Source: Pseudomonas fluorescens
Lineage (GTDB): Bacteria; Pseudomonadota; Gammaproteobacteria; Pseudomonadales; Pseudomonadaceae
DNA: 64,000 nt
Assembly (NCBI RefSeq): GCF_000730425.1
Contig: NZ_CP008896.1
Location: forward strand, 4,712,001 to 4,776,000
Reading direction: 5' to 3'
Position 1 is the stretch's first letter; the number at the start of each line of letters is the position of its first letter. The position numbers and the translations under genes are program-made. This document shows, piece after piece, positions 1 to 64,000 of this stretch. The notes beneath the pieces are model-generated. The model searched no databases and had not been told where the DNA came from. It worked only from the letters and a program-made list of their open reading frames with translations.

Positions 1-1372
1 CCTGCTGGGCATGAATGATGGCGACTACCCTCGCGCCCAGCCGCCACTGGATTTCGACCTTATGGGCAGCGACTACCGCCCCGGCGACCGCTCCCGCCGC
101 GAAGACGACCGCTACCTGTTGCTTGAAGCGCTGCTCTCGGCACGCGACCAGCTCTATATCAGTTGGGTTGGCCGCAGCATCCGCGATAACAGCGAGCGCC
201 CGGCATCCGTGTTGATCGGCCAGTTGCGCGACCACCTCGCCAGCGGCTGGCAGTATGCCCAGGAACCACCACTGCTGGAGGCAATGACCCAGGAACACCC
301 ATTGCAGCCCTTCAGTGCGCGCTATTTCCACGAGGGCGATCCGTTGTTCAGCTACGCCCGCGAATGGCAGCTGTTACACGAAGCCCAAGACCCGCCTCGC
401 GAAGCAACGTGCCTGGCGCCTTACGTCCAGGAAGAGCCTCTGAGCCTGGGGCAGTTGCAGGACTTCCTGCGCAATCCCGTCAGGCATTTCTTCAGCCAAC
501 GCCTGAAGGTATTTTTCGAAGCCGCCGAAGTGCCTCTGGCCGATGAAGAGCCCTTCGTCCTCGACGCCTTGCAGCGCTACACCTTGAGCGACAGCCTGCT
601 CAGCGCCGCGCTGGCCGACCCGGATCATCTGGAGCAAGCCCTGGAGGCTCAGGCACAACGTCTTCAAGGCAGTGGCCTGCTGCCCATGGTCGGTTTCGGC
701 GAGTGCCTGCGCAACGAACTGATCGAACCCTTGCCTGACTTGCTGCAACGCTACCAGCAACTCCTGGCACTCTGGCCGACGCCACACAACACCGCAGAAC
801 CTGTCAGCTTTGCGCACCAGGGTATCCAGCTCGACGGCTGGATCAGCGGCTTGCACCGCCGCAGTGATGGCGGCTTGCTCAGCGTGAGCACCATCCCCAA
901 CAGCATCGGGTCGATCAAGACCCGCAAATGGCATCGCCTGATCCGCCCATGGGTCAATCATCTGGTGGCTTGCGCCTGCGGCTTGCCCCTGAGTACCGGT
1001 TTGGTCGCGAGCGATGACACACTCTTGCTGGCGCCGCTGGAGCAAAACCTTGCCCAGAATGTGCTTGGCAATCTGCTGCTGGCTTGGAAAGCAGGTATGG
1101 GCGAACCGCTGCCGATTGCAGTCAAGACCGCCTTCGCCTGGCTCGGCCAAACCGATCCGGACAAAGCCCAGGCCGCCGCCCTTAAAGCCTACGAAGGCGA
1201 TGGCATCAACAGCGACGGCGAGCGCCGCGAAAGCCCGGCCCTCACCCGACAGTTCCCCGACTACGCGGCCCTGGTTGCCAGCGAAGAGTTCGAAGGCTGG
1301 TGCGAAACCCTGTATCGCCCCTTGATAACCGCCCCCTGGCGATCACTGACCAGCGAGGAGGCCCGCCCATGA
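1..1372 (+). CDS. recC: RecBCD subunit RecC, C-terminal part (gene cut by window start)
   Basis: The open frame runs in from the window edge (first whole codon at base 2) and starts within the LLGMNDGDYPR-type segment typical of the RecC C-terminal half. RecC is the Chi-recognising scaffold subunit of the RecBCD helicase-nuclease, which processes double-strand DNA ends in the cytoplasm. About 457 residues are present, so well over half of the protein lies outside the window. Its stop overlaps the recB start in an ATGA, as expected for the recC-recB-recD operon of pseudomonads. Family assignment rests on the motif and on the two following genes. Confidence 0.93.
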   Translation, partial: LLGMNDGDYPRAQPPLDFDLMGSDYRPGDRSRREDDRYLLLEALLSARDQLYISWVGRSIRDNSERPASVLIGQLRDHLASGWQYAQEPPLLEAMTQEHPLQPFSARYFHEGDPLFSYAREWQLLHEAQDPPREATCLAPYVQEEPLSLGQLQDFLRNPVRHFFSQRLKVFFEAAEVPLADEEPFVLDALQRYTLSDSLLSAALADPDHLEQALEAQAQRLQGSGLLPMVGFGECLRNELIEPLPDLLQRYQQLLALWPTPHNTAEPVSFAHQGIQLDGWISGLHRRSDGGLLSVSTIPNSIGSIKTRKWHRLIRPWVNHLVACACGLPLSTGLVASDDTLLLAPLEQNLAQNVLGNLLLAWKAGMGEPLPIAVKTAFAWLGQTDPDKAQAAALKAYEGDGINSDGERRESPALTRQFPDYAALVASEEFEGWCETLYRPLITAPWRSLTSEEARP

Positions 1373-4300
1373 GCGCCATCAAACCACTGGCCCTGGCTTT
1401 CCCCTTGCGCGGCAGCCAACTGATCGAAGCCAGCGCCGGCACCGGCAAGACCTTCACCATTTCTGCGCTGTACCTGCGCCTGGTGCTAGGCCACGGCGGC
1501 GACGAGGCGGGTTTTGGCCGCGAATTGCTGCCGCCGCAAATCCTGGTGGTGACCTTTACCGATGCGGCCACCAAAGAGCTGCGCGAACGCATCCGCACCC
1601 GGCTGGCACAAGCGGCGCGCTTCTTTCGTGATGAAATCGAACAGCCCGATGCCTTGATCGCCGAGTTGCGTGATCAATACGGTGCCGAGCAGTGGCAAGG
1701 TTGTGCCAACCGCCTCGATATCGCTGCGCAATGGATGGACGAGGCCGCCGTCTCGACCATCCACAGTTGGTGCCAGCGCATGCTGCGCGAACATGCCTTC
1801 GACAGTGGCAGCCTGTTTACCCAGACCCTGGAAACCGACCACAGCGACCTGCTCGGCGAAGTGCTGCGCGACTACTGGCGGCTGTTCTGCTACCCGATGC
1901 ACGGTGATGCCCTGAACTGGGTCCGCAGCCATTGGGGCGGCCCTGCGGCGTTGATGCCCAGGGTGCGCGCGCTGTTCGGCAGTGAGCGCCCCAGTGGCGA
2001 ACCTCGCGAGCCCGCCGAACTGATTGAAGCCTGCCTGCATGAACGCCGTGAGGCCCTGGTGGCGCTCAAGGCTCCTTGGCTGCACTGGGCCGCCGAGTTG
2101 CGCGAAATCTGCCTGCAAGCCGTCGCCGCCAAGGCTGTCGATGGGCGCAAGATGCAGGCCCGCTATTTCGAGCCCTGGTTCGAAAAAATCAGCGCCTGGG
2201 CCGCCGACGAAACCCTGGAACAATTGGATATCGGCACCGGCTTCACCCGCCTGACGCCCGATGGCATGGCCGAAGCCTGGAAAGGCGATGCGCCCCATCA
2301 TCCGGGCCTGGAGGCCATGGCGGGCCTCAAGGCCAGCCTCGACGCCTTGCCCACGCCCGACGCTGCGGTGTTACAGCACGCGGCCGCCTGGGTCGGTAAA
2401 CGTTTTGAAGAGGAGAAGCGCCGGCGTGCCGAGATGGGGTTTGACGACATGCTCATCCGCCTGGACGCCGCCCTGCAAACCGAGGGTGGCGAGCGCCTGG
2501 CCAGCGTGATCCGCGAGCAATTCCCGGTAGCCCTGATCGACGAATTCCAGGACACCGACCCGGTGCAGTACCGGATTTTCGAAAGTATCTACCGCATCGA
2601 AGAGAACAACCTGCACAGCGGTCTGTTCCTGATCGGTGACCCCAAACAGGCGATCTACGCCTTTCGCGGCGCCGATATCTACACCTACCTGCGCGCTCGC
2701 CAGGCGACGACCGGACGCTTGCACACCCTGGGCACCAACTTTCGCTCCAGCCATGCCATGGTCGAGGCGGTCAACCATGTGTTCGAGCGTGCGGAAACCG
2801 GGCGTGGGGCGTTTCTGTTTCGCGAGCCAGACGGCAAGAACCCGGTGCCATTCCAACCGGTGTCATCCCAGGGCCGCAAGGAGCAATTGCAGGTCGATGG
2901 CCACACACTGCCAGCCCTGAACATCTGGCACCTGCCCACCGACCAGCCGATTTCCAATGTGCTCTATCGCCAACAACTGGCCGGTGCGTGTGCCAGCCAG
3001 ATCGTCGCGTTGCTCAATGGCGGCCAGCAGGGCACTGCCGGGTTTATCCAGAAGGCGCACTTCGCCGCAGTGAAACCGTCGAACATCGCCATCCTGGTGC
3101 GTGATGGCAAGGAAGCCCAGTCGGTACGCAGCGAACTGGCCGCGCGCGGTGTACGCAGTGTGTACCTGTCCGATAAGGATTCGGTGTTTGCTTCCCAGGA
3201 AGCCCACGACCTGCTCGCCTGGCTCAAGGCCTGTGCCGAACCGGATGTGGAGCGCCCGCTGCGTGCGGCCCTGGCCTGCGTCACCCTCAACCTGTCGCTG
3301 GCGGAACTGGAGCAATTGAACCAGGACGAACTGACCTGGGAGCAGCGCGTCATGCAGTTTCGCGATTACCGCGTGATCTGGCGTACCCAGGGCGTGTTGC
3401 CGATGCTGCGGCGCCTGCTGCATGACTTTAAGTTGCCGCAAACCCTGATTGCCCGCAGCGATGGCGAACGGGTGCTGACCAACCTGTTGCATCTGTGCGA
3501 GCTACTGCAACAGGCCGCCGCAGAACTGGACGGTGAGCAAGCCTTGATCCGTCATCTGGCCGAACACCTGGCACTCTCGGGCCAGGCCGGTGAAGAGCAG
3601 ATCCTGCGCCTGGAAAGCGATGAGCAACTGGTCAAGGTGGTGACCATCCACAAGTCCAAGGGCCTGGAGTACGACCTGGTGTTCCTGCCGTTCATCTGTT
3701 CGGCCAAGCCGGTCGACGGCAGCCGCCTGCCCCTGCATTACCACGATGCCAATGGCAAGTCCCAGGTCAGCCTGAAACCCACCGTCGAACTGATCGCCCA
3801 GGCTGATGACGAACGCCTGGCCGAAGACCTGCGCTTGTTCTATGTGGCCCTGACCCGGGCCAGGCATGCCTGCTGGCTTGGCGTGGCCGACCTCAAGCGC
3901 GGCACTACCAACAGTTCGGTGCTGCACCTGTCGGCGCTGGGCTATCTGTTGGGGGGCGGCGCGGCCCTGGGCGAATCCGCCGGGCTGGCCCGCTGGCTGA
4001 TGGATCTGCAGGACGGCTGCGCGGCGATCGCCTGCGGGCAAATGCCGCAAGCCGACACCCGCACCTACCAGCCACCGCGCAATGACGCGACCTTGCTCGC
4101 GCCGCTGCTGCCTAAGCGCAAGGCGGCGGAAAACTGGTGGATTGCCTCCTACAGCGCCCTGCGCATCGGCGAAAGTATGAGCGCTGCCAGCCTGGAGGCC
4201 CCGGAAAGCCCGCAAGCGCAGAAGCTCTTCGACGACGAACGCCTGGACCCGGATGCACCACGGGAAGTCGCCGTATCCGGCGGCGACATCCATCGTTTCC

Positions 4301-5049
4301 CACGGGGCCCCAACCCCGGGACCTTTCTCCACGGCCTGCTGGAGTGGGCCGGCAACGAAGGCTTCAACGTAACGCCGCAAGCCATCGAAGATGCGGTCGC
4401 AAGGCGCTGCAACCGGCGTGGCTGGGAAGGCTGGATCGGCACTCTCAGCGGTTGGCTCGGGCACCTGTTGCAAGCGCCGCTGGCGCTGGGCCATGGCCAG
4501 GCAGCGGTGACCCTGGCGGGCTTGCGACACTATCAGATCGAAATGGAGTTCTGGTTCGCCAGTCACAAAGTCGATGTACTCGCCCTCGACCAACTGGTCT
4601 GCCAATACACCCACGCCGGCGTGTCGCGGGTGGCTGCCGAGCCGGTATTGCTCAACGGCATGTTCAAAGGCTTTATCGACCTGACCTTCGAACATGACGG
4701 CCGCTACTATGTGGCCGACTACAAATCCAACTGGCTCGGCGCCGACGATGCGGCCTACACCCGCGAAGCCATGGAGCAGTCGATGCTCGACCATCGCTAT
4801 GACCTGCAATATGTCCTCTACCTACTGGCCCTGCATCGCCAACTCAAGGCGCGCCTGCTCGACTACGATTACGACCGGCATGTGGGCGGCGCGCTCTACC
4901 TGTTCCTGCGCGGCAGCCAGGCCGTGAGCCAGGGTACGTATTTCACCCGGCCGCCACGTGTACTGATCGAACGCCTGGACCTGTTGTTCCAAGGCAAGCC
5001 ACAACCGCCCAAGGTCGAACCGGCCTGGGAACAAGGAACCCTGCTATGA
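1369..5049 (+). CDS. recB: RecBCD subunit RecB (helicase-nuclease)
   Basis: RecB, 1226 residues, is the 3'-5' helicase and nuclease subunit of RecBCD. The N-terminal SF1 Walker A is visible as EASAGTGKTFT near residue 20, motif II as LIDEFQDTDPVQY near residue 390, and the C-terminal nuclease motif as VADYKSNWLG near residue 1115. An in-frame ATG lies 69 bases upstream, but I chose ATG 1369 because it has a GAGGAGG ribosome site and overlaps the recC stop in an ATGA. The frame is intact and its length is usual for pseudomonad RecB. The recD start overlaps its stop, so translation is probably coupled through the operon. Confidence 0.96.
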   Translation: MSAIKPLALAFPLRGSQLIEASAGTGKTFTISALYLRLVLGHGGDEAGFGRELLPPQILVVTFTDAATKELRERIRTRLAQAARFFRDEIEQPDALIAELRDQYGAEQWQGCANRLDIAAQWMDEAAVSTIHSWCQRMLREHAFDSGSLFTQTLETDHSDLLGEVLRDYWRLFCYPMHGDALNWVRSHWGGPAALMPRVRALFGSERPSGEPREPAELIEACLHERREALVALKAPWLHWAAELREICLQAVAAKAVDGRKMQARYFEPWFEKISAWAADETLEQLDIGTGFTRLTPDGMAEAWKGDAPHHPGLEAMAGLKASLDALPTPDAAVLQHAAAWVGKRFEEEKRRRAEMGFDDMLIRLDAALQTEGGERLASVIREQFPVALIDEFQDTDPVQYRIFESIYRIEENNLHSGLFLIGDPKQAIYAFRGADIYTYLRARQATTGRLHTLGTNFRSSHAMVEAVNHVFERAETGRGAFLFREPDGKNPVPFQPVSSQGRKEQLQVDGHTLPALNIWHLPTDQPISNVLYRQQLAGACASQIVALLNGGQQGTAGFIQKAHFAAVKPSNIAILVRDGKEAQSVRSELAARGVRSVYLSDKDSVFASQEAHDLLAWLKACAEPDVERPLRAALACVTLNLSLAELEQLNQDELTWEQRVMQFRDYRVIWRTQGVLPMLRRLLHDFKLPQTLIARSDGERVLTNLLHLCELLQQAAAELDGEQALIRHLAEHLALSGQAGEEQILRLESDEQLVKVVTIHKSKGLEYDLVFLPFICSAKPVDGSRLPLHYHDANGKSQVSLKPTVELIAQADDERLAEDLRLFYVALTRARHACWLGVADLKRGTTNSSVLHLSALGYLLGGGAALGESAGLARWLMDLQDGCAAIACGQMPQADTRTYQPPRNDATLLAPLLPKRKAAENWWIASYSALRIGESMSAASLEAPESPQAQKLFDDERLDPDAPREVAVSGGDIHRFPRGPNPGTFLHGLLEWAGNEGFNVTPQAIEDAVARRCNRRGWEGWIGTLSGWLGHLLQAPLALGHGQAAVTLAGLRHYQIEMEFWFASHKVDVLALDQLVCQYTHAGVSRVAAEPVLLNGMFKGFIDLTFEHDGRYYVADYKSNWLGADDAAYTREAMEQSMLDHRYDLQYVLYLLALHRQLKARLLDYDYDRHVGGALYLFLRGSQAVSQGTYFTRPPRVLIERLDLLFQGKPQPPKVEPAWEQGTLL

Positions 5050-7094
5050 GCCTCTCGACTATGCCGCTGGAGGCACTGGCACCGCTGGACCGTGCTGACG
5101 ACTTGATGCACCTGCTGGAGCGCTGGGTCGAGCGCGGCTGGCTGCGGGCGCTGGACAAGGCGTTTGTCGGCTTTCTCCACGAACTCGACCCTCAGGCCGA
5201 TCCCCTGGTGCTCCTGGCCGCAGCCCTGACCAGCCACCAACTGGGCCACGGCCATGTGTGCCTGGACCTGTTCGAGACCCTGAATGCCCCGGATTTCGCC
5301 CTGTCGCTGCCCCCTGAAGGTGATCTTTCAAGTGGCGTGATGCTGCTGCCTTCGCAACTGCTCGATGGCCTGGCCGGCGCCCATTGGTGCCATGCCCTGG
5401 CCGCGAGCCCATTGGTGGCGCAGGCCGTCGATGGCAGCGCGGCGGCGCAAAGCCGGCCTTTGGTGTTGTCAGGCAAGCGCTTGTATCTGCGCCGATATTG
5501 GACCTATGAGCGACGCATCGACAGCGCCTTGCGTCAGCGTCTGGCGGTGCAGGACGCGGTCTCGGCGGACCTGTCCCAGCGCTTGAATGGCCTGTTTCAC
5601 CAGCCACCGCCGGATGGCGTGGTCGATTGGCAGAAACTCGCCTGCGCCCTGGCCACGCGTGGGGCGTTCAGCATCGTCACCGGCGGCCCCGGCACTGGCA
5701 AGACCACCACCGTGGTGCGCCTGTTGGCATTGCTGCAAGCACCGGCGGTGGAGCAGGGCACGGCATTGCGCATTCGCCTGGCGGCGCCTACCGGCAAGGC
5801 GGCGGCGCGCTTGACCGAGTCCATCAGCCAGCAAGTGCGCTCGCTGCAAGTGCCCGAGGTGGTGCGCGAAAAAATCCCCACCGAGGTCACCACCGTGCAC
5901 CGCCTGCTGGGCAGCCGCCCCGGTACCCGGCATTTCCGGCACCACGCGGGCAACCTGTTGCCGCTGGATGTGCTGGTGGTCGATGAAGCGTCGATGATCG
6001 ACCTGGAAATGATGGCCAACCTGTTGGATGCCTTGCCCCCCCATGCGCGACTGGTGCTGTTGGGAGACAAGGATCAATTGGCCTCGGTGGAGGCCGGCGC
6101 GGTGCTCGGCGATTTGTGCCGGGATGCCGAGGCAGGCTGGTACAGCCCCGGCACCCGCCAATGGCTGGAAAATGTCAGCGGCGAGACCCTGGCGGGCAGT
6201 GGCCTGCAGGAAGACCTCGACGCCAGCCATCCCCTGGCGCAACAAGTGGTGATGCTGCGTTATTCCCGGCGTTTCGGCGAAGGCAGTGGCATCGGCCAAC
6301 TGGCGCGTTGGGTCAACCAGCAAAACCCCGAACAGGCCCGGAAACTGCTGGACGCCAGCAGTCACGACCTGTTCTGCCTGCGGCTCAAGGGCGAGCATGA
6401 CCGTAACTTCGAGCACCTGGTGCTGGACGGCCAGGGCACCGATGCCCTGGGCTATCGCTACTACCTGAACCTATTGCGCAGCACACGCCCGGCAGCCGGG
6501 ATACCCCGCGACGATCCGCGCTGGACCGACTGGGCGCGCCAGTTGCTGCAAGCCTTCGATGCGTTCCAGTTGTTGTGCGCGGTGCGCAAGGGCCCCTGGG
6601 GCGTGGAAGGCCTCAACCTGCGCATCACCGCCGCGCTGCTCAAGGCCCGGCTGATTGACAGCGACCAGCAATGGTACGAAGGCCGCCCGGTGCTGATGAC
6701 CCGCAATGACTATGGCCTGGGCTTGATGAACGGTGACATCGGTATCGCCTTGAAACTGCCCGAAAGTGACGGCGGGGCGCAGGTACTGCGCGTCGCGTTC
6801 CCGCGCAACGATGGGCAGGGCGGTGTGCGCTTTGTCTTGCCCAGTCGGCTCAATGATGTGGAAACCGTCTACGCCATGACCGTGCACAAGTCCCAGGGCT
6901 CGGAGTTCGCCCACACCGCCCTGATCCTGCCGGATGCGCTGAACCCGGTACTGACCAAGGAGCTGATCTACACGGGCATCACCCGCGCCAAGGAGCACTT
7001 CAGTTTGATCGAAACCCGCAGTGGTGTTTTCGAGGAAGCAGTGCGGCGCAAGGTGAAACGGTTGAGCGGGCTGATGCTGGAGCTAGGTGCATGA
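5046..7094 (+). CDS. recD: RecBCD subunit RecD (5'-3' helicase)
   Basis: RecD, 682 residues, is the fast 5'-3' SF1 helicase motor of RecBCD. Walker A is GGPGTGKTTTVV near residue 215, motif II is VVDEASMID near residue 312, and the C-terminal motif VI region reads TVHKSQGSEF followed by YTGITRAKEH. It starts in an ATGA overlap with recB and closes the operon. About 140 bases with no gene follow. Nothing is unusual in length or composition. Confidence 0.96.
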   Translation: MSLSTMPLEALAPLDRADDLMHLLERWVERGWLRALDKAFVGFLHELDPQADPLVLLAAALTSHQLGHGHVCLDLFETLNAPDFALSLPPEGDLSSGVMLLPSQLLDGLAGAHWCHALAASPLVAQAVDGSAAAQSRPLVLSGKRLYLRRYWTYERRIDSALRQRLAVQDAVSADLSQRLNGLFHQPPPDGVVDWQKLACALATRGAFSIVTGGPGTGKTTTVVRLLALLQAPAVEQGTALRIRLAAPTGKAAARLTESISQQVRSLQVPEVVREKIPTEVTTVHRLLGSRPGTRHFRHHAGNLLPLDVLVVDEASMIDLEMMANLLDALPPHARLVLLGDKDQLASVEAGAVLGDLCRDAEAGWYSPGTRQWLENVSGETLAGSGLQEDLDASHPLAQQVVMLRYSRRFGEGSGIGQLARWVNQQNPEQARKLLDASSHDLFCLRLKGEHDRNFEHLVLDGQGTDALGYRYYLNLLRSTRPAAGIPRDDPRWTDWARQLLQAFDAFQLLCAVRKGPWGVEGLNLRITAALLKARLIDSDQQWYEGRPVLMTRNDYGLGLMNGDIGIALKLPESDGGAQVLRVAFPRNDGQGGVRFVLPSRLNDVETVYAMTVHKSQGSEFAHTALILPDALNPVLTKELIYTGITRAKEHFSLIETRSGVFEEAVRRKVKRLSGLMLELGA

Positions 7095-7232
7095 ACAGTA
7101 GGAAAATACTGGTAAATATGTCGGGTTTTTCGTGATAAATGACAGAATCTACCTAGGCCCCACCTCGCTGGGGTTTCCGCCAATATGCTATCGTTGCGGC
7201 ATCATCCTGAGAAGATCATAGAGAATCGCTGC

Positions 7233-7805
7233 ATGAACGTGGCTGTCTCGCCCACAGAGCGTAGTTGGAGCTGGAGACGATTGCTGCTATCGGCCGTTCT
7301 GTGCCTCGTCACGCCTCTGGCTTTTGCCCAGGCGCCCACCGCCAGTGCGGCCGACCAGCGAGCCCAGGCAGTCACCCAAGTGGTACTGGGGATTCTCAGC
7401 TACGCCCGTTGGCCGGTGGAGCCCGCCCAACTGCGCTTATGCATCGTTGGCCCGACCCAATACACCGATGACCTGGTCAAGGGCACTACCCAGGCCACTG
7501 GCCGACCGGTGGTGGTCCAGCGTCTGCTGGCGGACAACCCTGATATCGTCAATGCGTGCGACGCGTTGTATATCGGCAAACTCTCCACTGAAGAACGCAA
7601 CCACTTGTTCACGGCGTTGATCGGCCGCCCGGTGCTGAGCATCAGTGAAGGCGGCGACCAATGCACCGTGGGCAGCCTGTTCTGCCTGCGGGTGAGCGAT
7701 GCGCAGGTGTCGTTCGAGGTCAACCTCGACTCTGTGGCCCGTAGCGGCGTGCGCATTCATCCCAGCGTCTTGCAGCTGTCCCGTCGTCGAGCGCCGGAGC
7801 CATGA
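7233..7805 (+). CDS. yfiR: YfiR, periplasmic repressor of the diguanylate cyclase YfiN
   Basis: YfiR, 190 residues from ATG 7233. An in-frame ATG at 7185 would add 16 residues ahead of the signal peptide and is unlikely. The N-terminus has a basic stretch, a hydrophobic core (LLLSAVLCLVTPLAFA) and an AQA cleavage site, so it is exported. The mature part has the YfiR-family pattern around ILSYARWP and paired cysteines (CTVGSLFCLRV). In P. aeruginosa YfiR binds the periplasmic domain of YfiN and holds it inactive. The gene overlaps yfiN by 4 bases, in the standard yfiRNB order. Confidence 0.9.
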   Translation: MNVAVSPTERSWSWRRLLLSAVLCLVTPLAFAQAPTASAADQRAQAVTQVVLGILSYARWPVEPAQLRLCIVGPTQYTDDLVKGTTQATGRPVVVQRLLADNPDIVNACDALYIGKLSTEERNHLFTALIGRPVLSISEGGDQCTVGSLFCLRVSDAQVSFEVNLDSVARSGVRIHPSVLQLSRRRAPEP

Positions 7806-9070
7806 GGCTGCGCAACGCCACAACCCGCCCCACATTACGTTCGGTCCTTGGCCGCGGGCACTTGAGTGTGGCGCTGGTGGCGGTGGCCATGGCCAGTATC
7901 TCCCTGACCTTGCTGGGGGTGCTGGCCCTGCGAGTGTATGCCGACCACAACCTGCACCTGATCGCCCGTTCGATCAACTACACCGTAGAGGCTGCGGTGG
8001 TGTTCAACGACCGCGTCGTGGCCACCGAAGCCCTGGCGTTGATTGCTTCCACTGAAGAGGTGGCCGAAGCACGGGTGCTGGACCTCAATGGCAGCACCCT
8101 GGCTCACTGGGTGCGCCCGGAAACGGGGGTGCTGTCCAGGGTGGAACTGGAGCTGGCCCACACGCTGCTGGAAGAACCCATCAGCCAGCCGATCCTGCAT
8201 CAAGGTAAAAAGATCGGTGCTGTCGAATTGAGTGGCCACGGCGGTAGCCTGTTGCGCTTTTTGCTCAGTGGCCTGGCGGGGATCATTATCTGCACCGCCT
8301 TAAGCGGTTGGGTCGCGATTTACCTGGCGCGCCGCATGCTGCGCGGCATCACCGGCCCATTGCACCGCCTGGCTGACGTCGCCCACGCCGCGCGCAGCGA
8401 GCGGGCGTTCGACCGGCGCGTGCCGCCGGCGCAGATTGCCGAACTCGACAGCCTGGGCAATGACTTCAATGCCTTGCTCGACGAATTGGAAGCCTGGCAA
8501 ACCCACCTGCAGAGCGAAAACGAAACCCTTGCCCACCAGGCCAGCCATGACAGCCTCACCGGGCTGCCCAACCGGGCCTTCTTCGAGGGCCGACTGATCC
8601 GCGCGCTGCGCAGTGCGGCCAAGCTCAACGAACGGGTGGCGGTACTGTTCCTCGACAGCGACCGCTTCAAGGATATCAACGACAACTTCGGGCATGCCGC
8701 CGGTGACGCCGTACTGGTCGCCGTCGCCGCGCGCGTGCGGGCGCAACTGCGCGAGAGCGACCTGGTGGCGCGCCTGGGCGGCGATGAGTTTGCGATCCTG
8801 CTTTCGCCCCTGCACAAGCTCGAAGATGCCCAGCGCATCGCCGACAAAATCATCGCCAGCATGGACCAGCCCATCCCACTGCCGGGCGATACCGAAGTGT
8901 TGACCTCACTCAGTATCGGCATTGCGGTTTATCCCGATCATGGCGTCACTCCCGGCGCCTTGCTCAACGCCGCCGATGCGGCGATGTACCAGGCCAAACG
9001 CCTTTCCCAGGGTGGCCAGCACACGGCGGAGTCGGAGTACTCTGCCGCCAATGTTCAACACAGGAGTTGA
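7802..9070 (+). CDS. yfiN: YfiN/TpbB membrane diguanylate cyclase
   Basis: A 422-residue inner-membrane diguanylate cyclase making c-di-GMP. Two transmembrane segments lie near residues 20-45 and 155-180 and enclose a periplasmic domain. A HAMP region follows, then a GGDEF domain whose active site RLGGDEF lies near residue 325. An RESD sequence five residues upstream of GGDEF fits an inhibitory I-site (RxxD). In P. aeruginosa this protein is repressed by YfiR and released through YfiB, driving the small-colony biofilm state. It starts in an ATGA overlap with yfiR. Confidence 0.93.
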   Translation: MRLRNATTRPTLRSVLGRGHLSVALVAVAMASISLTLLGVLALRVYADHNLHLIARSINYTVEAAVVFNDRVVATEALALIASTEEVAEARVLDLNGSTLAHWVRPETGVLSRVELELAHTLLEEPISQPILHQGKKIGAVELSGHGGSLLRFLLSGLAGIIICTALSGWVAIYLARRMLRGITGPLHRLADVAHAARSERAFDRRVPPAQIAELDSLGNDFNALLDELEAWQTHLQSENETLAHQASHDSLTGLPNRAFFEGRLIRALRSAAKLNERVAVLFLDSDRFKDINDNFGHAAGDAVLVAVAARVRAQLRESDLVARLGGDEFAILLSPLHKLEDAQRIADKIIASMDQPIPLPGDTEVLTSLSIGIAVYPDHGVTPGALLNAADAAMYQAKRLSQGGQHTAESEYSAANVQHRS

Positions 9071-9074
9071 TCCC

Positions 9075-9566
9075 TTGTTTGCTAACACACGCGTTCTCTT
9101 TATTACCTTGTTTGTTGCGCTGCTGGCGCTGAGCGGCTGCCAGACCGCCCCGCCCAAGGGCCTGACACCTGCGCAAGTGGCGGTGCTCAAGCAACAAGGC
9201 TTCGAACTGACCGACGAAGGCTGGGCGTTTGGCCTGTCGGGCAAAGTGCTGTTTGGCAGCGACGTCGAAAAACTCAACAAGCCCAGTACTGAAATCGTCG
9301 AGCGTATCGGTAAGGCCCTCACAGGCGTGGGCATCGAGCACGTGCGCGTAGACGGCCACACCGACGCCTCGGGCAAGGAAACCTACAACCGGCAACTGTC
9401 CCTGCGCCGGGCGAAAAGCGTCGGCAAGGTCCTGGTGAGCGTGGGTATGAAGGAAGAAAATGTGCAACTGCGCGGCCTGGGCAGCAGCGAACCGGTGGCC
9501 TCCAACAGCACCGTTGCGGGCCGTACCGAGAACCGCCGAGTATCGATTGTGGTGATCGCCGACTGA
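9075..9566 (+). CDS. yfiB: YfiB, OmpA-like outer-membrane lipoprotein
   Basis: A 163-residue lipoprotein with a hydrophobic signal ending in the lipobox LSGC, then an OmpA-type peptidoglycan-binding domain (VDGHTDASGKETYN and the LRRAKSV segment). I chose the TTG at 9075 because CAGGAG lies 8 bases ahead and it puts the signal peptide at the very N-terminus. An ATG at 9051 would place an unusual polar stretch before the signal. YfiB sequesters YfiR at the outer membrane under envelope stress and so activates YfiN. Confidence 0.88.
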   Translation: MFANTRVLFITLFVALLALSGCQTAPPKGLTPAQVAVLKQQGFELTDEGWAFGLSGKVLFGSDVEKLNKPSTEIVERIGKALTGVGIEHVRVDGHTDASGKETYNRQLSLRRAKSVGKVLVSVGMKEENVQLRGLGSSEPVASNSTVAGRTENRRVSIVVIAD

Positions 9567-9603
9567 GCCGACAGGCCGGTCTAAATTTGAAATACGTTCA
9601 ACG

Positions 9604-9692
9604 GTGGGAGCGGGCTTGCCCGCGAAGGCGGTGGTTCAGCCAGGTATGTATCGACTGACCCACCGCTATCGCGGGCAAGCCCGCTCCTACAG
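9604..9692. repeat. REP inverted pair (Pseudomonas type)
   Basis: GTGGGAGCGGGCTTGCCCGC at the left and its near-exact inverse at the right flank a short spacer. This is the arrangement of Pseudomonas REP/REPIN elements. It lies in the convergent gap between yfiB and the lysR gene. A third partial copy (GTGGGAGCCGGCT) follows near 9735. The hairpins may also end transcription. Confidence 0.85.
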
Positions 9693-9748
9693 TTATTGGT
9701 GTCGCCCCAAAACTCCATGCCCGCCACTACTCACCTGTGGGAGCCGGC

Positions 9749-10696
9749 TCAGTCGGCAAACACGATCTCCCGCGTCTCGCCCATCAAAAGCCCCTGATTC
9801 TGCTCCGTGACCTCGCGGATGTAATCCCACAACAACGTAATCCGCTTCAACTTCCTCAGATCCTCCCGGCAATACATCCAGAACTGCCGGGTAATGGTGA
9901 CCTCCTCCCCCAGCACCGGCAGCAACCGCGAATCCTGCGCGGCCAGGAAACACGGCAAGATCGCCAGTGACCGCCCCTGTTGCGCCGCCACGTACTGCGC
10001 AATCACGCTGGTGCTGCGCAGGCTGGCGCTGGCGCCCGGGACCACATTGGCCAGGTACAACAGCTCTGAGCTGAACGCCAGGTCATCCACGTAGCTGATA
10101 AACGGATGGTCGGCCAGGTCGGCCGGGCGGCGGATGGGCGGATGCTGGTCGAGGTATTCCTGGGTCGCGTACAACTGCAATTTGTAGTCACACAGTTTGC
10201 AGCACACGTAGGGCCCGTGTTCCGGGCGCTCCAGGGCGATGACGATATCGGCTTCGCGCTTGGACAGGCTGATGAAGTGGGGCAGGGGCAGGATGTCGAC
10301 CGAGATCGCCGGGTAAGTGTCGACGAAGTGGCTCAATTGCGGGGTAACGAAAAAACTGCCGAACCCTTCGGTGCATCCCATGCGCACATGCCCCGACAGC
10401 GCCACGCCGGAGCCGGAGACTTGCTCGCAGGCCATGTGCAGGGTGCTTTCGATGGACTCGGCGTAACCCAACAGACGCTGGCCCTCGTTGGTCAGGACGA
10501 AGCCGCTGGTCCGGGATTTTTCGAACAGCAGGGTGCCCAAAGATCCTTCCAGCGAACTGATGCGCCGCGACACGGTGGTGTAGTCCACCGCCAGACGCTT
10601 GGCGGCGACGCTGGCCTTGCGGGTGCGCGCCACTTCGAGGAAAAACTTCAGGTCATCCCAGTTCAGCGACCCTAAGGAAGTGATGTTTTTTTGCAT
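9749..10696 (-). CDS. LysR-family transcriptional regulator, divergent to mmsAB
   Basis: A 315-residue LysR regulator: N-terminal winged HTH (LNWDDLKFFLEVARTRKASV then TTVSRRISSLE, about residues 10-65) and a C-terminal effector-binding domain. I chose the ATG at 10696; an upstream in-frame start would add 27 polar residues before the HTH. It is divergent from mmsA with 131 bases between the starts, so it probably controls mmsAB. This differs from P. aeruginosa, where MmsR is of the AraC family. The inducer cannot be read from sequence; a valine intermediate is an inference. Confidence 0.88.
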   Translation of the reverse strand: MQKNITSLGSLNWDDLKFFLEVARTRKASVAAKRLAVDYTTVSRRISSLEGSLGTLLFEKSRTSGFVLTNEGQRLLGYAESIESTLHMACEQVSGSGVALSGHVRMGCTEGFGSFFVTPQLSHFVDTYPAISVDILPLPHFISLSKREADIVIALERPEHGPYVCCKLCDYKLQLYATQEYLDQHPPIRRPADLADHPFISYVDDLAFSSELLYLANVVPGASASLRSTSVIAQYVAAQQGRSLAILPCFLAAQDSRLLPVLGEEVTITRQFWMYCREDLRKLKRITLLWDYIREVTEQNQGLLMGETREIVFAD

Positions 10697-10827
10697 GTTG
10701 GACCGGCTTTTATGTGGGTTCTTATTGGAAGTTTGCACATCTATACTCCAAAAATCGCCCGAACGCCTCATCCTCAAGGCGCTTCACGCCTTGGCTCTCT
10801 GCATAACTACAAGACCTGGAGACCACA

Positions 10828-12354
10828 ATGAACGCATCGCTTACGTCTGCCGATACCACCGTGAAACAGGCCAAACTGTTGATCAACGGCCAATGGGTCG
10901 AGTCCAAGACTACCGAGTGGCAAGACATCGTCAACCCGGCGACCCAACAAGTCCTGGCCCGTGTGCCCTTTGCCACGGCCGATGAAGTCAACGCAGCCAT
11001 CGATGCCGCCCATCGCGCCTTCCAGACCTGGAAGCTGGCGCCGATCGGCGCGCGCATGCGCATCATGCTCAAGCTGCAAGCACTGATCCGCGAACACTCC
11101 AAACGTATTGCCGCCGTCCTCAGCGCCGAGCAGGGCAAGACCATTGCCGATGCCGAAGGCGATATTTTCCGTGGCCTGGAAGTGGTCGAGCACGCCTGCT
11201 CCATCGGCACCCTGCAAATGGGTGAGTTTGCCGAGAACGTCGCCGGTGGCGTCGACACCTACACCCTGCGCCAACCCATCGGCGTGTGCGCCGGCATCAC
11301 CCCATTCAACTTCCCGGCGATGATCCCGCTGTGGATGTTCCCCATGGCCATCGCCTGCGGTAATACCTTCGTACTCAAGCCTTCGGAGCAGGATCCGCTG
11401 TCGACCCTGATGCTGGTGGAACTGGCGCTGGAAGCCGGGGTGCCGGCCGGTGTGTTGAACGTGGTCCACGGTGGCAAGGATGTGGTGGACGCCCTGTGCA
11501 CCCACAAGGATATCAAGGCCGTGTCCTTCGTCGGCTCGACCGCTGTCGGCACTCACGTCTACGACCTGGCGGGCAAGCACGGCAAGCGCGTGCAGTCGAT
11601 GATGGGCGCGAAGAACCATGCCGTGGTACTGCCGGACGCCAACCGCGAACAAACCCTCAATGCCCTGGTCGGCGCCGGTTTCGGTGCCGCTGGCCAGCGC
11701 TGCATGGCCACCTCGGTGGTGGTGCTGGTGGGCGCGGCCAAGCAGTGGCTGCCGGACCTCAAGGCCCTGGCGCAGAAGCTTAAGGTCAACGCTGGCAGCG
11801 AAGCCGGCACCGATGTGGGCCCGGTGATTTCCAAGCGCGCCAAGGCACGTATCCTCGACCTGATCGAAAGCGGCGTGAAAGAAGGCGCCAAGCTGGAACT
11901 GGACGGCCGCGACATCCAGGTGCCGGGCTTCGAGCAAGGCAACTTTGTCGGCCCGACCCTGTTCTCGGGCGTGACCACTGACATGCAGATCTACACCCAG
12001 GAAATCTTCGGCCCGGTGCTGGTGGTGCTGGAAGTCGATACCCTCGACCAAGCCATTGCCCTGGTCAACGCCAACCCGTTCGGCAACGGCACCGGCCTGT
12101 TCACCCAGAGCGGTGCGGCGGCACGCAAGTTCCAGAGCGAAATCGACGTGGGTCAGGTGGGCATCAACATCCCGATCCCGGTGCCGGTGCCGATCTTCAG
12201 CTTCACCGGTTCCCGTGGTTCAAAGCTCGGCGACCTCGGCCCGTACGGCAAGCAAGTGGTGCAGTTCTACACCCAGACCAAAACCGTCACCAGCCGCTGG
12301 TTCGACGACGACAGCGTCAATGATGGCGTCAACACCACCATCAACCTGCGTTGA
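10828..12354 (+). CDS. mmsA: CoA-acylating methylmalonate-semialdehyde dehydrogenase
   Basis: A 508-residue aldehyde dehydrogenase of the MmsA type. It converts methylmalonate semialdehyde, NAD and CoA to propionyl-CoA in valine (and thymine or inositol) breakdown. The active-site cysteine lies in GQRCMATS near residue 292, the NAD-binding segment FVGSTAVG near residue 235, and the family signature [14 protein letters not shown] near residue 160. The ATG has GGAGA upstream. mmsB follows after 14 bases, forming an operon. Confidence 0.95.
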
Positions 12355-12368
12355 TCAAGGAGACGACC

Positions 12369-13256
12369 ATGAAGATTGCATTTATCGGCCTGGGCAACAT
12401 GGGCGCACCCATGGCCCGCAACCTGATCAAGGCTGGCCATGCACTGAACCTGTTCGACCTGAACCAGACCGTACTCAACGAACTCGCCGCGCTGGGCGGC
12501 ACCATCAGCGCCTCGCCGCGGGATGCAGCCCAGGGCGCGGAGCTGGTATTGACCATGCTGCCCGCTGCCGCCCATGTGCGTAGCGTCTGGCTGAATGAAG
12601 ACGGTGTGCTCGCCGGTATCGGCAAAGGCGTGCCCGCAGTGGATTGCAGCACCATCGACCCGCAGACCGCGCGTGACGTGGCGGCTGCGGCGGCCAAGCA
12701 CGGCGTGGCGATGGCCGATGCGCCTGTTTCCGGAGGCACCGGTGGGGCGCAGGCGGGGACCTTGACCTTTATGGTCGGCGCCACCGCGCAACTGTTCGCC
12801 ACCCTGCAACCGGTGCTGGCGCACATGGGCCGCAACATCGTGCATTGCGGTGAAGTGGGCACCGGGCAGATCGCCAAGATCTGCAATAACCTGCTGCTGG
12901 GCATCAGCATGGTCGGCGTCAGCGAGGCCATGGCCCTGGGCGATGCACTGGGCATCGATACTCAGGTGCTGGCGGGGATCATCAACAGCTCGACCGGGCG
13001 TTGCTGGAGTTCCGATACCTACAACCCGTGGCCTGGGGTGATCGAAACCGCGCCGTCATCGCGCGGCTATACCGGTGGGTTTGGGGCTGACCTGATGCTC
13101 AAGGACCTGGGCCTGGCGACCGAGGCCGCACGCCAGGCGCACCAGCCGGTGATTCTCGGCGCCGTGGCGCAGCAGTTGTACCAATCGATGAGCCAGCGCG
13201 GGGAGGGGGGCAAGGACTTCTCGGCGATCATCAACAGCTATCGCAAGCCTCAATAG
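12369..13256 (+). CDS. mmsB: 3-hydroxyisobutyrate dehydrogenase
   Basis: A 295-residue beta-hydroxyacid dehydrogenase that oxidises 3-hydroxyisobutyrate to methylmalonate semialdehyde, the substrate of MmsA. The Rossmann motif FIGLGNMGAPMARNL is at the N-terminus, the substrate segment DAPVSGGTGGAQ near residue 120, and the catalytic lysine in GQIAKICNN near residue 170. ATG 12369 has AAGGAG upstream; an ATG six codons earlier lacks a site. It ends the mmsAB operon. Confidence 0.95.
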   Translation: MKIAFIGLGNMGAPMARNLIKAGHALNLFDLNQTVLNELAALGGTISASPRDAAQGAELVLTMLPAAAHVRSVWLNEDGVLAGIGKGVPAVDCSTIDPQTARDVAAAAAKHGVAMADAPVSGGTGGAQAGTLTFMVGATAQLFATLQPVLAHMGRNIVHCGEVGTGQIAKICNNLLLGISMVGVSEAMALGDALGIDTQVLAGIINSSTGRCWSSDTYNPWPGVIETAPSSRGYTGGFGADLMLKDLGLATEAARQAHQPVILGAVAQQLYQSMSQRGEGGKDFSAIINSYRKPQ

Positions 13257-13264
13257 AGGATTTT

Positions 13265-13298
13265 CCGGGAGCCCGCGTCGGGCGGGTTCCCGGTTTTT
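13265..13298 (+). terminator. Rho-independent terminator of mmsAB
   Basis: A GC-rich stem (CCGGGAGCCCGC pairing with GCGGGTTCCCGG) is followed by a run of six T, 9 bases after the mmsB stop. It may also serve the convergent cupin fragment. Confidence 0.85.
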
Positions 13299-13304
13299 TC
13301 GCAA

Positions 13305-13468
13305 TCAGGCGAATACAAAGTACTTACGCACCGTCTCGACCACTTCCCACGTGCCCTTCATGCCGGGCTCCACCACAAAGATATCCCCAGCCCGCAGATG
13401 GATCGGCGCCAGGCCGTCCGGGGTGATCACGCAGTAGCCTTCCTGAAAGTGGCAATACTCCCACTTAT
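13305..13468 (-). pseudogene. Cupin-domain protein, C-terminal half, cut by island insertion
   Basis: The frame encodes the C-terminal half of a small cupin_3-type protein: KWEYCHFQEGYCVITPDG, then AGDIFVVEPGMKGTWE and VRKYFVFA. Intact family members are about 110-120 residues with a conserved half before KWEYC. Here the homology stops at about 13,468 and the next 12 codons (ATG at 13499) come from the mobile element. A truncated 64-residue protein could still be made. The missing half is not elsewhere in the window, so the far end of the island must lie beyond it. Confidence 0.75.
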
Positions 13469-13480
13469 TTGGTAGACCTT

Positions 13481-13538
13481 GTAACAGTGTTACTGGCATC
13501 CAGGCCCCGTATTTTCGGGCTCTCCGGGCAGTAACACT
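13481..13538. other. Candidate recombination end (att) of the island
   Basis: Just inside the junction is a short palindrome, GTAAC-AGT-GTTAC (13481-13493). An overlapping 10-bp arm AGTGTTACTG (13486-13495) recurs exactly inverted as CAGTAACACT at 13529-13538. Paired inverted arms at an element end next to a tyrosine-recombinase operon are what core and arm binding sites look like. The role is inferred. Confidence 0.5.
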
Positions 13539-13549
13539 AATCGGGGGTT

Positions 13550-13957
13550 TCAGCGTTTTCTGATGTCTACAACGTTGTTGCTTTCGAGCCTTGAATGCAG
13601 CTCCGCATTCTGAAGCATCAAGGCGGCGTTTACGGAGGCGATCTCAGCTAACTGAGCTCGTAGCTCCTTAATCTCCGCTCGAAGCTCTGAAGCCTTCTGA
13701 CGCTGCTCGCTAAGGGCCTGCCTGGTCACATCTCTCTGTTGTCTAACGTCGTTGTTCGCCAGCAACCGAATCTGCTCTGCGAGATCCGGGTAATTGTTAT
13801 GAATAGTTGCGTTGCTTACCCCTGCCTCTTCAGCGACAGCTTTGATGGATATCTTCCGATCTTTCGCTATAACTTTTGGTCGGCCATTCGTGATTGCAGT
13901 AATCGCCAGGCGAATCGACCTTCTAGTCTGTTCGCCCTTGGAAAGTATTTTATCCAT
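13550..13957 (-). CDS. Small HTH/coiled-coil protein of the recombinase operon (GinD/TnpC-like)
   Basis: 135 residues: an N-terminal helix-turn-helix-like part (ISIKAVAEEAGVSNATIHNNYP, about residues 33-55) and a long C-terminal coiled coil rich in E, L, R and A (about residues 70-125). Tn554-type transposons and GInt islands carry a small DNA-binding accessory protein of this layout as the last gene of a tyrosine-recombinase operon. Its start overlaps the upstream recombinase by 8 bases. The match is by architecture and context. Confidence 0.65.
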   Translation of the reverse strand: MDKILSKGEQTRRSIRLAITAITNGRPKVIAKDRKISIKAVAEEAGVSNATIHNNYPDLAEQIRLLANNDVRQQRDVTRQALSEQRQKASELRAEIKELRAQLAEIASVNAALMLQNAELHSRLESNNVVDIRKR

Positions 13958-15791
13958 GTGTCATCTCCACTGGCGCCCCAAGGTCTTTGAGCACCTTCTC
14001 GCACCTTGCTACATCCCTACGGACACGCTCTAGACCTGATTCACCTATATCAGTCAGGTCAAGCAGCTCAATTTGCTGTTCATAGATGCCTTGCCAGACC
14101 GGCAACTTAGTGTCGTCGATCAGAGAGTTAACACAGTCTCCGCAACGGGTTGCTTCTAGGCCAGAGCCTCCCACACAGTTTCCAAGGTCGTTAGTGCACC
14201 AAGCAACGGAGGTTGCTCGGATGTGAACAAAATCAGCAACTGTCTTCACCATCTCCGAACGATCCTGATAGGTCTTGATTTGGGCAGCCCGGAATTTCAT
14301 TACGCCATCTGCGAGGCCACCACTAAGTGGAGTAGTCTCATCAAGCATATGATCGATGATGCTTTCTTTTGCCTCGCTGTAAGCCTGCATGAGCTCGTCC
14401 AGCAGGTCAGAGTCCTTTTGCTCATTTGCGGCGTAGAGAGCGGTCATGTCCAGACTCCAGTGCTTGAAGTGTTTCTTCAAGTATCGAAGATCACCATGGG
14501 CACTCCGAACAACATATACAGCGAAAGTTCTTCGGAACTGGTGCGAGGTCAGGTTCCAGTCAAGCCCCAGGTCGGTGCAATAGCCGGTTAATAAGTTACC
14601 TAAGTTGGCGAGAGTGCTTATCTCGCCCGTGATGGTATGTTTCCCTAGGAAGATCACATCCTTGTGGCGCGATAATTGTGCGGCAATGTGGCAGTCAGCG
14701 TTCTCAGAGAATAGCTCATCTATTTTCTGTTTTAGCTCCTCGCGTAGTGGGGCCGTTATCTTGGCTGCAACTGAAATAGCTTGGTGGGTAGCCTCGGTAA
14801 CAACCCACTCCGTGTCACCTTCTCCGGTTTTCTCTGAGCGCCCGCGCATCCAGTAGATGGTTTTTCCATCAGAGTCTTCCGTCGTAAAACGACAATCCTC
14901 TTTGAGAGAATGCAACTCATGGATTCTCACTCCGCTGGTAGTCAAAATTATAACTGCGCAAGCTATATACGTTTTCCTGAGTTCACCAAGAACTTCTCTT
15001 AACCCACCGTCGAAGCCCTGACTCTGCAGAAAAGGAGATGTATATAAAGTTTGGTTTCCGCGTGAGGTCAGCGTCGAAATGATCTGGCGGGATTCATCTC
15101 TCAGCTCGATAAGATACTCCGCTCGCTCCATGTGACTTACTGACTGTTGAAAAAGCACAGCTAGGATGTCATCCGGGATCACAGGCGTTTTACCCTTGAG
15201 ATACCATTCAGTTCCATTTTTTCCAGATAGTGTTGATGCAGAGGAATCCGGCCAAGGATGTCGCATGGGATCAACAGTATCTTGACTCAATAAGTGAAGC
15301 TGTTCCACGCCAGTAAATCTCAGGCGCAGAGCGTCGATAGTGAGCAAGGCCTCTTTACGGCCTTTGACAAGCTTGGTGTCCAGCGTGTAGTTGGAGAACA
15401 GTAGAGGGTTGATCGCGTTAAGGCTGTCGGTGTGTTTGCTTATGTAGTTTAAAAAGCTTAACGCGTTCGTGAAAAATAGCTTAATGGTGCTCCCTCTAGG
15501 TGGTTGTCCAAAGAGGCCAAATAATGAATATTTCAAAACGCACAATTTCAGAATATGAACAAATTTGGATGGCACGGTTTTGAAGTTTAGACGTTTGAAC
15601 GACTTTGTTACGCTGGTGGTAAATTGTGAATCAGGAATAATCCAAACATCATCAAAAAAGCTACTAAGTACCAACAGCTTACCACTCGGAGTGGTCGTGT
15701 AAGAAAAGATGACCTTGGAGAAGTCATTGGTTATCAGTGCCTCGCTTACTTCTAAATTGTTCCGCACGATAACTGCGTCAGCGCTATTCAT
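13950..15791 (-). CDS. Large tyrosine recombinase (GinC/TnpB-like)
   Basis: 613 residues, the size of Tn554 TnpB or GInt GinC. The catalytic domain is in the C-terminal half: first Arg in SGVRIHELHSLKED near residue 285, the HxxR box as HQFRRTFAVYVVR near residue 415, and a likely nucleophile Tyr in TALYAANEQKD near residue 450. The C-terminus has cysteine pairs (WCTNDLGNC and TRCGDCVN), suggesting a zinc site. It overlaps both neighbours, so the three genes are one translation-coupled operon at the element edge. Confidence 0.8.
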   Translation of the reverse strand: MNSADAVIVRNNLEVSEALITNDFSKVIFSYTTTPSGKLLVLSSFFDDVWIIPDSQFTTSVTKSFKRLNFKTVPSKFVHILKLCVLKYSLFGLFGQPPRGSTIKLFFTNALSFLNYISKHTDSLNAINPLLFSNYTLDTKLVKGRKEALLTIDALRLRFTGVEQLHLLSQDTVDPMRHPWPDSSASTLSGKNGTEWYLKGKTPVIPDDILAVLFQQSVSHMERAEYLIELRDESRQIISTLTSRGNQTLYTSPFLQSQGFDGGLREVLGELRKTYIACAVIILTTSGVRIHELHSLKEDCRFTTEDSDGKTIYWMRGRSEKTGEGDTEWVVTEATHQAISVAAKITAPLREELKQKIDELFSENADCHIAAQLSRHKDVIFLGKHTITGEISTLANLGNLLTGYCTDLGLDWNLTSHQFRRTFAVYVVRSAHGDLRYLKKHFKHWSLDMTALYAANEQKDSDLLDELMQAYSEAKESIIDHMLDETTPLSGGLADGVMKFRAAQIKTYQDRSEMVKTVADFVHIRATSVAWCTNDLGNCVGGSGLEATRCGDCVNSLIDDTKLPVWQGIYEQQIELLDLTDIGESGLERVRRDVARCEKVLKDLGAPVEMTHG

Positions 15792-16011
15792 TGTACTTCC
15801 TCAATTTCGATGAGGTCAGTGTTTTTGATTGGCGATCTCCATAGGAGGTGTGGCTTGCTTGCTGCCAATTCTTTCGCCCCTTGAATTTTCGCTGCGTCAA
15901 ATTTAGGCGCAATATCTCTATTAATGATTCTAAGAATGTAGGAATACTCGCGATTCCATCGCTTAGCACCCAACTCAGATCTCAGAGATACCACGTGGTT
16001 GTAGAAGCTAG
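15788..16011 (-). pseudogene. C-terminal fragment of a second recombinase (GinB/TnpA-like), cut by IS5
   Basis: The frame is open from the IS end at 16011 to a stop overlapping the next recombinase's start. It encodes SFYNHVVSLRSELGAKRWN and about 55 further residues, with no start of its own having a ribosome site. Position upstream of the large recombinase suggests the tail of the preceding recombinase of a three-recombinase operon. The rest of this gene and any first recombinase gene are absent, so the machinery is probably not autonomous. Confidence 0.6.
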
Positions 16012-17203
16012 GGAAGGTCTGAAGTAAGCAGCCGTTTTTAACGGCCTCGCTGTCTGAGGTTCAAAAAACACCGACTTAATCGAAAATCAGACCTTTCCTC
16101 CTGTCAGTTCACTGTTTTTTGCGGAATAGCACCTTTTCAGGGCTCATTGTCCACATCACAGGCGCACCTCGCCTGCATTCAACAGTCGTTTTCGCATCAT
16201 CCACAGGTTCGATAAGGCAAACAGTGTGGTCTGCTGCGCGGTGTTTTTCACCAAGCCTCGGAAGCGGACTTTCGTATAACCAAACTGGCGCTTGATCACC
16301 CTGAATGGATGCTCAACCTTGGCCCGGACTTGAGCTTTCGCGTATTCGATTTTGCGGCGCATGCGACCGATCAGGCTCTTTTTTGCATGCTTCTTATAGC
16401 TGCTGGGGCGCGCTGCGATCGACCAGATCATCTGGCGATGTTGATGCTCCGCACGCTTCTCCACGCCGGTGTAACCGGCATCGCCAGAGACGTAAGTTTC
16501 CTCGCCATGCAGCAACTGATCGACCTGAGTCACGTCCGCCACATTCGCCGCCGTGCCCACCACGCTATGTACCAGACCGGATTCAACATCGACACCGATG
16601 TGCGATTTCATCCCGAAATAGTACTGATTTCCTTTCTTTGTCTGGTGCATTTCGGGGTCGCGTTTACCGTCCTTGTTCTTGGTCGAACTGGGCGCATGAA
16701 TGATCGTCGCATCGACCACAGTTCCCTGACGCAGCAGCAAACCTCGGTCGCCCAAATAGCCGTTGATGACCTGCAAAATCCCACCGGCCAGCTCATGTTT
16801 TTCCAACAGCCGGCGGAAGTTGAGGATCGTGGTTTCATCCGGAATCCGATCCAAATGCAGCCCGGCAAACTGGCGCAGAATCGTGGTTTCGTAGAGGGAC
16901 TCTTCCATCGCCGGATCGCTGTAGCCGAACCAGTTTTGCATCAGATGAACCCGCAGCATGGCCATCAACGGATACGCCGGACGACCGCCTTCACCCTTCG
17001 GATAATGCGGCTCGATCAACGCAATCAGGCCTTTCCAGGGCACGACCTGATCCATCTCAATCAGGAAACGCTCACGGCGGGTCTGCTTACGTTTGCCTGC
17101 GTACTCGGCATCAGCGAAAGACATTTGCTTCATCGGGGCTCAACCGTTCAGTTCGTGGGACAGCCGTATCTCACCAGATTTGGAAGTCTTTTTCAGAGTT
17201 TCC
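16012..17203 (-). mobile_element. IS5-family insertion sequence
   Basis: A 1192-bp element carrying one transposase gene. The termini match in inverse orientation (GGAAGGTCTGAAGTA at the left, GGAAACTCTGAAAAA read inward from the right). The flanking tetramers are CTAG (left) and TTAA (right). Both fit the YTAR target of IS5 elements but differ from each other, so this copy does not sit in a simple insertion duplication. Confidence 0.85.
16156..17133 (-). CDS. IS5-family transposase
   Basis: A 325-residue DDE transposase of the IS5 group. Visible are the N-terminal AYPLMAMLRVHLMQNWFGYSD, the first Asp in VVDATIIHAPSS near residue 145, the second in YVSGDAGYTGVEKR near residue 220, and the closing YAKAQVRAKVEHPFRVIKRQFG region with the catalytic Glu near residue 282. 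The gene is full length and intact, so the element could be active. Confidence 0.93.
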   Translation of the reverse strand: MKQMSFADAEYAGKRKQTRRERFLIEMDQVVPWKGLIALIEPHYPKGEGGRPAYPLMAMLRVHLMQNWFGYSDPAMEESLYETTILRQFAGLHLDRIPDETTILNFRRLLEKHELAGGILQVINGYLGDRGLLLRQGTVVDATIIHAPSSTKNKDGKRDPEMHQTKKGNQYYFGMKSHIGVDVESGLVHSVVGTAANVADVTQVDQLLHGEETYVSGDAGYTGVEKRAEHQHRQMIWSIAARPSSYKKHAKKSLIGRMRRKIEYAKAQVRAKVEHPFRVIKRQFGYTKVRFRGLVKNTAQQTTLFALSNLWMMRKRLLNAGEVRL

Positions 17204-17367
17204 TTAACTGACGCTGGTTTGCGCTCAAAGAAGAAAGCCAAACCATATCGCTTTGAGTCAATCGTTGCTCGGCGAGAATTACATTGAAATCTCGCAAGCC
17301 AGACGTTAGCCAGCGCAGACCCATTTGTATCATCGATGCATTGATCTTAACCCGCATGTCTTTGCCC

Positions 17368-17931
17368 TTACTTCAAACGCTGTAGTGAACGCCAAATGCT
17401 GAGCACATTACTCGCATACTGGCGTGCGTCAAGTTCCCGCCTAGGGTTTCGAGTATGGTACCCGCCAATAGCAAGTTGCATATCGACAGGGTATTGCGCA
17501 ATCGACTCGCAAAGTATCTGGGCACCAATTCGGATGTTTACTTCAGGGTCAAGAAGAAGCTCTGGGCGCGCTACTCGATTACCATTCCAACGGTAATTTA
17601 TTTGCATAATCCCTATATCGGTCAGAATGTCTTCGGCAATATACTTGCCGAGTACAACCTTGGCATCCATATAGGTATTAGGGTACAGGGCACCACTAGG
17701 CGCGTTCCGAAGCGCAAATGGGTGTGGTGCAACCATCCCTTTTCCGGCGGAAGTTTTAGATTCATTCAGGGCCAGTGAATATAGAAGCAGTGGGTCCGGC
17801 TTGCATGCGGAGGCCTTTGAGGCTCGCTCCCACATTGTCCCTTTTAATGAAAACCCATTAGCGCTTGCTGAATTAAATATAGCAATGCATGCATAGACAG
17901 CAATAAAGGAGCTGGCGCGGATATTAAACAT
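17368..17931 (-). CDS. Lytic transglycosylase-like protein (transfer-type)
   Basis: 187 residues with an N-terminal signal (FIAVYACIAIFNSASA) and an SLT-type catalytic domain: the catalytic Glu in YSLALNESKT near residue 53, the IGIMQINYRWNG segment near residue 108, and LLDPEVNIRIGAQIL near residue 125. Such enzymes cut peptidoglycan and are common accessory genes of conjugation systems, opening the wall for the transfer channel. It overlaps the 90-residue gene upstream and belongs to the ParM-like operon. No other channel genes are in the window. Confidence 0.75.
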   Translation of the reverse strand: MFNIRASSFIAVYACIAIFNSASANGFSLKGTMWERASKASACKPDPLLLYSLALNESKTSAGKGMVAPHPFALRNAPSGALYPNTYMDAKVVLGKYIAEDILTDIGIMQINYRWNGNRVARPELLLDPEVNIRIGAQILCESIAQYPVDMQLAIGGYHTRNPRRELDARQYASNVLSIWRSLQRLK

Positions 17932-18196
17932 TAGCCCCCCTTATCCAGTTAGCAACTGGGCGAGACGTTGGCTCATTACTAATTGGTTCTTTTCTGCCCT
18001 CAGAGACATTATTATTCTGCTGAGTATCAGCCTGCTTGCTTTTAGTATCTTCGGTCGCGCTAATCATACTTAGATACAGTGCTGCCATTGCAACAAGCCT
18101 TTTGCCCCGATAATCGGGGTCAATAGTTTCAAGATGCGCGTGCAATTCTTGTGTCGCTGGCGTGACTCGACATTGTAGTCTCATCGTTTTATCCAC
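17924..18196 (-). CDS. Unknown 90-residue protein next to the ParM-like gene
   Basis: Not recognised with certainty. The N-terminal 45 residues (MRLQCRVTPATQELHAHLET onward) look like a compact helical DNA-binding or dimer domain. The C-terminal half is polar and low in complexity (runs of Q, N, S, E and P). Position 36 bases behind the ParM-like gene suggests the DNA-binding adaptor (ParR/StbB role) of that actin-like system. That role is inferred from context only. Confidence 0.55.
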   Translation of the reverse strand: MDKTMRLQCRVTPATQELHAHLETIDPDYRGKRLVAMAALYLSMISATEDTKSKQADTQQNNNVSEGRKEPISNEPTSRPVANWIRGANV

Positions 18197-18232
18197 ATTC
18201 CCTCCTCAGCGCTTCCCTGCGCAGCCGTTTAA

Positions 18233-19213
18233 TTAAGAGCGTGCTATATGCCAGAAACCTTCGGCATTGCTTTTTACACTATTAACGGGCTTAACTACCA
18301 ACGCATCGGGGAATTCTTTTCTAGCATATGGCTCATACAATGAGGCTCCCCCACCGCCGAGAATCACACAGTCGATAGCGCGCCCCTTCAGGAATCGAAG
18401 TCCTTGTTTGATCTCAGTGAAGACGGATGGGATAACACGTTCGGCAGCACGCTCGAGATATTCAGATAGTTCAACTTTGCGGCCATAAATCAAAATGTAA
18501 GACTTACCCGACTGAAGCGCATGTTCGATCTTTTCTACACCAGGAATACCGCCATGATCCTTCGCAATTTCTTCGTTGCATGCTTCAAGTACAACAGACA
18601 TAGCTTTGAGGCTGCTGCTGCTGGAGTTTACTACTAGCTCGCGATGGTCAAATACCACCCAATCAACACTGAAAAACCCCGGATCAATAATGATTGAAAC
18701 TGACTCCTCAATAACTTCCGAAGCATCTGAGTTGCAGTAAATCTCCGTCAGAGTCCCGATAGGCTGAGCAACAACCTCTACTTGCTTAACCGTAACCTCT
18801 CGCTTGGGCGTAATCCGATGCGTCCCGGTCATACGCTTCATCAGGGCTTCTACATAGGGCTTATCGCGAGCCTGCGAGACAGGAAGGCCAGTTACTAAGC
18901 AGTCAATCACGTCTTTATCACCGGCCGCATGAAGCAGAGCCCCCTTAAATAGGGCCTCATAGGCGTGCGAGGAAGTGTAGTCCTCGTGCAGCTCTCGTCC
19001 ATCCTGAACTCGGCCGGGCGCGGCAAATGCCACCCAGGGCGCGCCATCAACTTCAACGATTACTTCACCGGGGCGTAACCCAGAATCCCCAGGCAGAACG
19101 CTCAAGGGAGCGGCCTGCGAGGGACGAATAATCGACTCCGGTTGCCCATCGCCACTGCCAAAAACGCAAATGACGTTGCTGTAACCAATATCCAGACCTA
19201 AGGCGTTACCCAT
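18233..19213 (-). CDS. ParM/StbA-like actin-family segregation ATPase
   Basis: 326 residues from ATG 19213, which has GGGAG upstream; a longer frame adds 30 residues of unlikely sequence. Actin-fold motifs are in order: phosphate 1 (LGLDIGYSNV, residues 5-14), phosphate 2 (IIDPGFFSVDWV near residue 172) and adenosine motif (CVILGGGGASLY near residue 285). ParM proteins polymerise to push plasmid copies apart. A copy here suggests that the island has, or once had, a plasmid-like segregating form. Confidence 0.78.
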   Translation of the reverse strand: MGNALGLDIGYSNVICVFGSGDGQPESIIRPSQAAPLSVLPGDSGLRPGEVIVEVDGAPWVAFAAPGRVQDGRELHEDYTSSHAYEALFKGALLHAAGDKDVIDCLVTGLPVSQARDKPYVEALMKRMTGTHRITPKREVTVKQVEVVAQPIGTLTEIYCNSDASEVIEESVSIIIDPGFFSVDWVVFDHRELVVNSSSSSLKAMSVVLEACNEEIAKDHGGIPGVEKIEHALQSGKSYILIYGRKVELSEYLERAAERVIPSVFTEIKQGLRFLKGRAIDCVILGGGGASLYEPYARKEFPDALVVKPVNSVKSNAEGFWHIARS

Positions 19214-19389
19214 TCGTATGCCGCTCCCAGCAAAAAAATGACAAAAGAAGTGCGTCAGATGACGACGCGCATGACCCCGCAGCACATGAAACCCCATATC
19301 CAAAGAATCCCAAGCGCTATATCTGCATCACCCGGTCACCAGATGACGACACACCGTAATAATCAGCCTTCCTGAAAGCTTTGGGCTTC

Positions 19390-19418
19390 GTTTTCAGGAC
19401 GTTTTAGCGTCTGAAAAC
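19390..19418. repeat. 29-bp inverted repeat between the ParM-like and MobI-like genes
   Basis: GTTTTCAGGACG and CGTCTGAAAAC pair around a TTTTAG loop, with one extra base in the left arm. It lies in a 261-bp gene-free stretch (19214-19474) ahead of the MobI-like gene. Two short direct repeats of CAGATGACGAC (near 19256 and 19341) lie to its left. It is a candidate transfer origin, operator or centromere part; the function is not shown. Confidence 0.5.
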
Positions 19419-19490
19419 GATCCGCGCCTTCTCTGTCGACCCGCAAAATGCTCCCATCCACAAAGGAGCAACACATGAACTCACCCTCTG

Positions 19491-19514
19491 AAGCACCCAA
19501 GCACCCAAGCACCC
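19491..19514 (+). repeat. Three tandem copies of AAGCACCC at the MobI-like 5' end
   Basis: AAGCACCC is repeated three times without gaps. It sits between a good start site (AAAGGAG, then ATG at 19475) and the MobI-like reading frame. With three units the ATG frame ends at TAG 19520; removing one unit would put it in frame with the gene. Confidence 0.8.
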
Positions 19515-19536
19515 AGCAGTAGCTGAAATTGATCGG

Positions 19537-19956
19537 ATGTATGCAGTTCTCGTTGAGCGTGCGGAGGATTTGCGGGAAGCCTTTTTCAAGACAGCATTGG
19601 ATCTTCATGCGGGCAAGCCTGGGCATATCCCCATTGGCATCAATGTCAAGCAGTCGAGCCCCAATGCTTACTCGTTTAACTGGGTGAAAATTGAGCTAAT
19701 CAAGGGCGACGGGAAGAACGGCAGTCAGAAGATCACTACCCTAGATAAGGGACGGGGTAGCAATTACCCGCTGAATGGCTTCAACTTTGTGAAAGGCAGC
19801 TTGAACCCTATCGTGCGTGGTTATGAGCTACAGCTTCGGGAGATACGGGTAGCCGGTTCAATGCTCCAGAAGATCCGCAGATCGCTGATCGCAGCAGCGA
19901 CGAGGGTAGCGTCAGTTGAGCAAAGGGTGGCCATTCTCGCGGAGGACCGGCGCTAA
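19537..19956 (+). CDS. MobI-like conjugative transfer protein (tentative)
   Basis: 139 residues from ATG 19537, but the frame is open back to 19492 with family-like sequence (PAVAEIDRMYAVLVERAED), so the true start is probably upstream. The layout is a helical N-terminus, a GINVKQSS...FNWVKIELIK strand region near residues 35-55, and a basic helical C-terminus (QKIRRSLIAAATR). This resembles MobI proteins of SXT/IncC-type elements, which act at the transfer origin. I know the family only by pattern, so this is tentative. The apparent native start at 19475 is out of frame because of an 8-bp tandem repeat. Confidence 0.45.
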   Translation: MYAVLVERAEDLREAFFKTALDLHAGKPGHIPIGINVKQSSPNAYSFNWVKIELIKGDGKNGSQKITTLDKGRGSNYPLNGFNFVKGSLNPIVRGYELQLREIRVAGSMLQKIRRSLIAAATRVASVEQRVAILAEDRR

Positions 19957-19984
19957 GTAGTGCTGTATTACGGTAGTCAGGCTG

Positions 19985-20207
19985 CGACATCTCTTCACGA
20001 CACCCCTTCACAACGCCGATTTCCCATGACGACACCTCTTCACGTATACGGGCTACCGAACCAGGACGTGGCAAAACCCACAAGCCGCGTGCCATGCGGC
20101 TTTCAGCCACGACACCTCTTCACGACACCTCTTCACAACGCCAATTTCCCATGACGACACTCCATGACGACACCCCTTCACGCTCGATATGCCTGAAAGC
20201 CGCATGG
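19985..20207. repeat. Iteron-like array with flanking inverted repeat
   Basis: The 14-mer CGACACCTCTTCAC or a one- or two-base variant occurs six times: 19985, 19998, 20030, 20110, 20123 and 20168, with a partial copy at 20155. Neighbouring copies overlap by one base (13-bp period). Two blocks share the same internal spacer, AACGCCRATTTCCCATGA. The second block is enclosed by a perfect 15-bp inverted repeat, CCATGCGGCTTTCAG (20092-20106) and its inverse (20193-20207). There is no gene here. It is a candidate centromere, replication origin or transfer origin. Confidence 0.75.
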
Positions 20208-20323
20208 AGCGGGCTTAAAGCCAAAAACGCGGATTGACCGCGTGAAAGGCTGCTCTCTATGGGAAGTTACACCTCAGACTTCCATAAATAAAAGATGGGG
20301 AGTGGGGCTCAAAACTTTAAACC

Positions 20324-20338
20324 TGTGTCGCGAAGCGG
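20324..20338 (+). repeat. Recurrent intergenic motif TGTGTCGCGAAGCGG, copy 1
   Basis: First of three copies ahead of small genes in this cluster. The stretch 20208-20505 that holds it has no gene I can support. It contains ACTTCCATAAA about 45 bases ahead of the motif, as copy 2 also does. Confidence 0.6.
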
Positions 20339-20505
20339 GGGAAGGCGGTGTATCGGAAGTGAGAAAACGCCTGCGGACGGGAGAGGGCAGCTAGCGGATT
20401 CGGAGCGCACTAAATCCTTGGGATTGATTGCGATGGTGGGAGCATTGGCACAACGCAAATTTGCGGGCTGGAGTAAGCAGCCAGGATTGAGAGGGAGTAA
20501 ATCTC

Positions 20506-20703
20506 ATGCACGGGAGCGAACAACTGGAACTACTGCTTGGATCAATCGGCGCATTGAGTGCCGGGTTAGCAACCGCCTGGCTGACCTGCTACGGATCGAG
20601 GTATGTACTCAGCGATGCGAAAACCGACTGCGCGAAACTGCGGGCGGCGATGAAAGCCTTGGCTGGCAAATATGCGAGCGTAAGGGGAGGGCCAAGCGAA
20701 TGA
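20506..20703 (+). CDS. Small membrane protein, unknown (65 residues)
   Basis: ATG 20506 follows GAGGGAG with good spacing. The protein has one hydrophobic segment (LLLGSIGALSAGLATAWLTC, about residues 8-28) and a basic soluble tail with cysteines. Its stop overlaps the next start in ATGA. Not recognised. A 196-residue frame covering the same bases in another phase starts without a site and is not the gene. Confidence 0.55.
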   Translation: MHGSEQLELLLGSIGALSAGLATAWLTCYGSRYVLSDAKTDCAKLRAAMKALAGKYASVRGGPSE

Positions 20704-20885
20704 TCTTCGCGAACCTGCCATACCTCGGAGCATGGACATCAGCGATCCACGGGATGATTTTTCCTGGCATGTGCATTACCGGCATCGCTTGCTGCGTAAG
20801 CTTGTCGATCAAGTCAGCATTGGTTGTCACCAGCGTGATATCGAACATAAAGAGCCGGCGAAACACGGCAATGAACAGGCGGTGA
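20700..20885 (+). CDS. Small membrane protein, unknown (61 residues)
   Basis: It starts in an ATGA overlap with the preceding gene, indicating coupled translation. Hydrophobic segments fill most of the protein (IHGMIFPGMCITGIACCVSL and SALVVTSVISNI), ending in a basic tail (KSRRNTAMNRR). It probably forms a membrane pair with the 65-residue protein. No family recognised. Confidence 0.5.
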   Translation: MIFANLPYLGAWTSAIHGMIFPGMCITGIACCVSLSIKSALVVTSVISNIKSRRNTAMNRR

Positions 20886-20888
20886 CAT

Positions 20889-21257
20889 TTGGAGTTTAGA
20901 AAAAGAGATGACGGTAGGTTATTCCCGCCGGTGCTACCAAACGGCGATTTCATAGGCGTTGCCCATGGGAGCCAACTCCGGCAGGTTCTTTTTTCAGTGC
21001 GAGAAGACGGCCTGTACGGGGAGGGTGTATTTCTCCTATGGCACGAGATAGCCGGCGTATCCATCACTGACGCCAAAGGATTCCAGATTCGGAGCGGAAA
21101 ATATGCCAGCGGCGGAATTGGATTTAACGCAGGGGCATCTGCGCTGCTCGATCTGACTGGGGAAATCGTTACCCGGATAGACGGATACACTGTCGACTAC
21201 TGCCTGATGAATCGCATCAGCTACGAGTCAAAACGAAAGGTGTTACCCAGTCATTAG
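20889..21257 (+). CDS. Unknown protein, 122 residues
   Basis: A soluble, beta-rich-looking protein (GRLFPPVLPNGDFIGVAHGS, then YGEGVFLLWHEIAGVSITDA) starting at TTG 20889, three bases after the preceding stop. The ribosome site is weak, so coupling from upstream is likely. It is the third gene of a small operon with the two membrane proteins. Not recognised; no catalytic motif is evident. Confidence 0.5.
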   Translation: MEFRKRDDGRLFPPVLPNGDFIGVAHGSQLRQVLFSVREDGLYGEGVFLLWHEIAGVSITDAKGFQIRSGKYASGGIGFNAGASALLDLTGEIVTRIDGYTVDYCLMNRISYESKRKVLPSH

Positions 21258-21362
21258 TAGTGAGGCGACAGCCCAGCAAGACGACTGGGCCATCAACCGT
21301 GTTAGAAGTGAAGCGACTTACTTCCATAAAATAAACTTTGGTGGATCTTGTAGAGGTCAACC

Positions 21363-21377
21363 TGTGTCGCGTAGCGG
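21363..21377 (+). repeat. Recurrent intergenic motif TGTGTCGCGTAGCGG, copy 2
   Basis: It differs from copy 1 by one base in the triloop of a possible CGC-GAA-GCG mini-hairpin, which would leave the stem unchanged. It lies 43 bases before the start at 21420, and ACTTCCATAAA lies about 45 bases ahead of it. Confidence 0.6.
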
Positions 21378-21419
21378 ATAGCCCTGACGGCCGAAAATAG
21401 ATGAAATGACGAGGCAGGC

Positions 21420-21905
21420 ATGAGCAAGCTAAAGGGGATACGTCTGTACGGATCAAGTGGCGATCAAGCTGTATACCAATTCTGTATTCCCGGCGAACCG
21501 AGTTGGATACGGCAGATGTTTGTTGAGCTAGAAAGGCGCGTCCCTGGAAGTCATGACCTGCTGATTGTGCTGCTTAATGTACAGAAGTGTCGAGAAATGA
21601 GGGGGCTTGGCTCTGAGGCAGTATTCCGTCTGCTTAAAGATGCGGAGGAAGAACTTAACGCTGGAGATCGCAATTTTCTGTTGAGAACGTTTTACATTGG
21701 TTTTCTCACAGAACTAAAAATCCTGTTTGATCGTTTGAACACGATGCGAGTTGATGAGCGGGACAAGGTTCTTGATGGCATGCGTCCATACTACAGATCT
21801 ACAGGGAGCTATATGGAAACCTCATTCGATGAGCTTGAGCGAATCTTACTTATGGGAAATCAAAATATTGAAAGTTATTGGTCTGCCGTGAAACGCGATC
21901 TATGA
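21420..21905 (+). CDS. Unknown protein with a downstream paralogue (161 residues)
   Basis: A mostly helical soluble protein. The central segment VPGSHDLLIVLLNVQKCREM and the C-terminal RTFYIGFLTELK and ETSFDELERILLM recur in the next gene, so the two are tandem paralogues. Two possible starts lie close together; ATG 21420 follows GAGGCAGGC. No known domain is evident. It sits downstream of motif copy 2. Confidence 0.6.
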   Translation: MSKLKGIRLYGSSGDQAVYQFCIPGEPSWIRQMFVELERRVPGSHDLLIVLLNVQKCREMRGLGSEAVFRLLKDAEEELNAGDRNFLLRTFYIGFLTELKILFDRLNTMRVDERDKVLDGMRPYYRSTGSYMETSFDELERILLMGNQNIESYWSAVKRDL

Positions 21906-21907
21906 AA

Positions 21908-21922
21908 TGTGTCGCGAAGCGG
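21908..21922 (+). repeat. Recurrent intergenic motif TGTGTCGCGAAGCGG, copy 3
   Basis: Identical to copy 1. It begins 3 bases after the stop of the 161-residue gene and 51 bases before the start of the frameshifted paralogue. Position ahead of three separate transcription units suggests a leader element or regulatory site. Confidence 0.6.
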
Positions 21923-21973
21923 ATGAATGCAGGCCGTTACGGTGACCTACAAAAATACGGAATAGATGTTTTA

Positions 21974-22442
21974 TGTATGGAGTTAATGAGTTGATCGGGG
22001 CCAGCGTTAGTTTTTCTTTCGATGGCTACAACCTACCTGGTGACATGGGGTCGTCTGAGGAAATATTAGAGGTCCTGCATGCGGACATTCCTGGAGTCAG
22101 GATCTCCTAAATGCAATCTTGCTGACTCAAGAGTGTGCAGAGTTGCGTGAGCGAAGTTCTATGGTGATGGCGGTATTGCTTAGTGAATACGAGCCAACAC
22201 TCGGGCACGCTGATGCGTTGCGAGCAAGAACTTTTTTTGCCGCGGCTATCACAGAGCTGAAGATGGTTCTTGATGAAATTAAAGATTATCCGCAAGCAGA
22301 GCAGGAAAAAGTATTGTCGCGTTTGGGTGATTATTTAGGTGAAGGCGTCAAAAAGTTGGACACCTCGTTTGAAGGTATGGAACATGTATATTTGCTGAGC
22401 AACCCGAATACGGGGAGATATTGGTTGTCGGTGAATCGATAA
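21974..22442 (+). pseudogene. Frameshifted paralogue of the 161-residue gene
   Basis: ATG 21974 opens a frame of 45 codons ending at 22111 (…ADIPGVRIS). The downstream frame from about 22095 continues the homology (SQDLLNAILLTQECAELRER…SFEGMEHVYLLSNPNTGRYW). In the intact paralogue the junction reads CCTGGAAGTCAT; here it reads CCTGGAGTCAG, one A short. Restoring it gives about 156 residues matching the paralogue end to end. A sequencing error is the main alternative. Confidence 0.72.
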
Positions 22443-22475
22443 AAAAACATGCGTCTTTGTATTGGAGATAGTTGA

Positions 22476-22799
22476 ATGCATTCAAGTGCGAGCTGTAAAA
22501 ATCGAATGCTGTGCTGGAATCCAGGAACTGACCAGGTAGTTTTAGTACCATGGCCAGATTTAAACGGACTGAGCGATAGTTACAGGATGAGCGCTCTGGC
22601 TTGTTATCCTCATGTACAGCAAATGAGTGATGAGCAAAGGAAGGCACTGGTCTTTATCGAAGGGATGACGCTAATTATTCGTGAAGGTTGCTCACCCGCA
22701 GCGGTGCACCAAGCACTCTGGGGGCTAAGTGAGTACCGTAGTGGCTGTCCAGAAGACATGCCCAGTGCAGAAGCTTCGGTGATTCCTTTCAAAAACTAG
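22476..22799 (+). CDS. Unknown protein, 107 residues
   Basis: A soluble protein starting with a cysteine-containing segment (SSASCKNRMLCWNPGTDQVV) followed by helical sequence (MSDEQRKALVFIEGMTLIIR). GGAGA lies ahead of the ATG. It follows the paralogue pair in the same direction and probably belongs to the same unit. Not recognised. Confidence 0.55.
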   Translation: MHSSASCKNRMLCWNPGTDQVVLVPWPDLNGLSDSYRMSALACYPHVQQMSDEQRKALVFIEGMTLIIREGCSPAAVHQALWGLSEYRSGCPEDMPSAEASVIPFKN

Positions 22800-22850
22800 A
22801 TCTGAGAAATACGAATACTGTCTTCTTGCCCAGTGCTTTCTCCATCATAT

Positions 22851-22873
22851 TTACCCCCTGAAAATGGGGGTAA
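22851..22873. terminator. Palindromic hairpin in a 352-bp gene-free stretch
   Basis: TTACCCCC and GGGGGTAA pair around TGAAAAT, without a clear T run. It lies 51 bases behind the small-gene cluster. The rest of 22800-23151 shows no gene I can support. Confidence 0.45.
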
Positions 22874-23151
22874 GTCTGTGGATAAAGCCCTGCCGCAGCT
22901 GACGGGGAACGCTCCCCCGGCGATGCTCAAATTTCAATCAGCAGGGCGAAATCCGGCATCACACTTGACGTTCGCAATCGAGACAGAGATATTCCCCTCG
23001 GCACACTGGTAGGTGCCTGCCGTCCACATTGGCAAAGCGAAAGCTCTACCGACAAACCATACGCATCGCGGATCACCCTAGTTGCGCTACTCTACGATTT
23101 GGTATCAGCCAATAATGTATTGGATTCGAATCGTCTGGAGCTTTGCAAAAC

Positions 23152-24348
23152 ATGGATGCTCAAGCCAGTGAGAAACTTCTCGACCTGATCAACAGCCCGG
23201 GCGAGACTCTAGTACCCTATCGCGAAGGTTGTACCTTCTTCCCTCCACTTGAATTCGTCTTCGATGTGCTCGGCATGCCTGAGTTGCCCAAGCAATGCTA
23301 TGAGCAAAATCATCAGCCTGGCTGGTTGACCTGGAAGACCTTCAGCAAATGGATGAGCAAGCCGCCTGCTGCCATGCAGTTGCGGCCAAGCCAGATCCTA
23401 AAACTCACTAAAACACTCGCGACCAACCCTAGTTCCCATGGGCTGCTACATGACTCGTTGCGGAAGGATGCCCTCTGGAAGCCTTACGCCCAATGGATTG
23501 TCCTTGTTCACCGCACTTTCCAGAGTGAAGTTTGCAGCGCTTACTGGGCGGGCTTGCTAGAAACGGAATGGCAATTGATGTGCAAAATTCTCCCAGCGAT
23601 GCCTACTAACCGGGCCAGATTGGAAGCTCTGGCCAATAGCTCGCTGATGCACACGTTGGGTGCTCCAGGCTCCCCCGAGCGTATGCTGCAACTGCTGGCT
23701 TGTGAGTCCGATGCTGACAAGGTGGTGGCGGGCTCTGACTTCATCAATTATCGGCTAGCGGACCTGGCTAGTTTCCTGCTTCGCTTCGCCGCCTGGCACA
23801 TAGTGGACAGCAGTTTGGCCCAATGGGTGCTTACGATTCGGGCGGGGAAACAGAACGAAATGTTGTTCGCGGATCTGCTTCCTGTGAGGCAGAAAGCGGG
23901 AGGCTGGACGAATGCAGTTGAGTTCTGCCTGAAATATTTCGCTGTGCTGTGCCGTTGCCCAGCCGACGATACCCTTTCATCTTCCTTGGGTCGGATCTGG
24001 GCCGAGCACGACTACGATCAAAATGAATTCCCGGAGATTGCTTCCCGGCAACACACGCTGCGTGATTGGCTCTCTGGCGAGAAAGGGCGACCCAAGCGCA
24101 ACAGCGTGCTGTCGTTCGCCACGGCGGTCGCACACAAGGCGACTGTTTTACGCGGTCTAACTGCAAGCGAGGCCCAGGCTGAGGTCACAGGCTTGGTTTA
24201 CTGCTTTCATTTCGCTGAGACCAGTCGGTATATGCTGGGTGAAATGCAAAAGAGACGTTTCTCAGAGTCGCTAATCGAGGCGGTTTTTTTTTCCTATGTA
24301 GAGGAGTACCGCAAGGCTCGAAATTTACTAGGCCAGCCCCTGGTCTGA
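23152..24348 (+). CDS. Unknown 398-residue protein upstream of the helicase
   Basis: The start is taken at ATG 23152 with GGAG 11 bases ahead; a TTG 9 bases earlier is too close to that site. The protein is soluble and tryptophan-rich, mostly helical (WLTWKTFSKWMSKPPAAMQL, YAQWIVLVHRTF, YRLADLASFLLRFAAWH). I recognise no domain or catalytic motif. About 515 bases separate it from the helicase gene in the same direction, so joint expression is possible but not shown. Confidence 0.6.
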   Translation: MDAQASEKLLDLINSPGETLVPYREGCTFFPPLEFVFDVLGMPELPKQCYEQNHQPGWLTWKTFSKWMSKPPAAMQLRPSQILKLTKTLATNPSSHGLLHDSLRKDALWKPYAQWIVLVHRTFQSEVCSAYWAGLLETEWQLMCKILPAMPTNRARLEALANSSLMHTLGAPGSPERMLQLLACESDADKVVAGSDFINYRLADLASFLLRFAAWHIVDSSLAQWVLTIRAGKQNEMLFADLLPVRQKAGGWTNAVEFCLKYFAVLCRCPADDTLSSSLGRIWAEHDYDQNEFPEIASRQHTLRDWLSGEKGRPKRNSVLSFATAVAHKATVLRGLTASEAQAEVTGLVYCFHFAETSRYMLGEMQKRRFSESLIEAVFFSYVEEYRKARNLLGQPLV

Positions 24349-24389
24349 TCGGGAAGAGTCGAGTTGATGTCGACCCTTCCCGTTGCACA

Positions 24390-24509
24390 TCAGTCTGCTA
24401 TTTGGTCTTCCCAGTCCACCGGGCGCTCATCTTCGCCACGGGAACTCCAGTAGGCGTCGCTAGTAGGATTCAGTTGGTTGGAGCGGTTGTCATCGTCATG
24501 CTTTGCCAT
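24390..24509 (-). CDS. 39-residue conserved-looking small protein
   Basis: ATG 24509 is preceded by AGAGGAAATACCC, a strong ribosome site. The protein is very polar, with an NRSNQLNPTSDAYWSSRG core and an acidic tail (DERPVDWEDQIAD). I recall small proteins with an NRSNQxNPNNxAYxxSRG pattern in many bacteria, but not their function. It lies antisense in the gap between the 398-residue gene and the helicase. The remaining gap, 24510-24863, holds nothing I can support. Confidence 0.6.
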   Translation of the reverse strand: MAKHDDDNRSNQLNPTSDAYWSSRGEDERPVDWEDQIAD

Positions 24510-24863
24510 GGGTATTTCCTCTTGAGTGAAAGGCGATGCTTTGGTAAGCGAGGCCATCATGAGTCAGGTGATGGAAATACCAGAGGAATTGGCTGGGAAG
24601 AAAGTAACGACCTCAGCCGCTCTCAAATGCTGCTTAATGGCACAGACTCGGCCCGCCGACTGCGAAAAGTTTTAGTCGGTATCTCGACTACCTGCGACCG
24701 CCTAACCAAATCCTCATGGCCGCTAGGTGCTGCCAGCTCAACTGGTACCGGCGGTGAGATGCTGTGACGTTTGGCCGACCTGGCATACACTGGGTAGCTA
24801 AGCCCTGCCACTGGCGCTACTGGTGGTGGCGTTCGTAGACGTGCATCCCATTGAGAACAATGC

Positions 24864-26804
24864 GTGAGCGATTCGGTTCTTTACATCCCGCTGCTGGCTT
24901 CCCAGGCCAATTCCTTGGTTGATCCGAGTACTTCTGCTCGCGTCCTGTTGGGGCAGTGGGACGTCCCCCAAGTGGCTTCGGTGGCAGTCCTCCAGAATTT
25001 GCCGGCTCTGGACGGTAAACCGAAAAGCGAAATGCTCGTAGAGAAAGCCCTGGCCGAGTTGATTTCGATTGGAACAGAGCTGAGCCACACGCATCCACCA
25101 GGTACTTTTTCTAATCTGATCGCAGGCAAATTTAAGCCAGAGTTGTTTGAGCGCGGGCTGGCGCTCATGCCTCGACTGCGTGTTCGCTTCCTTGATGAGG
25201 AGACGTTGGACGCAAAACAATTCCTCAACGGTGGGATCTGGGACTTCAATTTCCGTGCTGCGCACGCCCAGAAGCTCAACCCGCTCAAGCATTCGTTCGA
25301 GACGTCATCGGGAAAAACAATTTCTCTGTCGAATCAGCAGAGCCGTACATTCCGCATTATTCATGCCGAACCCGATGAGAGCATTCATATCCAGGGCCTC
25401 GCTGGTACCGGTAAGACCCATATGATCGAACGCTTAGTGGACTCGCTTTCCTCAAGCCGACCACTCGTGCTGGCTTTCACCGCGGTCCAGCTCCAGGCAT
25501 TGATGCAACGAATCGGAGCCGCGAACGTGAGAGGAATGACGTTCGGAGATCTCGCCAACTATGTGCTCGAGCGAGGTGTCGGCTATTACCGACCAGGTAA
25601 GCGGGCATCTGCTCGGCACCAGGTTACCCCGGAAGACATTGCGTCACGGTTGGGTTTCGGATGGATCAGTAGGCTCAGCCCAGCTCAAGTAGCCACGGCC
25701 TGCGCAAGAATGGTGGCCGCATTTTGCAACAGCATTGATTTTGCGTTAGCCGAGCAGCACATCCCAAAGGGGCTTGCTCTTGATGCCGTAGATCGATTGG
25801 TGCTGGTGGGGTATGCGCAAAAATTGTGGGAGCAGACCATAGAGCCGACCGATCCGCGCCTTCAGCTCCCGCTTCGTGGGTATCACCGAATTAAGCACAT
25901 GACCCTGCTTCATGAGGCAGTGATAGGCCTAGAATTCACCCACATTATTGTCGACGAAGCGCACGACCTTAGCTGGCCACTCTCGGTATTTCTCGACCGC
26001 TGTACTCAGCCCGTGATTACATTGGGTGATGCATGCCAGCGCCTTGATGGGAGCTACCACCAGCGTGCTAGCACCCTCCGCAAGCACGAGATCACACACT
26101 CCATTCGCGCCGGCCGGCAAATCGAGGGAGTCATAAACCCCCTCATCGACAAACACCCGATCCTGAAATTGGCCTCGATCGAGGGCAACAACGGTATCGA
26201 GACGAAGATTGTTTACTACGACAAGCCAGAGGTTCCCACTGGGGCTGTGACAATTCTCGTAGATTCCGAGTGGGGATTATTCGAGTGGTTTCAGCGCCTG
26301 GCCATCGCTGGCGCGCGTTTCAGTTTGCTACCGGGTGCAGTCAACACCTTCCGCCGGTTCATTCTCGACTGCATAGGCCTGTTCCATGATCAAGAACGGC
26401 CAAAGCATAGCGCGCTCTTCAAATACACCCACTGGGATGATCTCCGGGCGGACATGGGCAGCAAAAATAGTAGCTTTCAGCGCATCGACCGGATGCTCAG
26501 CAAAGGCTATAGCTCATATGAGTTCGAGGCATCGTTACTCAACCTCGATGTGTCAGGTACAGCCCTGCTTCAGCTTGGCCGGGTCATGGACGCACGCAAT
26601 TCCGAAATCGACGCAGTGATGCTCGCTCCAGACTTGCTCAGTCAAGTAGGGCCTGGCGACCGAATTGCAGCGAGCAGGGCTTTTGCAGCCCTTTACACGG
26701 GTGGATCGAGAGCTCGTCACAAGCTCATCGTTCCTGGTTATCTCCGGGACTGGGCGTCTGATATGTCCACGGCAGCGAAAGCTCAGATAACCTCATCTTC
26801 ATGA
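24864..26804 (+). CDS. UvrD-like SF1 helicase/ATPase
   Basis: 646 residues from GTG 24864 (GAGAA upstream). The N-terminal 165 residues have no recognised domain. Then come SF1 motifs: Walker A QGLAGTGKTHMIERL near residue 178, motif II THIIVDEAHDLSW near residue 360, motif III VITLGDACQRLDG near residue 385, and a motif VI-like GGSRARHKLIVPG near residue 620. A 5'-most domain plus this core is common in defence- and repair-type helicases. Its 3' end overlaps the convergent DpdA-like gene by 22 bases. A broken second copy of its middle part lies at 27.8-28.1 kb. Confidence 0.75.
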   Translation: MSDSVLYIPLLASQANSLVDPSTSARVLLGQWDVPQVASVAVLQNLPALDGKPKSEMLVEKALAELISIGTELSHTHPPGTFSNLIAGKFKPELFERGLALMPRLRVRFLDEETLDAKQFLNGGIWDFNFRAAHAQKLNPLKHSFETSSGKTISLSNQQSRTFRIIHAEPDESIHIQGLAGTGKTHMIERLVDSLSSSRPLVLAFTAVQLQALMQRIGAANVRGMTFGDLANYVLERGVGYYRPGKRASARHQVTPEDIASRLGFGWISRLSPAQVATACARMVAAFCNSIDFALAEQHIPKGLALDAVDRLVLVGYAQKLWEQTIEPTDPRLQLPLRGYHRIKHMTLLHEAVIGLEFTHIIVDEAHDLSWPLSVFLDRCTQPVITLGDACQRLDGSYHQRASTLRKHEITHSIRAGRQIEGVINPLIDKHPILKLASIEGNNGIETKIVYYDKPEVPTGAVTILVDSEWGLFEWFQRLAIAGARFSLLPGAVNTFRRFILDCIGLFHDQERPKHSALFKYTHWDDLRADMGSKNSSFQRIDRMLSKGYSSYEFEASLLNLDVSGTALLQLGRVMDARNSEIDAVMLAPDLLSQVGPGDRIAASRAFAALYTGGSRARHKLIVPGYLRDWASDMSTAAKAQITSSS

Positions 26805-27673
26805 TGGTGGGCTCCATCAAAACAGTGCTGTCTCGAAGGCAGCGGCCAACAGCAATTGAATGGCGTTGCCGCAACGTCCTCCTTGGCTAGAGAGAAAAGA
26901 TCACCCTGATAATCTGCATAGCATAGTGCGGCATGGAGCGCAGGCAGCGTGTCGGCGAAGCGTGTCACGCTGGTCCCGTCGAAGGAATTTGCACTGGCGG
27001 CAGCGCACATTCCGATCCGTCGAGCGCTGTTTACCCGGCCAACGTGGTAGTAGCAGTTGCGGCGACGAGAAAGGACACCCCATGCAGCCATGGTTTGCAG
27101 CTTCCAAGGGGTGCTCCCTCCGAGAAATATCCCTACGGATGGGCTCAGGAACTCACGCACATCGTCTGGCTCCATTCCATCCTGCACAGCAATGAGCAAC
27201 CTTCGAGGAAATCCCTTCAGCCGATCCAGCCAGCGCAGGCTGAAATCCAGAGACTCTATCCCACCTGCCACGATGTCAGGTAGGACAACCCAGTCAGCGT
27301 CTTCGCCAAGAAGATCCACGGCACGGCCGAAAGCACGCTCATCGAACTGCGTGCCCTGCTGGTAAGCGCTCCACGCTCCGTTGTCCAAAGCGTAATGCTC
27401 GAACCCCTCAGTGCGCAGAACCCCGGCCGCAGAAACGAGTAAGCGCCAACCCGCCCCGCGCATTGCTGCGAGGTTGCGGCGTGTGCCGGTTCGGCTTGCA
27501 TACGAGACCATCGGCGGGGGGATGTAGCCAAGCCGCTCCTCAATATCCAACTCCATGTCGGCTGACCCGTCCATACAGTAGTAATCGGCATATGCTGCTA
27601 GCGCTTGGGCGTTGCCTTGACGATGGCCATCGCGGTAAGCCTGAAGCCAAGCGGGGAGGCGGTTGAGTTCCAT
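26783..27673 (-). CDS. TGT-fold protein, DpdA-like (tentative)
   Basis: 296 residues. Several segments follow the order seen in tRNA-guanine transglycosylases: ALDNGAWS near residue 96 (DSGGFQ place), WVVLPDIVAGG near residue 128, VGIFLGGSTPWK near residue 180 (GGL place), CYYHVGRVNSARRI near residue 205, and SANSFDGTSVTRFA near residue 225 (DMFDCVMPTR place, with the nucleophile Asp). Smaller TGT relatives called DpdA insert 7-deazaguanines into DNA in phages and in dpd islands. Which substrate is used here is unknown. No other dpd gene is recognised nearby. Confidence 0.5.
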   Translation of the reverse strand: MELNRLPAWLQAYRDGHRQGNAQALAAYADYYCMDGSADMELDIEERLGYIPPPMVSYASRTGTRRNLAAMRGAGWRLLVSAAGVLRTEGFEHYALDNGAWSAYQQGTQFDERAFGRAVDLLGEDADWVVLPDIVAGGIESLDFSLRWLDRLKGFPRRLLIAVQDGMEPDDVREFLSPSVGIFLGGSTPWKLQTMAAWGVLSRRRNCYYHVGRVNSARRIGMCAAASANSFDGTSVTRFADTLPALHAALCYADYQGDLFSLAKEDVAATPFNCCWPLPSRQHCFDGAHHHEDEVI

Positions 27674-27794
27674 GCTGGTGGTTCCTGGTAGGAGGTGGCC
27701 ACCGTCTCATCTCCTACCGAAATCCCAACGCTTCAAGGTGTGATGTCTGATTAGGCAGCACACAAACACGCCGAACGTAAAATCCCCGGCGAAG

Positions 27795-28106
27795 CTGCGA
27801 TTACCAGAACCCGGGAAAGCGAGCGTTAGCTCGACACCAGGTCACTCCGGACGATATCGCCTCACGGCTAGGTTTCGGACCAGTCAGTTGGCTCAGCCCG
27901 GGGCGGTTAGCGAACACCTGTGCAAATATGGTGGCCTACCTTTGTGCCAGCAACGATCCAGTGGTCACAGAAGAGCGTGTCCCGAAGGGATTTGTGCTCA
28001 AAGCGGTAGATAGTGCCGTGCTGGTTGTGTACGCCCAGCGATTGTGGGATCAAACCATCAAACCGCCTAGGCCGAGCCTTCAGATCCCTCTTCGCAGGTA
28101 CGTTCT
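27795..28106 (+). pseudogene. Remnant of a second UvrD-like helicase
   Basis: The frame encodes PGKRALARHQVTPDDIASRL, then GFGPVSWLSPGRLANTCANM, then VPKGFVLKAVDSAVLVVYAQ RLW up to LQIPLRRY. This matches residues of about 245-345 of the intact helicase (RPGKRASARHQVTPEDIASR and onward). There is no start region, no Walker A and no motif II. Divergence shows an old paralogue or a related gene rather than a fresh duplication. It sits on the other side of the DpdA-like gene. Confidence 0.75.
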
Positions 28107-28217
28107 CGGCAGCGAAAGCACAGCCGTTGTGTTCCCCGTAACGCACCGCCGGCAATAGAGTTCGAGTGGATGTTTTCCGACTGGTTTCCGTCCTGAAATC
28201 GGCCTTGCGTTCGAAGG

Positions 28218-28793
28218 GTGAATGAAATAATCGCTCAAACCCCGCGATTAAATGGCCCTCAAATGAACGAAATCTCAAAAGCTTTGCTAGCGATGTCAAT
28301 AGCGCCACTGCCTTTGGTAGCATCGCTCACCCCCTGGACCGGGGAACCGATTGGTTACGGAACTTGGTTCTTTGCTGGCGCGATCACCCTTGGCGCGGGG
28401 GGAGGGGCATGGTTACTGGAACGGTCGTGGCAAAAAATGATAGCGAATCGCATCGTCATCGACATCAAGCCCAACCAGGTGATCGTTGACGGGGTGATAC
28501 TCAACTGCGAATTTTCCTCACTCATTCGACTTTTCAAGAGTCGCGTGGCGTTGGCCGAGATGCTCGGGATCATCGTGAATGAAGCGATGTTCAAGCGAGG
28601 ACAAAGCGTCGGCATTCGTAAATCTGCACATATCAAGATCTGGCCTGGGAGCCTGCAGGTATCTGACTTCGAATTGGAGTCGCTGTCCGAAGCAATTGCG
28701 GCAGAGTTCATCTCGCCGGTGTTCGAAGTCATAGACCGGCATATCGAGTTTCCGAGTCGCGATCTGCCATGTACCGCGCCAGCTACTCGCTGA
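28218..28793 (+). CDS. Unknown membrane-anchored protein, 191 residues
   Basis: Two N-terminal hydrophobic segments (ALLAMSIAPLPLVASL and GTWFFAGAITLGAGGGAWLL, residues about 20-70) precede a soluble domain of about 110 residues. ATG 28218 has AAGGG very close; ATG 28263 is an alternative start. Not recognised. It precedes a 57-residue gene and the rulAB operon in the same direction. Confidence 0.55.
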   Translation: MNEIIAQTPRLNGPQMNEISKALLAMSIAPLPLVASLTPWTGEPIGYGTWFFAGAITLGAGGGAWLLERSWQKMIANRIVIDIKPNQVIVDGVILNCEFSSLIRLFKSRVALAEMLGIIVNEAMFKRGQSVGIRKSAHIKIWPGSLQVSDFELESLSEAIAAEFISPVFEVIDRHIEFPSRDLPCTAPATR

Positions 28794-28829
28794 AGAAAAT
28801 CTCCCAAAACTTGATATCGGACTCGAACC

Positions 28830-29003
28830 ATGGCCATCGACGAAAAAATTCAAGCAGTTCTCAACAACCCTGCTACCAGTGACTGGCTGAAAAGCTGTTT
28901 GGAGAAAGCGCTGCTCCGCGATTGCGTGGATGCGGCCAATGACGCCGAAATACTGCATGATCTGCTGGCAGCCCGTTGTGATGAAGCTTTGCGGGCGCTC
29001 TGA
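28830..29003 (+). CDS. Small soluble protein, 57 residues
   Basis: ATG 28830 opens MAIDEKIQAVLNNPATSDWL, continuing as a helical protein (EKALLRDCVDAANDAEIL) to TGA 29003. The composition and the spacing behind the preceding gene are those of a real small gene. I have a sense of similar short ORFs in Pseudomonas islands and plasmids, but know no function. Confidence 0.6.
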   Translation: MAIDEKIQAVLNNPATSDWLKSCLEKALLRDCVDAANDAEILHDLLAARCDEALRAL

Positions 29004-29182
29004 CTGTAACTGCCTCTTGGACCGAATTTATCCTGAGCCAAAGTCAAAGAAAGCATCCCCCCGTCTGGAAAGTGGTTGAAGGCGGGCTGGTCTTCAAAGC
29101 CCACTGCGCGTCCTGGTGGGGTACCTCTAACGATTGTGCATCCGGTCGGCGAAGATTGACGGCGCGTTGAGTACGCAGTTAA

Positions 29183-29198
29183 CTGTGTATCCATACAG
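29183..29198. promoter_or_regulatory. LexA (SOS) box of rulAB
   Basis: CTGTGTATCCATACAG matches the CTGT-N8-ACAG SOS box exactly and lies 22 bases before rulA. It predicts repression by LexA and induction by DNA damage of rulA, rulB and the following SRAP gene. Confidence 0.9.
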
Positions 29199-29219
29199 TT
29201 ATTTCTTCAGGCCAGGTTT

Positions 29220-29648
29220 ATGAGCGTGACCCTTCTTGGTCCCATTGCGAGCGGTGGTAAATCGCTACCGCTGTATTCGTGTCAGGTATCTGCTGGCTTT
29301 CCGTCGCCGGCAGCGGACCATCTTGAAAAGCTGATATCTCTGGACGAGCTGTTTGATATCAGGGCACCGCATGTGTACCTAGCCAAGATCCTGGGCGACA
29401 GCATGCAAGGCGCGGGCATTTTCAGCGGTGATCTGGTGATCGTTGATCGAAGTAAAACGGCGCGACATGGCGATATCGTCATTGCGGCGCTCAACACCGA
29501 GTGCGTGTGCAAACGTCTGCACAAGCGAGATGGCCAAGTGGTGTTGATGGCCGAAAACCCCAAATTTCCGCCTAGATATGTGATGGAGGGCGACGAACTG
29601 GTGATATGGGGTGTGGTTAACTACAGCGTTCGCGATCATGAGCGTTAA
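29220..29648 (+). CDS. rulA: UmuD-like polymerase V accessory subunit RulA
   Basis: 142 residues of the UmuD/RulA family. The self-cleavage region SAGFPSPAADH is near residue 24, the catalytic Ser in ILGDSMQGAG near residue 60, and the catalytic Lys in the VCKRL segment near residue 98. RecA-stimulated self-cleavage activates it as partner of RulB in translesion synthesis. It starts 22 bases behind a LexA box and overlaps rulB by 11 bases. Confidence 0.92.
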   Translation: MSVTLLGPIASGGKSLPLYSCQVSAGFPSPAADHLEKLISLDELFDIRAPHVYLAKILGDSMQGAGIFSGDLVIVDRSKTARHGDIVIAALNTECVCKRLHKRDGQVVLMAENPKFPPRYVMEGDELVIWGVVNYSVRDHER

Positions 29649-30936
29649 TACTGCCGTCGATCCAGCCTTGCCGATTTTTGCGCTGGCTGACTGCAACAGC
29701 TTCTACGCCAGTTGTGAGCGTGTTTTTCGGCCGGATCTGGCCAGCACGCCGATTGTCGTGCTGAGCAATAATGATGGCTGTGTTATTGCCCGTAGCTACG
29801 ATGCCAAGCCCTTCGTCAAAATGGGCGCACCCTATTTCCAGATCAAGGACACCTTGCGCCGGCACGGAATCGTGGCTTTCAGCAGCAATTACGCGTTGTA
29901 CGGTCAGTTGTCCGAAAGAGTCATGACCATAATAGAATCAATGGTTTGCGACTCAGAAATTTATAGTATCGATGAAATATTTTGTACGTTGACCGGCATG
30001 CCCGGCGACCTCACCGAATTCGGCCGAAAGATCCGTGCCAAAGTCCTAAAACACACCGGTATCCCGGTGGGTGTGGGCATTGCCCATACTAAAACACTGG
30101 CCAAACTGGCCAATCACACCGCAAAACGGCTGCAATCGCAGACTGGCGGGGTGGTGGACCTGTGCGATCCTTTCAAACGCGACTGGGTATTGCGTAACAC
30201 CGCCGTTGAAGAGGTGTGGGGCATTGGTCGACGCATGTCGGCACACATGCAGGCCTTGGGCATTCGCACAGCAATGGACTTGGCCACGGCGGACCCGGTC
30301 CTGCTCGGCCGTAAATTCAGCGTCGTCCTTGAGAAAACCATACGCGAGCTTGCCGGCACTTCTTGTCTGGCGCTGGAAGACGCAGCTCCGTCCAAACAGG
30401 AGATCTGTTGCAGCAGAATGTTTGGTGTGCGATTGGAGACGATCGAGCCGATTAAGGAAGCGGTGGCCACCTACGTGCAACGGGCTTCGGAGAAGCTGCG
30501 AGCTCAGCATTCTCTGTGCAAAAAGATCCGCGTGAGTATTCGAACCGGCATGTTCAACCCGGACGAAGCGCGTTACGCCAACGGCGTTCTTGTGGAGCTT
30601 CCCTATCCCACCAATGACGTGCGCCTGATCACCAAGGCAGCGACACAGGCAGTAGAACGCCTGTTCCGCCCCGGGTTTCGATACAGCAAGGCCGAAGTTT
30701 TGCTCATGGATCTGCGTCAACCTGGTGAATTCACAGATGATCTCTTTGCGCATACGCAACCAGCCGCGGCGGATAAGGTGATGAATGTCCTCGATGAGAT
30801 CAATAACCGGTGGGGGCGGGGTACGCTGCGCGCCGCAGCAGTGCCGGCAGCGCCGGCCTGGGCGATGCGGCGTGAGTTGATGAGCCAGAGCTACACCACG
30901 AGGCTTGACCAGTTATGGACGGTGAACGCCAATTGA
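29638..30936 (+). CDS. rulB: UmuC-like translesion DNA polymerase RulB
   Basis: 432 residues of the Y-family polymerase UmuC/RulB. The catalytic motifs FALADCNSFYASCERVF (near residue 15) and EIYSIDEIFCTL (near residue 105) are intact. The little-finger and C-terminal parts follow to WAMRRELMSQSYTTRLDQLW. I chose ATG 29638, inside rulA. rulAB operons on pseudomonad plasmids and islands give UV tolerance and are frequent integration targets; this copy is unbroken. Confidence 0.93.
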   Translation: MSVNTAVDPALPIFALADCNSFYASCERVFRPDLASTPIVVLSNNDGCVIARSYDAKPFVKMGAPYFQIKDTLRRHGIVAFSSNYALYGQLSERVMTIIESMVCDSEIYSIDEIFCTLTGMPGDLTEFGRKIRAKVLKHTGIPVGVGIAHTKTLAKLANHTAKRLQSQTGGVVDLCDPFKRDWVLRNTAVEEVWGIGRRMSAHMQALGIRTAMDLATADPVLLGRKFSVVLEKTIRELAGTSCLALEDAAPSKQEICCSRMFGVRLETIEPIKEAVATYVQRASEKLRAQHSLCKKIRVSIRTGMFNPDEARYANGVLVELPYPTNDVRLITKAATQAVERLFRPGFRYSKAEVLLMDLRQPGEFTDDLFAHTQPAAADKVMNVLDEINNRWGRGTLRAAAVPAAPAWAMRRELMSQSYTTRLDQLWTVNAN

Positions 30937-30964
30937 GGCGTAAATAATCTGAGGGAGTTTTTAC

Positions 30965-31606
30965 ATGTGCAGTCATTATGAAGCGCCGACGCCGCGGCTG
31001 CTCGCCCACACATTCGGCATCGATCCCTATGAGCAGGGCAAGTTGGACCTATGGCCAGGCTACATCGGGCCTTTCGTCCGCCGCGCGGAACAGGTTGATC
31101 ACGATGGAGCGGTGCAGATGCCGGTAGAGGCGCTGTCCGGTTCATTTGGATTGATACCGTCCTGGAGCAAGGACACCAAAATTGCGCGGCGTACTTACAA
31201 CGCCAGGTCTGAAACCGTCGCGGAAAAACCGTCTTTTCGCAGTGCCTGGCGTCTGGCCCAGCACTGCATTATTCCCGCAGCAGCCATCTATGAGCCTGAC
31301 TGGCGATCAGGAAAGGCAATAGCCACGCGGATTGCGCGGACAGATGGCGAGTTGATGGGCATCGCGGGTCTATGGGAGCAATGGCGCGATCCCGGCACCG
31401 GGGAGATCTTGCACAGCTACACCATGTTGACCATCAACGCGGACGATCACCCATTCATGCGCAACTACCACAAACCCCAGGATGAAAAACGTATGGTCGT
31501 CATACTGCCCCGGGGGCTATACAGCGACTGGTTGAAAGCTCCAGCCTGCGAGAGCATGGAATTCATGCGGCAGTACCCAGCAGATCGGATGGCCGTGGCT
31601 GTGTGA
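30965..31606 (+). CDS. SRAP-domain protein (YedK/HMCES-like)
   Basis: 213 residues of the SOS-response-associated peptidase family. The catalytic Cys2 (MCSHYE) forms a covalent link with abasic sites in single-stranded DNA. Conserved parts include FGLIPSWSKDTKIARRTYNARSE split across residues 60-82, and the His segment MLTINADDHPFMRNYH near residue 160. It lies 28 bases behind rulB and is probably read from the same LexA-controlled promoter, joining abasic-site protection with translesion synthesis. Confidence 0.88.
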   Translation: MCSHYEAPTPRLLAHTFGIDPYEQGKLDLWPGYIGPFVRRAEQVDHDGAVQMPVEALSGSFGLIPSWSKDTKIARRTYNARSETVAEKPSFRSAWRLAQHCIIPAAAIYEPDWRSGKAIATRIARTDGELMGIAGLWEQWRDPGTGEILHSYTMLTINADDHPFMRNYHKPQDEKRMVVILPRGLYSDWLKAPACESMEFMRQYPADRMAVAV

Positions 31607-31704
31607 TTTTCTGTGATTTATCAGTGTCGACCAGAAGCCTGAGCATCGGCACCACCCATGTACAAAAAAAGTGGCACTTCGCTGAAGGCGGATCGAAATA
31701 TCAG

Positions 31705-31732
31705 TTGTCAAAATACACAACTGGAGTATTCT
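31705..31732 (+). promoter_or_regulatory. Promoter/operator of higBA
   Basis: TTGTCA (-35) and TATTCT (-10) are 16 bases apart. An inverted pair AATAC/GTATT spans the spacer, placed where the antitoxin could block RNA polymerase. Confidence 0.5.
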
Positions 31733-31756
31733 TGATCCTAAATGTTAGGAAAGCCC

Positions 31757-32089
31757 ATGGACGTATTGCTCAAGCAGCGGTTTCAAGATGCCGCGAATCG
31801 CTACCCGAACGATCGGAGCGGGCTTCAACGATGTTACAGATTGCTGACGGAGGCAGAGCCAAAGAGCTACACGGATCTGGAAAAAATATTCGGTCACACT
31901 ATCGATCTCTTCAAATACCGCGCTGATGACTGTTGGGTAGTAATTGATATTGGTGGGAACAATTTGAGGCTGATTGCAGGCGTTAACTACGCCAGGCAAA
32001 AGCTTTATGTGAAGCACATTTACACCCATGCTGACTACGACACGGCTACAGAGTGGTATGCCAGCAACAAACGAGGAATCAAACCATGA
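31757..32089 (+). CDS. higB: HigB-family mRNA interferase toxin
   Basis: 110 residues from ATG 31757, which has TAGGAAA ahead; an ATG five codons earlier lacks a site. The fold pattern is RelE-like HigB: IFGHTIDLFKY, WVVIDIGGNNLRLIAGVNY, and the basic KLYVKHIYTHADYD end. HigB cuts ribosome-bound mRNA. The toxin comes first and overlaps the antitoxin start, as usual for higBA. Confidence 0.88.
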   Translation: MDVLLKQRFQDAANRYPNDRSGLQRCYRLLTEAEPKSYTDLEKIFGHTIDLFKYRADDCWVVIDIGGNNLRLIAGVNYARQKLYVKHIYTHADYDTATEWYASNKRGIKP

Positions 32090-32601
32090 TCACTGTTCTA
32101 GAGAATTCGCAGACCGTGCGCGCCGCGCTCGAAGATCTCCAAATGCTTCTCGAGCAGCTGAGCGGCCAGTTCGTCAATGGCATTAATGACGCCGCGGACT
32201 ACGCACGCGCCTCGGTCTTGCTTGATGAGCTGACCGACGGGCATGACCTCAACAAGTATGAGGAAAAGATTCTGGTCGAGCTCGAGGACGCTATTCTCGC
32301 TTACGAGCAAGACGGTGAGCAGTTCAAGGCCTTCAACGAATCTTTCACAGCCAAAACCACGCCGGTGCAGCTGCTTAAAGATTTGATGGAAACACTGCAG
32401 CTCACAGGTTCAGATCTACCGGAAATTGGCGATAAGGCAGCTGTATCAAAGGTGCTCAACGGCAGATTACCGATCAGCCATAGAATGGCGTTCGCTCTAG
32501 CTGAGAGATTTAGCATGGACCCGAAAGCATTCGCCCCAACACCTGGTAAGGCTACTGTAGATGCCGCCTTAGCGATGTCTGAATCGCCCCGGGTTTCCTA
32601 G
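32086..32601 (+). CDS. higA: HigA-family antitoxin, 3' end altered by IS3
   Basis: 171 residues from ATG 32086 in ATGA overlap with higB. An XRE-type HTH is in the C-terminal half (LPEIGDKAAVSKVLNGRLPI then FALAERFSMDPKAF). The last codons, SESPRVS and the stop TAG, lie within the left terminal repeat of the IS3 element that begins at 32580. The native C-terminus is therefore lost or replaced. The HTH is complete, so the antitoxin may still work. Confidence 0.82.
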   Translation: MITVLENSQTVRAALEDLQMLLEQLSGQFVNGINDAADYARASVLLDELTDGHDLNKYEEKILVELEDAILAYEQDGEQFKAFNESFTAKTTPVQLLKDLMETLQLTGSDLPEIGDKAAVSKVLNGRLPISHRMAFALAERFSMDPKAFAPTPGKATVDAALAMSESPRVS

Positions 32602-33479
32602 ACACTCTCCAGGCTCGCTGCGTAACGCTTTTCAAACTCTACCGGTGACAGCTGATTGTTGAAACTGTGGCGTCGTTTTGGGTTGTAAAACATCTCGATG
32701 TAATCGAACACATCATCCCGAGCATCCTGGCGTGTAGTGTAGATTTTACGCTTGATCCGCTCCCGCTTTAGCAGCTGGAAAAAGCTCTCCGCTACAGCGT
32801 TGTCGTGGCAGTTACCTCGACGACTCATGCTGGCTACCAGGTTGTTAGCTTTCAAGAAGCTTCGCCAGTCTGAGCTGCTGTACTGACTGCCTTGATCCGA
32901 GTGGATCATCACCTCTTGCTTCGGCTTACGTCTCCAAACCGCCATCAGCAGTGCATCAATGGCTACGTCGCTGGTCATCTGCGACTTCATTGACCAACCA
33001 ATGATCTGGCGTGAAAACAGATCGAGCACCACGGCCAAATACAGCCAGCCTTCATATGTTCGGATGTAGGTAATGTCTGTGACCCAGACTTTGTTGGGTT
33101 CTCTGACATCGAATTGGCGCTTCAGTAAGTTCGGTGAGGCAACGGCTGGTTTACCGCCATATTTTCCCGGCCTCCGTCGATACCCAGTCTGAGAACGTAA
33201 ACCTTCAAGGCGCATCAACCTAGCTACCCGGTGACGGCCACAGCTCTCACCAACCTCTCGCAGGTCATCATGGATCTTGCGATAGCCATAAACACCACCG
33301 CTTTCCAACCAGGAGTGTTTGATCAGTCCAAGCAGTCGCTGATCGTCCTTGGCTCGCGCAGATTTTGGTTCTGATAGCCACGCGTAGTAGCCGCTGGGAT
33401 GAACCTTGAGCGTCAGGCAAAGCCGTCGAATCGCGTAATGACCCGCTTGCTGCTTAATAAAGGCGTACTTCAGCCGCAC
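32598..33479 (-). CDS. IS3-family transposase OrfB
   Basis: 293 residues with the IS3/retroviral integrase core: first Asp in VWVTDITYIRTYEGW near residue 130, second in VMIHSDQGSQYSSSDW near residue 195, and Glu in NAVAESFFQLLKRE near residue 230. The frame is open upstream in the -1 phase of OrfA. A fused OrfAB can form by slippage at a run of six A and a G (complement of 33503-33509). All catalytic residues are present. Confidence 0.93.
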   Translation of the reverse strand: MRLKYAFIKQQAGHYAIRRLCLTLKVHPSGYYAWLSEPKSARAKDDQRLLGLIKHSWLESGGVYGYRKIHDDLREVGESCGRHRVARLMRLEGLRSQTGYRRRPGKYGGKPAVASPNLLKRQFDVREPNKVWVTDITYIRTYEGWLYLAVVLDLFSRQIIGWSMKSQMTSDVAIDALLMAVWRRKPKQEVMIHSDQGSQYSSSDWRSFLKANNLVASMSRRGNCHDNAVAESFFQLLKRERIKRKIYTTRQDARDDVFDYIEMFYNPKRRHSFNNQLSPVEFEKRYAASLESV

Positions 33480-33748
33480 TCCTTGGCAAAGTACGCGGCG
33501 GCCTTTTTTAAGATGTCTCGCTCCTCCGTCACCCGTTTCAGCTCGGCCCGTAGACGACGAACCTCAGCGCTCTGATCATCCTCCTCAACGCGCTGTTCCT
33601 GGGGCTTGGTGTAGCGCTTAACCCAGGCATAGAGGCTGTGCACGGACACACCCAATCGTGCAGCCACCTCCGAGACAGGAAGCTTCTTTTCGGTCACTTG
33701 TTTGACCGCCTGGATTTTGAATTCTTCGGGATATCGCTGGTTGCTCAT
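33470..33748 (-). CDS. IS3-family transposase OrfA
   Basis: 92 residues: an N-terminal HTH (YPEEFKIQAVKQVTEKKLPV, then VAARLGVSVHSLYAWVKRY) and a leucine-zipper-like helix (VRRLRAELKRVTEERDILKK) ending AAAYFAKECG. It provides DNA binding and is joined to OrfB by a -1 frameshift in active elements. GGAGG lies ahead of the ATG. Confidence 0.92.
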   Translation of the reverse strand: MSNQRYPEEFKIQAVKQVTEKKLPVSEVAARLGVSVHSLYAWVKRYTKPQEQRVEEDDQSAEVRRLRAELKRVTEERDILKKAAAYFAKECG

Positions 33749-33884
33749 GGCACCTCCTAATGGGCCTCATTTTAAGGCTTGGAGGTGTCTACGAAACTAG
33801 GGGCGATTCACTTTTGCTGGAAGCATGCCCTTCGAAGCGGCTGATCGATTGGAGCGAAAGGGCTGATCTTGCTCCAATGACCCA

Positions 33885-34115
33885 TTGGCGGGGTGTGAGC
33901 ATATTTTCTATAGCTGCACCTCGACATGTGGAGGAAGTCGCTCAGGCACGATTGTGGAAGGTTGCTTTGATGATGTAGCAGCTTGTATCAACTGCAACGG
34001 ATACGACATAGCTGAGGTGCATCTGTACCCGAGACAGGTCCGCGAAAGCGGCTTTTATTCCGGAATGACTTCTGGCTCGGATTTATTTGCCTGGTATGGT
34101 AAAACGCCATCCTGA
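33885..34115 (+). CDS. Small cysteine-rich protein ahead of the phosphoribosyltransferase
   Basis: 76 residues from TTG 33885; a few codons before it remain open, so the start is uncertain and the 5' end may have been lost beside the IS. Cysteines are spaced like a zinc ribbon (CEHIFYSCTSTCGG, then CINCNGYD). The C-terminal part VRESGFYSGMTSGSDLFAWY looks conserved. It lies 20 bases ahead of the phosphoribosyltransferase and is probably co-transcribed. Not recognised. Confidence 0.5.
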   Translation: MAGCEHIFYSCTSTCGGSRSGTIVEGCFDDVAACINCNGYDIAEVHLYPRQVRESGFYSGMTSGSDLFAWYGKTPS

Positions 34116-34135
34116 GCTAGGAGCGGGCATAGCAA

Positions 34136-34894
34136 GTGGGTATAGACGTAGAAAACAAGGTTGTTTCGTACACTGATGAGCATCAGTTTTTGGTGGACAC
34201 ATCCACAGAAAAAAACCCATTTGTGCAGTCCATTAAGGGCACGGAGGTCATTTCTGTATTCCGTCGGCGTAAGAGCGACAGTCATCAAGGTGATGGTAAC
34301 CCGCTGATTTTCGCGCTGAAAAGAATGCGTAAATATCAGATATCGACTGAAACTATCACTGAATTCATGCCGAATTTACGCATTATTTTGAACCTTATGA
34401 CGGCTCATCGAACCTATGACCTTATCATCGCGTTGCCCTCAAGCCATCCGATCGCGAGCGGCTTGGCTAGGCGGGTGGGGCGCGCTTTACCGACAGTCCC
34501 GATCTCCTACGAATTCTTCGTGAAGTGCAGCAACGCTGAGGTTGCACAAGCGCTGCGAGATAAGAAATCAAATGGGGAGATCCGCAAACAACATTTGCGC
34601 GACATAACCTCATTGATACACACGCTGAGTGTGTCTGAAGGCGAACCATTTAAGCTCAAAGAGGTGGATAATCACCTTCGAGGCTATACGTTCCCGTTCA
34701 AAATAAACGAAAATCTCGACGTTAAAGGGATGTCGGTGTTGGTGGTGGACGATTTGCTATCGTCTGGAACCTCAATTCTGACTGCCAAGCGCTTGCTGGT
34801 CGCATCGGGAGCAGATAAGGTTTCCGCCCTGTGTCTCCTGAGCTCTTTGGATAGCGGTCGGCCGTGGGATACTGTAATTGGCGAGCAGAAATAG
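34136..34894 (+). CDS. Phosphoribosyltransferase-domain protein
   Basis: 252 residues from GTG 34136. The PRPP-binding motif is clear: MSVLVVDDLLSSGTSIL near residue 205, preceded by YDLIIALPSSHPIASGL near residue 105. This type-I PRTase fold is used in nucleotide salvage and in ComF-like proteins. The base or acceptor cannot be told from the sequence. The N-terminal 90 residues are unassigned. It may form an operon with the cysteine-rich protein upstream. Confidence 0.72.
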   Translation: MGIDVENKVVSYTDEHQFLVDTSTEKNPFVQSIKGTEVISVFRRRKSDSHQGDGNPLIFALKRMRKYQISTETITEFMPNLRIILNLMTAHRTYDLIIALPSSHPIASGLARRVGRALPTVPISYEFFVKCSNAEVAQALRDKKSNGEIRKQHLRDITSLIHTLSVSEGEPFKLKEVDNHLRGYTFPFKINENLDVKGMSVLVVDDLLSSGTSILTAKRLLVASGADKVSALCLLSSLDSGRPWDTVIGEQK

Positions 34895-34914
34895 CATGAT
34901 TCATACCCCATTAC

Positions 34915-34943
34915 TTGACATAGCCGTAAGGAAATGATCAAAT
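34915..34943 (+). promoter_or_regulatory. Sigma-70 promoter ahead of a noncoding stretch
   Basis: TTGACA is followed after exactly 17 bases by TCAAAT (four of six consensus bases). It starts 20 bases behind the phosphoribosyltransferase stop and points into 34949-35130, where no gene is seen. Confidence 0.5.
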
Positions 34944-34948
34944 TTGAG

Positions 34949-35130
34949 GCGTAGGAAAGACCACTTGTATGCCCGGTGGTCGATAAATATGAAGCAGGTT
35001 TACCTGCGGGCCCGAGCGAGCACCCTCAAGCGAGGTCCGGTTTTAAGAACCATAAATCGCTACGTTAGGCATCGGCTAACAATGCACCATGAAAGGGGAC
35101 CCTGGAAACAGGGGCCCCTTTCGTCTTTTT
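34949..35130 (+). ncRNA. Candidate structured small RNA with terminator
   Basis: About 180 bases between a promoter and a strong terminator. Successive hairpins can be drawn: GACCAC/GTGGTC (34961-34983), GCAGG-TTTA-CCTGC (about 34994-35007), GGTT/AACC (about 35038-35051) and GTTAG/CTAAC (about 35063-35080). The end is an AAAGGGG-CCCTG-GAAA-CAGGG-CCCCTTT stem followed by CGTCTTTTT (35092-35130). No known RNA family is recognised. Confidence 0.5.
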
Positions 35131-35514
35131 GCGCCACCAGAATGCTCGTTTTGTCGGCGTGCATCAGGTAAAACTATCCCGTCATAGCTGGTCTAGCTTC
35201 GTTGTATAGCCTTGGCTCAGCAGTTCACGTCGGCGCTCTCTAGACTCCCGTTTTAGGCGTTGCCCACGTTACGAGCCGGGCTTGTACGGCACATCGAGCC
35301 GGGTCAAAAAAGCCGACCCGTCTCGCCCCTTCGGGCTTCAATTCCTAACGTCTGCGGCCTTCGGCCTGCGCGCGGTCCTAGTGATGACGGTCTCAGGTGG
35401 CCATTCGCGGCCATAGTTACCTGTGACGGGAATAAATTTTCCCCTCACAAGAGGAACACCGTCTGATCACCGGCACTGCAGAATAATGAGCGGTAGGCCG
35501 AGGCGTGGGCTCAG
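35131..35514. other. Noncoding, hairpin-rich stretch
   Basis: No gene is supported. Several short hairpins occur: CGGGTC/GACCCG near 35300, GCCC-CTTC-GGGC near 35325, GCGGCC-TTC-GGCC near 35354, TGGCC/GGCCA near 35400 and GGGAA/TTTCCC near 35430. Such stretches are common in plasmid control regions. Confidence 0.45.
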
Positions 35515-36057
35515 TCATTGCATCCACTGGACAATCAACTTGGCCAGCACGTCTTGCATGTCCACTTTGCGACGCACACAAAGCGCCTTGAAATCATCGT
35601 GCAACGCCTCAGGAATATTTGCATTCACGCGTTTGACCGGTCCCTTTCCCAGCTGCGGTTCGTTGAGCTGGAGCCAGAGCGCACATTCCGTGCGATTGTT
35701 AAATGCCGCCACCGGCGTTCGATAGCGCTCGGTCACCTCAACCAGCTGGACGGTTTCGCCGATCTGGTCGAGCACATAGCGCTTGCCCTGCCGATAGCCC
35801 AGCAACTGCGCCTGTTGGGTCAGTTCGTCAATGTCGTACAGCTCAGTATCCACGGCCTGGTCGTGGATAAACTCATCCAAGGCCTCCTGGATGGCATTCA
35901 AGGTTTCGTGGTCAAGATCCAGGCTGGAGCGGTCGAGCAATCCACCGTCAGCCAGTCTATGCCCATAGAGTTCACCGTCCACGGTGAACTCTGCGACGAC
36001 AAAGCGCAGGCCGTCCTCGGAATCGTGTTTAACGCTGTGGATGATGATGATGTTCAT
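35515..36057 (-). CDS. Putative ribbon-helix-helix autoregulator/partition-type protein
   Basis: 180 residues. The C-terminal 40 residues (VKRVNANIPEALHDDFKALC and QDVLAKLIVQWMQ) look like a ribbon-helix-helix DNA-binding domain of the ParG/CopG type. The N-terminal 120 residues are acidic and unassigned. A 32-bp near-perfect palindrome lies just upstream of the start, fitting self-regulation. It stands alone with its own terminator on the far side. Confidence 0.55.
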   Translation of the reverse strand: MNIIIIHSVKHDSEDGLRFVVAEFTVDGELYGHRLADGGLLDRSSLDLDHETLNAIQEALDEFIHDQAVDTELYDIDELTQQAQLLGYRQGKRYVLDQIGETVQLVEVTERYRTPVAAFNNRTECALWLQLNEPQLGKGPVKRVNANIPEALHDDFKALCVRRKVDMQDVLAKLIVQWMQ

Positions 36058-36077
36058 GGGGATCTCCTGTTATTTTA

Positions 36078-36109
36078 ATGATCATGTAATCATATGATTC
36101 CATGATCAT
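36078..36109. promoter_or_regulatory. 32-bp palindromic operator
   Basis: ATGATCAT at both outer ends and ATCATATGAT in the middle make a near-perfect palindrome with one mismatched pair. It lies 20 bases before the ribbon-helix-helix gene (minus strand). The nested repeats suggest cooperative binding of two or three dimers. Confidence 0.7.
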
Positions 36110-36158
36110 GAAAACAAGAAAGGTTTCGAGTAACGAGCGTTGACGTCAAATCGCGCTC

Positions 36159-36194
36159 ACAAAAAAGCCCGCCAATCGGCGGGCTTTTTTGTGC
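36159..36194. terminator. Bidirectional terminator
   Basis: CACAAAAAAGCCCGCC and GGCGGGCTTTTTTGTG face each other around AATC, giving T runs on both strands. Confidence 0.85.
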
Positions 36195-36362
36195 ATCAGG
36201 CAGATGCATTAGCTTTTCTTTGTTTTCTGAAAACCCGGCCGAATTCAAAAAACCGGACAGTCAAACAGGGGCCGCCCGTCGACTTTCAACGCGAAATCCG
36301 CCCCGGACCGCGTGTCGTGACAGCACCGTTCAAGCATCATCCCTACCCCCAGCGAGACCTCC

Positions 36363-36581
36363 ATGACTCATCAACAACGCGACTATGACTGCCCACTCTC
36401 CGGTGCCCGCGTCATCCTCAGCAAGCAAGTGTTCCGCCTCTCCGGCCTGGGCAGCCCCCAGGGTGATCTTCAGCGCGAGTTCAGCTGTTCCGCCGAGAAT
36501 GGCTGTGCGCAGCGCAACGACCCCAACTGCCGCCTGCGCCGACTGCAAGCCAAGGCCGACCGGCTGAGCCACTGCGAATAA
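36363..36581 (+). CDS. Small cysteine-containing protein, 72 residues
   Basis: MTHQQRDYDCPLSGARVILS begins a protein with four or five cysteines (REFSCSAENGCAQRNDPNC, and one at the end), which could hold a metal. GAGACC lies ahead of the ATG and a terminator follows the stop. Not recognised. Confidence 0.6.
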   Translation: MTHQQRDYDCPLSGARVILSKQVFRLSGLGSPQGDLQREFSCSAENGCAQRNDPNCRLRRLQAKADRLSHCE

Positions 36582-36614
36582 CGGGGCATTCGTTCAATCG
36601 CCCCCTACAAACAG

Positions 36615-36636
36615 GCCCACCTCGGTGAGCTTTTTT
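36615..36636 (+). terminator. Terminator behind the 72-residue gene
   Basis: A short GC-CACC/GGTG-GC stem is followed by TTTTTT, 34 bases behind the stop. Confidence 0.6.
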
Positions 36637-36695
36637 GTGGCTGCTGGATACCAGTCGGTGGGGGGGCTGGCCTACCATTCCCTTAGTGAGGGGTT

Positions 36696-36890
36696 TTAGG
36701 CGTACCCACCCAGCTCTCGCGGGATGCGACGGCGATCTTCCTCACTGGCTTCACCTCTATCCTGGTACTCGTAGTTTGTCCGCGGCTGGGTCGCCGCTCC
36801 CCAGGGAGTGAAAAATTTGATCTGCATGACGCGTTCGATCACCTCGATGAGGTTCCCATTGTCAGTAATAAAAAACGTATTCATCTGCAT
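36696..36890 (-). CDS. Small unknown protein, 64 residues
   Basis: MQMNTFFITDNGNLIEVIER starts a soluble protein with a charged C-terminus (EASEEDRRRIPRELGGYA). GAGAG lies ahead of the two close ATG codons (36890 and 36884); the second is better spaced. Not recognised. Confidence 0.5.
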   Translation of the reverse strand: MQMNTFFITDNGNLIEVIERVMQIKFFTPWGAATQPRTNYEYQDRGEASEEDRRRIPRELGGYA

Positions 36891-36986
36891 TTCTCTCGTT
36901 TTGGATTTCCCCTATTGTCCCACCGGTTTTGAGGGTGATTTTCATGGGGTTTGCATGGTTGAGACGGACGAACAGGACGACGAAAA

Positions 36987-37133
36987 ATGCGCGCTGGGAT
37001 TCATGAAGACGCTCTGCAGGTGATGATCGAGGGCGGCGCGGTGCGCGAAGCGCTGCGCACCTGGGCGAGTCTGATAGCGGTGGGCCGCTTTGCCGAAGCC
37101 CAGGGCATCAAAGGGTTTGCCGTCGAGCTGTGA
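36987..37133 (+). CDS. 48-residue small protein
   Basis: ATG 36987 opens MRAGIHEDALQVMIEGGAVR and ends at TGA 37131, 26 bases before a terminator. GGACGACG lies ahead. The sequence is helical with low bias. A longer frame in another phase covers its first part and is less likely to be real. Confidence 0.4.
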   Translation: MRAGIHEDALQVMIEGGAVREALRTWASLIAVGRFAEAQGIKGFAVEL

Positions 37134-37158
37134 CGCGTCACGCCAGCAAATTTCGGGC

Positions 37159-37190
37159 AAAAAAAAGCCGCCTTAGGAGGGCGGCTTTTT
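37159..37190. terminator. Terminator
   Basis: An A run, GCCGCC/GGCGGC stem and T run; usable on both strands. Confidence 0.8.
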
Positions 37191-37586
37191 CGTCGAAAGC
37201 CCAGTTAGTGGCCGAGCTTTCGTACTCACAGGGAGCATTCACGTACCGACAGGGTACAAGGTGGCACTTGCAGTGGCAATAATTAACGATTGGCGGTTTT
37301 TGGGGCGCACGATAAACACAAGATGTAGGGATTGGTGCGACCCTTTTGGTAAAAAAGTTCTTTTTTGATGGTTTTTTTGTGCAGTCGAGCAAATAGGCCC
37401 ATTTTTCGAAAAAAATCTTTCCCCCGCCAAAGCCCCGTAGTGCCTCGCTCTGGCCGAAAAAGTGCTCTTTTATACACAGCCAATGAGCCGATACGCCGCA
37501 CCACGTTGGAAATAAATTCGTTACCATGCAGGCACTCGTACGGTGTTAGCAAATGCCGTGCGGCGGCCTTACTGACACGGGCTAGT
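37191..37586. other. AT-rich flank left of the nested transposon
   Basis: No gene is firmly supported. A frame on the minus strand (stop near 37283, open to the transposon end at 37586; includes RVSKAAARHLLTPYECLHGN) could be the rest of the gene whose start lies at 49,819 on the other side of the transposon. It could also be a chance frame. Long A and T runs occur around 37350-37420. Confidence 0.35.
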
Positions 37587-37752
37587 TGTAGCGGCCTGCA
37601 TTTAAAAACGTCCCGACCTGCAATCAATACGATTTTCGACCGGAATTAACTGCGACTGACCGGCCCGGCAAACCAGCATTAACTGCGAATGAGCCTGCAT
37701 TGATCCGCGCCGACCTGCATTCCATCGTCGCCAGCCTGCATTATTTGCAAAT
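37587..37752. repeat. Left multi-repeat end of the outer transposon
   Basis: Repeated units of CTGCATT or CTGCAAT and AACTGCGANTGA occur about every 20-30 bases (near 37594, 37617, 37650, 37682, 37694, 37716 and 37735). They align in inverse order with those at the right end, as expected of transposase-binding sites. Confidence 0.75.
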
Positions 37753-37760
37753 GACAGGAC

Positions 37761-38732
37761 TCAGATAGGCAAGCCCGCTGCCAGCATCTTGTCACGTAAC
37801 TCAACCGCCCGCGCCGGGTCTAGCGCATTACTGAACAGAGCCTTGATTTCGGTGGGTTTGGCATCGAATTGCTCCACTAGATCCTTGATGCGGTAGCCGT
37901 GACGAGTGAGGGTTGGCTCCAGATCATCCAGTTGGCGCGACAGCACCGATTGCACGAGTTCCGCCGAAACGGGTTTCTCGCCGGTCAGGTAGCCGGCTTC
38001 CAGTGCCAGGCTGAGGTGCAGTTGGATTTGCAGTGGCGTGCGCAGTTTAGTGGCGAGTAGGTCGATCGCGTCTTCGGTCAGAATCGACTCGGGTTCGACC
38101 TTCCCCGCAGTGCAGGTTTCCAGCAGCCACTGAATGTATTCCCGCTGACTGCCAGCAATGCCATCGAGCGAGAAGATGTCGGTGCGGTAGCCGATTTCCT
38201 CCATCGTCGGTCGGCGCAGGTCGTTACGCAGCTTGGGATGCCCGGCCAACACGATCGACAGCCGCCCGTCACCGTCCTCCACCAGCTCCATCAGACGCTT
38301 AAGACCGGTCAGGGTATGGCCGTTGAGGTCATGGGCCTCATCGACGAACAGGGCGACCGGGCGCTTGTTCTTCCTCACCAACTCGCGTAGGTCACGCTCA
38401 CGCTTTTCGCCCTGGGTGGGGATGCGTACCTGCTTCTCGGTGGAGAGGTCATAGAAGAGCGCTGCGATGAAAGTGGCCAGCTTGATGCTGTGCTTTTCAA
38501 TGGCGAGAGACTTGGAGACCGTGATCTTCTTTTCCTCTTCCATCGCTTGTTGAAGCCGGCGCAGCATTACGGTCTTGCCGCTGCCGATGACGCCGCACAG
38601 TGCAATCAGCCGTCCTTCGAAGATCGCCCCCTTGATGTCCTTGATCAACTGCTGATGGTGGGCGGTTTCAAAATAGCCGGCCTGGTTCAGTGGCAACGCC
38701 AGTCCGTAGTGCTGCATTACTTCAGCCCGCAT
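37761..38732 (-). CDS. TniB-like AAA ATPase of the outer transposon
   Basis: 323 residues from ATG 38732 (AGGAGAA ahead). Walker A is CGVIGSGKTVMLRRL near residue 50, Walker B VALFVDEAHDLNGHTL near residue 130, and sensor-like VLAGHPKLRNDL near residue 160. ATPases of this type (TniB, TnsC, ExeA-like) choose the target and activate the DDE transposase. It overlaps the transposase stop by 11 bases. Confidence 0.82.
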   Translation of the reverse strand: MRAEVMQHYGLALPLNQAGYFETAHHQQLIKDIKGAIFEGRLIALCGVIGSGKTVMLRRLQQAMEEEKKITVSKSLAIEKHSIKLATFIAALFYDLSTEKQVRIPTQGEKRERDLRELVRKNKRPVALFVDEAHDLNGHTLTGLKRLMELVEDGDGRLSIVLAGHPKLRNDLRRPTMEEIGYRTDIFSLDGIAGSQREYIQWLLETCTAGKVEPESILTEDAIDLLATKLRTPLQIQLHLSLALEAGYLTGEKPVSAELVQSVLSRQLDDLEPTLTRHGYRIKDLVEQFDAKPTEIKALFSNALDPARAVELRDKMLAAGLPI

Positions 38733-40386
38733 GTTCTTCTCCTGTTTTCTTATGGCGGAAGTAGCCCCGCACGCGCTCCAAGACAATGCGGCGTGTCAGG
38801 GTTTCGCTCAGCACCTGATGGATGAAGGCTTGATCGTCGGGAGAGAGCTTAGCCAACGGCTGCGCTAGGTCATCGGCAATGGCGAGCTTGGCGGCGATGG
38901 CATTGGGAAACCGGTATTCGTGCGCCTCGGCATCGAAGGGTTGGCGTGGCAGTGCCGTCGGAATAATAGAGGGTGTGAGTCGCACATCGTCGCCAGCCAA
39001 TGCGGCGATAGGCAGGCCAAGCTGGCCGGCTAGCAAGCGGATGCGATCAGAGCGCTCATCCGCCTTGCCGCGTTTGAAGGCGCGGTAACGATGTAGGGGA
39101 ATTGGCCCGGAGACGGGGTAGTAAGGTCCGAAGCGCTCCCCCTCGAACTCGGCATAGAGTTCGTCATCGAACAAGCCCCAGAGCAACACCACGGTTTCGC
39201 CCGCCATGTCGGGCTCCACCTCGTAGGCCGTGCCGTCGATGGTGACGCGGGCATCGACGCCGACCTTGCGTCGTTCCGGCTCGCGGGCAAAGCGGCAAAA
39301 CTGTTCCCAGGTGCACATTTCGCGCAGGCCCTCGACGGGCAGGTTGGCCAGCCAGTCCTCAATCCGCGAATGCGGTTCGGAGCGATGATCCTGCACGTTG
39401 TAGGTGCGCACCAGATAACGCAGCAGCCACTCATTGGCCTGCGCTTCGGTTTCCGGTTTGTGGAAGTGATACAGCGTCTCGTGGGCTTCCTTCACCGTGC
39501 GGAAGGGGCGCTCCACTTTGCCTTTCGAGCGAGCCGTGGTGCGGGTGCCATCCTTGCCGGCCGGGATGTGTGTCTGCCATTCGATGTCCAGCGCCTGCAT
39601 GACGTTCTGGAATACTCGGCGTTTGGCCACCGGGCCGTTGTCCAGGTAGATCATCTTCGGGCGGCCTTGGAAGGGAAAAGTCGGGTCCGCCTTCAGCGTC
39701 ATGGCGTTGAACAGGAAGCGCAGCGCTGACTCCGCGTCCTCGCCATATACACAGTGGTACTCCTGATAGGCCACTCCGCTGCGGTCATCCACCACGCTGA
39801 ACAGCATCAGCGTCGGCATGCCCCTAGCCGGATCGATCCAGTCCGGCTTATCGATGTGCTTGAGGTCGGAGGGCGACAGGTCGAACTGCCAGCAGTCATT
39901 GCTGTGCGCAGCCTGAAAGCGGGTGGCCGGTGGTTGCCGCAACAGCCGCGACTGGTCCAGGTGCCAGCGGCTTAGGTACTCGTTCACCGTGCTGCGGGTC
40001 AGAACCCCTTTGGGCGCCTTGACCAAGCCTTGCTCGGTTTCCACCCCATAGCCCTCCAGCAGCTCGATGGCACGGCGGGTAGATAGGTGCCGCCCTTGTT
40101 TGTTGGTGGTGCGCAGTTTCAGCGCGGCAATTAGCTCGCAGTAGCGCTCCAGCTCGGCCTGCTGCAATACCCGCGGCTTACCATGGTCGGCGCGGTGAGC
40201 CGCGTGGGGTTTATGGATGAGGTTCAGCGCCCGGTATACGGTGCTTGGGGACACGCCGTACAACTCGGCTATCGCGGCCACCTGAGTAATCCGTTCCGGG
40301 CTTTTCTTGGGCAGACGGTCGAGCCGCTGCCGCAACTGCATCAGCGAATCGGTCGGGATGGCTTTACGCCGCCCGCTGGGCATCAC
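38722..40386 (-). CDS. TniA-like DDE transposase of the outer transposon
   Basis: 554 residues. The N-terminus has an HTH (AELYGVSPSTVYRALNLIH). The integrase core shows Asp in CWQFDLSPSDLKHID near residue 170, Asp in PKMIYLDNGPVAK near residue 250, and Glu in KGKVERPFRTVKE near residue 290. A Mu-type C-terminal beta-barrel region follows. It works with the ATPase to cut and join both ends. It overlaps the resolvase gene by 23 bases. Confidence 0.82.
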   Translation of the reverse strand: MMPSGRRKAIPTDSLMQLRQRLDRLPKKSPERITQVAAIAELYGVSPSTVYRALNLIHKPHAAHRADHGKPRVLQQAELERYCELIAALKLRTTNKQGRHLSTRRAIELLEGYGVETEQGLVKAPKGVLTRSTVNEYLSRWHLDQSRLLRQPPATRFQAAHSNDCWQFDLSPSDLKHIDKPDWIDPARGMPTLMLFSVVDDRSGVAYQEYHCVYGEDAESALRFLFNAMTLKADPTFPFQGRPKMIYLDNGPVAKRRVFQNVMQALDIEWQTHIPAGKDGTRTTARSKGKVERPFRTVKEAHETLYHFHKPETEAQANEWLLRYLVRTYNVQDHRSEPHSRIEDWLANLPVEGLREMCTWEQFCRFAREPERRKVGVDARVTIDGTAYEVEPDMAGETVVLLWGLFDDELYAEFEGERFGPYYPVSGPIPLHRYRAFKRGKADERSDRIRLLAGQLGLPIAALAGDDVRLTPSIIPTALPRQPFDAEAHEYRFPNAIAAKLAIADDLAQPLAKLSPDDQAFIHQVLSETLTRRIVLERVRGYFRHKKTGEEHAG

Positions 40387-40939
40387 GCTCGGCCTCGGTG
40401 AGATAGTTGTAGAGCGTCGAGCGGCCGATGCCCATCATCCGACAGATTTCCGCCACGGTATGTTTCCGCTCATGGTAGAGGCGCAGGGCAAGCTCCTGCT
40501 TGGCCGGGTCGAGCCGTTTCTTGCGTCCGCCCTTGCGGCCTCGCGCCCGTGCAGCGGATAAGCCGGCTTGGGTGCGCTCGCGGATTAGGTTGCGTTCGAA
40601 CTCGGCCAAGGCACCGAACAGGTGAAACACCAGGCGGCCACCAATCGAGGCGGTGTCGATGTTTTCCTGCAAGCTGCGCAAGCCGACGCCGGCGGCGTCC
40701 AATTGCTCAACCAGCCGGATCAGATCCTTCAGCGAGCGGCCGAGGCGATCCAGGCGCCAAATCACCACGGTGTCGTCACGGCGTAGCGTGGCCAGCAAAG
40801 CGGTCAAGCCAACCCGCTCAGCCTTGGCACCGCTGGCGGTATCCTCGAACACCCGCTCGCAGCCGATCTTCGCCAGAGCATCGCGTTGCAGATCGAGGAG
40901 TTGGTCGTCGGTCGAGACGCGGGCATATCCAATCAACAT
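40364..40939 (-). CDS. Serine resolvase of the outer transposon
   Basis: 191 residues. MLIGYARVSTDDQLLDLQRD holds the catalytic Ser, LDRLGRSLKDLIRLVEQLD and AEFERNLIRERTQAGL are conserved, and a C-terminal HTH (TVAEICRMMGIGRSTLYNYL) binds res. I prefer ATG 40939 to a TTG four codons earlier. It would resolve cointegrates at the res region just upstream, which has been split by the mer transposon. Confidence 0.85.
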   Translation of the reverse strand: MLIGYARVSTDDQLLDLQRDALAKIGCERVFEDTASGAKAERVGLTALLATLRRDDTVVIWRLDRLGRSLKDLIRLVEQLDAAGVGLRSLQENIDTASIGGRLVFHLFGALAEFERNLIRERTQAGLSAARARGRKGGRKKRLDPAKQELALRLYHERKHTVAEICRMMGIGRSTLYNYLTEAERDAQRAA

Positions 40940-41038
40940 GGCGTTGTCCAACTATTCAGCGATAGTTCAGTGTAGTCGGATACTGAAAGATGGAGACTGT
41001 AGTTGGATGCCAACGATGCGGGTTTGCGTGGGAATTGC
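40940..41038. other. Split res region of the outer transposon
   Basis: 99 bases lie between the resolvase start and the mer transposon. They contain inverted parts such as AACTATCGCTGAATAGTT and TCAGTGTAG/CGGATACTGA that fit resolvase subsites. The rest of the region should resume at 49486, where TCCACCAAACC/GGTTTGTTGGA forms another inverted pair. Confidence 0.5.
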
Positions 41039-41102
41039 TGTCACTTTCAGAAGGCGACAGCACGAAATATCAAAAGTCGACCGCACGGTCTTTTCTGACG
41101 TT

Positions 41103-41140
41103 GGAGTCGCCTCAGAAAACGGAAAATAAAGCACGCTAAG
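41103..41140. repeat. Vestigial Tn21-type 38-bp inverted repeat beside merR
   Basis: The 38 bases ending in AATAAAGCACGCTAAG match the terminal repeat of Tn21 except near its outer end (GGAGTCGCC rather than GGGGTCGTC). It lies inside the Tn5053-type end and behind merR. This is the mark of a mer operon captured from a Tn21-like transposon. Confidence 0.85.
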
Positions 41141-41156
41141 GCGTAGTTCCCTCGGG

Positions 41157-41591
41157 CTACACCGCGTCCGCACTGCGCGGTTCTTTCTTCCCTTGCAGTG
41201 ACGCAATCAGCGGGCAGGAAACGTTCCCCTTCCGCGCATGGCAGGCGCACACCAAATCAGACAGCACGGCCTCCATGCGCGCCAGGTCAGCCATCCTCTC
41301 GCGCACGTCCTTGAGCTTGTGCTCGGCCAGGCTGCTGGCTTCCTCACAATGGGTGCCATCCTCCAGCCGCAGCAGCTCGGCGATCTCATCCAGGCTGAAG
41401 CCCAACCGCTGGGCTGATTTCACGAAGCGCACCCGCGTTACATCCGTCTCGCCATAGCGGCGAATGCTGCCGTAAGGCTTGTCCGGTTCCGGGAGCAAGC
41501 CCTTGCGCTGATAGAACCGGATGGTCTCCACATTGACCCCGGCCGTCCTGGCGAAAACGCCAATGGTCAGGTTCTCCAAATTGTTTTCCAT
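41157..41591 (-). CDS. merR: Mercury-responsive regulator MerR
   Basis: 144 residues: N-terminal HTH ([20 protein letters not shown]), a long dimer helix, and the three Hg-binding cysteines (HCEEASS, VCACH and NVSCPLI). It represses merTPFADE without mercury and activates it by DNA untwisting when Hg(II) binds across the dimer. It is divergent from merT over the shared operator. Confidence 0.97.
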
Positions 41592-41596
41592 ATCGC

Positions 41597-41627
41597 TTGA
41601 CTCCGTACATAACTACGGAAGTAAGCT
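41597..41627 (+). promoter_or_regulatory. mer operator/promoter
   Basis: TTGACT (-35) and TAAGCT (-10) are 19 bases apart, the long spacing typical of MerR-controlled promoters. The dyad TCCGTAC-ATAA-CTACGGA lies between them. Confidence 0.95.
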
Positions 41628-41662
41628 TAAGCTATCCAATTCAGATTCGAAAGGACAAACGT

Positions 41663-42013
41663 ATGTCTGAACCTCAAAACGGGCGCGGCGCGCTCTTCAC
41701 TGGCGGGCTGGCCGCCATCCTCGCCTCGGCTTGCTGCCTCGGGCCGCTGGTTCTGATCGCCTTGGGGTTCAGCGGCGCTTGGATCGGCAACTTGACGGTG
41801 TTGGAACCCTATCGCCCCATCTTTATCGGCGTGGCGCTGGTGGCGTTGTTCTTCGCCTGGCGGCGCATCTACCGGCCGTCAGCCGCCTGCAAACCGGGTG
41901 AGGTTTGCGCGATTCCCCAAGTGCGAGCTACTTACAAGCTCATTTTCTGGGGCGTGGCCGTGCTGGTTTTGGTCGCGCTCGGATTTCCCTACGTCGTGCC
42001 ATTTTTCTATTGA
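41663..42013 (+). CDS. merT: Mercuric ion transporter MerT
   Basis: 116 residues with three transmembrane helices. The CC pair in the first helix (ASACCLGPL) and the cytoplasmic-loop cysteines (SAACKPGEVCAIPQ) pass Hg(II) inward from MerP to MerA. ATG 41663 has AAAGGACA ahead; an upstream in-frame ATG at 41597 falls in the promoter. Confidence 0.96.
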   Translation: MSEPQNGRGALFTGGLAAILASACCLGPLVLIALGFSGAWIGNLTVLEPYRPIFIGVALVALFFAWRRIYRPSAACKPGEVCAIPQVRATYKLIFWGVAVLVLVALGFPYVVPFFY

Positions 42014-42028
42014 TCACAGGAGTTCACC

Positions 42029-44195
<2,167 letters not shown>

Positions 44196-44211
44196 AAAAA
44201 GGAGGTTTTCA

Positions 44212-44577
44212 ATGAGCGCCTACACCGTGTCCCGGCTGGCCCTTGATGCCGGGGTGAGCGTGCATATCGTGCGCGACTACCTGCTGCGCGGATTGCTGCG
44301 TCCGGTGGCGTGCACCCCGGGCGGCTATGGCCTGTTCGATGATGCCGCCTTGCAACGGCTGTGCTTCGTGCGGGCGGCCTTCGAGGCGGGCATCGGCCTG
44401 GACGCGCTGGCGCGGCTGTGCCGGGCGCTGGATGCTGCGGACGGCGATGAAGCGGCCGCGCAGCTTGCCGTTCTGCGCCAGTTCGTCGAGCGTCGGCGCG
44501 AAGCGTTGGCCGATCTGGAGGTGCAGTTGGCCACCATGCCGACCGAGCCGGCACAGCACGCGGAGAGTCTGCCATGA
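44212..44577 (+). CDS. merD: Mercury operon coregulator MerD
   Basis: 121 residues. The HTH resembles MerR ([20 protein letters not shown]) but the metal-binding cysteine set is missing. MerD competes for or displaces MerR at the operator to turn the operon down. GGAGG lies ahead. It overlaps merE by 4 bases. Confidence 0.95.
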
Positions 44578-44810
44578 ACAGCCCCGAGCGCTTGCCGTCC
44601 GAGACGCACAAACCGATCACCGGCTACCTGTGGGGCGCGCTGGCCGTGCTCACCTGTCCCTGCCATTTGCCGATTCTCGCCATTGTGCTGGCCGGCACGA
44701 CGGCCGGCGCGTTCATCGGAGAGTACTGGGGTATCGCAGCCCTCACGCTGACCGGTTTGTTCGTCCTGTCTGTGACACGACTGCTGCGGGCCTTCAAAGA
44801 TCGATCATGA
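44574..44810 (+). CDS. merE: Mercury transport protein MerE
   Basis: 78 residues with two hydrophobic helices. The cysteine pair in [15 protein letters not shown] is the likely metal site. MerE has been linked to uptake of organic and inorganic mercury. It is the last gene of the mer operon. Confidence 0.95.
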
Positions 44811-44862
44811 GCGCTTCCCATTGAGACAAACCACGCTGTCGCTACGTTGCCTCATGCCGGCA

Positions 44863-45477
44863 TCAAATTCGGCTGAGTAGCTTCTCGCCATCTGGACGTA
44901 GCTCACCCTTGGGTGAAACATGCCGATACAGGGTCTGCCGCGTGACGCCAAGTTCCTGGCACAGGTCGCCGACCTTGGTCTCTGGCTGACCCATTGCCGC
45001 CATCGCCAGCCGCAGCTTGGCGGCGGTCATCTTGAACGGCCGGCCGCCTTTCCGCCCGCGCGCGCGGGCCGAGGCTAGGCCGGCAATCGTGCGCTCCGCG
45101 ATCAACTCGCGCTCGAACTCGGCCAGGGCGGCGAAGATGCCAAAGACCAGCTTGCCGGCGGCGGTCGTGGTGTCGATGGCCGCGCCGTGCCCGGTTAATA
45201 CCTTCAAGCCGATGCCGCGCCCAGTCAGGTCGTGCACGGTGTTGATGAGATGTCGCAGGTCGCGTCCGAGCCGATCCAGTTTCCACACGACCAGTGTGTC
45301 GCCAGTTCGCAACGCCTTCAGGCAGCTCGTCAAGCCGGGCCGATCCTCGCGCATGCCGGATGCCTGGTCCTCGTAAAGATGTACTGGATCGACCCCGGCG
45401 GCAATCAGCGCGTCGCGCTGCAAATCGGTAGCCTGGGAGCCGTCCGCCTTCGATACCCGCATGTAGCCTATCAGCAT
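44863..45477 (-). CDS. tniR: Serine resolvase TniR
   Basis: 204 residues. Catalytic region MLIGYMRVSKADGSQATDLQ, conserved LDRLGRDLRHLINTVHDLT and AEFERELIAERTIAGL, and a C-terminal HTH (KVGDLCQELGVTRQTLYRHV). It resolves cointegrates of the mer transposon at the res site just upstream. Confidence 0.95.
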   Translation of the reverse strand: MLIGYMRVSKADGSQATDLQRDALIAAGVDPVHLYEDQASGMREDRPGLTSCLKALRTGDTLVVWKLDRLGRDLRHLINTVHDLTGRGIGLKVLTGHGAAIDTTTAAGKLVFGIFAALAEFERELIAERTIAGLASARARGRKGGRPFKMTAAKLRLAMAAMGQPETKVGDLCQELGVTRQTLYRHVSPKGELRPDGEKLLSRI

Positions 45478-45485
45478 GTCGTACC

Positions 45486-45555
45486 TGTCACATATACGTT
45501 CGATTATGTGACAGTGTGAGCCAGAAAGTTCTCGCCGTCAAAAACTGTCACTTAA
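45486..45555. other. res site of the mer transposon
   Basis: TGTCACATA and TATGTGACA form perfect inverted arms (45486-45513), and a further TGTCACTTAA follows at 45546. The position between tniR and tniQ is where Tn5053-type res sites lie. Confidence 0.8.
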
Positions 45556-46755
45556 CCCGTCATTTAGTCTAAGACCTGCAAACGGCCATTCAGGCTCGTA
45601 ATGTGACAAAAACTCCGGCGGGATGCCCTCCTTGGTGAACGTGGCGCGCAAACGTTCCAGGGATTCGGGGTCGCGTCGCCCGTAGGACGCCAGTGTGAAC
45701 AGCAAGCGGGCCGTCTCCGGGTTGTGTCGCGCTTCAATGATGGCCTCATCGATGGCCTGGGCTGCTCGTTGCCAGTGGTTGATGGGTTCCGGCTTCGGCA
45801 CCTTCGCCGGCAGGCCGTTGGTGAAACCAGTGTGCGGCTCCGTCTGAAACAGCGCGGCCTGTTCCCCGCGCGGGATCAGCGCCTTTGACTCGATCAGCGT
45901 GATGGCGGTGGCCGCCGCCTCCAGCATCTGCCACTGCACCGCCGGGGCCAGAATCTCGTAGGGACGCCACAGACTCTGCCCGGCGCGCAGCGGATGGCCG
46001 CAGCGCTCCCAGACATGGCGGATGCTCGCCGAGCAACTGCCGCAGTGCGAGAGCAGCGTGTTCAGCTCATCAAGCAGGGTGCGCAGCAGCCGGAACCACA
46101 AGCCGGCGTGGACACGCCGACGCGGCAGCTCCACAAAACCCGTCGTCAGCGCCTGCCAGGTGCGCCGGTCCATGCAGGCGATTGCGTCATCGGCAGGGCG
46201 CGGCGCAGCATCGGCGATTTCCCACTGAAGATACCGGCCGGGCATGCCCCAGTAGGACTCCAGCCAGCAGCCATGCTGCGGGCAGCTCAGCATCAAGGGG
46301 AGCTGCCAGACGAGTAGCACAGCTTGATTCGTTGGATCGTTCAGACACTGCGGACACGCCCGGCGAATCGTCTGGCTCGGTAGCCAGGCACGCCAGCGAG
46401 TGATGGACCGCACCTTGCGGGTGCGCTTGGGCAGGAGCACCGCGCATTGGAATGTATAGGTTTCCAAGGCTGCTGGTACCGAATCGTCGAGACTGTCGAG
46501 CAGCCACGGCACCCAGCCTGCAAGACTCATGCTGCGCAACCGCTCCAGCTCGACGCCACTGCGCTGGCAGAGCGCCGTCAGCAACGACAAGGATGGTGCG
46601 GTATCCAGGTCATCAAGTTGGCTGTGACCAAGATCGTGGGCCAGCAGCTCGTGCACGTCCATCTGGTAGCAGGCGGCGACCCGGTTGAGCCATGAGGACA
46701 GGGCTTCGCCTTCCTTGGGTGCCGGATGCAGCGGCCAGCGCGGCGCGGACTTCAC
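45538..46755 (-). CDS. tniQ: Transposition protein TniQ
   Basis: 405 residues. The N-terminus carries the TniQ domain (WPLHPAPKEGEALSSWLNRV) and a zinc-type cysteine set (RRACPQCL, then SCPQHGC). TniQ, related to TnsD/TniQ target selectors, is needed with TniA and TniB. It overlaps tniB by 4 bases. Confidence 0.95.
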   Translation of the reverse strand: MKSAPRWPLHPAPKEGEALSSWLNRVAACYQMDVHELLAHDLGHSQLDDLDTAPSLSLLTALCQRSGVELERLRSMSLAGWVPWLLDSLDDSVPAALETYTFQCAVLLPKRTRKVRSITRWRAWLPSQTIRRACPQCLNDPTNQAVLLVWQLPLMLSCPQHGCWLESYWGMPGRYLQWEIADAAPRPADDAIACMDRRTWQALTTGFVELPRRRVHAGLWFRLLRTLLDELNTLLSHCGSCSASIRHVWERCGHPLRAGQSLWRPYEILAPAVQWQMLEAAATAITLIESKALIPRGEQAALFQTEPHTGFTNGLPAKVPKPEPINHWQRAAQAIDEAIIEARHNPETARLLFTLASYGRRDPESLERLRATFTKEGIPPEFLSHYEPEWPFAGLRLNDGLSDSF

Positions 46756-47669
46756 ATCAGTTCCCGCTCGAACTGTCGCCGCCGCTCACTGGGGCCGATG
46801 TAGTCGGCCATGCTGAGCGTGCGGTGGTTGATCGCTTCCTCGCCACTCTCCACGGCGGCGACGGCCGCCGCCACCAGCAGATGTGCAAGCTCGCCGATGG
46901 TGCCTTCGCTCCGGGTGAGCAGGTAGCGGGCCATGTCCAGCGTGGCAATCGGGGATGGCCGCCGTAGCGGGAGTGACGCCGCGAAGCTGGCCAGCAGCGA
47001 GCAGCAGTCCTCATTGGCCTCCCACGGCGGCAGCAGCATCGGCTCGAAGCGGTTTTCCAACTGATCGTCCGAACGGATGGCCAGGTACGCCTCGCGCGTG
47101 CCGACCCCGACCAGGGGGATACGCAGCTCGTTGCCGAGGAAGCGCAGCAGGTTGAGGAACTCGCGCCGGTTAACGCTGTTGCCAGCCAGTACATTGTGCA
47201 GTTCGTCGATCACCAGCATGCGCACGCCGACCTTGCGCAGCAGGGCCAGCGCCAGTTGCTCCATTTCCGGCAGCCGTGGGCGCGGGCGCAGCGGCGCGCC
47301 CATCGCAGCCAGCAGCGCGACATAGAAGCGGATCACCGATGGCTCTGACGGCATCTGCACGACCAGCACCGGGATATGTTCTTGGTCAGCGTCGGTGCCG
47401 ACCGGGTGCGCCCGCCGGAATTTCTCGACGATCATCGACTTGCCGTTGTTGGTGGGGCCGACCAGCAGCAGGTTTGGCATGCGTTGCTTGTTCGGCCACG
47501 CATACAGAGTTTCCAGCCGGTTCAGCGCCTCGACCGCGCGCGGGTAGCCGATCCAGCGGTCGGCGCGAATGCGCTGGATGCGCTCGTCTGCCGGCAGCCT
47601 GGCCAAACCCTGTGCCGCTGGCAGCAGGTGGGACAGGTCAATGACGGGATATTCGTCCACGGCTACCAC
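46752..47669 (-). CDS. tniB: Transposition ATPase TniB
   Basis: 305 residues. Walker A LLVGPTNNGKSMIVEKF near residue 68 and Walker B VRMLVIDELHNVLAG near residue 150. This AAA ATPase binds target DNA and activates TniA. It overlaps tniA by 7 bases. Confidence 0.95.
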   Translation of the reverse strand: MVAVDEYPVIDLSHLLPAAQGLARLPADERIQRIRADRWIGYPRAVEALNRLETLYAWPNKQRMPNLLLVGPTNNGKSMIVEKFRRAHPVGTDADQEHIPVLVVQMPSEPSVIRFYVALLAAMGAPLRPRPRLPEMEQLALALLRKVGVRMLVIDELHNVLAGNSVNRREFLNLLRFLGNELRIPLVGVGTREAYLAIRSDDQLENRFEPMLLPPWEANEDCCSLLASFAASLPLRRPSPIATLDMARYLLTRSEGTIGELAHLLVAAAVAAVESGEEAINHRTLSMADYIGPSERRRQFERELM

Positions 47670-49342
47670 TCCTCGATCTGATCGAACGGTTTGGCCGGCG
47701 GCAGGTTGTCTGCCTGCGGGTCAGCCATGTCCACATCCGGCGGTATGGGCTTGGCCGGTGGCTCCGACGTCTTGAGGTGCTGGCGGCGATCAGCGTCGCG
47801 CCGCGCCTTGCGCGTGGCCTTCTGGGCGGTGGTCACGATCTCGCGCATCTGCCCGATCATGCGGAACAGCGCCGACTCGTCCACCTGCTCGCGCCCGAGC
47901 TGACGCAATTTGGCCAGCGCCTGGCGTTGTTCCCAGAGGGTGACGGCCGGATGGGACAAGGTGCGGTAGTGGATCTCCAGATAGTGCTGACCTTCCGGTT
48001 CCAGTACCCAGATGCGGCTGATGTCGCGCGGATCGCGCCGGATCAGGAAGGCGGGCAAGCGCTCGCGCCGGGCAATCCACGGCTTGAGGGCGTCGGCGTA
48101 GTAGTGGATGTGGTCGATGACAAAGCCGGTGCGGGTCAGGGTGCGGCGGATCACCGGCAGGAAATCGACCAAAAACGCGGTGGGGCGGGTAACGACGGCC
48201 GGGACGCCAACGCGCTCCACGGCCTCGGCCCAGCGCGCGGCCGGCGGCTGGAGCAGGCCGTTGTGCACGGAGCCGTGATAGGTGCCTACCGCCAACGCGA
48301 GCCAGCGCTCCAGCTCGCGCAGCGTCAGGGTGGCCATCTTCTCGGAATCGTACTCGCCGCGCTGGCCGGGATTGGAGAAGGTCGTCCCCGGTAATTCGTC
48401 GTGGATCATCTGCATCGCCGTGCCGATGATCCGTTCCACGATGCCGCCGTAGTGCGGCTGGCCTGGTGGGCGATAGTCCAGCCGGATGCCATGCTGTTCG
48501 CAGCCACGGCGCAGCGCTTCGCTTTTGAACTCGGCCGCGTTGTCCAGATAGAGCAGCCTGGGCTTGCCGCTCATCGGCCAGTCCATTTCCACATTCAGCC
48601 CTTCCAGCCAGGGCCGCTTGTCGCAGGCGGCATGCGCGAGGCATAGGCCGACCGAGACGGCGGACGGCGCTTCCAGCGTGACCACCATGCCGAGTACGCA
48701 GCGCGTGAACACGTCGATGGCGAGGGTCAAATATGGGCGGCCAATCGGTTGCCGGTCGCGCTCGTCGACCACGATCAGGTCGATGACGGTGTGGTCGATC
48801 TGCACCTGTTCCAGCGGCATGGTGACTTCGGGCGGAATGCCACCCGCGCCTTGCAAGGGACGGGCAGCGTCCTGCCCGCCCCGGCTGCGGGCTATTTTCG
48901 CCGGGTGTAGTCCGGCAATCCGCTGGGCCACGGTGTTGCGCGCCGGCACCGGCAGCTTCTGGGTTTTGCACGCCTGCGCGACTTCGCGGTGGAACGCCGC
49001 CAGGCTGCGTTTCTGCTTGGTCAGGAAGCGCTTTTGCAGCAGCTCGCGGATGATGCGCTCGACCGGTTCCGGCAAGCGCCCCTTGCCTTTGCCGCCGCCG
49101 GATCGGCCGGGCGTCAGGTCTGTTACCAGGCCAGTACCCTGCCGGGCGCGACGGATCAGGACATATACCTGTCGCCGGGACAGGCCCAGCGCTTGGGCTG
49201 CCTCATCGGCGGCTTCATGCCCGACCACCTCAAGCGCTGCCAGTGGCCCGATGATTTCCGTCCGGTGCCGGGCTTGCGCCCATGCCTCGTCGGGCAGGGT
49301 GGCCACGCCTTGCGCGGCAATCGGTGGAGTGTCTGATGTCAT
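47663..49342 (-). CDS. tniA: Transposase TniA
   Basis: 559 residues from ATG 49342; a start 31 codons earlier lies toward the transposon end and is less likely. The DDE core shows Asp in QVQIDHTVIDLIVVDE near residue 205, Asp in PRLLYLDNAAEFKSE near residue 275, and Glu in YGGIVERIIGTAMQ near residue 315. It cuts and joins the 25-bp ends. Confidence 0.95.
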   Translation of the reverse strand: MTSDTPPIAAQGVATLPDEAWAQARHRTEIIGPLAALEVVGHEAADEAAQALGLSRRQVYVLIRRARQGTGLVTDLTPGRSGGGKGKGRLPEPVERIIRELLQKRFLTKQKRSLAAFHREVAQACKTQKLPVPARNTVAQRIAGLHPAKIARSRGGQDAARPLQGAGGIPPEVTMPLEQVQIDHTVIDLIVVDERDRQPIGRPYLTLAIDVFTRCVLGMVVTLEAPSAVSVGLCLAHAACDKRPWLEGLNVEMDWPMSGKPRLLYLDNAAEFKSEALRRGCEQHGIRLDYRPPGQPHYGGIVERIIGTAMQMIHDELPGTTFSNPGQRGEYDSEKMATLTLRELERWLALAVGTYHGSVHNGLLQPPAARWAEAVERVGVPAVVTRPTAFLVDFLPVIRRTLTRTGFVIDHIHYYADALKPWIARRERLPAFLIRRDPRDISRIWVLEPEGQHYLEIHYRTLSHPAVTLWEQRQALAKLRQLGREQVDESALFRMIGQMREIVTTAQKATRKARRDADRRQHLKTSEPPAKPIPPDVDMADPQADNLPPAKPFDQIEEW

Positions 49343-49485
49343 GCCCAAACCTCGCTTTGGTGCACACGAGTATTGAGCATAGTCGAGATTGGTGCAGACG
49401 ACTCCTGATATTGGGCTGTCAGGAGCCGTATGCACACCAGGCGTTACATCCAGTCAGATGGTGCGGTCGTCTTCTGAAAACGACA

Positions 49486-49551
49486 GTTGCCTGCCGAGAG
49501 GCTGGCGTCCACCAAACCCTGGTTTGTTGGACGGATTGTGGTGGTGATGTT
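49486..49551. other. Right part of the split res region
   Basis: 66 bases between the mer transposon and the outer transposon's right end repeats, with the inverted pair TCCACCAAACC/GGTTTGTTGGA. Confidence 0.45.
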
Positions 49552-49718
49552 CAGTTGCAGAAAGCGTGAGCCCATCGCGATGGAATGCAAGCCGGCGCGG
49601 GTGAATGCAAGTTCACTCGCAGCGAATGTGAGCCCGAGCGCATCGTCAGTCGCAGTTAATCTGAGCTGGAAATGGAGATGATTGCGAGTCCGGCCGTTTT
49701 CAAATGCAAGCCGTTACA
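49552..49718. repeat. Right multi-repeat end of the outer transposon
   Basis: Read inward from 49718, TTGCATTT, TCGCAATCA, AACTGCGACTGA, CGCTGCGAGTGA, TTGCATTCA and TTGCATTCCATCG occur in the same order as at the left end. Alignment covers about 165 bases with clear similarity throughout. Confidence 0.75.
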
Positions 49719-49819
49719 CGTAGGCTTCGACCGGGTTAACCTGGTGCTGGCCGCAAGCCGAGAAAAACGGATTGCGAATGACCTGGCCCGCGTGTTTGAA
49801 CGTCAACTCTTTCATACCA
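49719..49819 (-). pseudogene. 5' fragment of a gene cut by the outer transposon
   Basis: ATG 49819 follows a strong GGAGG site and opens MKELTFKHAGQVIRNPFFSA then CGQHQVNPVEAY. A stop arises where the transposon end begins. The layout (short beta start, a C near residue 21, DP/NPVEAY) suggests a small plasmid-type protein. The 3' part may be in the frame left of 37586. Confidence 0.55.
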
Positions 49820-49829
49820 CCTCCAGCAA

Positions 49830-49856
49830 AAGCGGCGGGATATGGCCCCGCCGCTT
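49830..49856 (-). terminator. GC-rich hairpin between two minus-strand genes
   Basis: AAGCGGCGGG and CCCGCCGCTT pair around six bases, with TTTTGC after it on the minus strand. It could stop transcription from the 123-residue gene or act as a leader hairpin, since a GGAGG site and a start follow within 12 bases. Confidence 0.65.
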
Positions 49857-49863
49857 GATCAGG

Positions 49864-50235
49864 TCACAGGGTGAACGGTGCGGCGGCGTAGCCGTCGAGC
49901 TGGGCGATTGCTTGTGCGCGCATTGCGCGAATTTCATATGCGGCGGTGTTGTAGTAGTAACCGCCAAATTCGCTTGTGTGGGACTCGTAAAACTCGATCA
50001 GCTTGAGTGCCTGCAAGGGTGTCGGAAGAACTTGGCCAGCCACCAAAATGCAAGGCGGCTCATCGATGCCGGGTTCGTCCATGTTTACCTCGTTGTACGC
50101 GTCCACATTCATGGATTTGAGGCAATCCGCGATGCGCTGTGCCTCTACCCGCTGTTCGGGCGCGTGCCAGTTCTCGCCTAATGCGAATGCGACTAGGGCG
50201 GTGATGTGCGTGTCGCTGACGATGGTTACGCTCAT
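49864..50235 (-). CDS. Unknown plasmid-type protein, 123 residues
   Basis: I chose ATG 50235 because it follows the conserved TCTGCGAAGGA leader tail; a frame extending 43 codons further runs through that leader. Soluble and helical (ITALVAFALGENWHAPEQRV, then TPLQALKLIEFYESHTSEFG). Not recognised. It is the first of four genes in this block behind the same kind of leader. Confidence 0.6.
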   Translation of the reverse strand: MSVTIVSDTHITALVAFALGENWHAPEQRVEAQRIADCLKSMNVDAYNEVNMDEPGIDEPPCILVAGQVLPTPLQALKLIEFYESHTSEFGGYYYNTAAYEIRAMRAQAIAQLDGYAAAPFTL

Positions 50236-50289
50236 GATGTATTTCCTTCGCAGAACCCCGGCGCGGTTGCCGCCGCTGATGCCGGGGTT
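50236..50289 (-). promoter_or_regulatory. Structured leader, copy 1
   Basis: On the minus strand: outer stem AACCCCGGC/GCCGGGGTT, inner GCGG-CGGCAA-CCGC, then TCTGCGAAGGA and the start. There is no promoter of the shared type directly upstream, so it is read through from the gene before it. Confidence 0.7.
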
Positions 50290-50296
50290 ATTGGGT

Positions 50297-50488
50297 TTAT
50301 CGCGGGTTACATTCGAAACAAGTGCAGGCCATGCCTTCTTGCTTGAGCTGGGCACCCCGGGCATATGCCTCGGAGTAGGCCGTGTAACTGACGCGATTTT
50401 CGGTATAGATCCGCAAGGCGGTCTTTGTGTCGCCGTGGTATCCGGCGAGCTTGATTAGTGCAATTGCATCTTTGCGGGTCATGTTCAT
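50297..50488 (-). CDS. Small unknown protein, 63 residues
   Basis: MNMTRKDAIALIKLAGYHGD starts a soluble helical protein ending in a cysteine pair (GMACTCFECNPR). Its leader has a plain hairpin (GGGAGCGG/CCGCTCCC, 50502-50521) followed by AAAGG. Probably co-transcribed with the 150-residue gene upstream. Confidence 0.55.
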   Translation of the reverse strand: MNMTRKDAIALIKLAGYHGDTKTALRIYTENRVSYTAYSEAYARGAQLKQEGMACTCFECNPR

Positions 50489-50501
50489 GGCCTTTGCAGG
50501 T

Positions 50502-50521
50502 GGGAGCGGCGAACCGCTCCC
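50502..50521 (-). promoter_or_regulatory. Leader hairpin of the 63-residue gene
   Basis: A perfect 8-bp stem with a CGAA/TTCG loop, 14 bases ahead of the start. It is shorter than the shared leader form but holds the same place. Confidence 0.55.
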
Positions 50522-50528
50522 GGTCTGG

Positions 50529-50981
50529 TTAGGCGGTCGCTACTTGCGCCGCGAGGAGATTCGGCGCAGCTGCGCGAACGATGGCAACAGCATCGGCGTG
50601 AGACATGGTGTATTCAGCCGAGAAACGGAAATAGTGGCGACCGAGGCGAACATAGATCCGGGTGACTCGCCCGTTAGTGCGCTCGCTCATTTTGAATGAT
50701 GAGGCGTCGCAGTCATGAACCCAGCCCATGGGAGGGAGCATGTTGAGCGCGTCGTCGTAGGCTTCTGCATCAATCAGGATGGGTGCCTCTTTGCTGAGCG
50801 CTTCGATCTTGGCGACAGCTTCATCACTGGTGATGATTTCCATGCCCGGATAACGGCCGGCGAGCTTTTCAAGGTTGGCCCCGCATTGGTCAACCCATTC
50901 GCCCGAGGCGGATTTTTCGGCGTAGGCCCAGACCCAGTGTTGGCCCGGTTGGTAGAAAACGTGCTCGGTGGTAGTAGTCAT
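50529..50981 (-). CDS. Unknown protein, 150 residues, paralogue of the 142-residue gene
   Basis: The N-terminus HVFYQPGQHWVWAYAEKSAS and the C-terminus CDASSFKMSERTNGRVTRIY match the gene at 54191-54619 (VFYVPGQTSIIDYARE and QCDSFKL…GNVTRIF). The two are paralogues within this block. No known function. It starts behind the full shared promoter and leader. Confidence 0.65.
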   Translation of the reverse strand: MTTTTEHVFYQPGQHWVWAYAEKSASGEWVDQCGANLEKLAGRYPGMEIITSDEAVAKIEALSKEAPILIDAEAYDDALNMLPPMGWVHDCDASSFKMSERTNGRVTRIYVRLGRHYFRFSAEYTMSHADAVAIVRAAAPNLLAAQVATA

Positions 50982-51060
50982 GATGTTGCCTCTTTCGCAG
51001 ATGGCCCCGGAGCGGTTGCCGCCGCGTATTCCGGGGTGTCGAGGCAGTATTGCTTCGACA
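50982..51060 (-). promoter_or_regulatory. Structured leader, copy 2
   Basis: Hairpin 1 (51038-51059) pairs GTCGA-GCA with TGC-TCGAC. Hairpin 2 has outer CCCCGGA/TCCGGGG (51005-51036) and inner GCGG-CGGCAA-CCGC. Then come TCTGCGAAAGAGG and the start. Confidence 0.75.
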
Positions 51061-51065
51061 TGGTT

Positions 51066-51119
51066 ATTATCTCAAACCACGTCTTTACCGTCAACTGTTT
51101 GTAAAATCTAATTTTACAA
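51066..51119 (-). promoter_or_regulatory. Shared-type promoter with upstream palindrome, copy 2
   Basis: On the minus strand TTGACG (51089-51094) and GATAAT (51066-51071) are 17 bases apart. Directly upstream of -35 is a palindrome with arms TTGTAAAA and TTTTACAA (51099-51119). A strong sigma-70 promoter with a likely operator or UP-like element. Confidence 0.8.
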
Positions 51120-51123
51120 TATA

Positions 51124-51354
51124 CTAATATCCATTAGGCAACTTTGGGTAGGCTTTCCATATCCTGACCATGAAGGGACGATCCCAGTGATTGCATCCTG
51201 AATGCTGCATGGCTTCGGGTTCTGCTACCCCTTTAGCGATTAAGTCCTGGGCAACCTGTATGTGCCTGGTGAGGCGTTTGCCGTCCAGACTTACAAGCAG
51301 CCCTATTAGCACTGTGATAATTGGGATAGCAAACCAGATGATCTTCAACGACAT
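51124..51354 (-). CDS. Small membrane protein, 76 residues
   Basis: One N-terminal transmembrane helix (IIWFAIPIITVLIGLLVSL, residues 4-22), then a soluble tail with a CNHWDRPFMVRIWKAYP end. The perfect palindrome at 51377-51394 lies 23 bases upstream. Not recognised. Confidence 0.6.
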   Translation of the reverse strand: MSLKIIWFAIPIITVLIGLLVSLDGKRLTRHIQVAQDLIAKGVAEPEAMQHSGCNHWDRPFMVRIWKAYPKLPNGY

Positions 51355-51376
51355 AATGCCTACTCCATTCCCCTAC

Positions 51377-51394
51377 TTTCTCGCATGCGAGAAA
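51377..51394. promoter_or_regulatory. Perfect 18-bp palindrome TTTCTCGCATGCGAGAAA
   Basis: It lies ahead of the 76-residue membrane gene. A 16-bp version (TTCTCGCACGCGAGAA) lies at 55670-55685. Likely a binding site for a dimeric regulator or a partition protein. Confidence 0.65.
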
Positions 51395-51420
51395 CCAAAT
51401 TTAGAACATCCCTTAGCGTA

Positions 51421-51443
51421 AAGCCCCGCTTTAGCGGGGCCTT
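51421..51443 (-). terminator. Terminator behind the 118-residue gene
   Basis: AAGCCCCGC and GCGGGGCTT-like arms around TTTA form a strong stem, 6 bases beyond the minus-strand stop. Confidence 0.75.
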
Positions 51444-51448
51444 ACCGT

Positions 51449-51805
51449 TTACTCCTGATCCCTTCTTACTTCGTCCATGCATTCACTTTCAGCCTGCTCA
51501 GCCTCTGCGATTGTCTCATCATCGATCTTGATCCGGCGAACCCACAGCGCTTGCTGAAACGCGAATTTGTCAGCGCCTTCGAGCTTATCCAGTTCATTGC
51601 GAAGGCCGCGAAGCAAGATGGCCTCGTACAACTCAAAGTAACAGCCACAGCAACGGCTAGCCTGCTTCTGGTGAGCGTCGATGACTGCTGCGGGATCGTA
51701 GTCGGATGCTGGAGCATCACCGTTAGGGCGACCGTTCCAAAAGGCGAAAAGGTCATGATGGGAAAGGAAGTTTTCAACGCTGGTGATCTGAGCTGCATTA
51801 GACAT
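51449..51805 (-). CDS. Unknown protein, 118 residues
   Basis: Soluble and helical with a CCGCYFELYEAILLRGL segment near the middle and an acidic C-terminus (AEQAESECMDEVRRDQE). Not recognised. It has its own shared-type promoter and leader and its own terminator. Confidence 0.6.
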   Translation of the reverse strand: MSNAAQITSVENFLSHHDLFAFWNGRPNGDAPASDYDPAAVIDAHQKQASRCCGCYFELYEAILLRGLRNELDKLEGADKFAFQQALWVRRIKIDDETIAEAEQAESECMDEVRRDQE

Positions 51806-51878
51806 GGTGTATCTCCTTCGCAGATTTACTGGAGCGGTTGCCGCCGCTTTGCCCAGTGTCGAGGCTGACTGCTTCGAC
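51806..51878 (-). promoter_or_regulatory. Structured leader, copy 3
   Basis: Hairpin 1 at 51858-51878 (GTCGA/TCGAC). Hairpin 2 has outer ACTGG/CCAGT (51828-51857) where other copies have CCCCGG-type stems, and inner AGCGG-CGGCAA-CCGCT. Then come TCTGCGAAGGAG and the start. The changed outer stem keeps pairing. Confidence 0.75.
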
Positions 51879-51884
51879 GGGGTT

Positions 51885-51943
51885 AGTGTCTCATTTGCCT
51901 AGCCGCGTATCAACTATTTGTAAAATCCAATTATACAAATAGT
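51885..51943 (-). promoter_or_regulatory. Shared-type promoter with upstream palindrome, copy 3
   Basis: On the minus strand TTGATA (51908-51913) and GACACT (51885-51890) are 17 bases apart. The palindrome upstream has 10-bp perfect arms ACTATTTGTA/TACAAATAGT (51913-51943). It sits between this promoter and the divergent toxin promoter, so one protein could control both. Confidence 0.78.
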
Positions 51944-51945
51944 TT

Positions 51946-51974
51946 TTGCCAAGGTGTGATTTATACGCTACAAT
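51946..51974 (+). promoter_or_regulatory. Promoter of the toxin-antitoxin pair
   Basis: TTGCCA and TACAAT are 17 bases apart. The toxin ATG lies 6 bases behind -10, so the transcript would start at or next to the start codon (leaderless). Confidence 0.65.
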
Positions 51975-51980
51975 GCACCT

Positions 51981-52283
51981 ATGAAAACGATCAAACAAAC
52001 CGCGACGTTTCGCACTTGGGAAAGCAAGCTCAAAGACCGGACCGCAAAGGCCGCGATTGCCGCTCGGATCATCCGGGTAGCAAACGGACTGATGGGGGAT
52101 GTTTCCCCAGTTGGTCAAGGCGTTAGCGAGTTGCGTATTCACTATGGGCCGGGGTATCGGGTGTATTTTCAGCAGCGCGGCGATGAGCTGGTAATTTTGC
52201 TGTGCGGAGGCGATAAGGCCACGCAATCCCGCGATATTGAGACGGCTAAAATCCTTGCAAAAGATTGGAGCGACAATGAATGA
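51981..52283 (+). CDS. RelE/ParE-superfamily toxin (addiction-module killer protein)
   Basis: 100 residues: TFRTWESKLKDRTAKAAIAA, then GVSELRIHYGPGYRVYFQQR and LVILLCGGDKATQSRDIETA. This pattern is that of the TIGR02683-type RelE/HigB relatives, which cut mRNA. It comes before the antitoxin and overlaps it by 4 bases. Confidence 0.88.
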   Translation: MKTIKQTATFRTWESKLKDRTAKAAIAARIIRVANGLMGDVSPVGQGVSELRIHYGPGYRVYFQQRGDELVILLCGGDKATQSRDIETAKILAKDWSDNE

Positions 52284-52573
52284 AAGAGCCACTTTATGAC
52301 TACGACCCAGCGGCGGCGCTGGTTGATCCTGAAACCATTGCCGTGTTCATGGCTGACGCCTTTGAAACTGGTGACGCGGGCCACATCGCTAAAGCGCTCG
52401 GCATAGTTGCCAGAGCCAAGGGCATGACCGAAATTGCCAAGGAATCCGGCCTGTCCCGCGAGATGCTTTATCGGTCATTCAGCGAGAAAGGGAACCCCAC
52501 GCTGAAAACCATGTTGGCCGTGATGCGCGCCGTTGGTGTGGATATGACAGCCCGTCAGCACGCCCCTTCCTGA
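52280..52573 (+). CDS. Antitoxin of the RelE-type pair (XRE-like)
   Basis: 97 residues with a HTH in the C-terminal half (MTEIAKESGLSREMLYRSFS, then TLKTMLAVMRAVGVDM). This is the addiction-module antidote type that pairs with the preceding toxin and represses the promoter. Start by ATGA overlap. Confidence 0.88.
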   Translation: MKEPLYDYDPAAALVDPETIAVFMADAFETGDAGHIAKALGIVARAKGMTEIAKESGLSREMLYRSFSEKGNPTLKTMLAVMRAVGVDMTARQHAPS

Positions 52574-52611
52574 TCAGGTTTTGAGCCGGTGTGCTTGACG
52601 CCGCTGGCTTT

Positions 52612-53104
52612 CTGATCTGCTCCGAGTGCTGAGCGTTAGAGCGGGAAATAAACGCCCCTGACAGCGCTCGCGCAGCGAGCCTCAAAACCCTTCGCCCTGG
52701 AGCGCGCTGCCGGTGGTGGATCTGCTCGTCGGCTTCGGTTGGTCGCGGTAAGCCCGTTCTATCCAGAGACGGGCCGCGTGCAAGGTGACGTGGAATACCG
52801 CAGGGCAGTTTCACCGCCCGAGGATATGCCGCGAAAGCACCTTGCACGCAAGGCACGGCGGCGGATAGAACATCGGGGCGTGCGCGACCAAACGATGACG
52901 GCGGGCCACCTGGTAACTCGCGGATGGGTGGGGGCAAACCGTCCTGCAGGACGGTGCGCAGGTCGCTTGCGACCGGAGGCAAGCGGAGCGCGCAGCCCGT
53001 TTACGGGCGAAGGCGTGAGGATGGAAGCCCGAAGGGCCAAGCCCCGGCGCGCTCTTGGCCGGGGCTTGGTTCACGACAGCCGCTGAGGCGCAGCCGAGCA
53101 CGCC
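52612..53104. repeat. 493-bp noncoding direct repeat, copy 1
   Basis: It is about 97% identical to 55716-56206. Both copies hold several hairpins: GGGC/GCCC near 52804, CGTCCTGCAGGACG near 52940, GGTCGCTTGCGACC near 52960, and a long stem CCAAGCCCCGG/CCGGGGCTTGG near 53037-53069. Frames across it are not supported as genes. It may encode a structured RNA or be a recombination or maintenance site. Confidence 0.75.
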
Positions 53105-53113
53105 AAGGGATCA

Positions 53114-53719
53114 TTAAAGGGGCAGCCATTTAGTGAGCCATGCGTGATTCAACGGGCTGCAAGACCGCACTGCAACACAGCCTGATTTCCCTTCCAAAGC
53201 AACAACCGCCGTATGACCTTCAAGAATGTAGGCAGGACCGCTGACGCTATGGCGTTCCGGATCTGCATCAGGAAAGGGAACGTAAATGACCAGATCACCT
53301 GGTTTGACGTGACCGTTCCAAAGCCTGATTTCCCGTTGGGCCAAACGGTTTTGGCTTAAGCCCCATTTCCTATAATCCGCAGTTTCTTGGCAGGCCGGGC
53401 ATTTCCATATGTAGGTGATCGACTCATCATCATCCGGTGTTTCCAGTAGATTTAAATCAGCCTCATTCGACGCAGCAAAGCAAACCGGGCAAATGGCTGT
53501 GCCCGACTGGGGGAAGATCCCAGCTTGTAGGCGCAACTCTTCATCGACAGCGGCACTCAGGTTTTTTGAAAACTCTTTAAGGCGCTTTAGCTCAGGCGTG
53601 CTGATGTAACTGAGATTCATCCAGATGCCAACCGGTGGTCGCTCAAGATCGTCAAGTAGATCTTCTAAGATTTCCTCGGCGTTTATTTCCGGATCCGGGG
53701 TATTGATCAGCGGTTCCAT
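53114..53719 (-). CDS. Unknown protein with a zinc-ribbon-like segment, 201 residues
   Basis: The acidic N-terminus (INAEEILEDLLDDLERPP) is followed by two CxxC pairs (AICPVCFAAS near residue 78 and WKCPACQETADY near residue 110), a likely zinc ribbon, and a C-terminal SH3-like segment (VKPGDLVIYVPFPDADPERH). Not recognised as a named family. Confidence 0.55.
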   Translation of the reverse strand: MEPLINTPDPEINAEEILEDLLDDLERPPVGIWMNLSYISTPELKRLKEFSKNLSAAVDEELRLQAGIFPQSGTAICPVCFAASNEADLNLLETPDDDESITYIWKCPACQETADYRKWGLSQNRLAQREIRLWNGHVKPGDLVIYVPFPDADPERHSVSGPAYILEGHTAVVALEGKSGCVAVRSCSPLNHAWLTKWLPL

Positions 53720-53757
53720 TGCGAGCCCTGCCCATGTGTAGTTAGTCGGAAGTAATC

Positions 53758-54060
53758 TTACTTCGATTTTGGCTGGTCATAAGGTGCAGCCATCTGGCGC
53801 ACCTTCTCTGCCAGCTCGGGCGGGAGCCAGACCATAACCGGTACAAGTTCCTCCGCGTCGTGTTGTTGCAAGATTCCGCGGACGCGCTTCACTGCTGCAT
53901 AAACGAGCTGTCGTGAATCGCCAGTCTTCTTGGCCAAGTCCGAGGGGCGAACCCCGTCGACCAAAACCGCACGGGCCAGCTCGACGGTTCCGATGTTCAA
54001 GCCGCGAAAGGCGTCCTTGAACTCGTCCCACTGTTCGGCGGTGTATTTTGGTTGCTGCAT
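53758..54060 (-). CDS. KorA/TrfB-like transcriptional repressor
   Basis: 100 residues. The pattern YTAEQWDEFKDAFRGLNIGT, VELARAVLVDGVRPSDLAKK, TGDSRQLVYAAVKRV matches the HTH of IncP KorA (TrfB family), which represses replication and maintenance operons of plasmids. Its binding site here is unknown; the palindromes beside the three shared promoters are the obvious candidates. It follows a 36-residue ORF. Confidence 0.75.
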   Translation of the reverse strand: MQQPKYTAEQWDEFKDAFRGLNIGTVELARAVLVDGVRPSDLAKKTGDSRQLVYAAVKRVRGILQQHDAEELVPVMVWLPPELAEKVRQMAAPYDQPKSK

Positions 54061-54171
54061 TCAAGCTCTCCTAGATGGGGGTGGGTGCGCGTCTTGTAGT
54101 CGCTTTCCTTTCTTGATGTCGTCCCACTCGTACGTTTCAGAACGGGGGTTATTCACTTGATTATTGGGCAT
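54061..54171 (-). CDS. 36-residue ORF ahead of the KorA-like gene
   Basis: ATG 54171 follows GGGAG with 7-base spacing and opens MPNNQVNNPRSETYEWDDIK, ending KGKRLQDAHPPPSRRA. Its stop directly adjoins the KorA-like start (TGA-ATG), suggesting coupled translation. It could be a leader peptide or a short protein. Confidence 0.45.
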   Translation of the reverse strand: MPNNQVNNPRSETYEWDDIKKGKRLQDAHPPPSRRA

Positions 54172-54190
54172 TGCCCCACTCCCGGCATGA

Positions 54191-54619
54191 TCAAATCGTA
54201 GTAGCGCCTGTGCGGCTCTGTGAGAGCCTTTCTACGATGACCTGGTGCGGAAGGTTGGCCAAACCAAGGAACGTCCAATACCGACCATCCCAGTGCGCAA
54301 AAATACGGGTCACGTTCCCGACTTCGCAGCACTCAAGTTTGAATGAATCACACTGCTCGTCGGCTGCGAAGTCGGACACCGCAAGGTGACTGAATGCGTA
54401 ATCGTATCGGGTAGCGGTTGTTTCAGTTGGCCGGGTTCCGTGGGTGGCCTCTTGATCGAGCAAAAATGCTTCCTCGTTGCCAAGTACCGCGCCGGGGTGG
54501 CTGATCTGTAGTTCAGGCAGCATCAGCAACCGGCAGCGGGTGGCCCATTTGCCGGGGGCAATTTCCCGGGCGTAGTCAATGATCGAGGTTTGGCCGGGTA
54601 CATAGAAAACTTTAGACAT
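54191..54619 (-). CDS. Unknown protein, 142 residues, paralogue of the 150-residue gene
   Basis: It shares VFYVPGQ at the N-terminus and a CDSFKL…GNVTRIFAHWDGRYW segment at the C-terminus with the gene at 50529-50981. Not recognised further. GTAGGAG lies ahead of the ATG, behind a hairpin. It probably belongs to the DUF932 transcript. Confidence 0.62.
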   Translation of the reverse strand: MSKVFYVPGQTSIIDYAREIAPGKWATRCRLLMLPELQISHPGAVLGNEEAFLLDQEATHGTRPTETTATRYDYAFSHLAVSDFAADEQCDSFKLECCEVGNVTRIFAHWDGRYWTFLGLANLPHQVIVERLSQSRTGATTI

Positions 54620-54645
54620 GGCTGAATCTCCTACCGCAACAGGTT

Positions 54646-54666
54646 CCGGGCGCTATAAGCGCCCGG
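54646..54666 (-). promoter_or_regulatory. Leader hairpin of the 142-residue gene
   Basis: CCGGGCGC/GCGCCCGG stem around five bases, between the DUF932 stop and the GTAGGAG site. It has the same place as the other leader hairpins but lacks the inner CGGCAA stem. Confidence 0.55.
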
Positions 54667-54675
54667 TGTTGGTGG

Positions 54676-55512
54676 TTACGCTGCTTGCTGGCCAGCGCGC
54701 AGCGCCTCGGCCATGGCCCACAGGGCGCGATTGAGTTTCACGTCCTGATCAATGCCGTTCACTTGACGGGTAGTGGTGCGGCGGCCTTGTTTGTTACGGC
54801 CACGCAATCCGCCTCGTATGGTGTTTTCCTGAATGCGGTTGAAGGTCGTCCAGAGGTCGTCGGAACGATCCTCGGAACGGCGAGCTGAAAGCAGTTGGCT
54901 GGCTGTGACCGGGGCGGGGCCTTCGCGTACATCGTAGCGATAGGCAAGCGCGCCTTGAGCTAAGGCCAGTTGCTCGAACTCGCGCAGCTTCGTTTGCTTC
55001 ATGATGTCGCGCTGTTCTTCGATGGCGTCAAACTGGTTCAGCACTTCATAAGCGCCTTCGATGACTTCGCCTACGATGTCAGCGCTGCCCATGTGGCGCA
55101 CTTTCTGATCCATGGTCGCATCGCCCAGGACAAGACCATTGGCGCACACAAAGCGAAAGCAACCGGCCATCATTTGATAACTGCTAGTGCCATCATGGCT
55201 GTTCAGCAGAATGATTTCGTTAGCCTCTTTGCTCATGATCTGGTCAGCATGGCGCAGGCGAATCATGTGCTTTGTGTGGTCGCGCTTTTCTTCATTGCGT
55301 ACGCGGGTTTGGCAAGCCATGAAAGGCAGGAAACCTTCGCGGCGCAGGCTTTCCAGCACGTCAACGGTAGGGATGTACAGATAACGATCGGAGCGGCTTT
55401 GGTGGGCTTCGTTAGCGAAGATCGACGGCGCAACGCGGGCGATTTCGTCGTTAGTCAGAGGTACGTCGCTGCGGATCATTTGCGGGTTACGGAAATTGCT
55501 GGATAGACGCAT
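54676..55512 (-). CDS. DUF932 plasmid/phage-type protein
   Basis: 278 residues of the DUF932 family, common on plasmids and in phages. Family-like segments are YIPTVDVLESLRREGFLPFM, HTKHMIRLRHAD, IILLNSHDGTSSYQMMAGCF and FVCANGLVLGD. The function is unknown; maintenance or anti-defence roles are only guesses. It has the shared promoter, palindrome and leader. Confidence 0.85.
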   Translation of the reverse strand: MRLSSNFRNPQMIRSDVPLTNDEIARVAPSIFANEAHQSRSDRYLYIPTVDVLESLRREGFLPFMACQTRVRNEEKRDHTKHMIRLRHADQIMSKEANEIILLNSHDGTSSYQMMAGCFRFVCANGLVLGDATMDQKVRHMGSADIVGEVIEGAYEVLNQFDAIEEQRDIMKQTKLREFEQLALAQGALAYRYDVREGPAPVTASQLLSARRSEDRSDDLWTTFNRIQENTIRGGLRGRNKQGRRTTTRQVNGIDQDVKLNRALWAMAEALRAGQQAA

Positions 55513-55589
55513 TTTGAAACTCCTTCGCAGATTTCCCCGAGGCGGTTGCCGCCGCCTGTTTCGGGGTGTCTTAGCGGTATTGCTTCGAC
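55513..55589 (-). promoter_or_regulatory. Structured leader, copy 4
   Basis: Hairpin 1 at 55568-55589 is weaker here (GTCGAAGC/GC…GAC). Hairpin 2 has outer CCCCGA/TCGGGG (55535-55566) and inner AGGCGG-CGGCAA-CCGCCT. Then come TCTGCGAAGGAG and the start. Confidence 0.75.
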
Positions 55590-55595
55590 GTGGTT

Positions 55596-55649
55596 AGTAT
55601 CTCAAATCCCGCCCAAGTCGTCAATCTTTTGTAAAATCTAATTTGTCTA
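55596..55649 (-). promoter_or_regulatory. Shared-type promoter with upstream palindrome, copy 4
   Basis: On the minus strand TTGACG (55619-55624) and GATACT (55596-55601) are 17 bases apart. Upstream, TTGTAAAATCTAAT (from 55629) matches copy 2 but the second arm is degenerate (TTTGTC). Confidence 0.75.
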
Positions 55650-55669
55650 AATGGCTAATTAATAATGCT

Positions 55670-55685
55670 TTCTCGCACGCGAGAA
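55670..55685. promoter_or_regulatory. 16-bp palindrome TTCTCGCACGCGAGAA
   Basis: The second instance of the palindrome at 51377-51394, with the central dinucleotide AC in place of AT. It lies about 45 bases ahead of the DUF932 promoter. Confidence 0.6.
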
Positions 55686-55715
55686 TTCCGCTTTTTCCTT
55701 GACACCGAGTCCGTG

Positions 55716-56206
55716 CTGATCTGCTCCGAGTGCTGAGCGTTAGAGCGGGAAATAAACGCCTTTGACAGCGCTCGCGCAGCGAGCCTCAAAACCCTTCGCC
55801 CTGGAGCGCGCTGCCGGTGGTGGATCTGCTCGTCGGCTTCGGTTGGTCGCGGTAAGCCCGTTCTATCCAGAGACGGGCCGCGTGCATGGTGTCGTGGAAT
55901 ACCGCAGGGCAGTTTCACCGCCCGAGGATATGCCGCGAAAGCACCTTGCAGGCAAGGCAGGGCGGCGGATAGAACATCGGGGCGTGCGCTACCAAACGAT
56001 GACGGCGGGCCACCTGGTAACTCGCGGATGGGCGGGCAAACCGTCCTGCAGGACGGTGCGCAGGTCGCTCGCGACCGGAGGCAAGCGGAGCGCGCAGCCC
56101 GTTTACGGGCGAAGGCGTGAGGATGGAAGCCCGAAGGGCCAAGACCCGTCGCGCTCTTGGCCGGGGCTTGGTTCACGACAGCCGCTGAGGCGTAGCCGAG
56201 CACGCC
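55716..56206. repeat. 491-bp noncoding direct repeat, copy 2
   Basis: It matches 52612-53104 apart from scattered substitutions and a 2-bp difference. The GGTCGC/GCGACC stem keeps pairing (loop TC instead of TT); the long CCAAG stem has mismatches here. The two copies bracket the KorA-like, 142-residue and DUF932 genes. Confidence 0.75.
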
Positions 56207-56226
56207 CGGTCATTGGCCAGCCAGAA

Positions 56227-56286
56227 CACTACATCTTGTGTTGAAAGAGTGCGCCGGCAGCTGAGTTCCGCACTACATCTTGTGTT
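56227..56286. promoter_or_regulatory. Tandem CACTACATCTTGTGTT boxes (NrdR-box-like)
   Basis: The 16-mer occurs exactly twice, 44 bases apart (56227 and 56271), and each is partly palindromic (AACAC…GTGTT for the first). Paired boxes a whole number of helical turns apart are typical of NrdR sites at ribonucleotide reductase promoters. No nrd gene is here, so this may be a promoter fragment. Confidence 0.4.
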
Positions 56287-56312
56287 CGAGCGTTTATGTC
56301 AAAACCGTGCAC

Positions 56313-57356
56313 CTAAGATCCCCTCTGGTAGTGCCAATCATCCTCCGAACATCGATCACAAAGCGCACCCCCTTCGAGTACAGCAATATCAGGCAAGGGA
56401 TTTTTGCACCTGGCACATTTTGGCCAAACTGTTTGACGACCGCACCAGTAGCACAAGCCATCGGCCATCAAGTACATCCTCACGTTACATATCTGGCATT
56501 CGCAAACCGGCTCTCCATGCTCATCAAAGGGGTCTTCGTGGATTAACGAGAAATCGTATTCCAACAGGTCCAACAGGGAACCCCGCTGATAGCAGGCAAA
56601 ACACTCGTACTGAAAGTCACTCGAATCAATCGGAACGCCGTTTTCTACGTCGTCACGTGCGGGCTGTAAGAGAGGTGATGCGCAGGCCGGGCACTTGCAG
56701 GTATGAAGAAATTCCAATGCTTGGACCGGATACCCAATCCGTTCCCATTCGGCTTTGATCGCATTTTCAGCGTCGCGAAAAAGCTCATGGGTGTCGAGCA
56801 TTGTTGTCCAGGTGTCGCCTAGAAGGGCCGCTGGATGCTCACCCAGCTCCTGAGGTATGAACCTGCTCAGCATCGGAAAAAGTGCGGCTATTGAGGATTG
56901 GATAGCGCTCGTGGAGTCAGTCGGGTGCAAATGCTCAAGTGCATTACGGCAATTGCTTAGCGCCTGAATGACAGTCCAGTCATGGTAGATATTGAGACTT
57001 TTTAGGCGCGCCTCAATTTGAGCAGTATTAATCGTGTTGTTGGTGCTCGGTGGTGAAGGCACCCAAGCTATTGAGCCGCTGTCTGTAATTTCTGGAAGAA
57101 TAGGCCCTGGGACGTAGATCAATTCTCTTGCTTGCTCCGGAGTGGTCGCAAGCGAAGCGATTTTGTACTTAAAAAGCAGCAGCACTCCGGAATATAGGTT
57201 CCGAACCGCTGAAATAGCTCGGGCCTCCTTGCCCGGCACATCACGGCTCATGATGAAGTCTTCAACACCAAGCTGAATTGAGCTGACAGCATTTTTGCGA
57301 ATCTCCTCAATTACAAGGACCGGCTTGGCTTTCTTCACTTGGATTCGCTTTACCAT
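56313..57356 (-). CDS. Unknown protein with a HEPN-like motif and C-terminal zinc ribbons, 347 residues
   Basis: The N-terminal 200 residues are helical and hold NCRNALEHLHP near residue 140, which fits the HEPN signature RxxxxH (RNALEH). The C-terminal 130 residues have four or five cysteine pairs (CKCPACASP, YECFACYQR, CECQICNVR, LCYWCGR, PKCARCKNP), suggesting zinc ribbons. A HEPN nuclease with a nucleic-acid-binding tail is possible; it is a proposal only. It ends beside the second boxes and starts next to the Tn1721-type end. Confidence 0.6.
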   Translation of the reverse strand: MVKRIQVKKAKPVLVIEEIRKNAVSSIQLGVEDFIMSRDVPGKEARAISAVRNLYSGVLLLFKYKIASLATTPEQARELIYVPGPILPEITDSGSIAWVPSPPSTNNTINTAQIEARLKSLNIYHDWTVIQALSNCRNALEHLHPTDSTSAIQSSIAALFPMLSRFIPQELGEHPAALLGDTWTTMLDTHELFRDAENAIKAEWERIGYPVQALEFLHTCKCPACASPLLQPARDDVENGVPIDSSDFQYECFACYQRGSLLDLLEYDFSLIHEDPFDEHGEPVCECQICNVRMYLMADGLCYWCGRQTVWPKCARCKNPLPDIAVLEGGALCDRCSEDDWHYQRGS

Positions 57357-57376
57357 TTTTTGCCTTCCTGCTTATT

Positions 57377-57414
57377 GGGGAGCCCGCAGAATTCGGAAAA
57401 AATCGTACGCTAAG
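57377..57414. repeat. 38-bp terminal inverted repeat of a Tn501/Tn1721-type transposon
   Basis: It begins GGGGAGCCCGCAGAATTCGG and ends CGTACGCTAAG. The internal GAATTC is the hallmark of Tn1721-type ends. The tnpA stop lies inside it. The 5 bases outside are TTATT. No second copy is in the window. Confidence 0.93.
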
Positions 57415-60376
57415 GTTTTCCGGGCATTCGCAACGGTCGGAACTTCCCGTCCTCCAGCCTGCGGCTCTGCCGCCAGACGTAATCGCCGGTCAGGTTAATG
57501 TGCTCCCAGCCCAGCGGCGACAGGTATTGCAGCAGTTCGCCGTCCACCGGCTTGCCCGTGTCGCACATCGCATGGGTGGCGCGCTCTAGGTACACCGTGT
57601 TCCACAGCACGATGGCCGCCGTCACCAGGTTGAGGCCGCTGGCCCGGTAGCGCTGCTGCTCGAAGCTGCGATCCCTGATTTCCCCAAGGCGGTTGAAGAA
57701 CACCGCCCTGGCCAGCGAGTTGCGCGCCTCGCCCTTGTTCAGCCCGGCATGCACCCGGCGGCGCAGCTCAACACTTTGCAGCCAGTCCAGAATGAACAGC
57801 GTGCGTTCGATCCGGCCCAGCTCGCGCAGGGCCACGGCCAGGCCGTTCTGGCGCGGGTAGCTGCCGAGCTTGCGCAGCATCAACGAGGCGGTGACCGTGC
57901 CCTGCTTGATCGAGCTGGCCAGGCGAAGGATGTCGTCCCAATGGGCGCGGACGTGCTTGATGTTCAGGCTGCCGCCGATCAGCGGGCGCAGCGTCGGGTA
58001 GGTCTGCGCGCCCTGCGGCACATACAGCTTGGTTTCGCCGAGGTCGCGGATGCGCGGCGCGAAGCGGAAGCCCAGCAGGTGCATCAGCGCGAAGACGTGA
58101 TCGGTGAAGCCGGCCGTGTCAGTGTAGTGCTCCTCGATCCGCAGGTCGGACTCGTGGTACAGCAGACCGTCGAGCACATAGGTGGAATCTCGCACGCCGA
58201 CATTCACCACGCGGGTGCTGAACGGCGCGTACTGGTCGGAGATATGAGTGTAGAACAGCCGTCCCGGCTCGCTGCCGTACTTCGGGTTGACGTGCCCGGA
58301 GCTCTCGCCACGGCCGCCAGCGCGGAAGCGCTGGCCATCGGAGGATGAGGTGGTGCCGTCGCCCCAGTGGGCGGCGAAGGCATGGCGGTACTGGTGGTTG
58401 ACCAACTCGGCCAGGGCTGCCGAATAGGTTTCGTCGCGGATATGCCAGGCTTGTAGCCAGGACAGCTTGGCGTAGGTCAGGCCGGGGCTCGACTCGGCCA
58501 TCTTGGTCAGCCCGAGGTTGATCGCATCGCCGAGGATCGCGGACAGCAGCAACGTCCGGTCTTTGGCCTCGGCACCGTCCTTCAGGTGGGTGAAGTGGCG
58601 GCTGAATCCCGTCCAGTCGTCCACGTCCATCAGCAGTTCGGTGATCTTGATGCGCGGCAGCAGCTGGCTGGTCTGGTCGATCAGCGCCTGCGCCCGATCC
58701 GGCACCGCCGCATCCAGTGGGGTGATCTTGAGCCCGGACTCGGTGAGGATGGCGTCGGGCAGCTCGTTGTCCTTGGCCAGCTGGGTGACGGTGGCCAACT
58801 GTTCGTCCAGCAGCTGCAAGCGCTCTTCCAGGTACTGGTCGCTGTTCGGGTTGATCGCCAGGGGCAGGGCCTGCGCACGCTTGAGCGCGGCGAACTTATC
58901 TGCTGGCAGCAGGTAGTCGTCGAAGTCGCGGAACTGCCGAGAACCTTTGACCCAGATGTCGCCAGAACGCAGGGCGTTCTTCAGCTCGGACAGGGCGCAG
59001 ATTTCGTAGAAGCGCCGGTCGAGGCCTTCCGGGGTGATCACCAGTGGCTTCCAGCGCGGCTTGATGAAGGCGGTGGGGGCATCGGCCGGGACCTTGCGCA
59101 GGTTGTCGGCGTTCATCTCGCGCAGCGTCTGCACGGCTGCTAGCACGCCCTGCGCGGCCGGGGCGGCGCGCAGCTCCAGTACCTCCAGCAGGGCCGGTGT
59201 GTAGCGGCGCAGGGTGGCGAAGTTCTCGCCGACCAGGTGCAGGTGGTCGAAACCCTCGGGCCGGGCCAGCAGCTCGGCCTCGCTGACGCTCTCGGTGAAC
59301 TCGTCCCAGGGAATCACCTCCTCGATGGCAGCATAGGGATCGCTGCCGCTTTCCTTGGCCTCCAGCAGAGCCTGGCCGATCTTGGAGTACAGGCGCACCT
59401 TGTCGTTGATCGCCTTTCCCTGCTTCTGGAACTGCTGCTGATGCTTGTGCTTCGCGCTGCTGAACAGCTTGACCAGGATGCGGTCGTGCAGATCCACCAG
59501 CTCATCAATCACGGTTGCAGTGCTCTCCAGTACCACGGCGGCCAGGGTCGCGTAGCGCCGCTGCGGCTCGAACTTGCCGAGGTCTTTGGGCGTCATCTGC
59601 CCACCCTCGCGGGCCAGCTTGAGCAGGCGGTTCTGGTGGATGTGCCGGCCCAGGCCTTCGGGCAAGTCCACCAGCTGAAATGTCTTCAGCCGCTCGATGT
59701 GTTCGAGCATGTGCCGGGAGTTGGGTTTCAGCGGTGCCTGCCTCAGCCAGGTCAACCAGGTGATGTTGCTCCCGGCCTTCAGCTTCAACAGCTCGTCCAG
59801 CTTGGCCCGATGCGAGTCCGTGAGTGGATCGACCAGAGCGCGGTAGACCCGCCGATTGGCCCGCGCCATGGCTTCCGAGCAGGCCCGGTCGATCACACTC
59901 AGCGCCGGCAGGATACGCCGCTTCTGCCGCAGGCTCTCCAGCGCCTGACCGGCCAGCAGCAAGCCCTTGTCGGTCTGCTGGGCCAACTCGGTCAGCTCGC
60001 GCACCAGGGCGCGGAAGTCGGACAGGCCGAACGGGGCCAGTTGCAGGTAAGTGCGCAGTTCCTGGGCGTGCTCGCGGCGGGTCACGTCGCGCTCGCCATA
60101 TTTCGCCCAGCTTGCCGGGTCGGCCTGGACTTGCTTGGCCACCCATAGGATGACCGGCTCGGGCGGCGCGCTGTCGGTGCCCAGCGCGTAGCCGGGGTAG
60201 CGCAGCAGGCAGAGCTGTACCGCGAAGCCCAGACGGTTGGCGTCGCCGCGCCGCTGGCGGATCAGCGACAGGTCGGAGTCGTTGAAGGTGTAGTAGCGGA
60301 TCAGGTCATCCTGGCTTGCCGGCAGCGCGAGCAGGGTGTCCCGCTCCGTGGCCGAGAGGATCAAGCGACGCGGCAT
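57410..60376 (-). CDS. tnpA: Tn3-family transposase TnpA (Tn501/Tn1721 type)
   Basis: 988 residues, the exact size class of Tn501/Tn1721 TnpA. The N-terminus is [20 protein letters not shown]. The DDE core includes [20 protein letters not shown] near residue 690 and the C-terminal [20 protein letters not shown] near residue 880. The gene is intact and ends inside the inverted repeat, so the element could be active with a second end. Confidence 0.96.
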
Positions 60377-60379
60377 GTA

Positions 60380-60940
60380 TCAGTCGTCCGTGCGGAGGTA
60401 CTGGTAGAGGGTTTCCCGGCTGATGTTGAACTCGCGGGCGAGCTGCGCCTTTGGTTCCCCCGTAGCCGCTCGCTGCCGCAGGGTAGCAGCCTGCTCGTCG
60501 GACAGGGCCTTCTTGCGGCCCCGGTACGCACCGCGCTGTTTGGCCAGGGCGATACCCTCGCGCTGCCGCTCACGGATCAGGGCGCGCTCGAACTCGGCGA
60601 AGGCCCCCATCACCGACAGCATCAGGTTGGCCATGGGCGAATCCTCGCCCGTGAAGACCAGCCCCTCCTTCAGGAACTCGATGCGCACGCCGCGTTGGGT
60701 CAGGTTTTGCACCAGCCGGCGCAGGTCATCGAGGTTTCGGGCCAGGCGATCCATGCTGTGCACCACCACGGTGTCACCCTCACGGACGAAGCTCAGCAGC
60801 GCTTCGAGCTGGGGGCGCTGAGTGTCCTTGCCGGAGGCCTTGTCGGTGAACACCTTGCTCACCTCGGTCTGTTCCAGTTGGCGTTCAGGGTTCTGCTCGA
60901 AGCTGCTGACCCGAACGTAGCCGATGCGGTGCCCCTGCAC
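60380..60940 (-). CDS. tnpR: Tn3-family resolvase TnpR (Tn501/Tn1721 type)
   Basis: 186 residues: catalytic region RIGYVRVSSFEQNPERQLEQ, conserved VHSMDRLARNLDDLRRLVQN and AEFERALIRERQREGIALAK, and HTH GEPKAQLAREFNISRETLYQ. It resolves cointegrates at res upstream. It starts at ATG 60940 and is 3 bases from tnpA. Confidence 0.96.
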   Translation of the reverse strand: MQGHRIGYVRVSSFEQNPERQLEQTEVSKVFTDKASGKDTQRPQLEALLSFVREGDTVVVHSMDRLARNLDDLRRLVQNLTQRGVRIEFLKEGLVFTGEDSPMANLMLSVMGAFAEFERALIRERQREGIALAKQRGAYRGRKKALSDEQAATLRQRAATGEPKAQLAREFNISRETLYQYLRTDD

Positions 60941-61095
60941 GATGTCTCCTTGGTTGAAGGCGGCTTAAGTGCACTTTCTGTTCCGTTGCGCCTCAAAGCC
61001 AGTTTCTGTCAGGCTGAAATCTATAACCTTCGCGGGCATGTGTCACAAAATGCGGAAACGGACTCTATTCTAACTAAGCGGCGCGACCCTGCCTG
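60941..61095. other. res site of the Tn501/Tn1721-type transposon
   Basis: The stretch upstream of tnpR has spaced TGTCA-type halves (TCTGTCAGGCTGAAA near 61002 and TGTGTCACAAAATGC near 61038) as in Tn501 res. No gene is present. Confidence 0.7.
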
Positions 61096-61147
61096 ACATC
61101 CGGTTAGGGTGTACCTCAAATTGACACTGCGTATTCCAGAGAACGTG

Positions 61148-61174
61148 ATGACGGAAGGTTGAACCTTCCGTCAT
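61148..61174. terminator. Strong hairpin behind the OsmC gene
   Basis: ATGACGGAAGGT and ACCTTCCGTCAT form a perfect stem. It lies 53 bases behind the OsmC gene on the minus strand. There is no clear T run. Confidence 0.6.
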
Positions 61175-61226
61175 AGCGCATCTGGTTTGGCCTCCCGTCA
61201 GCCAACCACGGGAAACACTGACTCGA

Positions 61227-61793
61227 TCATTGGAGAATGGTCAGCTTGGCCTTGAGATCAATGGCTCTCGCGAAGTTGTGGTAATTCGGCGATGTTCGCT
61301 GCACCTGCGCGTGCAATGCTTTCAGCGCCGCCGAATCCGCCGACGACTCCATTTCGACCTCATACTCGACCTGGTCGTACCCTGGATTGATCCCAGGATC
61401 GATTCCAAGAAAACCTCTCAGATCGAGGCTTCCCTTCGTGCGGATAGTCAGCGATTGCAACTCGATGTTCATTGCCGCCGCATTTGCCGCGTAGGTTGCA
61501 GTCATGCATGCGTTCAACGCAGCCAGGATCAATTCTTGTGGATTAGCGGCCGTGTCGGTACCGAGCAATTCTGCCGGTTCGTCCGCGTCGATGACAAAGC
61601 CGCGCGCCAAGGCCGTGTCACCTAGTACGAGCGGCATGGTTCGCGCACGCGTCCGGGTGCCACCCTCCCAGGTTGTCACGACGCCGAACGTCGCGATGCC
61701 TGCGGCGGGCTTTGCTGCGACCTGATCTGCAAACTCACGCAATGCGCCGACGTTGATCCCGTTGCCGGGAGTTCCTTTAATGTTTGTGTTCAT
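61227..61793 (-). CDS. OsmC-family protein
   Basis: 188 residues from ATG 61793, which has GGGGGAA ahead; an ATG five codons earlier overlaps the SDR stop. The OsmC fold shows TRARTMPLVLGD, ANPQELILAALNACMTATYA (the conserved Cys) and MNIELQSLTIRTKGSLDLRG. A second redox Cys, as in Ohr, is not seen, so peroxidase function is uncertain. It follows the SDR gene in the same unit. Confidence 0.85.
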   Translation of the reverse strand: MNTNIKGTPGNGINVGALREFADQVAAKPAAGIATFGVVTTWEGGTRTRARTMPLVLGDTALARGFVIDADEPAELLGTDTAANPQELILAALNACMTATYAANAAAMNIELQSLTIRTKGSLDLRGFLGIDPGINPGYDQVEYEVEMESSADSAALKALHAQVQRTSPNYHNFARAIDLKAKLTILQ

Positions 61794-61807
61794 TTCTCGT
61801 TCCCCCA

Positions 61808-62584
61808 TTATGTGTTACGCCCGGCCATCACGCCGCCGTCAACGTCCCAGATTGCGCCCGTCACCCATGCTGCCTTGTCCGACAACAGGAAGAGGATGAC
61901 CTCGGCGACGTCTTGTGGCGTCCCAACCCTGCCGATTGGGTGGAAGCTGTTGAATCCCTGTAAGGCGCCATGAACCTCGGCCTTGGGTATGAATCCCTCG
62001 TAAATCGGCGTTTCGACAACCGCCGGAGAAACGGCATTGACCCTGATTTGTTTGGATGCCAGCTCCATCGCAAGGTGCTGGGTCAGCGAATGCAAACCTG
62101 CTTTTGCCATCGAATACGCGGACGACGGCGTAGCCGCAATCGCCTGCTTGCCCCACATCGAGCCGATGTTCACAATGGCGCCGGGACGCTCGCTGGCCAC
62201 GAGATTGGCCACGACTTTTTGTGTGATGAAGAAGAACGCTTTATTCAACGTCAAATATTGTTCGTAATCACTTTCCGTGTGCTCAAGAAACGCCTTCGGG
62301 AAGAACACCCCAGCCGCGTTGACCAGAAGATTGATGTCCTTGTGGTGTTCATCGATGGTATGCAGGAGTCGCTTCACATCTTCGGCTCGCGAGAGATCGG
62401 CAGTCAGGGCGGTCACGGTGCCCAACGACGACAGCGCCTTGCGGGCCTCTTCGGCCTTGTCTTCACGGTGACCGACGATGACGACGCTTCCGCCTTGCTC
62501 AAGAACCATGCGGGCAGTTTGCAGTCCCATCCCGCTAGTGCCGCCGATGACCAACAACTTCTTGCCATTAAATTCAGTACTCAT
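61808..62584 (-). CDS. Short-chain dehydrogenase/reductase
   Basis: 258 residues from ATG 62584 (AAGGAG ahead). The cofactor motif [14 protein letters not shown] is at the N-terminus, NAAGVF near residue 85, and the catalytic set Ser in NIGSMWG, Tyr and Lys in YSMAKAG near residue 150. The substrate is unknown. A TetR operator overlaps its promoter region. Confidence 0.9.
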
Positions 62585-62598
62585 AATAATCTCCTTAA

Positions 62599-62616
62599 CT
62601 ACCAACTAAATGGTAG
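62599..62616. promoter_or_regulatory. TetR-type operator O1
   Basis: CTACCAACTAAATGGTAG, an 18-bp palindrome 14 bases ahead of the SDR start. It matches the site at 63919-63936 at 15 of 18 positions. Confidence 0.8.
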
Positions 62617-62643
62617 GGTTGTGTTGCAAAAAAAGTGCCGACC

Positions 62644-63228
62644 TCAGGTCAACACGGTGGAAAGAAAAGTGTTTCCAACTTCGGCCGGTCCGCGTGACGA
62701 CCGCATGCCACGGCCCACCATCATCGAGCCTTCCAACGCGCACAAGAATGCCTCTGCGAGAGCCTCTGGGGTGGAATTCGAGGTGATCAGCGCGGCACGC
62801 TGACCATCGGCAACGACAAGAGTCAACCAGTCGAGATTGACTTTAAAGAATCGCTCGACCTCGCTCACAACGGCGTCCGGCAGCGAGTCCGACTCGGCAC
62901 CCAACATGCCGCAGACACAAAGGCGCCGGTCCTTGGCGAAGGTGCGTTCGAAAAGTGCCGCATACGCAGTTAGCCTGTCAGGCGCTTTCGCATGCTGCCC
63001 TTCGATGCTCAGCAACTCCTCACGAAACCGGTGCGTGTAGCGCTGTGCGACCACGGCCACGAGTTCACCCTTCTTGGGAAAGTGGTGGTGGATACTTGGT
63101 TTTTTGATGCCTACCAACTGGGCCACGTCGTCGTATGAGAAGCCGTTGTAGCCGTGCTGCTGTACCAACCCTTCAGCGGCATCGACCACCCGCTCGGCGG
63201 TCGGCGAGATTTCGGAGAAATGCTTCAT
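62644..63228 (-). CDS. TetR-family repressor
   Basis: 194 residues. The HTH is YNGFSYDDVAQLVGIKKPSI with HHHFPKKGELVAVV following (about residues 24-55); the C-terminal ligand domain has CVCGMLGAESDSLPD near residue 100. It overlaps the cupin gene by 4 bases. Two matching palindromes ahead of the cupin and SDR genes are its likely operators. Confidence 0.9.
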   Translation of the reverse strand: MKHFSEISPTAERVVDAAEGLVQQHGYNGFSYDDVAQLVGIKKPSIHHHFPKKGELVAVVAQRYTHRFREELLSIEGQHAKAPDRLTAYAALFERTFAKDRRLCVCGMLGAESDSLPDAVVSEVERFFKVNLDWLTLVVADGQRAALITSNSTPEALAEAFLCALEGSMMVGRGMRSSRGPAEVGNTFLSTVLT

Positions 63229-63905
63229 GCAAGCGCCTCATTTGATTCGGCGACTGGCAGGTGGCCTGTCTTGACCAGGATGGTGCAGCCTGTATTGCTG
63301 AAGGGACGGTGAGCACTCAAATGCGGACTGCGCATCCATGTGCCGGTAGGGTAGCTTCCGAACTCATCCTCAAAGACGCCTTCCAACACATAGATTTCTT
63401 CACCGCCGTAGTGACGATGCGAATTGAATCGTGTCCCCGGGGCCCAGCGCACCAAAGCCGTATGTTGTGTGTCGAACTCAGAAAGTGGCATCACCGACAG
63501 ACCCGGCACGAGGCCTGGAAACCAGGGGCCGTTACGGGTGTCGACCACGGTGCGTTGGCTGTCGGCTAGATCAAGATGGCGCAGCTTGACGAACAACGTG
63601 CAACCCGTCGCGGAGCTCGGTGCATGCGAAGAACCTGGTGGATTCTTGATGTAAGTCCCAGGCCCGAAGGTCCCGGATTCGTCGCTGAATTCGCCGTCCA
63701 GGACCAGAATCTCCTCGCCCAAGTCGTGCTTATGATTTTCAAAAGCGGAGCCCGGCGCGTATCGCACGATCGAGGTGGCACGCGCCACTTCGTCGCCATC
63801 ACGCTCCAGTAACTGGCGTTGAATCCCGGTCGCTGGCGAATCGACCCACTGTAAGCTTGAAGGCTCGACGACAACACGCTGCGAAAGATCTGAATTGAGT
63901 TTCAT
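63225..63905 (-). CDS. Two-domain cupin protein (ChrR-like)
   Basis: 226 residues made of two cupin repeats: FENHKHDLGEEILVLDGEFS near residue 55 and FNSHRHYGGEEIYVLEGVFE near residue 158. Both keep the HxH…E metal set (HKHDLGEE and HRHYGGEE). This resembles ChrR-type anti-sigma cupins without the N-terminal anti-sigma domain. A stress or metal-dependent role is likely but not proven. First gene behind the TetR operator O2. Confidence 0.82.
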   Translation of the reverse strand: MKLNSDLSQRVVVEPSSLQWVDSPATGIQRQLLERDGDEVARATSIVRYAPGSAFENHKHDLGEEILVLDGEFSDESGTFGPGTYIKNPPGSSHAPSSATGCTLFVKLRHLDLADSQRTVVDTRNGPWFPGLVPGLSVMPLSEFDTQHTALVRWAPGTRFNSHRHYGGEEIYVLEGVFEDEFGSYPTGTWMRSPHLSAHRPFSNTGCTILVKTGHLPVAESNEALA

Positions 63906-63918
63906 GGCTTTATTTCAT

Positions 63919-63967
63919 CTACCGACTACTTGGTAGGTAAGTTATAAGATCCCGATTTGTTTGTCAA
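63919..63967 (-). promoter_or_regulatory. Promoter and TetR-type operator O2 of the cupin-tetR unit
   Basis: CTACCGACTACTTGGTAG (63919-63936) lies 14 bases ahead of the cupin start. On the minus strand TTGACA (63962-63967) is followed by TAACTT after 17 bases, so the operator covers the start of transcription. The last 33 bases of the window show nothing more. Confidence 0.75.
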
Positions 63968-64000
63968 ATAGCTTTCGCCATTTTCTTTCATCCATTGAAA

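What the first reader, a model, noticed from the sequence alone, without database searches (positions are those of the whole stretch)
50982..55649. A shared structured 5' leader with covarying stem on several plasmid-block genes
Four genes (starts 50235, 50981, 51805 and 55512) have the same leader: hairpin 1 (GTCGA-GC…GC-TCGAC; seen in three of the four), hairpin 2 with an outer stem and an inner GCGG-CGGCAA-CCGC stem, then TCTGCGAAGGAG and the start. The outer stem changes sequence but still pairs: CCCCGA/TCGGGG, CCCCGGA/TCCGGGG, CCCCGGC/GCCGGGG, ACTGG/CCAGT. Such compensation implies selection for RNA structure. Three further genes (starts 49819, 50488 and 54619) have simpler hairpins in the same place. 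I know no named riboregulator of this form.
Basis: partly seen in the sequence, partly recalled or inferred. Interest (0 to 1): 0.82.

Follow-up and report, generated by a model that had tools for sequence, protein, structure and literature searches.

The report
Shared RNA hairpin on plasmid-entry genes
The four gene leaders are copies of a module that a family of conjugative plasmids puts in front of genes that enter a new cell first; its promoter part is known, but a hairpin in it with a nearly unchanging loop on changing, still-pairing stems seems not to have been described and probably acts in the messenger RNA.

Summary
Four leaders carry hairpin 2 (H2) and three carry hairpin 1 (H1); one H1 is partly broken. 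They lie in a remnant leading region of an IncP-9/IncN/IncW-type (MOBF) plasmid in a Pseudomonas chromosome, with a KorA/ArdK-family repressor and DUF932 gene.

The RNA part appears new. H2 has a near-invariant hexaloop, CGGCAA, on covarying stems; a tree-aware null never reached the observed covariation score (0 of 500). H2 sits about 28 nt before start codons, with or without a promoter. In 7 plasmids it precedes 32 of 91 leading-region genes, 1 of 21 neighbouring genes and 0 of 85 others. No Rfam family matches.

It most likely acts in the mRNA at translation start or in mRNA stability, probably through a loop-binding factor. That mechanism is inferred: the wobble test for which strand folds is inconclusive, and predicted ribosome-site accessibility does not rise with H2. 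Whether the original CUP papers noted these hairpins could not be checked.

The parts
55520..55566 (-). H2 hairpin (CGGCAA loop) and TCTGCGAAGGAG of the DUF932 gene leader
   Evidence: 58.9 bits
51813..51857 (-). H2 hairpin and Shine-Dalgarno of the gene starting at 51805
   Evidence: 56.9 bits
50990..51036 (-). H2 hairpin and Shine-Dalgarno of the gene starting at 50981
   Evidence: 56.1 bits
50243..50287 (-). H2 hairpin alone, inside an operon, before the gene starting at 50235 (no H1, no promoter)
   Evidence: 58.6 bits
55568..55589 (-). H1 hairpin, partly broken (GTCGAAGC...GCTAAGAC)
   Evidence: read from sequence
51858..51878 (-). H1 hairpin (GTCGAAGC...GCCTCGAC)
   Evidence: read from sequence
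51038..51059 (-). H1 hairpin (GTCGAAGC...GCCTCGAC)
   Evidence: read from sequence
55596..55624 (-). promoter TTGACG-17-GATACT
   Evidence: consensus match; the number found in the region is close to that in shuffles
51885..51913 (-). promoter TTGATA-17-GACACT (not listed by the scan)
   Evidence: read from sequence by comparison with the other two leaders
51066..51094 (-). promoter TTGACG-17-GATAAT
51091..51119 (-). AT-rich inverted repeat TTGTAAAATTAGATTTTACAA next to -35; copies at 51910-51938 and (half kept) 55621-55649; candidate operator of the KorA/ArdK-like repressor
   Evidence: family D6; operator role inferred
53758..54060 (-). KorA/ArdK-family repressor gene
   Evidence: Pfam PF16509 48.2 bits; PDB KORA-domain proteins 7bbq and 7bca, E 8e-13 and 4e-12
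54676..55512 (-). DUF932 gene, first gene behind the H1-H2 leader
   Evidence: Pfam PF06067 172.4 bits
54191..54619 (-). uncharacterised gene with a simple hairpin upstream (54620-54675)
51449..51805 (-). uncharacterised gene behind an H1-H2 leader
   Evidence: no Pfam family
50529..50981 (-). uncharacterised gene behind an H1-H2 leader; paralogue of 54191-54619
49864..50235 (-). uncharacterised gene behind the H2-only leader; a look-alike gene in a P. syringae plasmid sits behind a full promoter-H1-H2 leader
   Evidence: look-alike read

Best explanation
The block is a stranded piece of the leading (establishment) region of an IncP-9/IncN/IncW-type plasmid. Its genes are driven by CUP-type promoters under a KorA/ArdK-family repressor, expected to fire in a burst when the plasmid enters a repressor-free cell. 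The transcripts begin with H1, a hairpin at or near the 5' end. Promoter-proximal genes, and some internal genes, then carry H2 about 28 nt before the start codon: outer stem, 4-5 nt bulge on the 5' side, inner stem with the near-invariant CGGCAA loop, then GCGAAGGAG or GCAGGAG. H2 works at RNA level as a portable module of translation initiation or mRNA stability for establishment genes, most likely by presenting the CGGCAA loop to an RNA-binding factor. Because no obvious RNA-binding protein is shared by the plasmids compared, that factor is more likely supplied by the host, or else H2 works by its shape alone. Shown: identity and location of the module, covariation, loop conservation, spacing to the start codon, concentration in leading regions. 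Inferred: action as RNA, transcript start at H1, the burst of expression here, translation or stability as the output, the binding factor.
For: Leading-region genes and synteny: DUF932, SSB, DNA methyltransferase, TrfB/KorA, with stb, SprT-like and mobF genes further on, in varying subsets. KorA/ArdK-family protein in the window. Loop census: 74 CGGCAA hairpins. CGGCAA found 15-55 nt before SD+start has a 4-bp Watson-Crick stem in 74 of 93 unique cases in 15 sequences, shuffled hexamers (some possibly drawn twice) in 0 of 263. Covariation: all 11 pairs of A1 change on both sides; tree null 0 of 500 for the score with all pairs, the outer stem alone, and all 39 elements. H2 precedes 32 of 91 leading genes, 1 of 21 neighbouring, 0 of 13 rep, 0 of 18 stb, 0 of 33 tra, 0 of 5 sprT-like, 0 of 8 TA and 0 of 8 other genes in 7 plasmids. 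Distance to the start codon is the same with a promoter (median 28, sd 3.4, n=58) and without (27, sd 3.3, n=30), so H2 stays with the ribosome site when there is no promoter. H1 starts 4-8 nt after the -10 box in 75 of 80 promoter-bearing elements, near the expected 5' end. Whole records of five plasmids: 39 matches, all on the strand of the leading-region genes. No T-run terminator is scored on the coding strand at these hairpins.
Against: The strand test does not favour RNA: G-U versus A-C mismatches are 11:7 in H2 outer stems (a set with about 16 likely chance matches) and 12:23 in H1, the latter leaning the other way, though many A-C cells look shared by descent. Predicted Shine-Dalgarno accessibility is not raised by H2 (mean 0.465 native, 0.506 with H2 shuffled; native higher in 18 of 50), so no simple opening of the site is predicted. 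59 of 91 leading genes have no H2, and 13 more loops had no annotated start in range. The -10 to H2 distance is also fairly constant (median 40, sd 4.7). One full leader in the P. syringae plasmid lies away from the main block. No trans-acting partner was identified. No expression data were available. The inner stem was a selection criterion for A1 and for the 39; the outer stem was not, except that three stem-poor elements were among the eight dropped from A1, which one search put back.
Confidence: 0.5

Rival explanations
1. The hairpins act in DNA: in the transferred single strand, which is the template strand of these genes, H1 and H2 fold and serve entry (single-strand promoter of the Frpo type, priming signal, or protein mark).
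For: H2 copies are concentrated in leading regions and on one strand. From gene order (inference) the transferred strand is the template strand. Mismatch counts do not exclude it; H1 leans to it. The DNA strand also folds into hairpins there. The pLS20 establishment leaders raise the same open question (PMC8708921).
Against: In DNA folds of the three window leaders none has both promoter boxes mostly paired: the -35 box is largely paired in one (55512) and the first two -10 bases in another (51805), otherwise pairing is mostly below 0.5. Frpo has both boxes in its stem-loop (PMC8744291). H2 keeps its distance to the start codon even without a promoter, which a DNA role would not require.
Confidence: 0.2
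2. H2 is a passive mRNA insulator: it shields each cistron from upstream structure and nucleases by shape alone, with no partner.
For: Among genes with at least 40 nt of upstream space in five plasmids, 12 of 47 leading genes have another strong hairpin where H2 is missing, against 4 of 30 other genes.
Against: Shape alone would not fix a hexaloop. The loop-agnostic census gives the same loop.
Confidence: 0.2
3. The leaders are recent duplicated copies with no pairing constraint, or recombination handles that shuffle establishment genes.
For: Two window leaders are 80% identical over 125 nt. Recombination between CUP repeats has been proposed (PMC5371602; PMC3490853).
Against: Recombination needs sequence identity, not preserved pairing; covariation beats a null that keeps relatedness.
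Confidence: 0.07
4. Riboswitch, attenuator or intrinsic terminator.
For: Structured 5' leader just before the ribosome site.
Against: No terminator scored on the coding strand at the hairpins, no Rfam match, unrelated genes behind it. Small for a known aptamer (recalled knowledge). Alternative folds were not searched for systematically.
Confidence: 0.03

Closest known systems
CUP elements and the ArdK (KorA-family) regulon of IncN pKM101/R46 and IncW R388 leading regions (Delver and Belogurov 1997, known here only through citing papers)
   Same: Repeated promoter-bearing upstream modules before leading-region operons, KorA/ArdK-family repressor in the same block, similar neighbouring genes. 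An IncN-typed plasmid (L103) and R388 (L106) themselves carry H2.
   Different: The passages read describe CUP as promoter and repressor sites; none mentions an RNA hairpin, a conserved loop, or H2 before genes that have no promoter. The window copy is a Pseudomonas chromosomal remnant.
EGeRS1 leaders of the pLS20 family (Bacillus; PMC8708921)
   Same: Repeated, highly structured regions just upstream of the ribosome sites of establishment operons; RNA or ssDNA action left open by the authors.
   Different: About 325 nt or more, Gram-positive, no H2-like loop mentioned in the two sections read; no common origin implied.
Frpo/ssi single-strand promoters of F-like plasmids (PMC11541004, PMC8744291)
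   Same: Structured, repeated, in leading regions, gene orientation such that the transferred strand is the template.
   Different: Both promoter boxes lie inside the folded DNA in Frpo; in none of the three window leaders are both mostly paired, and H2 occurs without a promoter.

Membership tests
CUP/ArdK-controlled leading-region regulon | Several copies of one upstream module before different leading-region genes | tested here: met
   Three promoter-bearing copies plus one H2-only copy in the window; 6 to 9 H2 matches in each of pWW0, an IncN plasmid, a P. syringae plasmid, R388 and pMBUI4 (E up to 0.01)
CUP/ArdK-controlled leading-region regulon | ArdK/KorA-family repressor encoded in the block | tested here: met
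   53758-54060: PF16509 48.2 bits; best solved relatives are 7bbq and 7bca, KORA domain proteins
CUP/ArdK-controlled leading-region regulon | Repressor site next to the -35 box | tested here: inconclusive
   An inverted repeat abuts the -35 box in the window leaders, but published ArdK sites are direct repeats of variable sequence (PMC9723621); binding not testable
CUP/ArdK-controlled leading-region regulon | Lies next to stb, oriT and mobF in a conjugative plasmid | tested here: not met
   stb and mobF follow in the plasmid relatives. In the window's genome the only TrwC-family match is far away, at 2.17 Mb, so this is a remnant
CUP/ArdK-controlled leading-region regulon | Transient expression on entry | not testable with these tools
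   needs mating experiments
Frpo single-strand promoter | -35 and -10 boxes both inside a folded single strand | tested here: not met
   DNA folds and pair probabilities of the three window leaders: none has both boxes mostly paired, though one box is partly paired in two of them; only these three were tested
Any Rfam family | Match at the curated score | tested here: not met
   0 matches in the window. In five relative loci the only match is an integron leader in R388. Below threshold: RsmY-like 28.1 bits at 51420-51478, not on the leaders
Intrinsic terminator / attenuator | Hairpin followed by a T-run | tested here: not met
   no site on the - strand at any H2 or H1; one + strand match overlaps H1 of the 50981 leader

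The most novel reading that the evidence does not exclude
Conjugative plasmids of the IncN, IncW and IncP-9 type share a post-transcriptional regulon. A hairpin with a fixed CGGCAA loop, copied before many establishment genes, is read by one RNA-binding factor, which would give these plasmids a second, translational layer of control on top of ArdK during entry into a new cell.
Probability: 0.3. Interest if true: 0.8.

Novelty: new variant of a known kind. Interest (0 to 1): 0.58.

Why it matters
Leading-region genes enter first when a conjugative plasmid moves into a cell, and relatives of this block sit on plasmids that carry resistance genes (for example). In the papers seen here these genes are understood through promoters (CUP/ArdK, Frpo). 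A conserved hairpin before many of their ribosome sites would be an unexamined control layer, and it gives a simple sequence tag (CGGCAA hairpin about 28 nt before a start codon) for finding candidate establishment genes. It also makes a testable case of the RNA-or-ssDNA question left open for the pLS20 leaders.

Tried and rejected
Rfam at curated and permissive thresholds: nothing on the leaders. The RsmY-like hit lies at a separate hairpin.

Phage and viral sources: BLAST against phages gave 7 records with short matches at E 0.8; a pattern scan of viral contigs gave none.

Which strand folds: mismatch asymmetry was inconclusive.

Shine-Dalgarno opening: not predicted; accessibility is slightly lower with native H2.

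Plasmid-encoded antisense RNA with a matching TTGCCG hexaloop: the TTGCCG loops in the census (70) do not outnumber the CGGCAA loops whose antisense they are (74), so no sign of a separate RNA.

Shared plasmid RNA-binding protein: seven clusters occur in all six plasmids compared (pWW0 and the Enterobacter plasmid incomplete). By position I read them as KorA/ArdK, StbB, the coupling protein and the relaxase, plus antisense frames. One 16-member cluster in five plasmids seems to come from translating the leader itself (my reading).

Host range: R1 found 12 of 398 Pseudomonas genomes (own included), and only the own genome among 369 class, 398 phylum and 293 order samples (strict filters; small plasmids may be missing from such assemblies, and IncN plasmids of enterobacteria were found only by BLAST). 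The pattern scan of genome contigs (96 stretches, 80 listed) hit many phyla; I used only the Pseudomonas and Stutzerimonas loci, looked at one other (L067, no such element) and did not examine the rest.

Literature: searches listed no paper that, by title or passages seen, describes the hairpin; only CC-licensed PMC papers are covered. The 1993 and 1997 CUP papers are not held.
Full report
OBSERVATION. Read as RNA, three run: promoter, H1 (GTCGAAGC...GCCTCGAC), H2 (outer stem, 4-5 nt bulge on the 5' side, inner stem GCGG/CCGC, loop CGGCAA), TCTGCGAAGGAG (TCTGCGAAAGAG in one), start. The fourth (gene 50235) has H2 only and follows another gene directly. MFE folds give H2 in all four; z-scores of whole leaders range from -1.15 to -4.59, so one leader (51805) is not unusual in energy. 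H1 before 55512 is damaged in the middle. The three simpler hairpins are real and stable but do not match the H2 model. The gene given at 49819 starts at 49815 and has 33 codons.

WHAT THE BLOCK IS. BLAST with one leader against plasmids gives 221 records at E up to 10 and 174 at E up to 0.01. In the rows listed, Pseudomonas plasmids including pWW0 match mostly over two thirds to nearly all of the leader, and E. coli, Klebsiella, Salmonella and other enterobacterial plasmids over about 31% of it, the H2-to-ribosome-site part, at E 2e-4 to 9e-3. One of the latter, pECAZ146_3, is typed IncN and carries six H2 elements (L103). In the relatives the leaders stand before DUF932, SSB, DNA methyltransferase, DUF4942 and small unknown genes, in varying subsets, with stb, SprT-like (not R388) and mobF genes further on. 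The window has a KorA/ArdK-family repressor (53758-54060), DUF932 and a toxin-antidote pair. Its genome has no nearby relaxase of the family, only a TrwC-type gene at 2.17 Mb. I read the block as a stranded leading region with transposon genes on both sides (my reading of the ORFs), in a single-contig genome. The closest plasmid matches cover at most 27% of the block.

LINK TO THE LITERATURE. Passages of PMC6289460 and PMC5371602 describe CUP, conserved upstream repeats, as ArdK binding sites with promoters before leading-region operons of IncN plasmids, citing Delver and Belogurov 1997. Passages of PMC9723621 and PMC3937220 show that ArdK represses five R388 promoters and binds direct repeats near -35. 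A word search of their main texts gives no 'hairpin' and no 'leader'. PMC11541004 passages treat Frpo; its main text has no hit for IncN, IncW, hairpin or Pseudomonas. PMC3490853 and PMC8744291 were seen in passages. Of PMC8708921 I read the outline and two sections: structured repeated leaders of establishment operons in Bacillus plasmids, with RNA or ssDNA action left open. The original CUP papers were not available, so I cannot say whether they noted the hairpins.

THE HAIRPIN IS A FAMILY. A loop-agnostic census over the window and 13 plasmid loci counted hairpins with 4 Watson-Crick pairs (at least 3 G-C). Hexaloop CGGCAA: 74 hairpins, 71 of them before SD plus start. Its antisense TTGCCG: 70 and 20. 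Next hexaloops: 12 in all, 5 near a start; tetraloops reach 30 and 13. The SD rule is loose: 404 of all 1999 hexaloop hairpins pass it. The eight-base loop GCGGCAAC (56) is the same element counted again. The plasmids are partly related, so the 74 are not independent. Free of selection on stems: CGGCAA 15-55 nt before SD plus start has a 4-bp stem in 74 of 93 unique cases, shuffled hexamers in 0 of 263. Inner stems seen with this loop before SD include GCGG/CCGC, ACGG/CCGT, GAGG/CCTC, GGGG/CCCC, AGCA/TGCT, TGCA/TGCA, AGGA/TCCT and AGCG/CGCT. H1 also changes sequence while pairing; 44 distinct best hairpins were seen, a few of them poor.

COVARIATION. On 31 hand-picked elements (8 of 39 left out, three of them poor in outer stem), all 11 pairs change on both sides, with score 0.409 against 0.137 in shuffles. 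With a null that re-places the inferred substitutions on the tree, 0 of 500 reach the observed score; the same for the outer stem alone and with class II removed. With all 39 elements, aligned without structure, the outer stem still exceeds the null in score and in double changes (0 of 500 each) and in percent paired (1 of 500 reach it), and all six slid versions are lower on all three measures. The trees rest on the same short alignments.

WHERE IT SITS. In seven plasmids H2 lies 10-75 nt before 32 of 91 leading-region genes, 1 of 21 neighbouring same-strand genes, and 0 of 13 rep, 18 stb, 33 tra, 5 sprT-like, 8 toxin-antitoxin and 8 other genes; spacing 21-39 nt, median 28. Thirteen further such loops had no annotated start in range (region labels are mine). 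Counting only genes with at least 40 nt of upstream space in five plasmids: 27 of 47 leading genes have H2 and 12 more have another strong hairpin; of 30 other genes none has H2 and 4 have a hairpin. Of 88 unique class I elements, 30 have no promoter-like sequence, yet their distance to the start codon is the same (27 against 28); where a promoter is present its distance to H2 is also fairly constant. Whole-record scans of five plasmids give 39 matches, all on the strand of the leading-region genes. Not every match is in the main block: in the P. syringae plasmid one full promoter-H1-H2 leader lies near a restriction-endonuclease gene, before a gene that resembles the window's 49864-50235 gene. 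H1 begins 4-8 nt after the -10 box in 75 of 80 promoter-bearing elements.

DISTRIBUTION. The model finds 12 of 398 Pseudomonas genomes (own included), with 2-9 copies each, apart from the own chromosome on contigs of about 5 to 250 kb; broader samples (369, 398 and 293 genomes) give only the own genome. No Rfam family covers it.

MECHANISM. The tie to the ribosome site, the presence inside operons without a promoter, and H1 near the expected transcript end point to RNA. A fixed loop on a changing stem is what a bound partner would leave. Against this: mismatch types do not single out the RNA strand (11:7 and 12:23); predicted Shine-Dalgarno accessibility is slightly lower with native H2 than with it shuffled; no shared RNA-binding protein was found among six plasmids. 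In folds of the other strand as DNA no window leader has both promoter boxes mostly paired, although the -35 box of the 55512 leader and two -10 bases of the 51805 leader are. That argues against an Frpo-like promoter in these three, not against other DNA roles. I therefore hold the RNA module at 0.5, a DNA role at 0.2 and a passive insulator at 0.2.

VERDICT. Its promoter frame is known (CUP/ArdK), and its hairpin family appears undescribed in the sources I could search.

Noticed in passing
window 52594-53104 and 55698-56206: Two repeats of about 510 nt (95% identical over 300 nt and 98% over 173 nt) flank the KorA/ArdK-DUF932 half of the block; nature not worked out.
   Followed up: no
window 50529-50981 and 54191-54619: The two genes encode paralogous proteins (30% identity over 122 aligned positions) with no Pfam or NCBIfam family; one has an H1-H2 leader, the other a simple hairpin.
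   Followed up: partly
window 51420-51478: Sub-threshold RsmY-like match (28.1 bits, gathering 57) at a GC-rich hairpin at the end of the 51805 gene; probably a terminator.
   Followed up: no
window 51981-52573 (+): Gp49-like (PF05973) protein and addiction-module antidote (PF21716) pair in opposite orientation inside the block; pairs annotated RelE/ParE toxin plus antidote lie beside the leading regions of pWW0 and pDTG1.
   Followed up: no
L101 3160-3212, L111 1681-1733, L105 1291-1344 and others: A second class of H2, with a near-continuous stem and the same CGGCAA loop, lies upstream of the DUF1173 gene in L101 and L111 and of an unnamed gene in L105.
   Followed up: partly
NC_019341.1 32083-32128 (-), in L169: Full promoter-H1-H2 leader before a gene whose product resembles that of window 49864-50235, which has H2 only; suggests the promoter half can be lost or gained separately.
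   Followed up: partly
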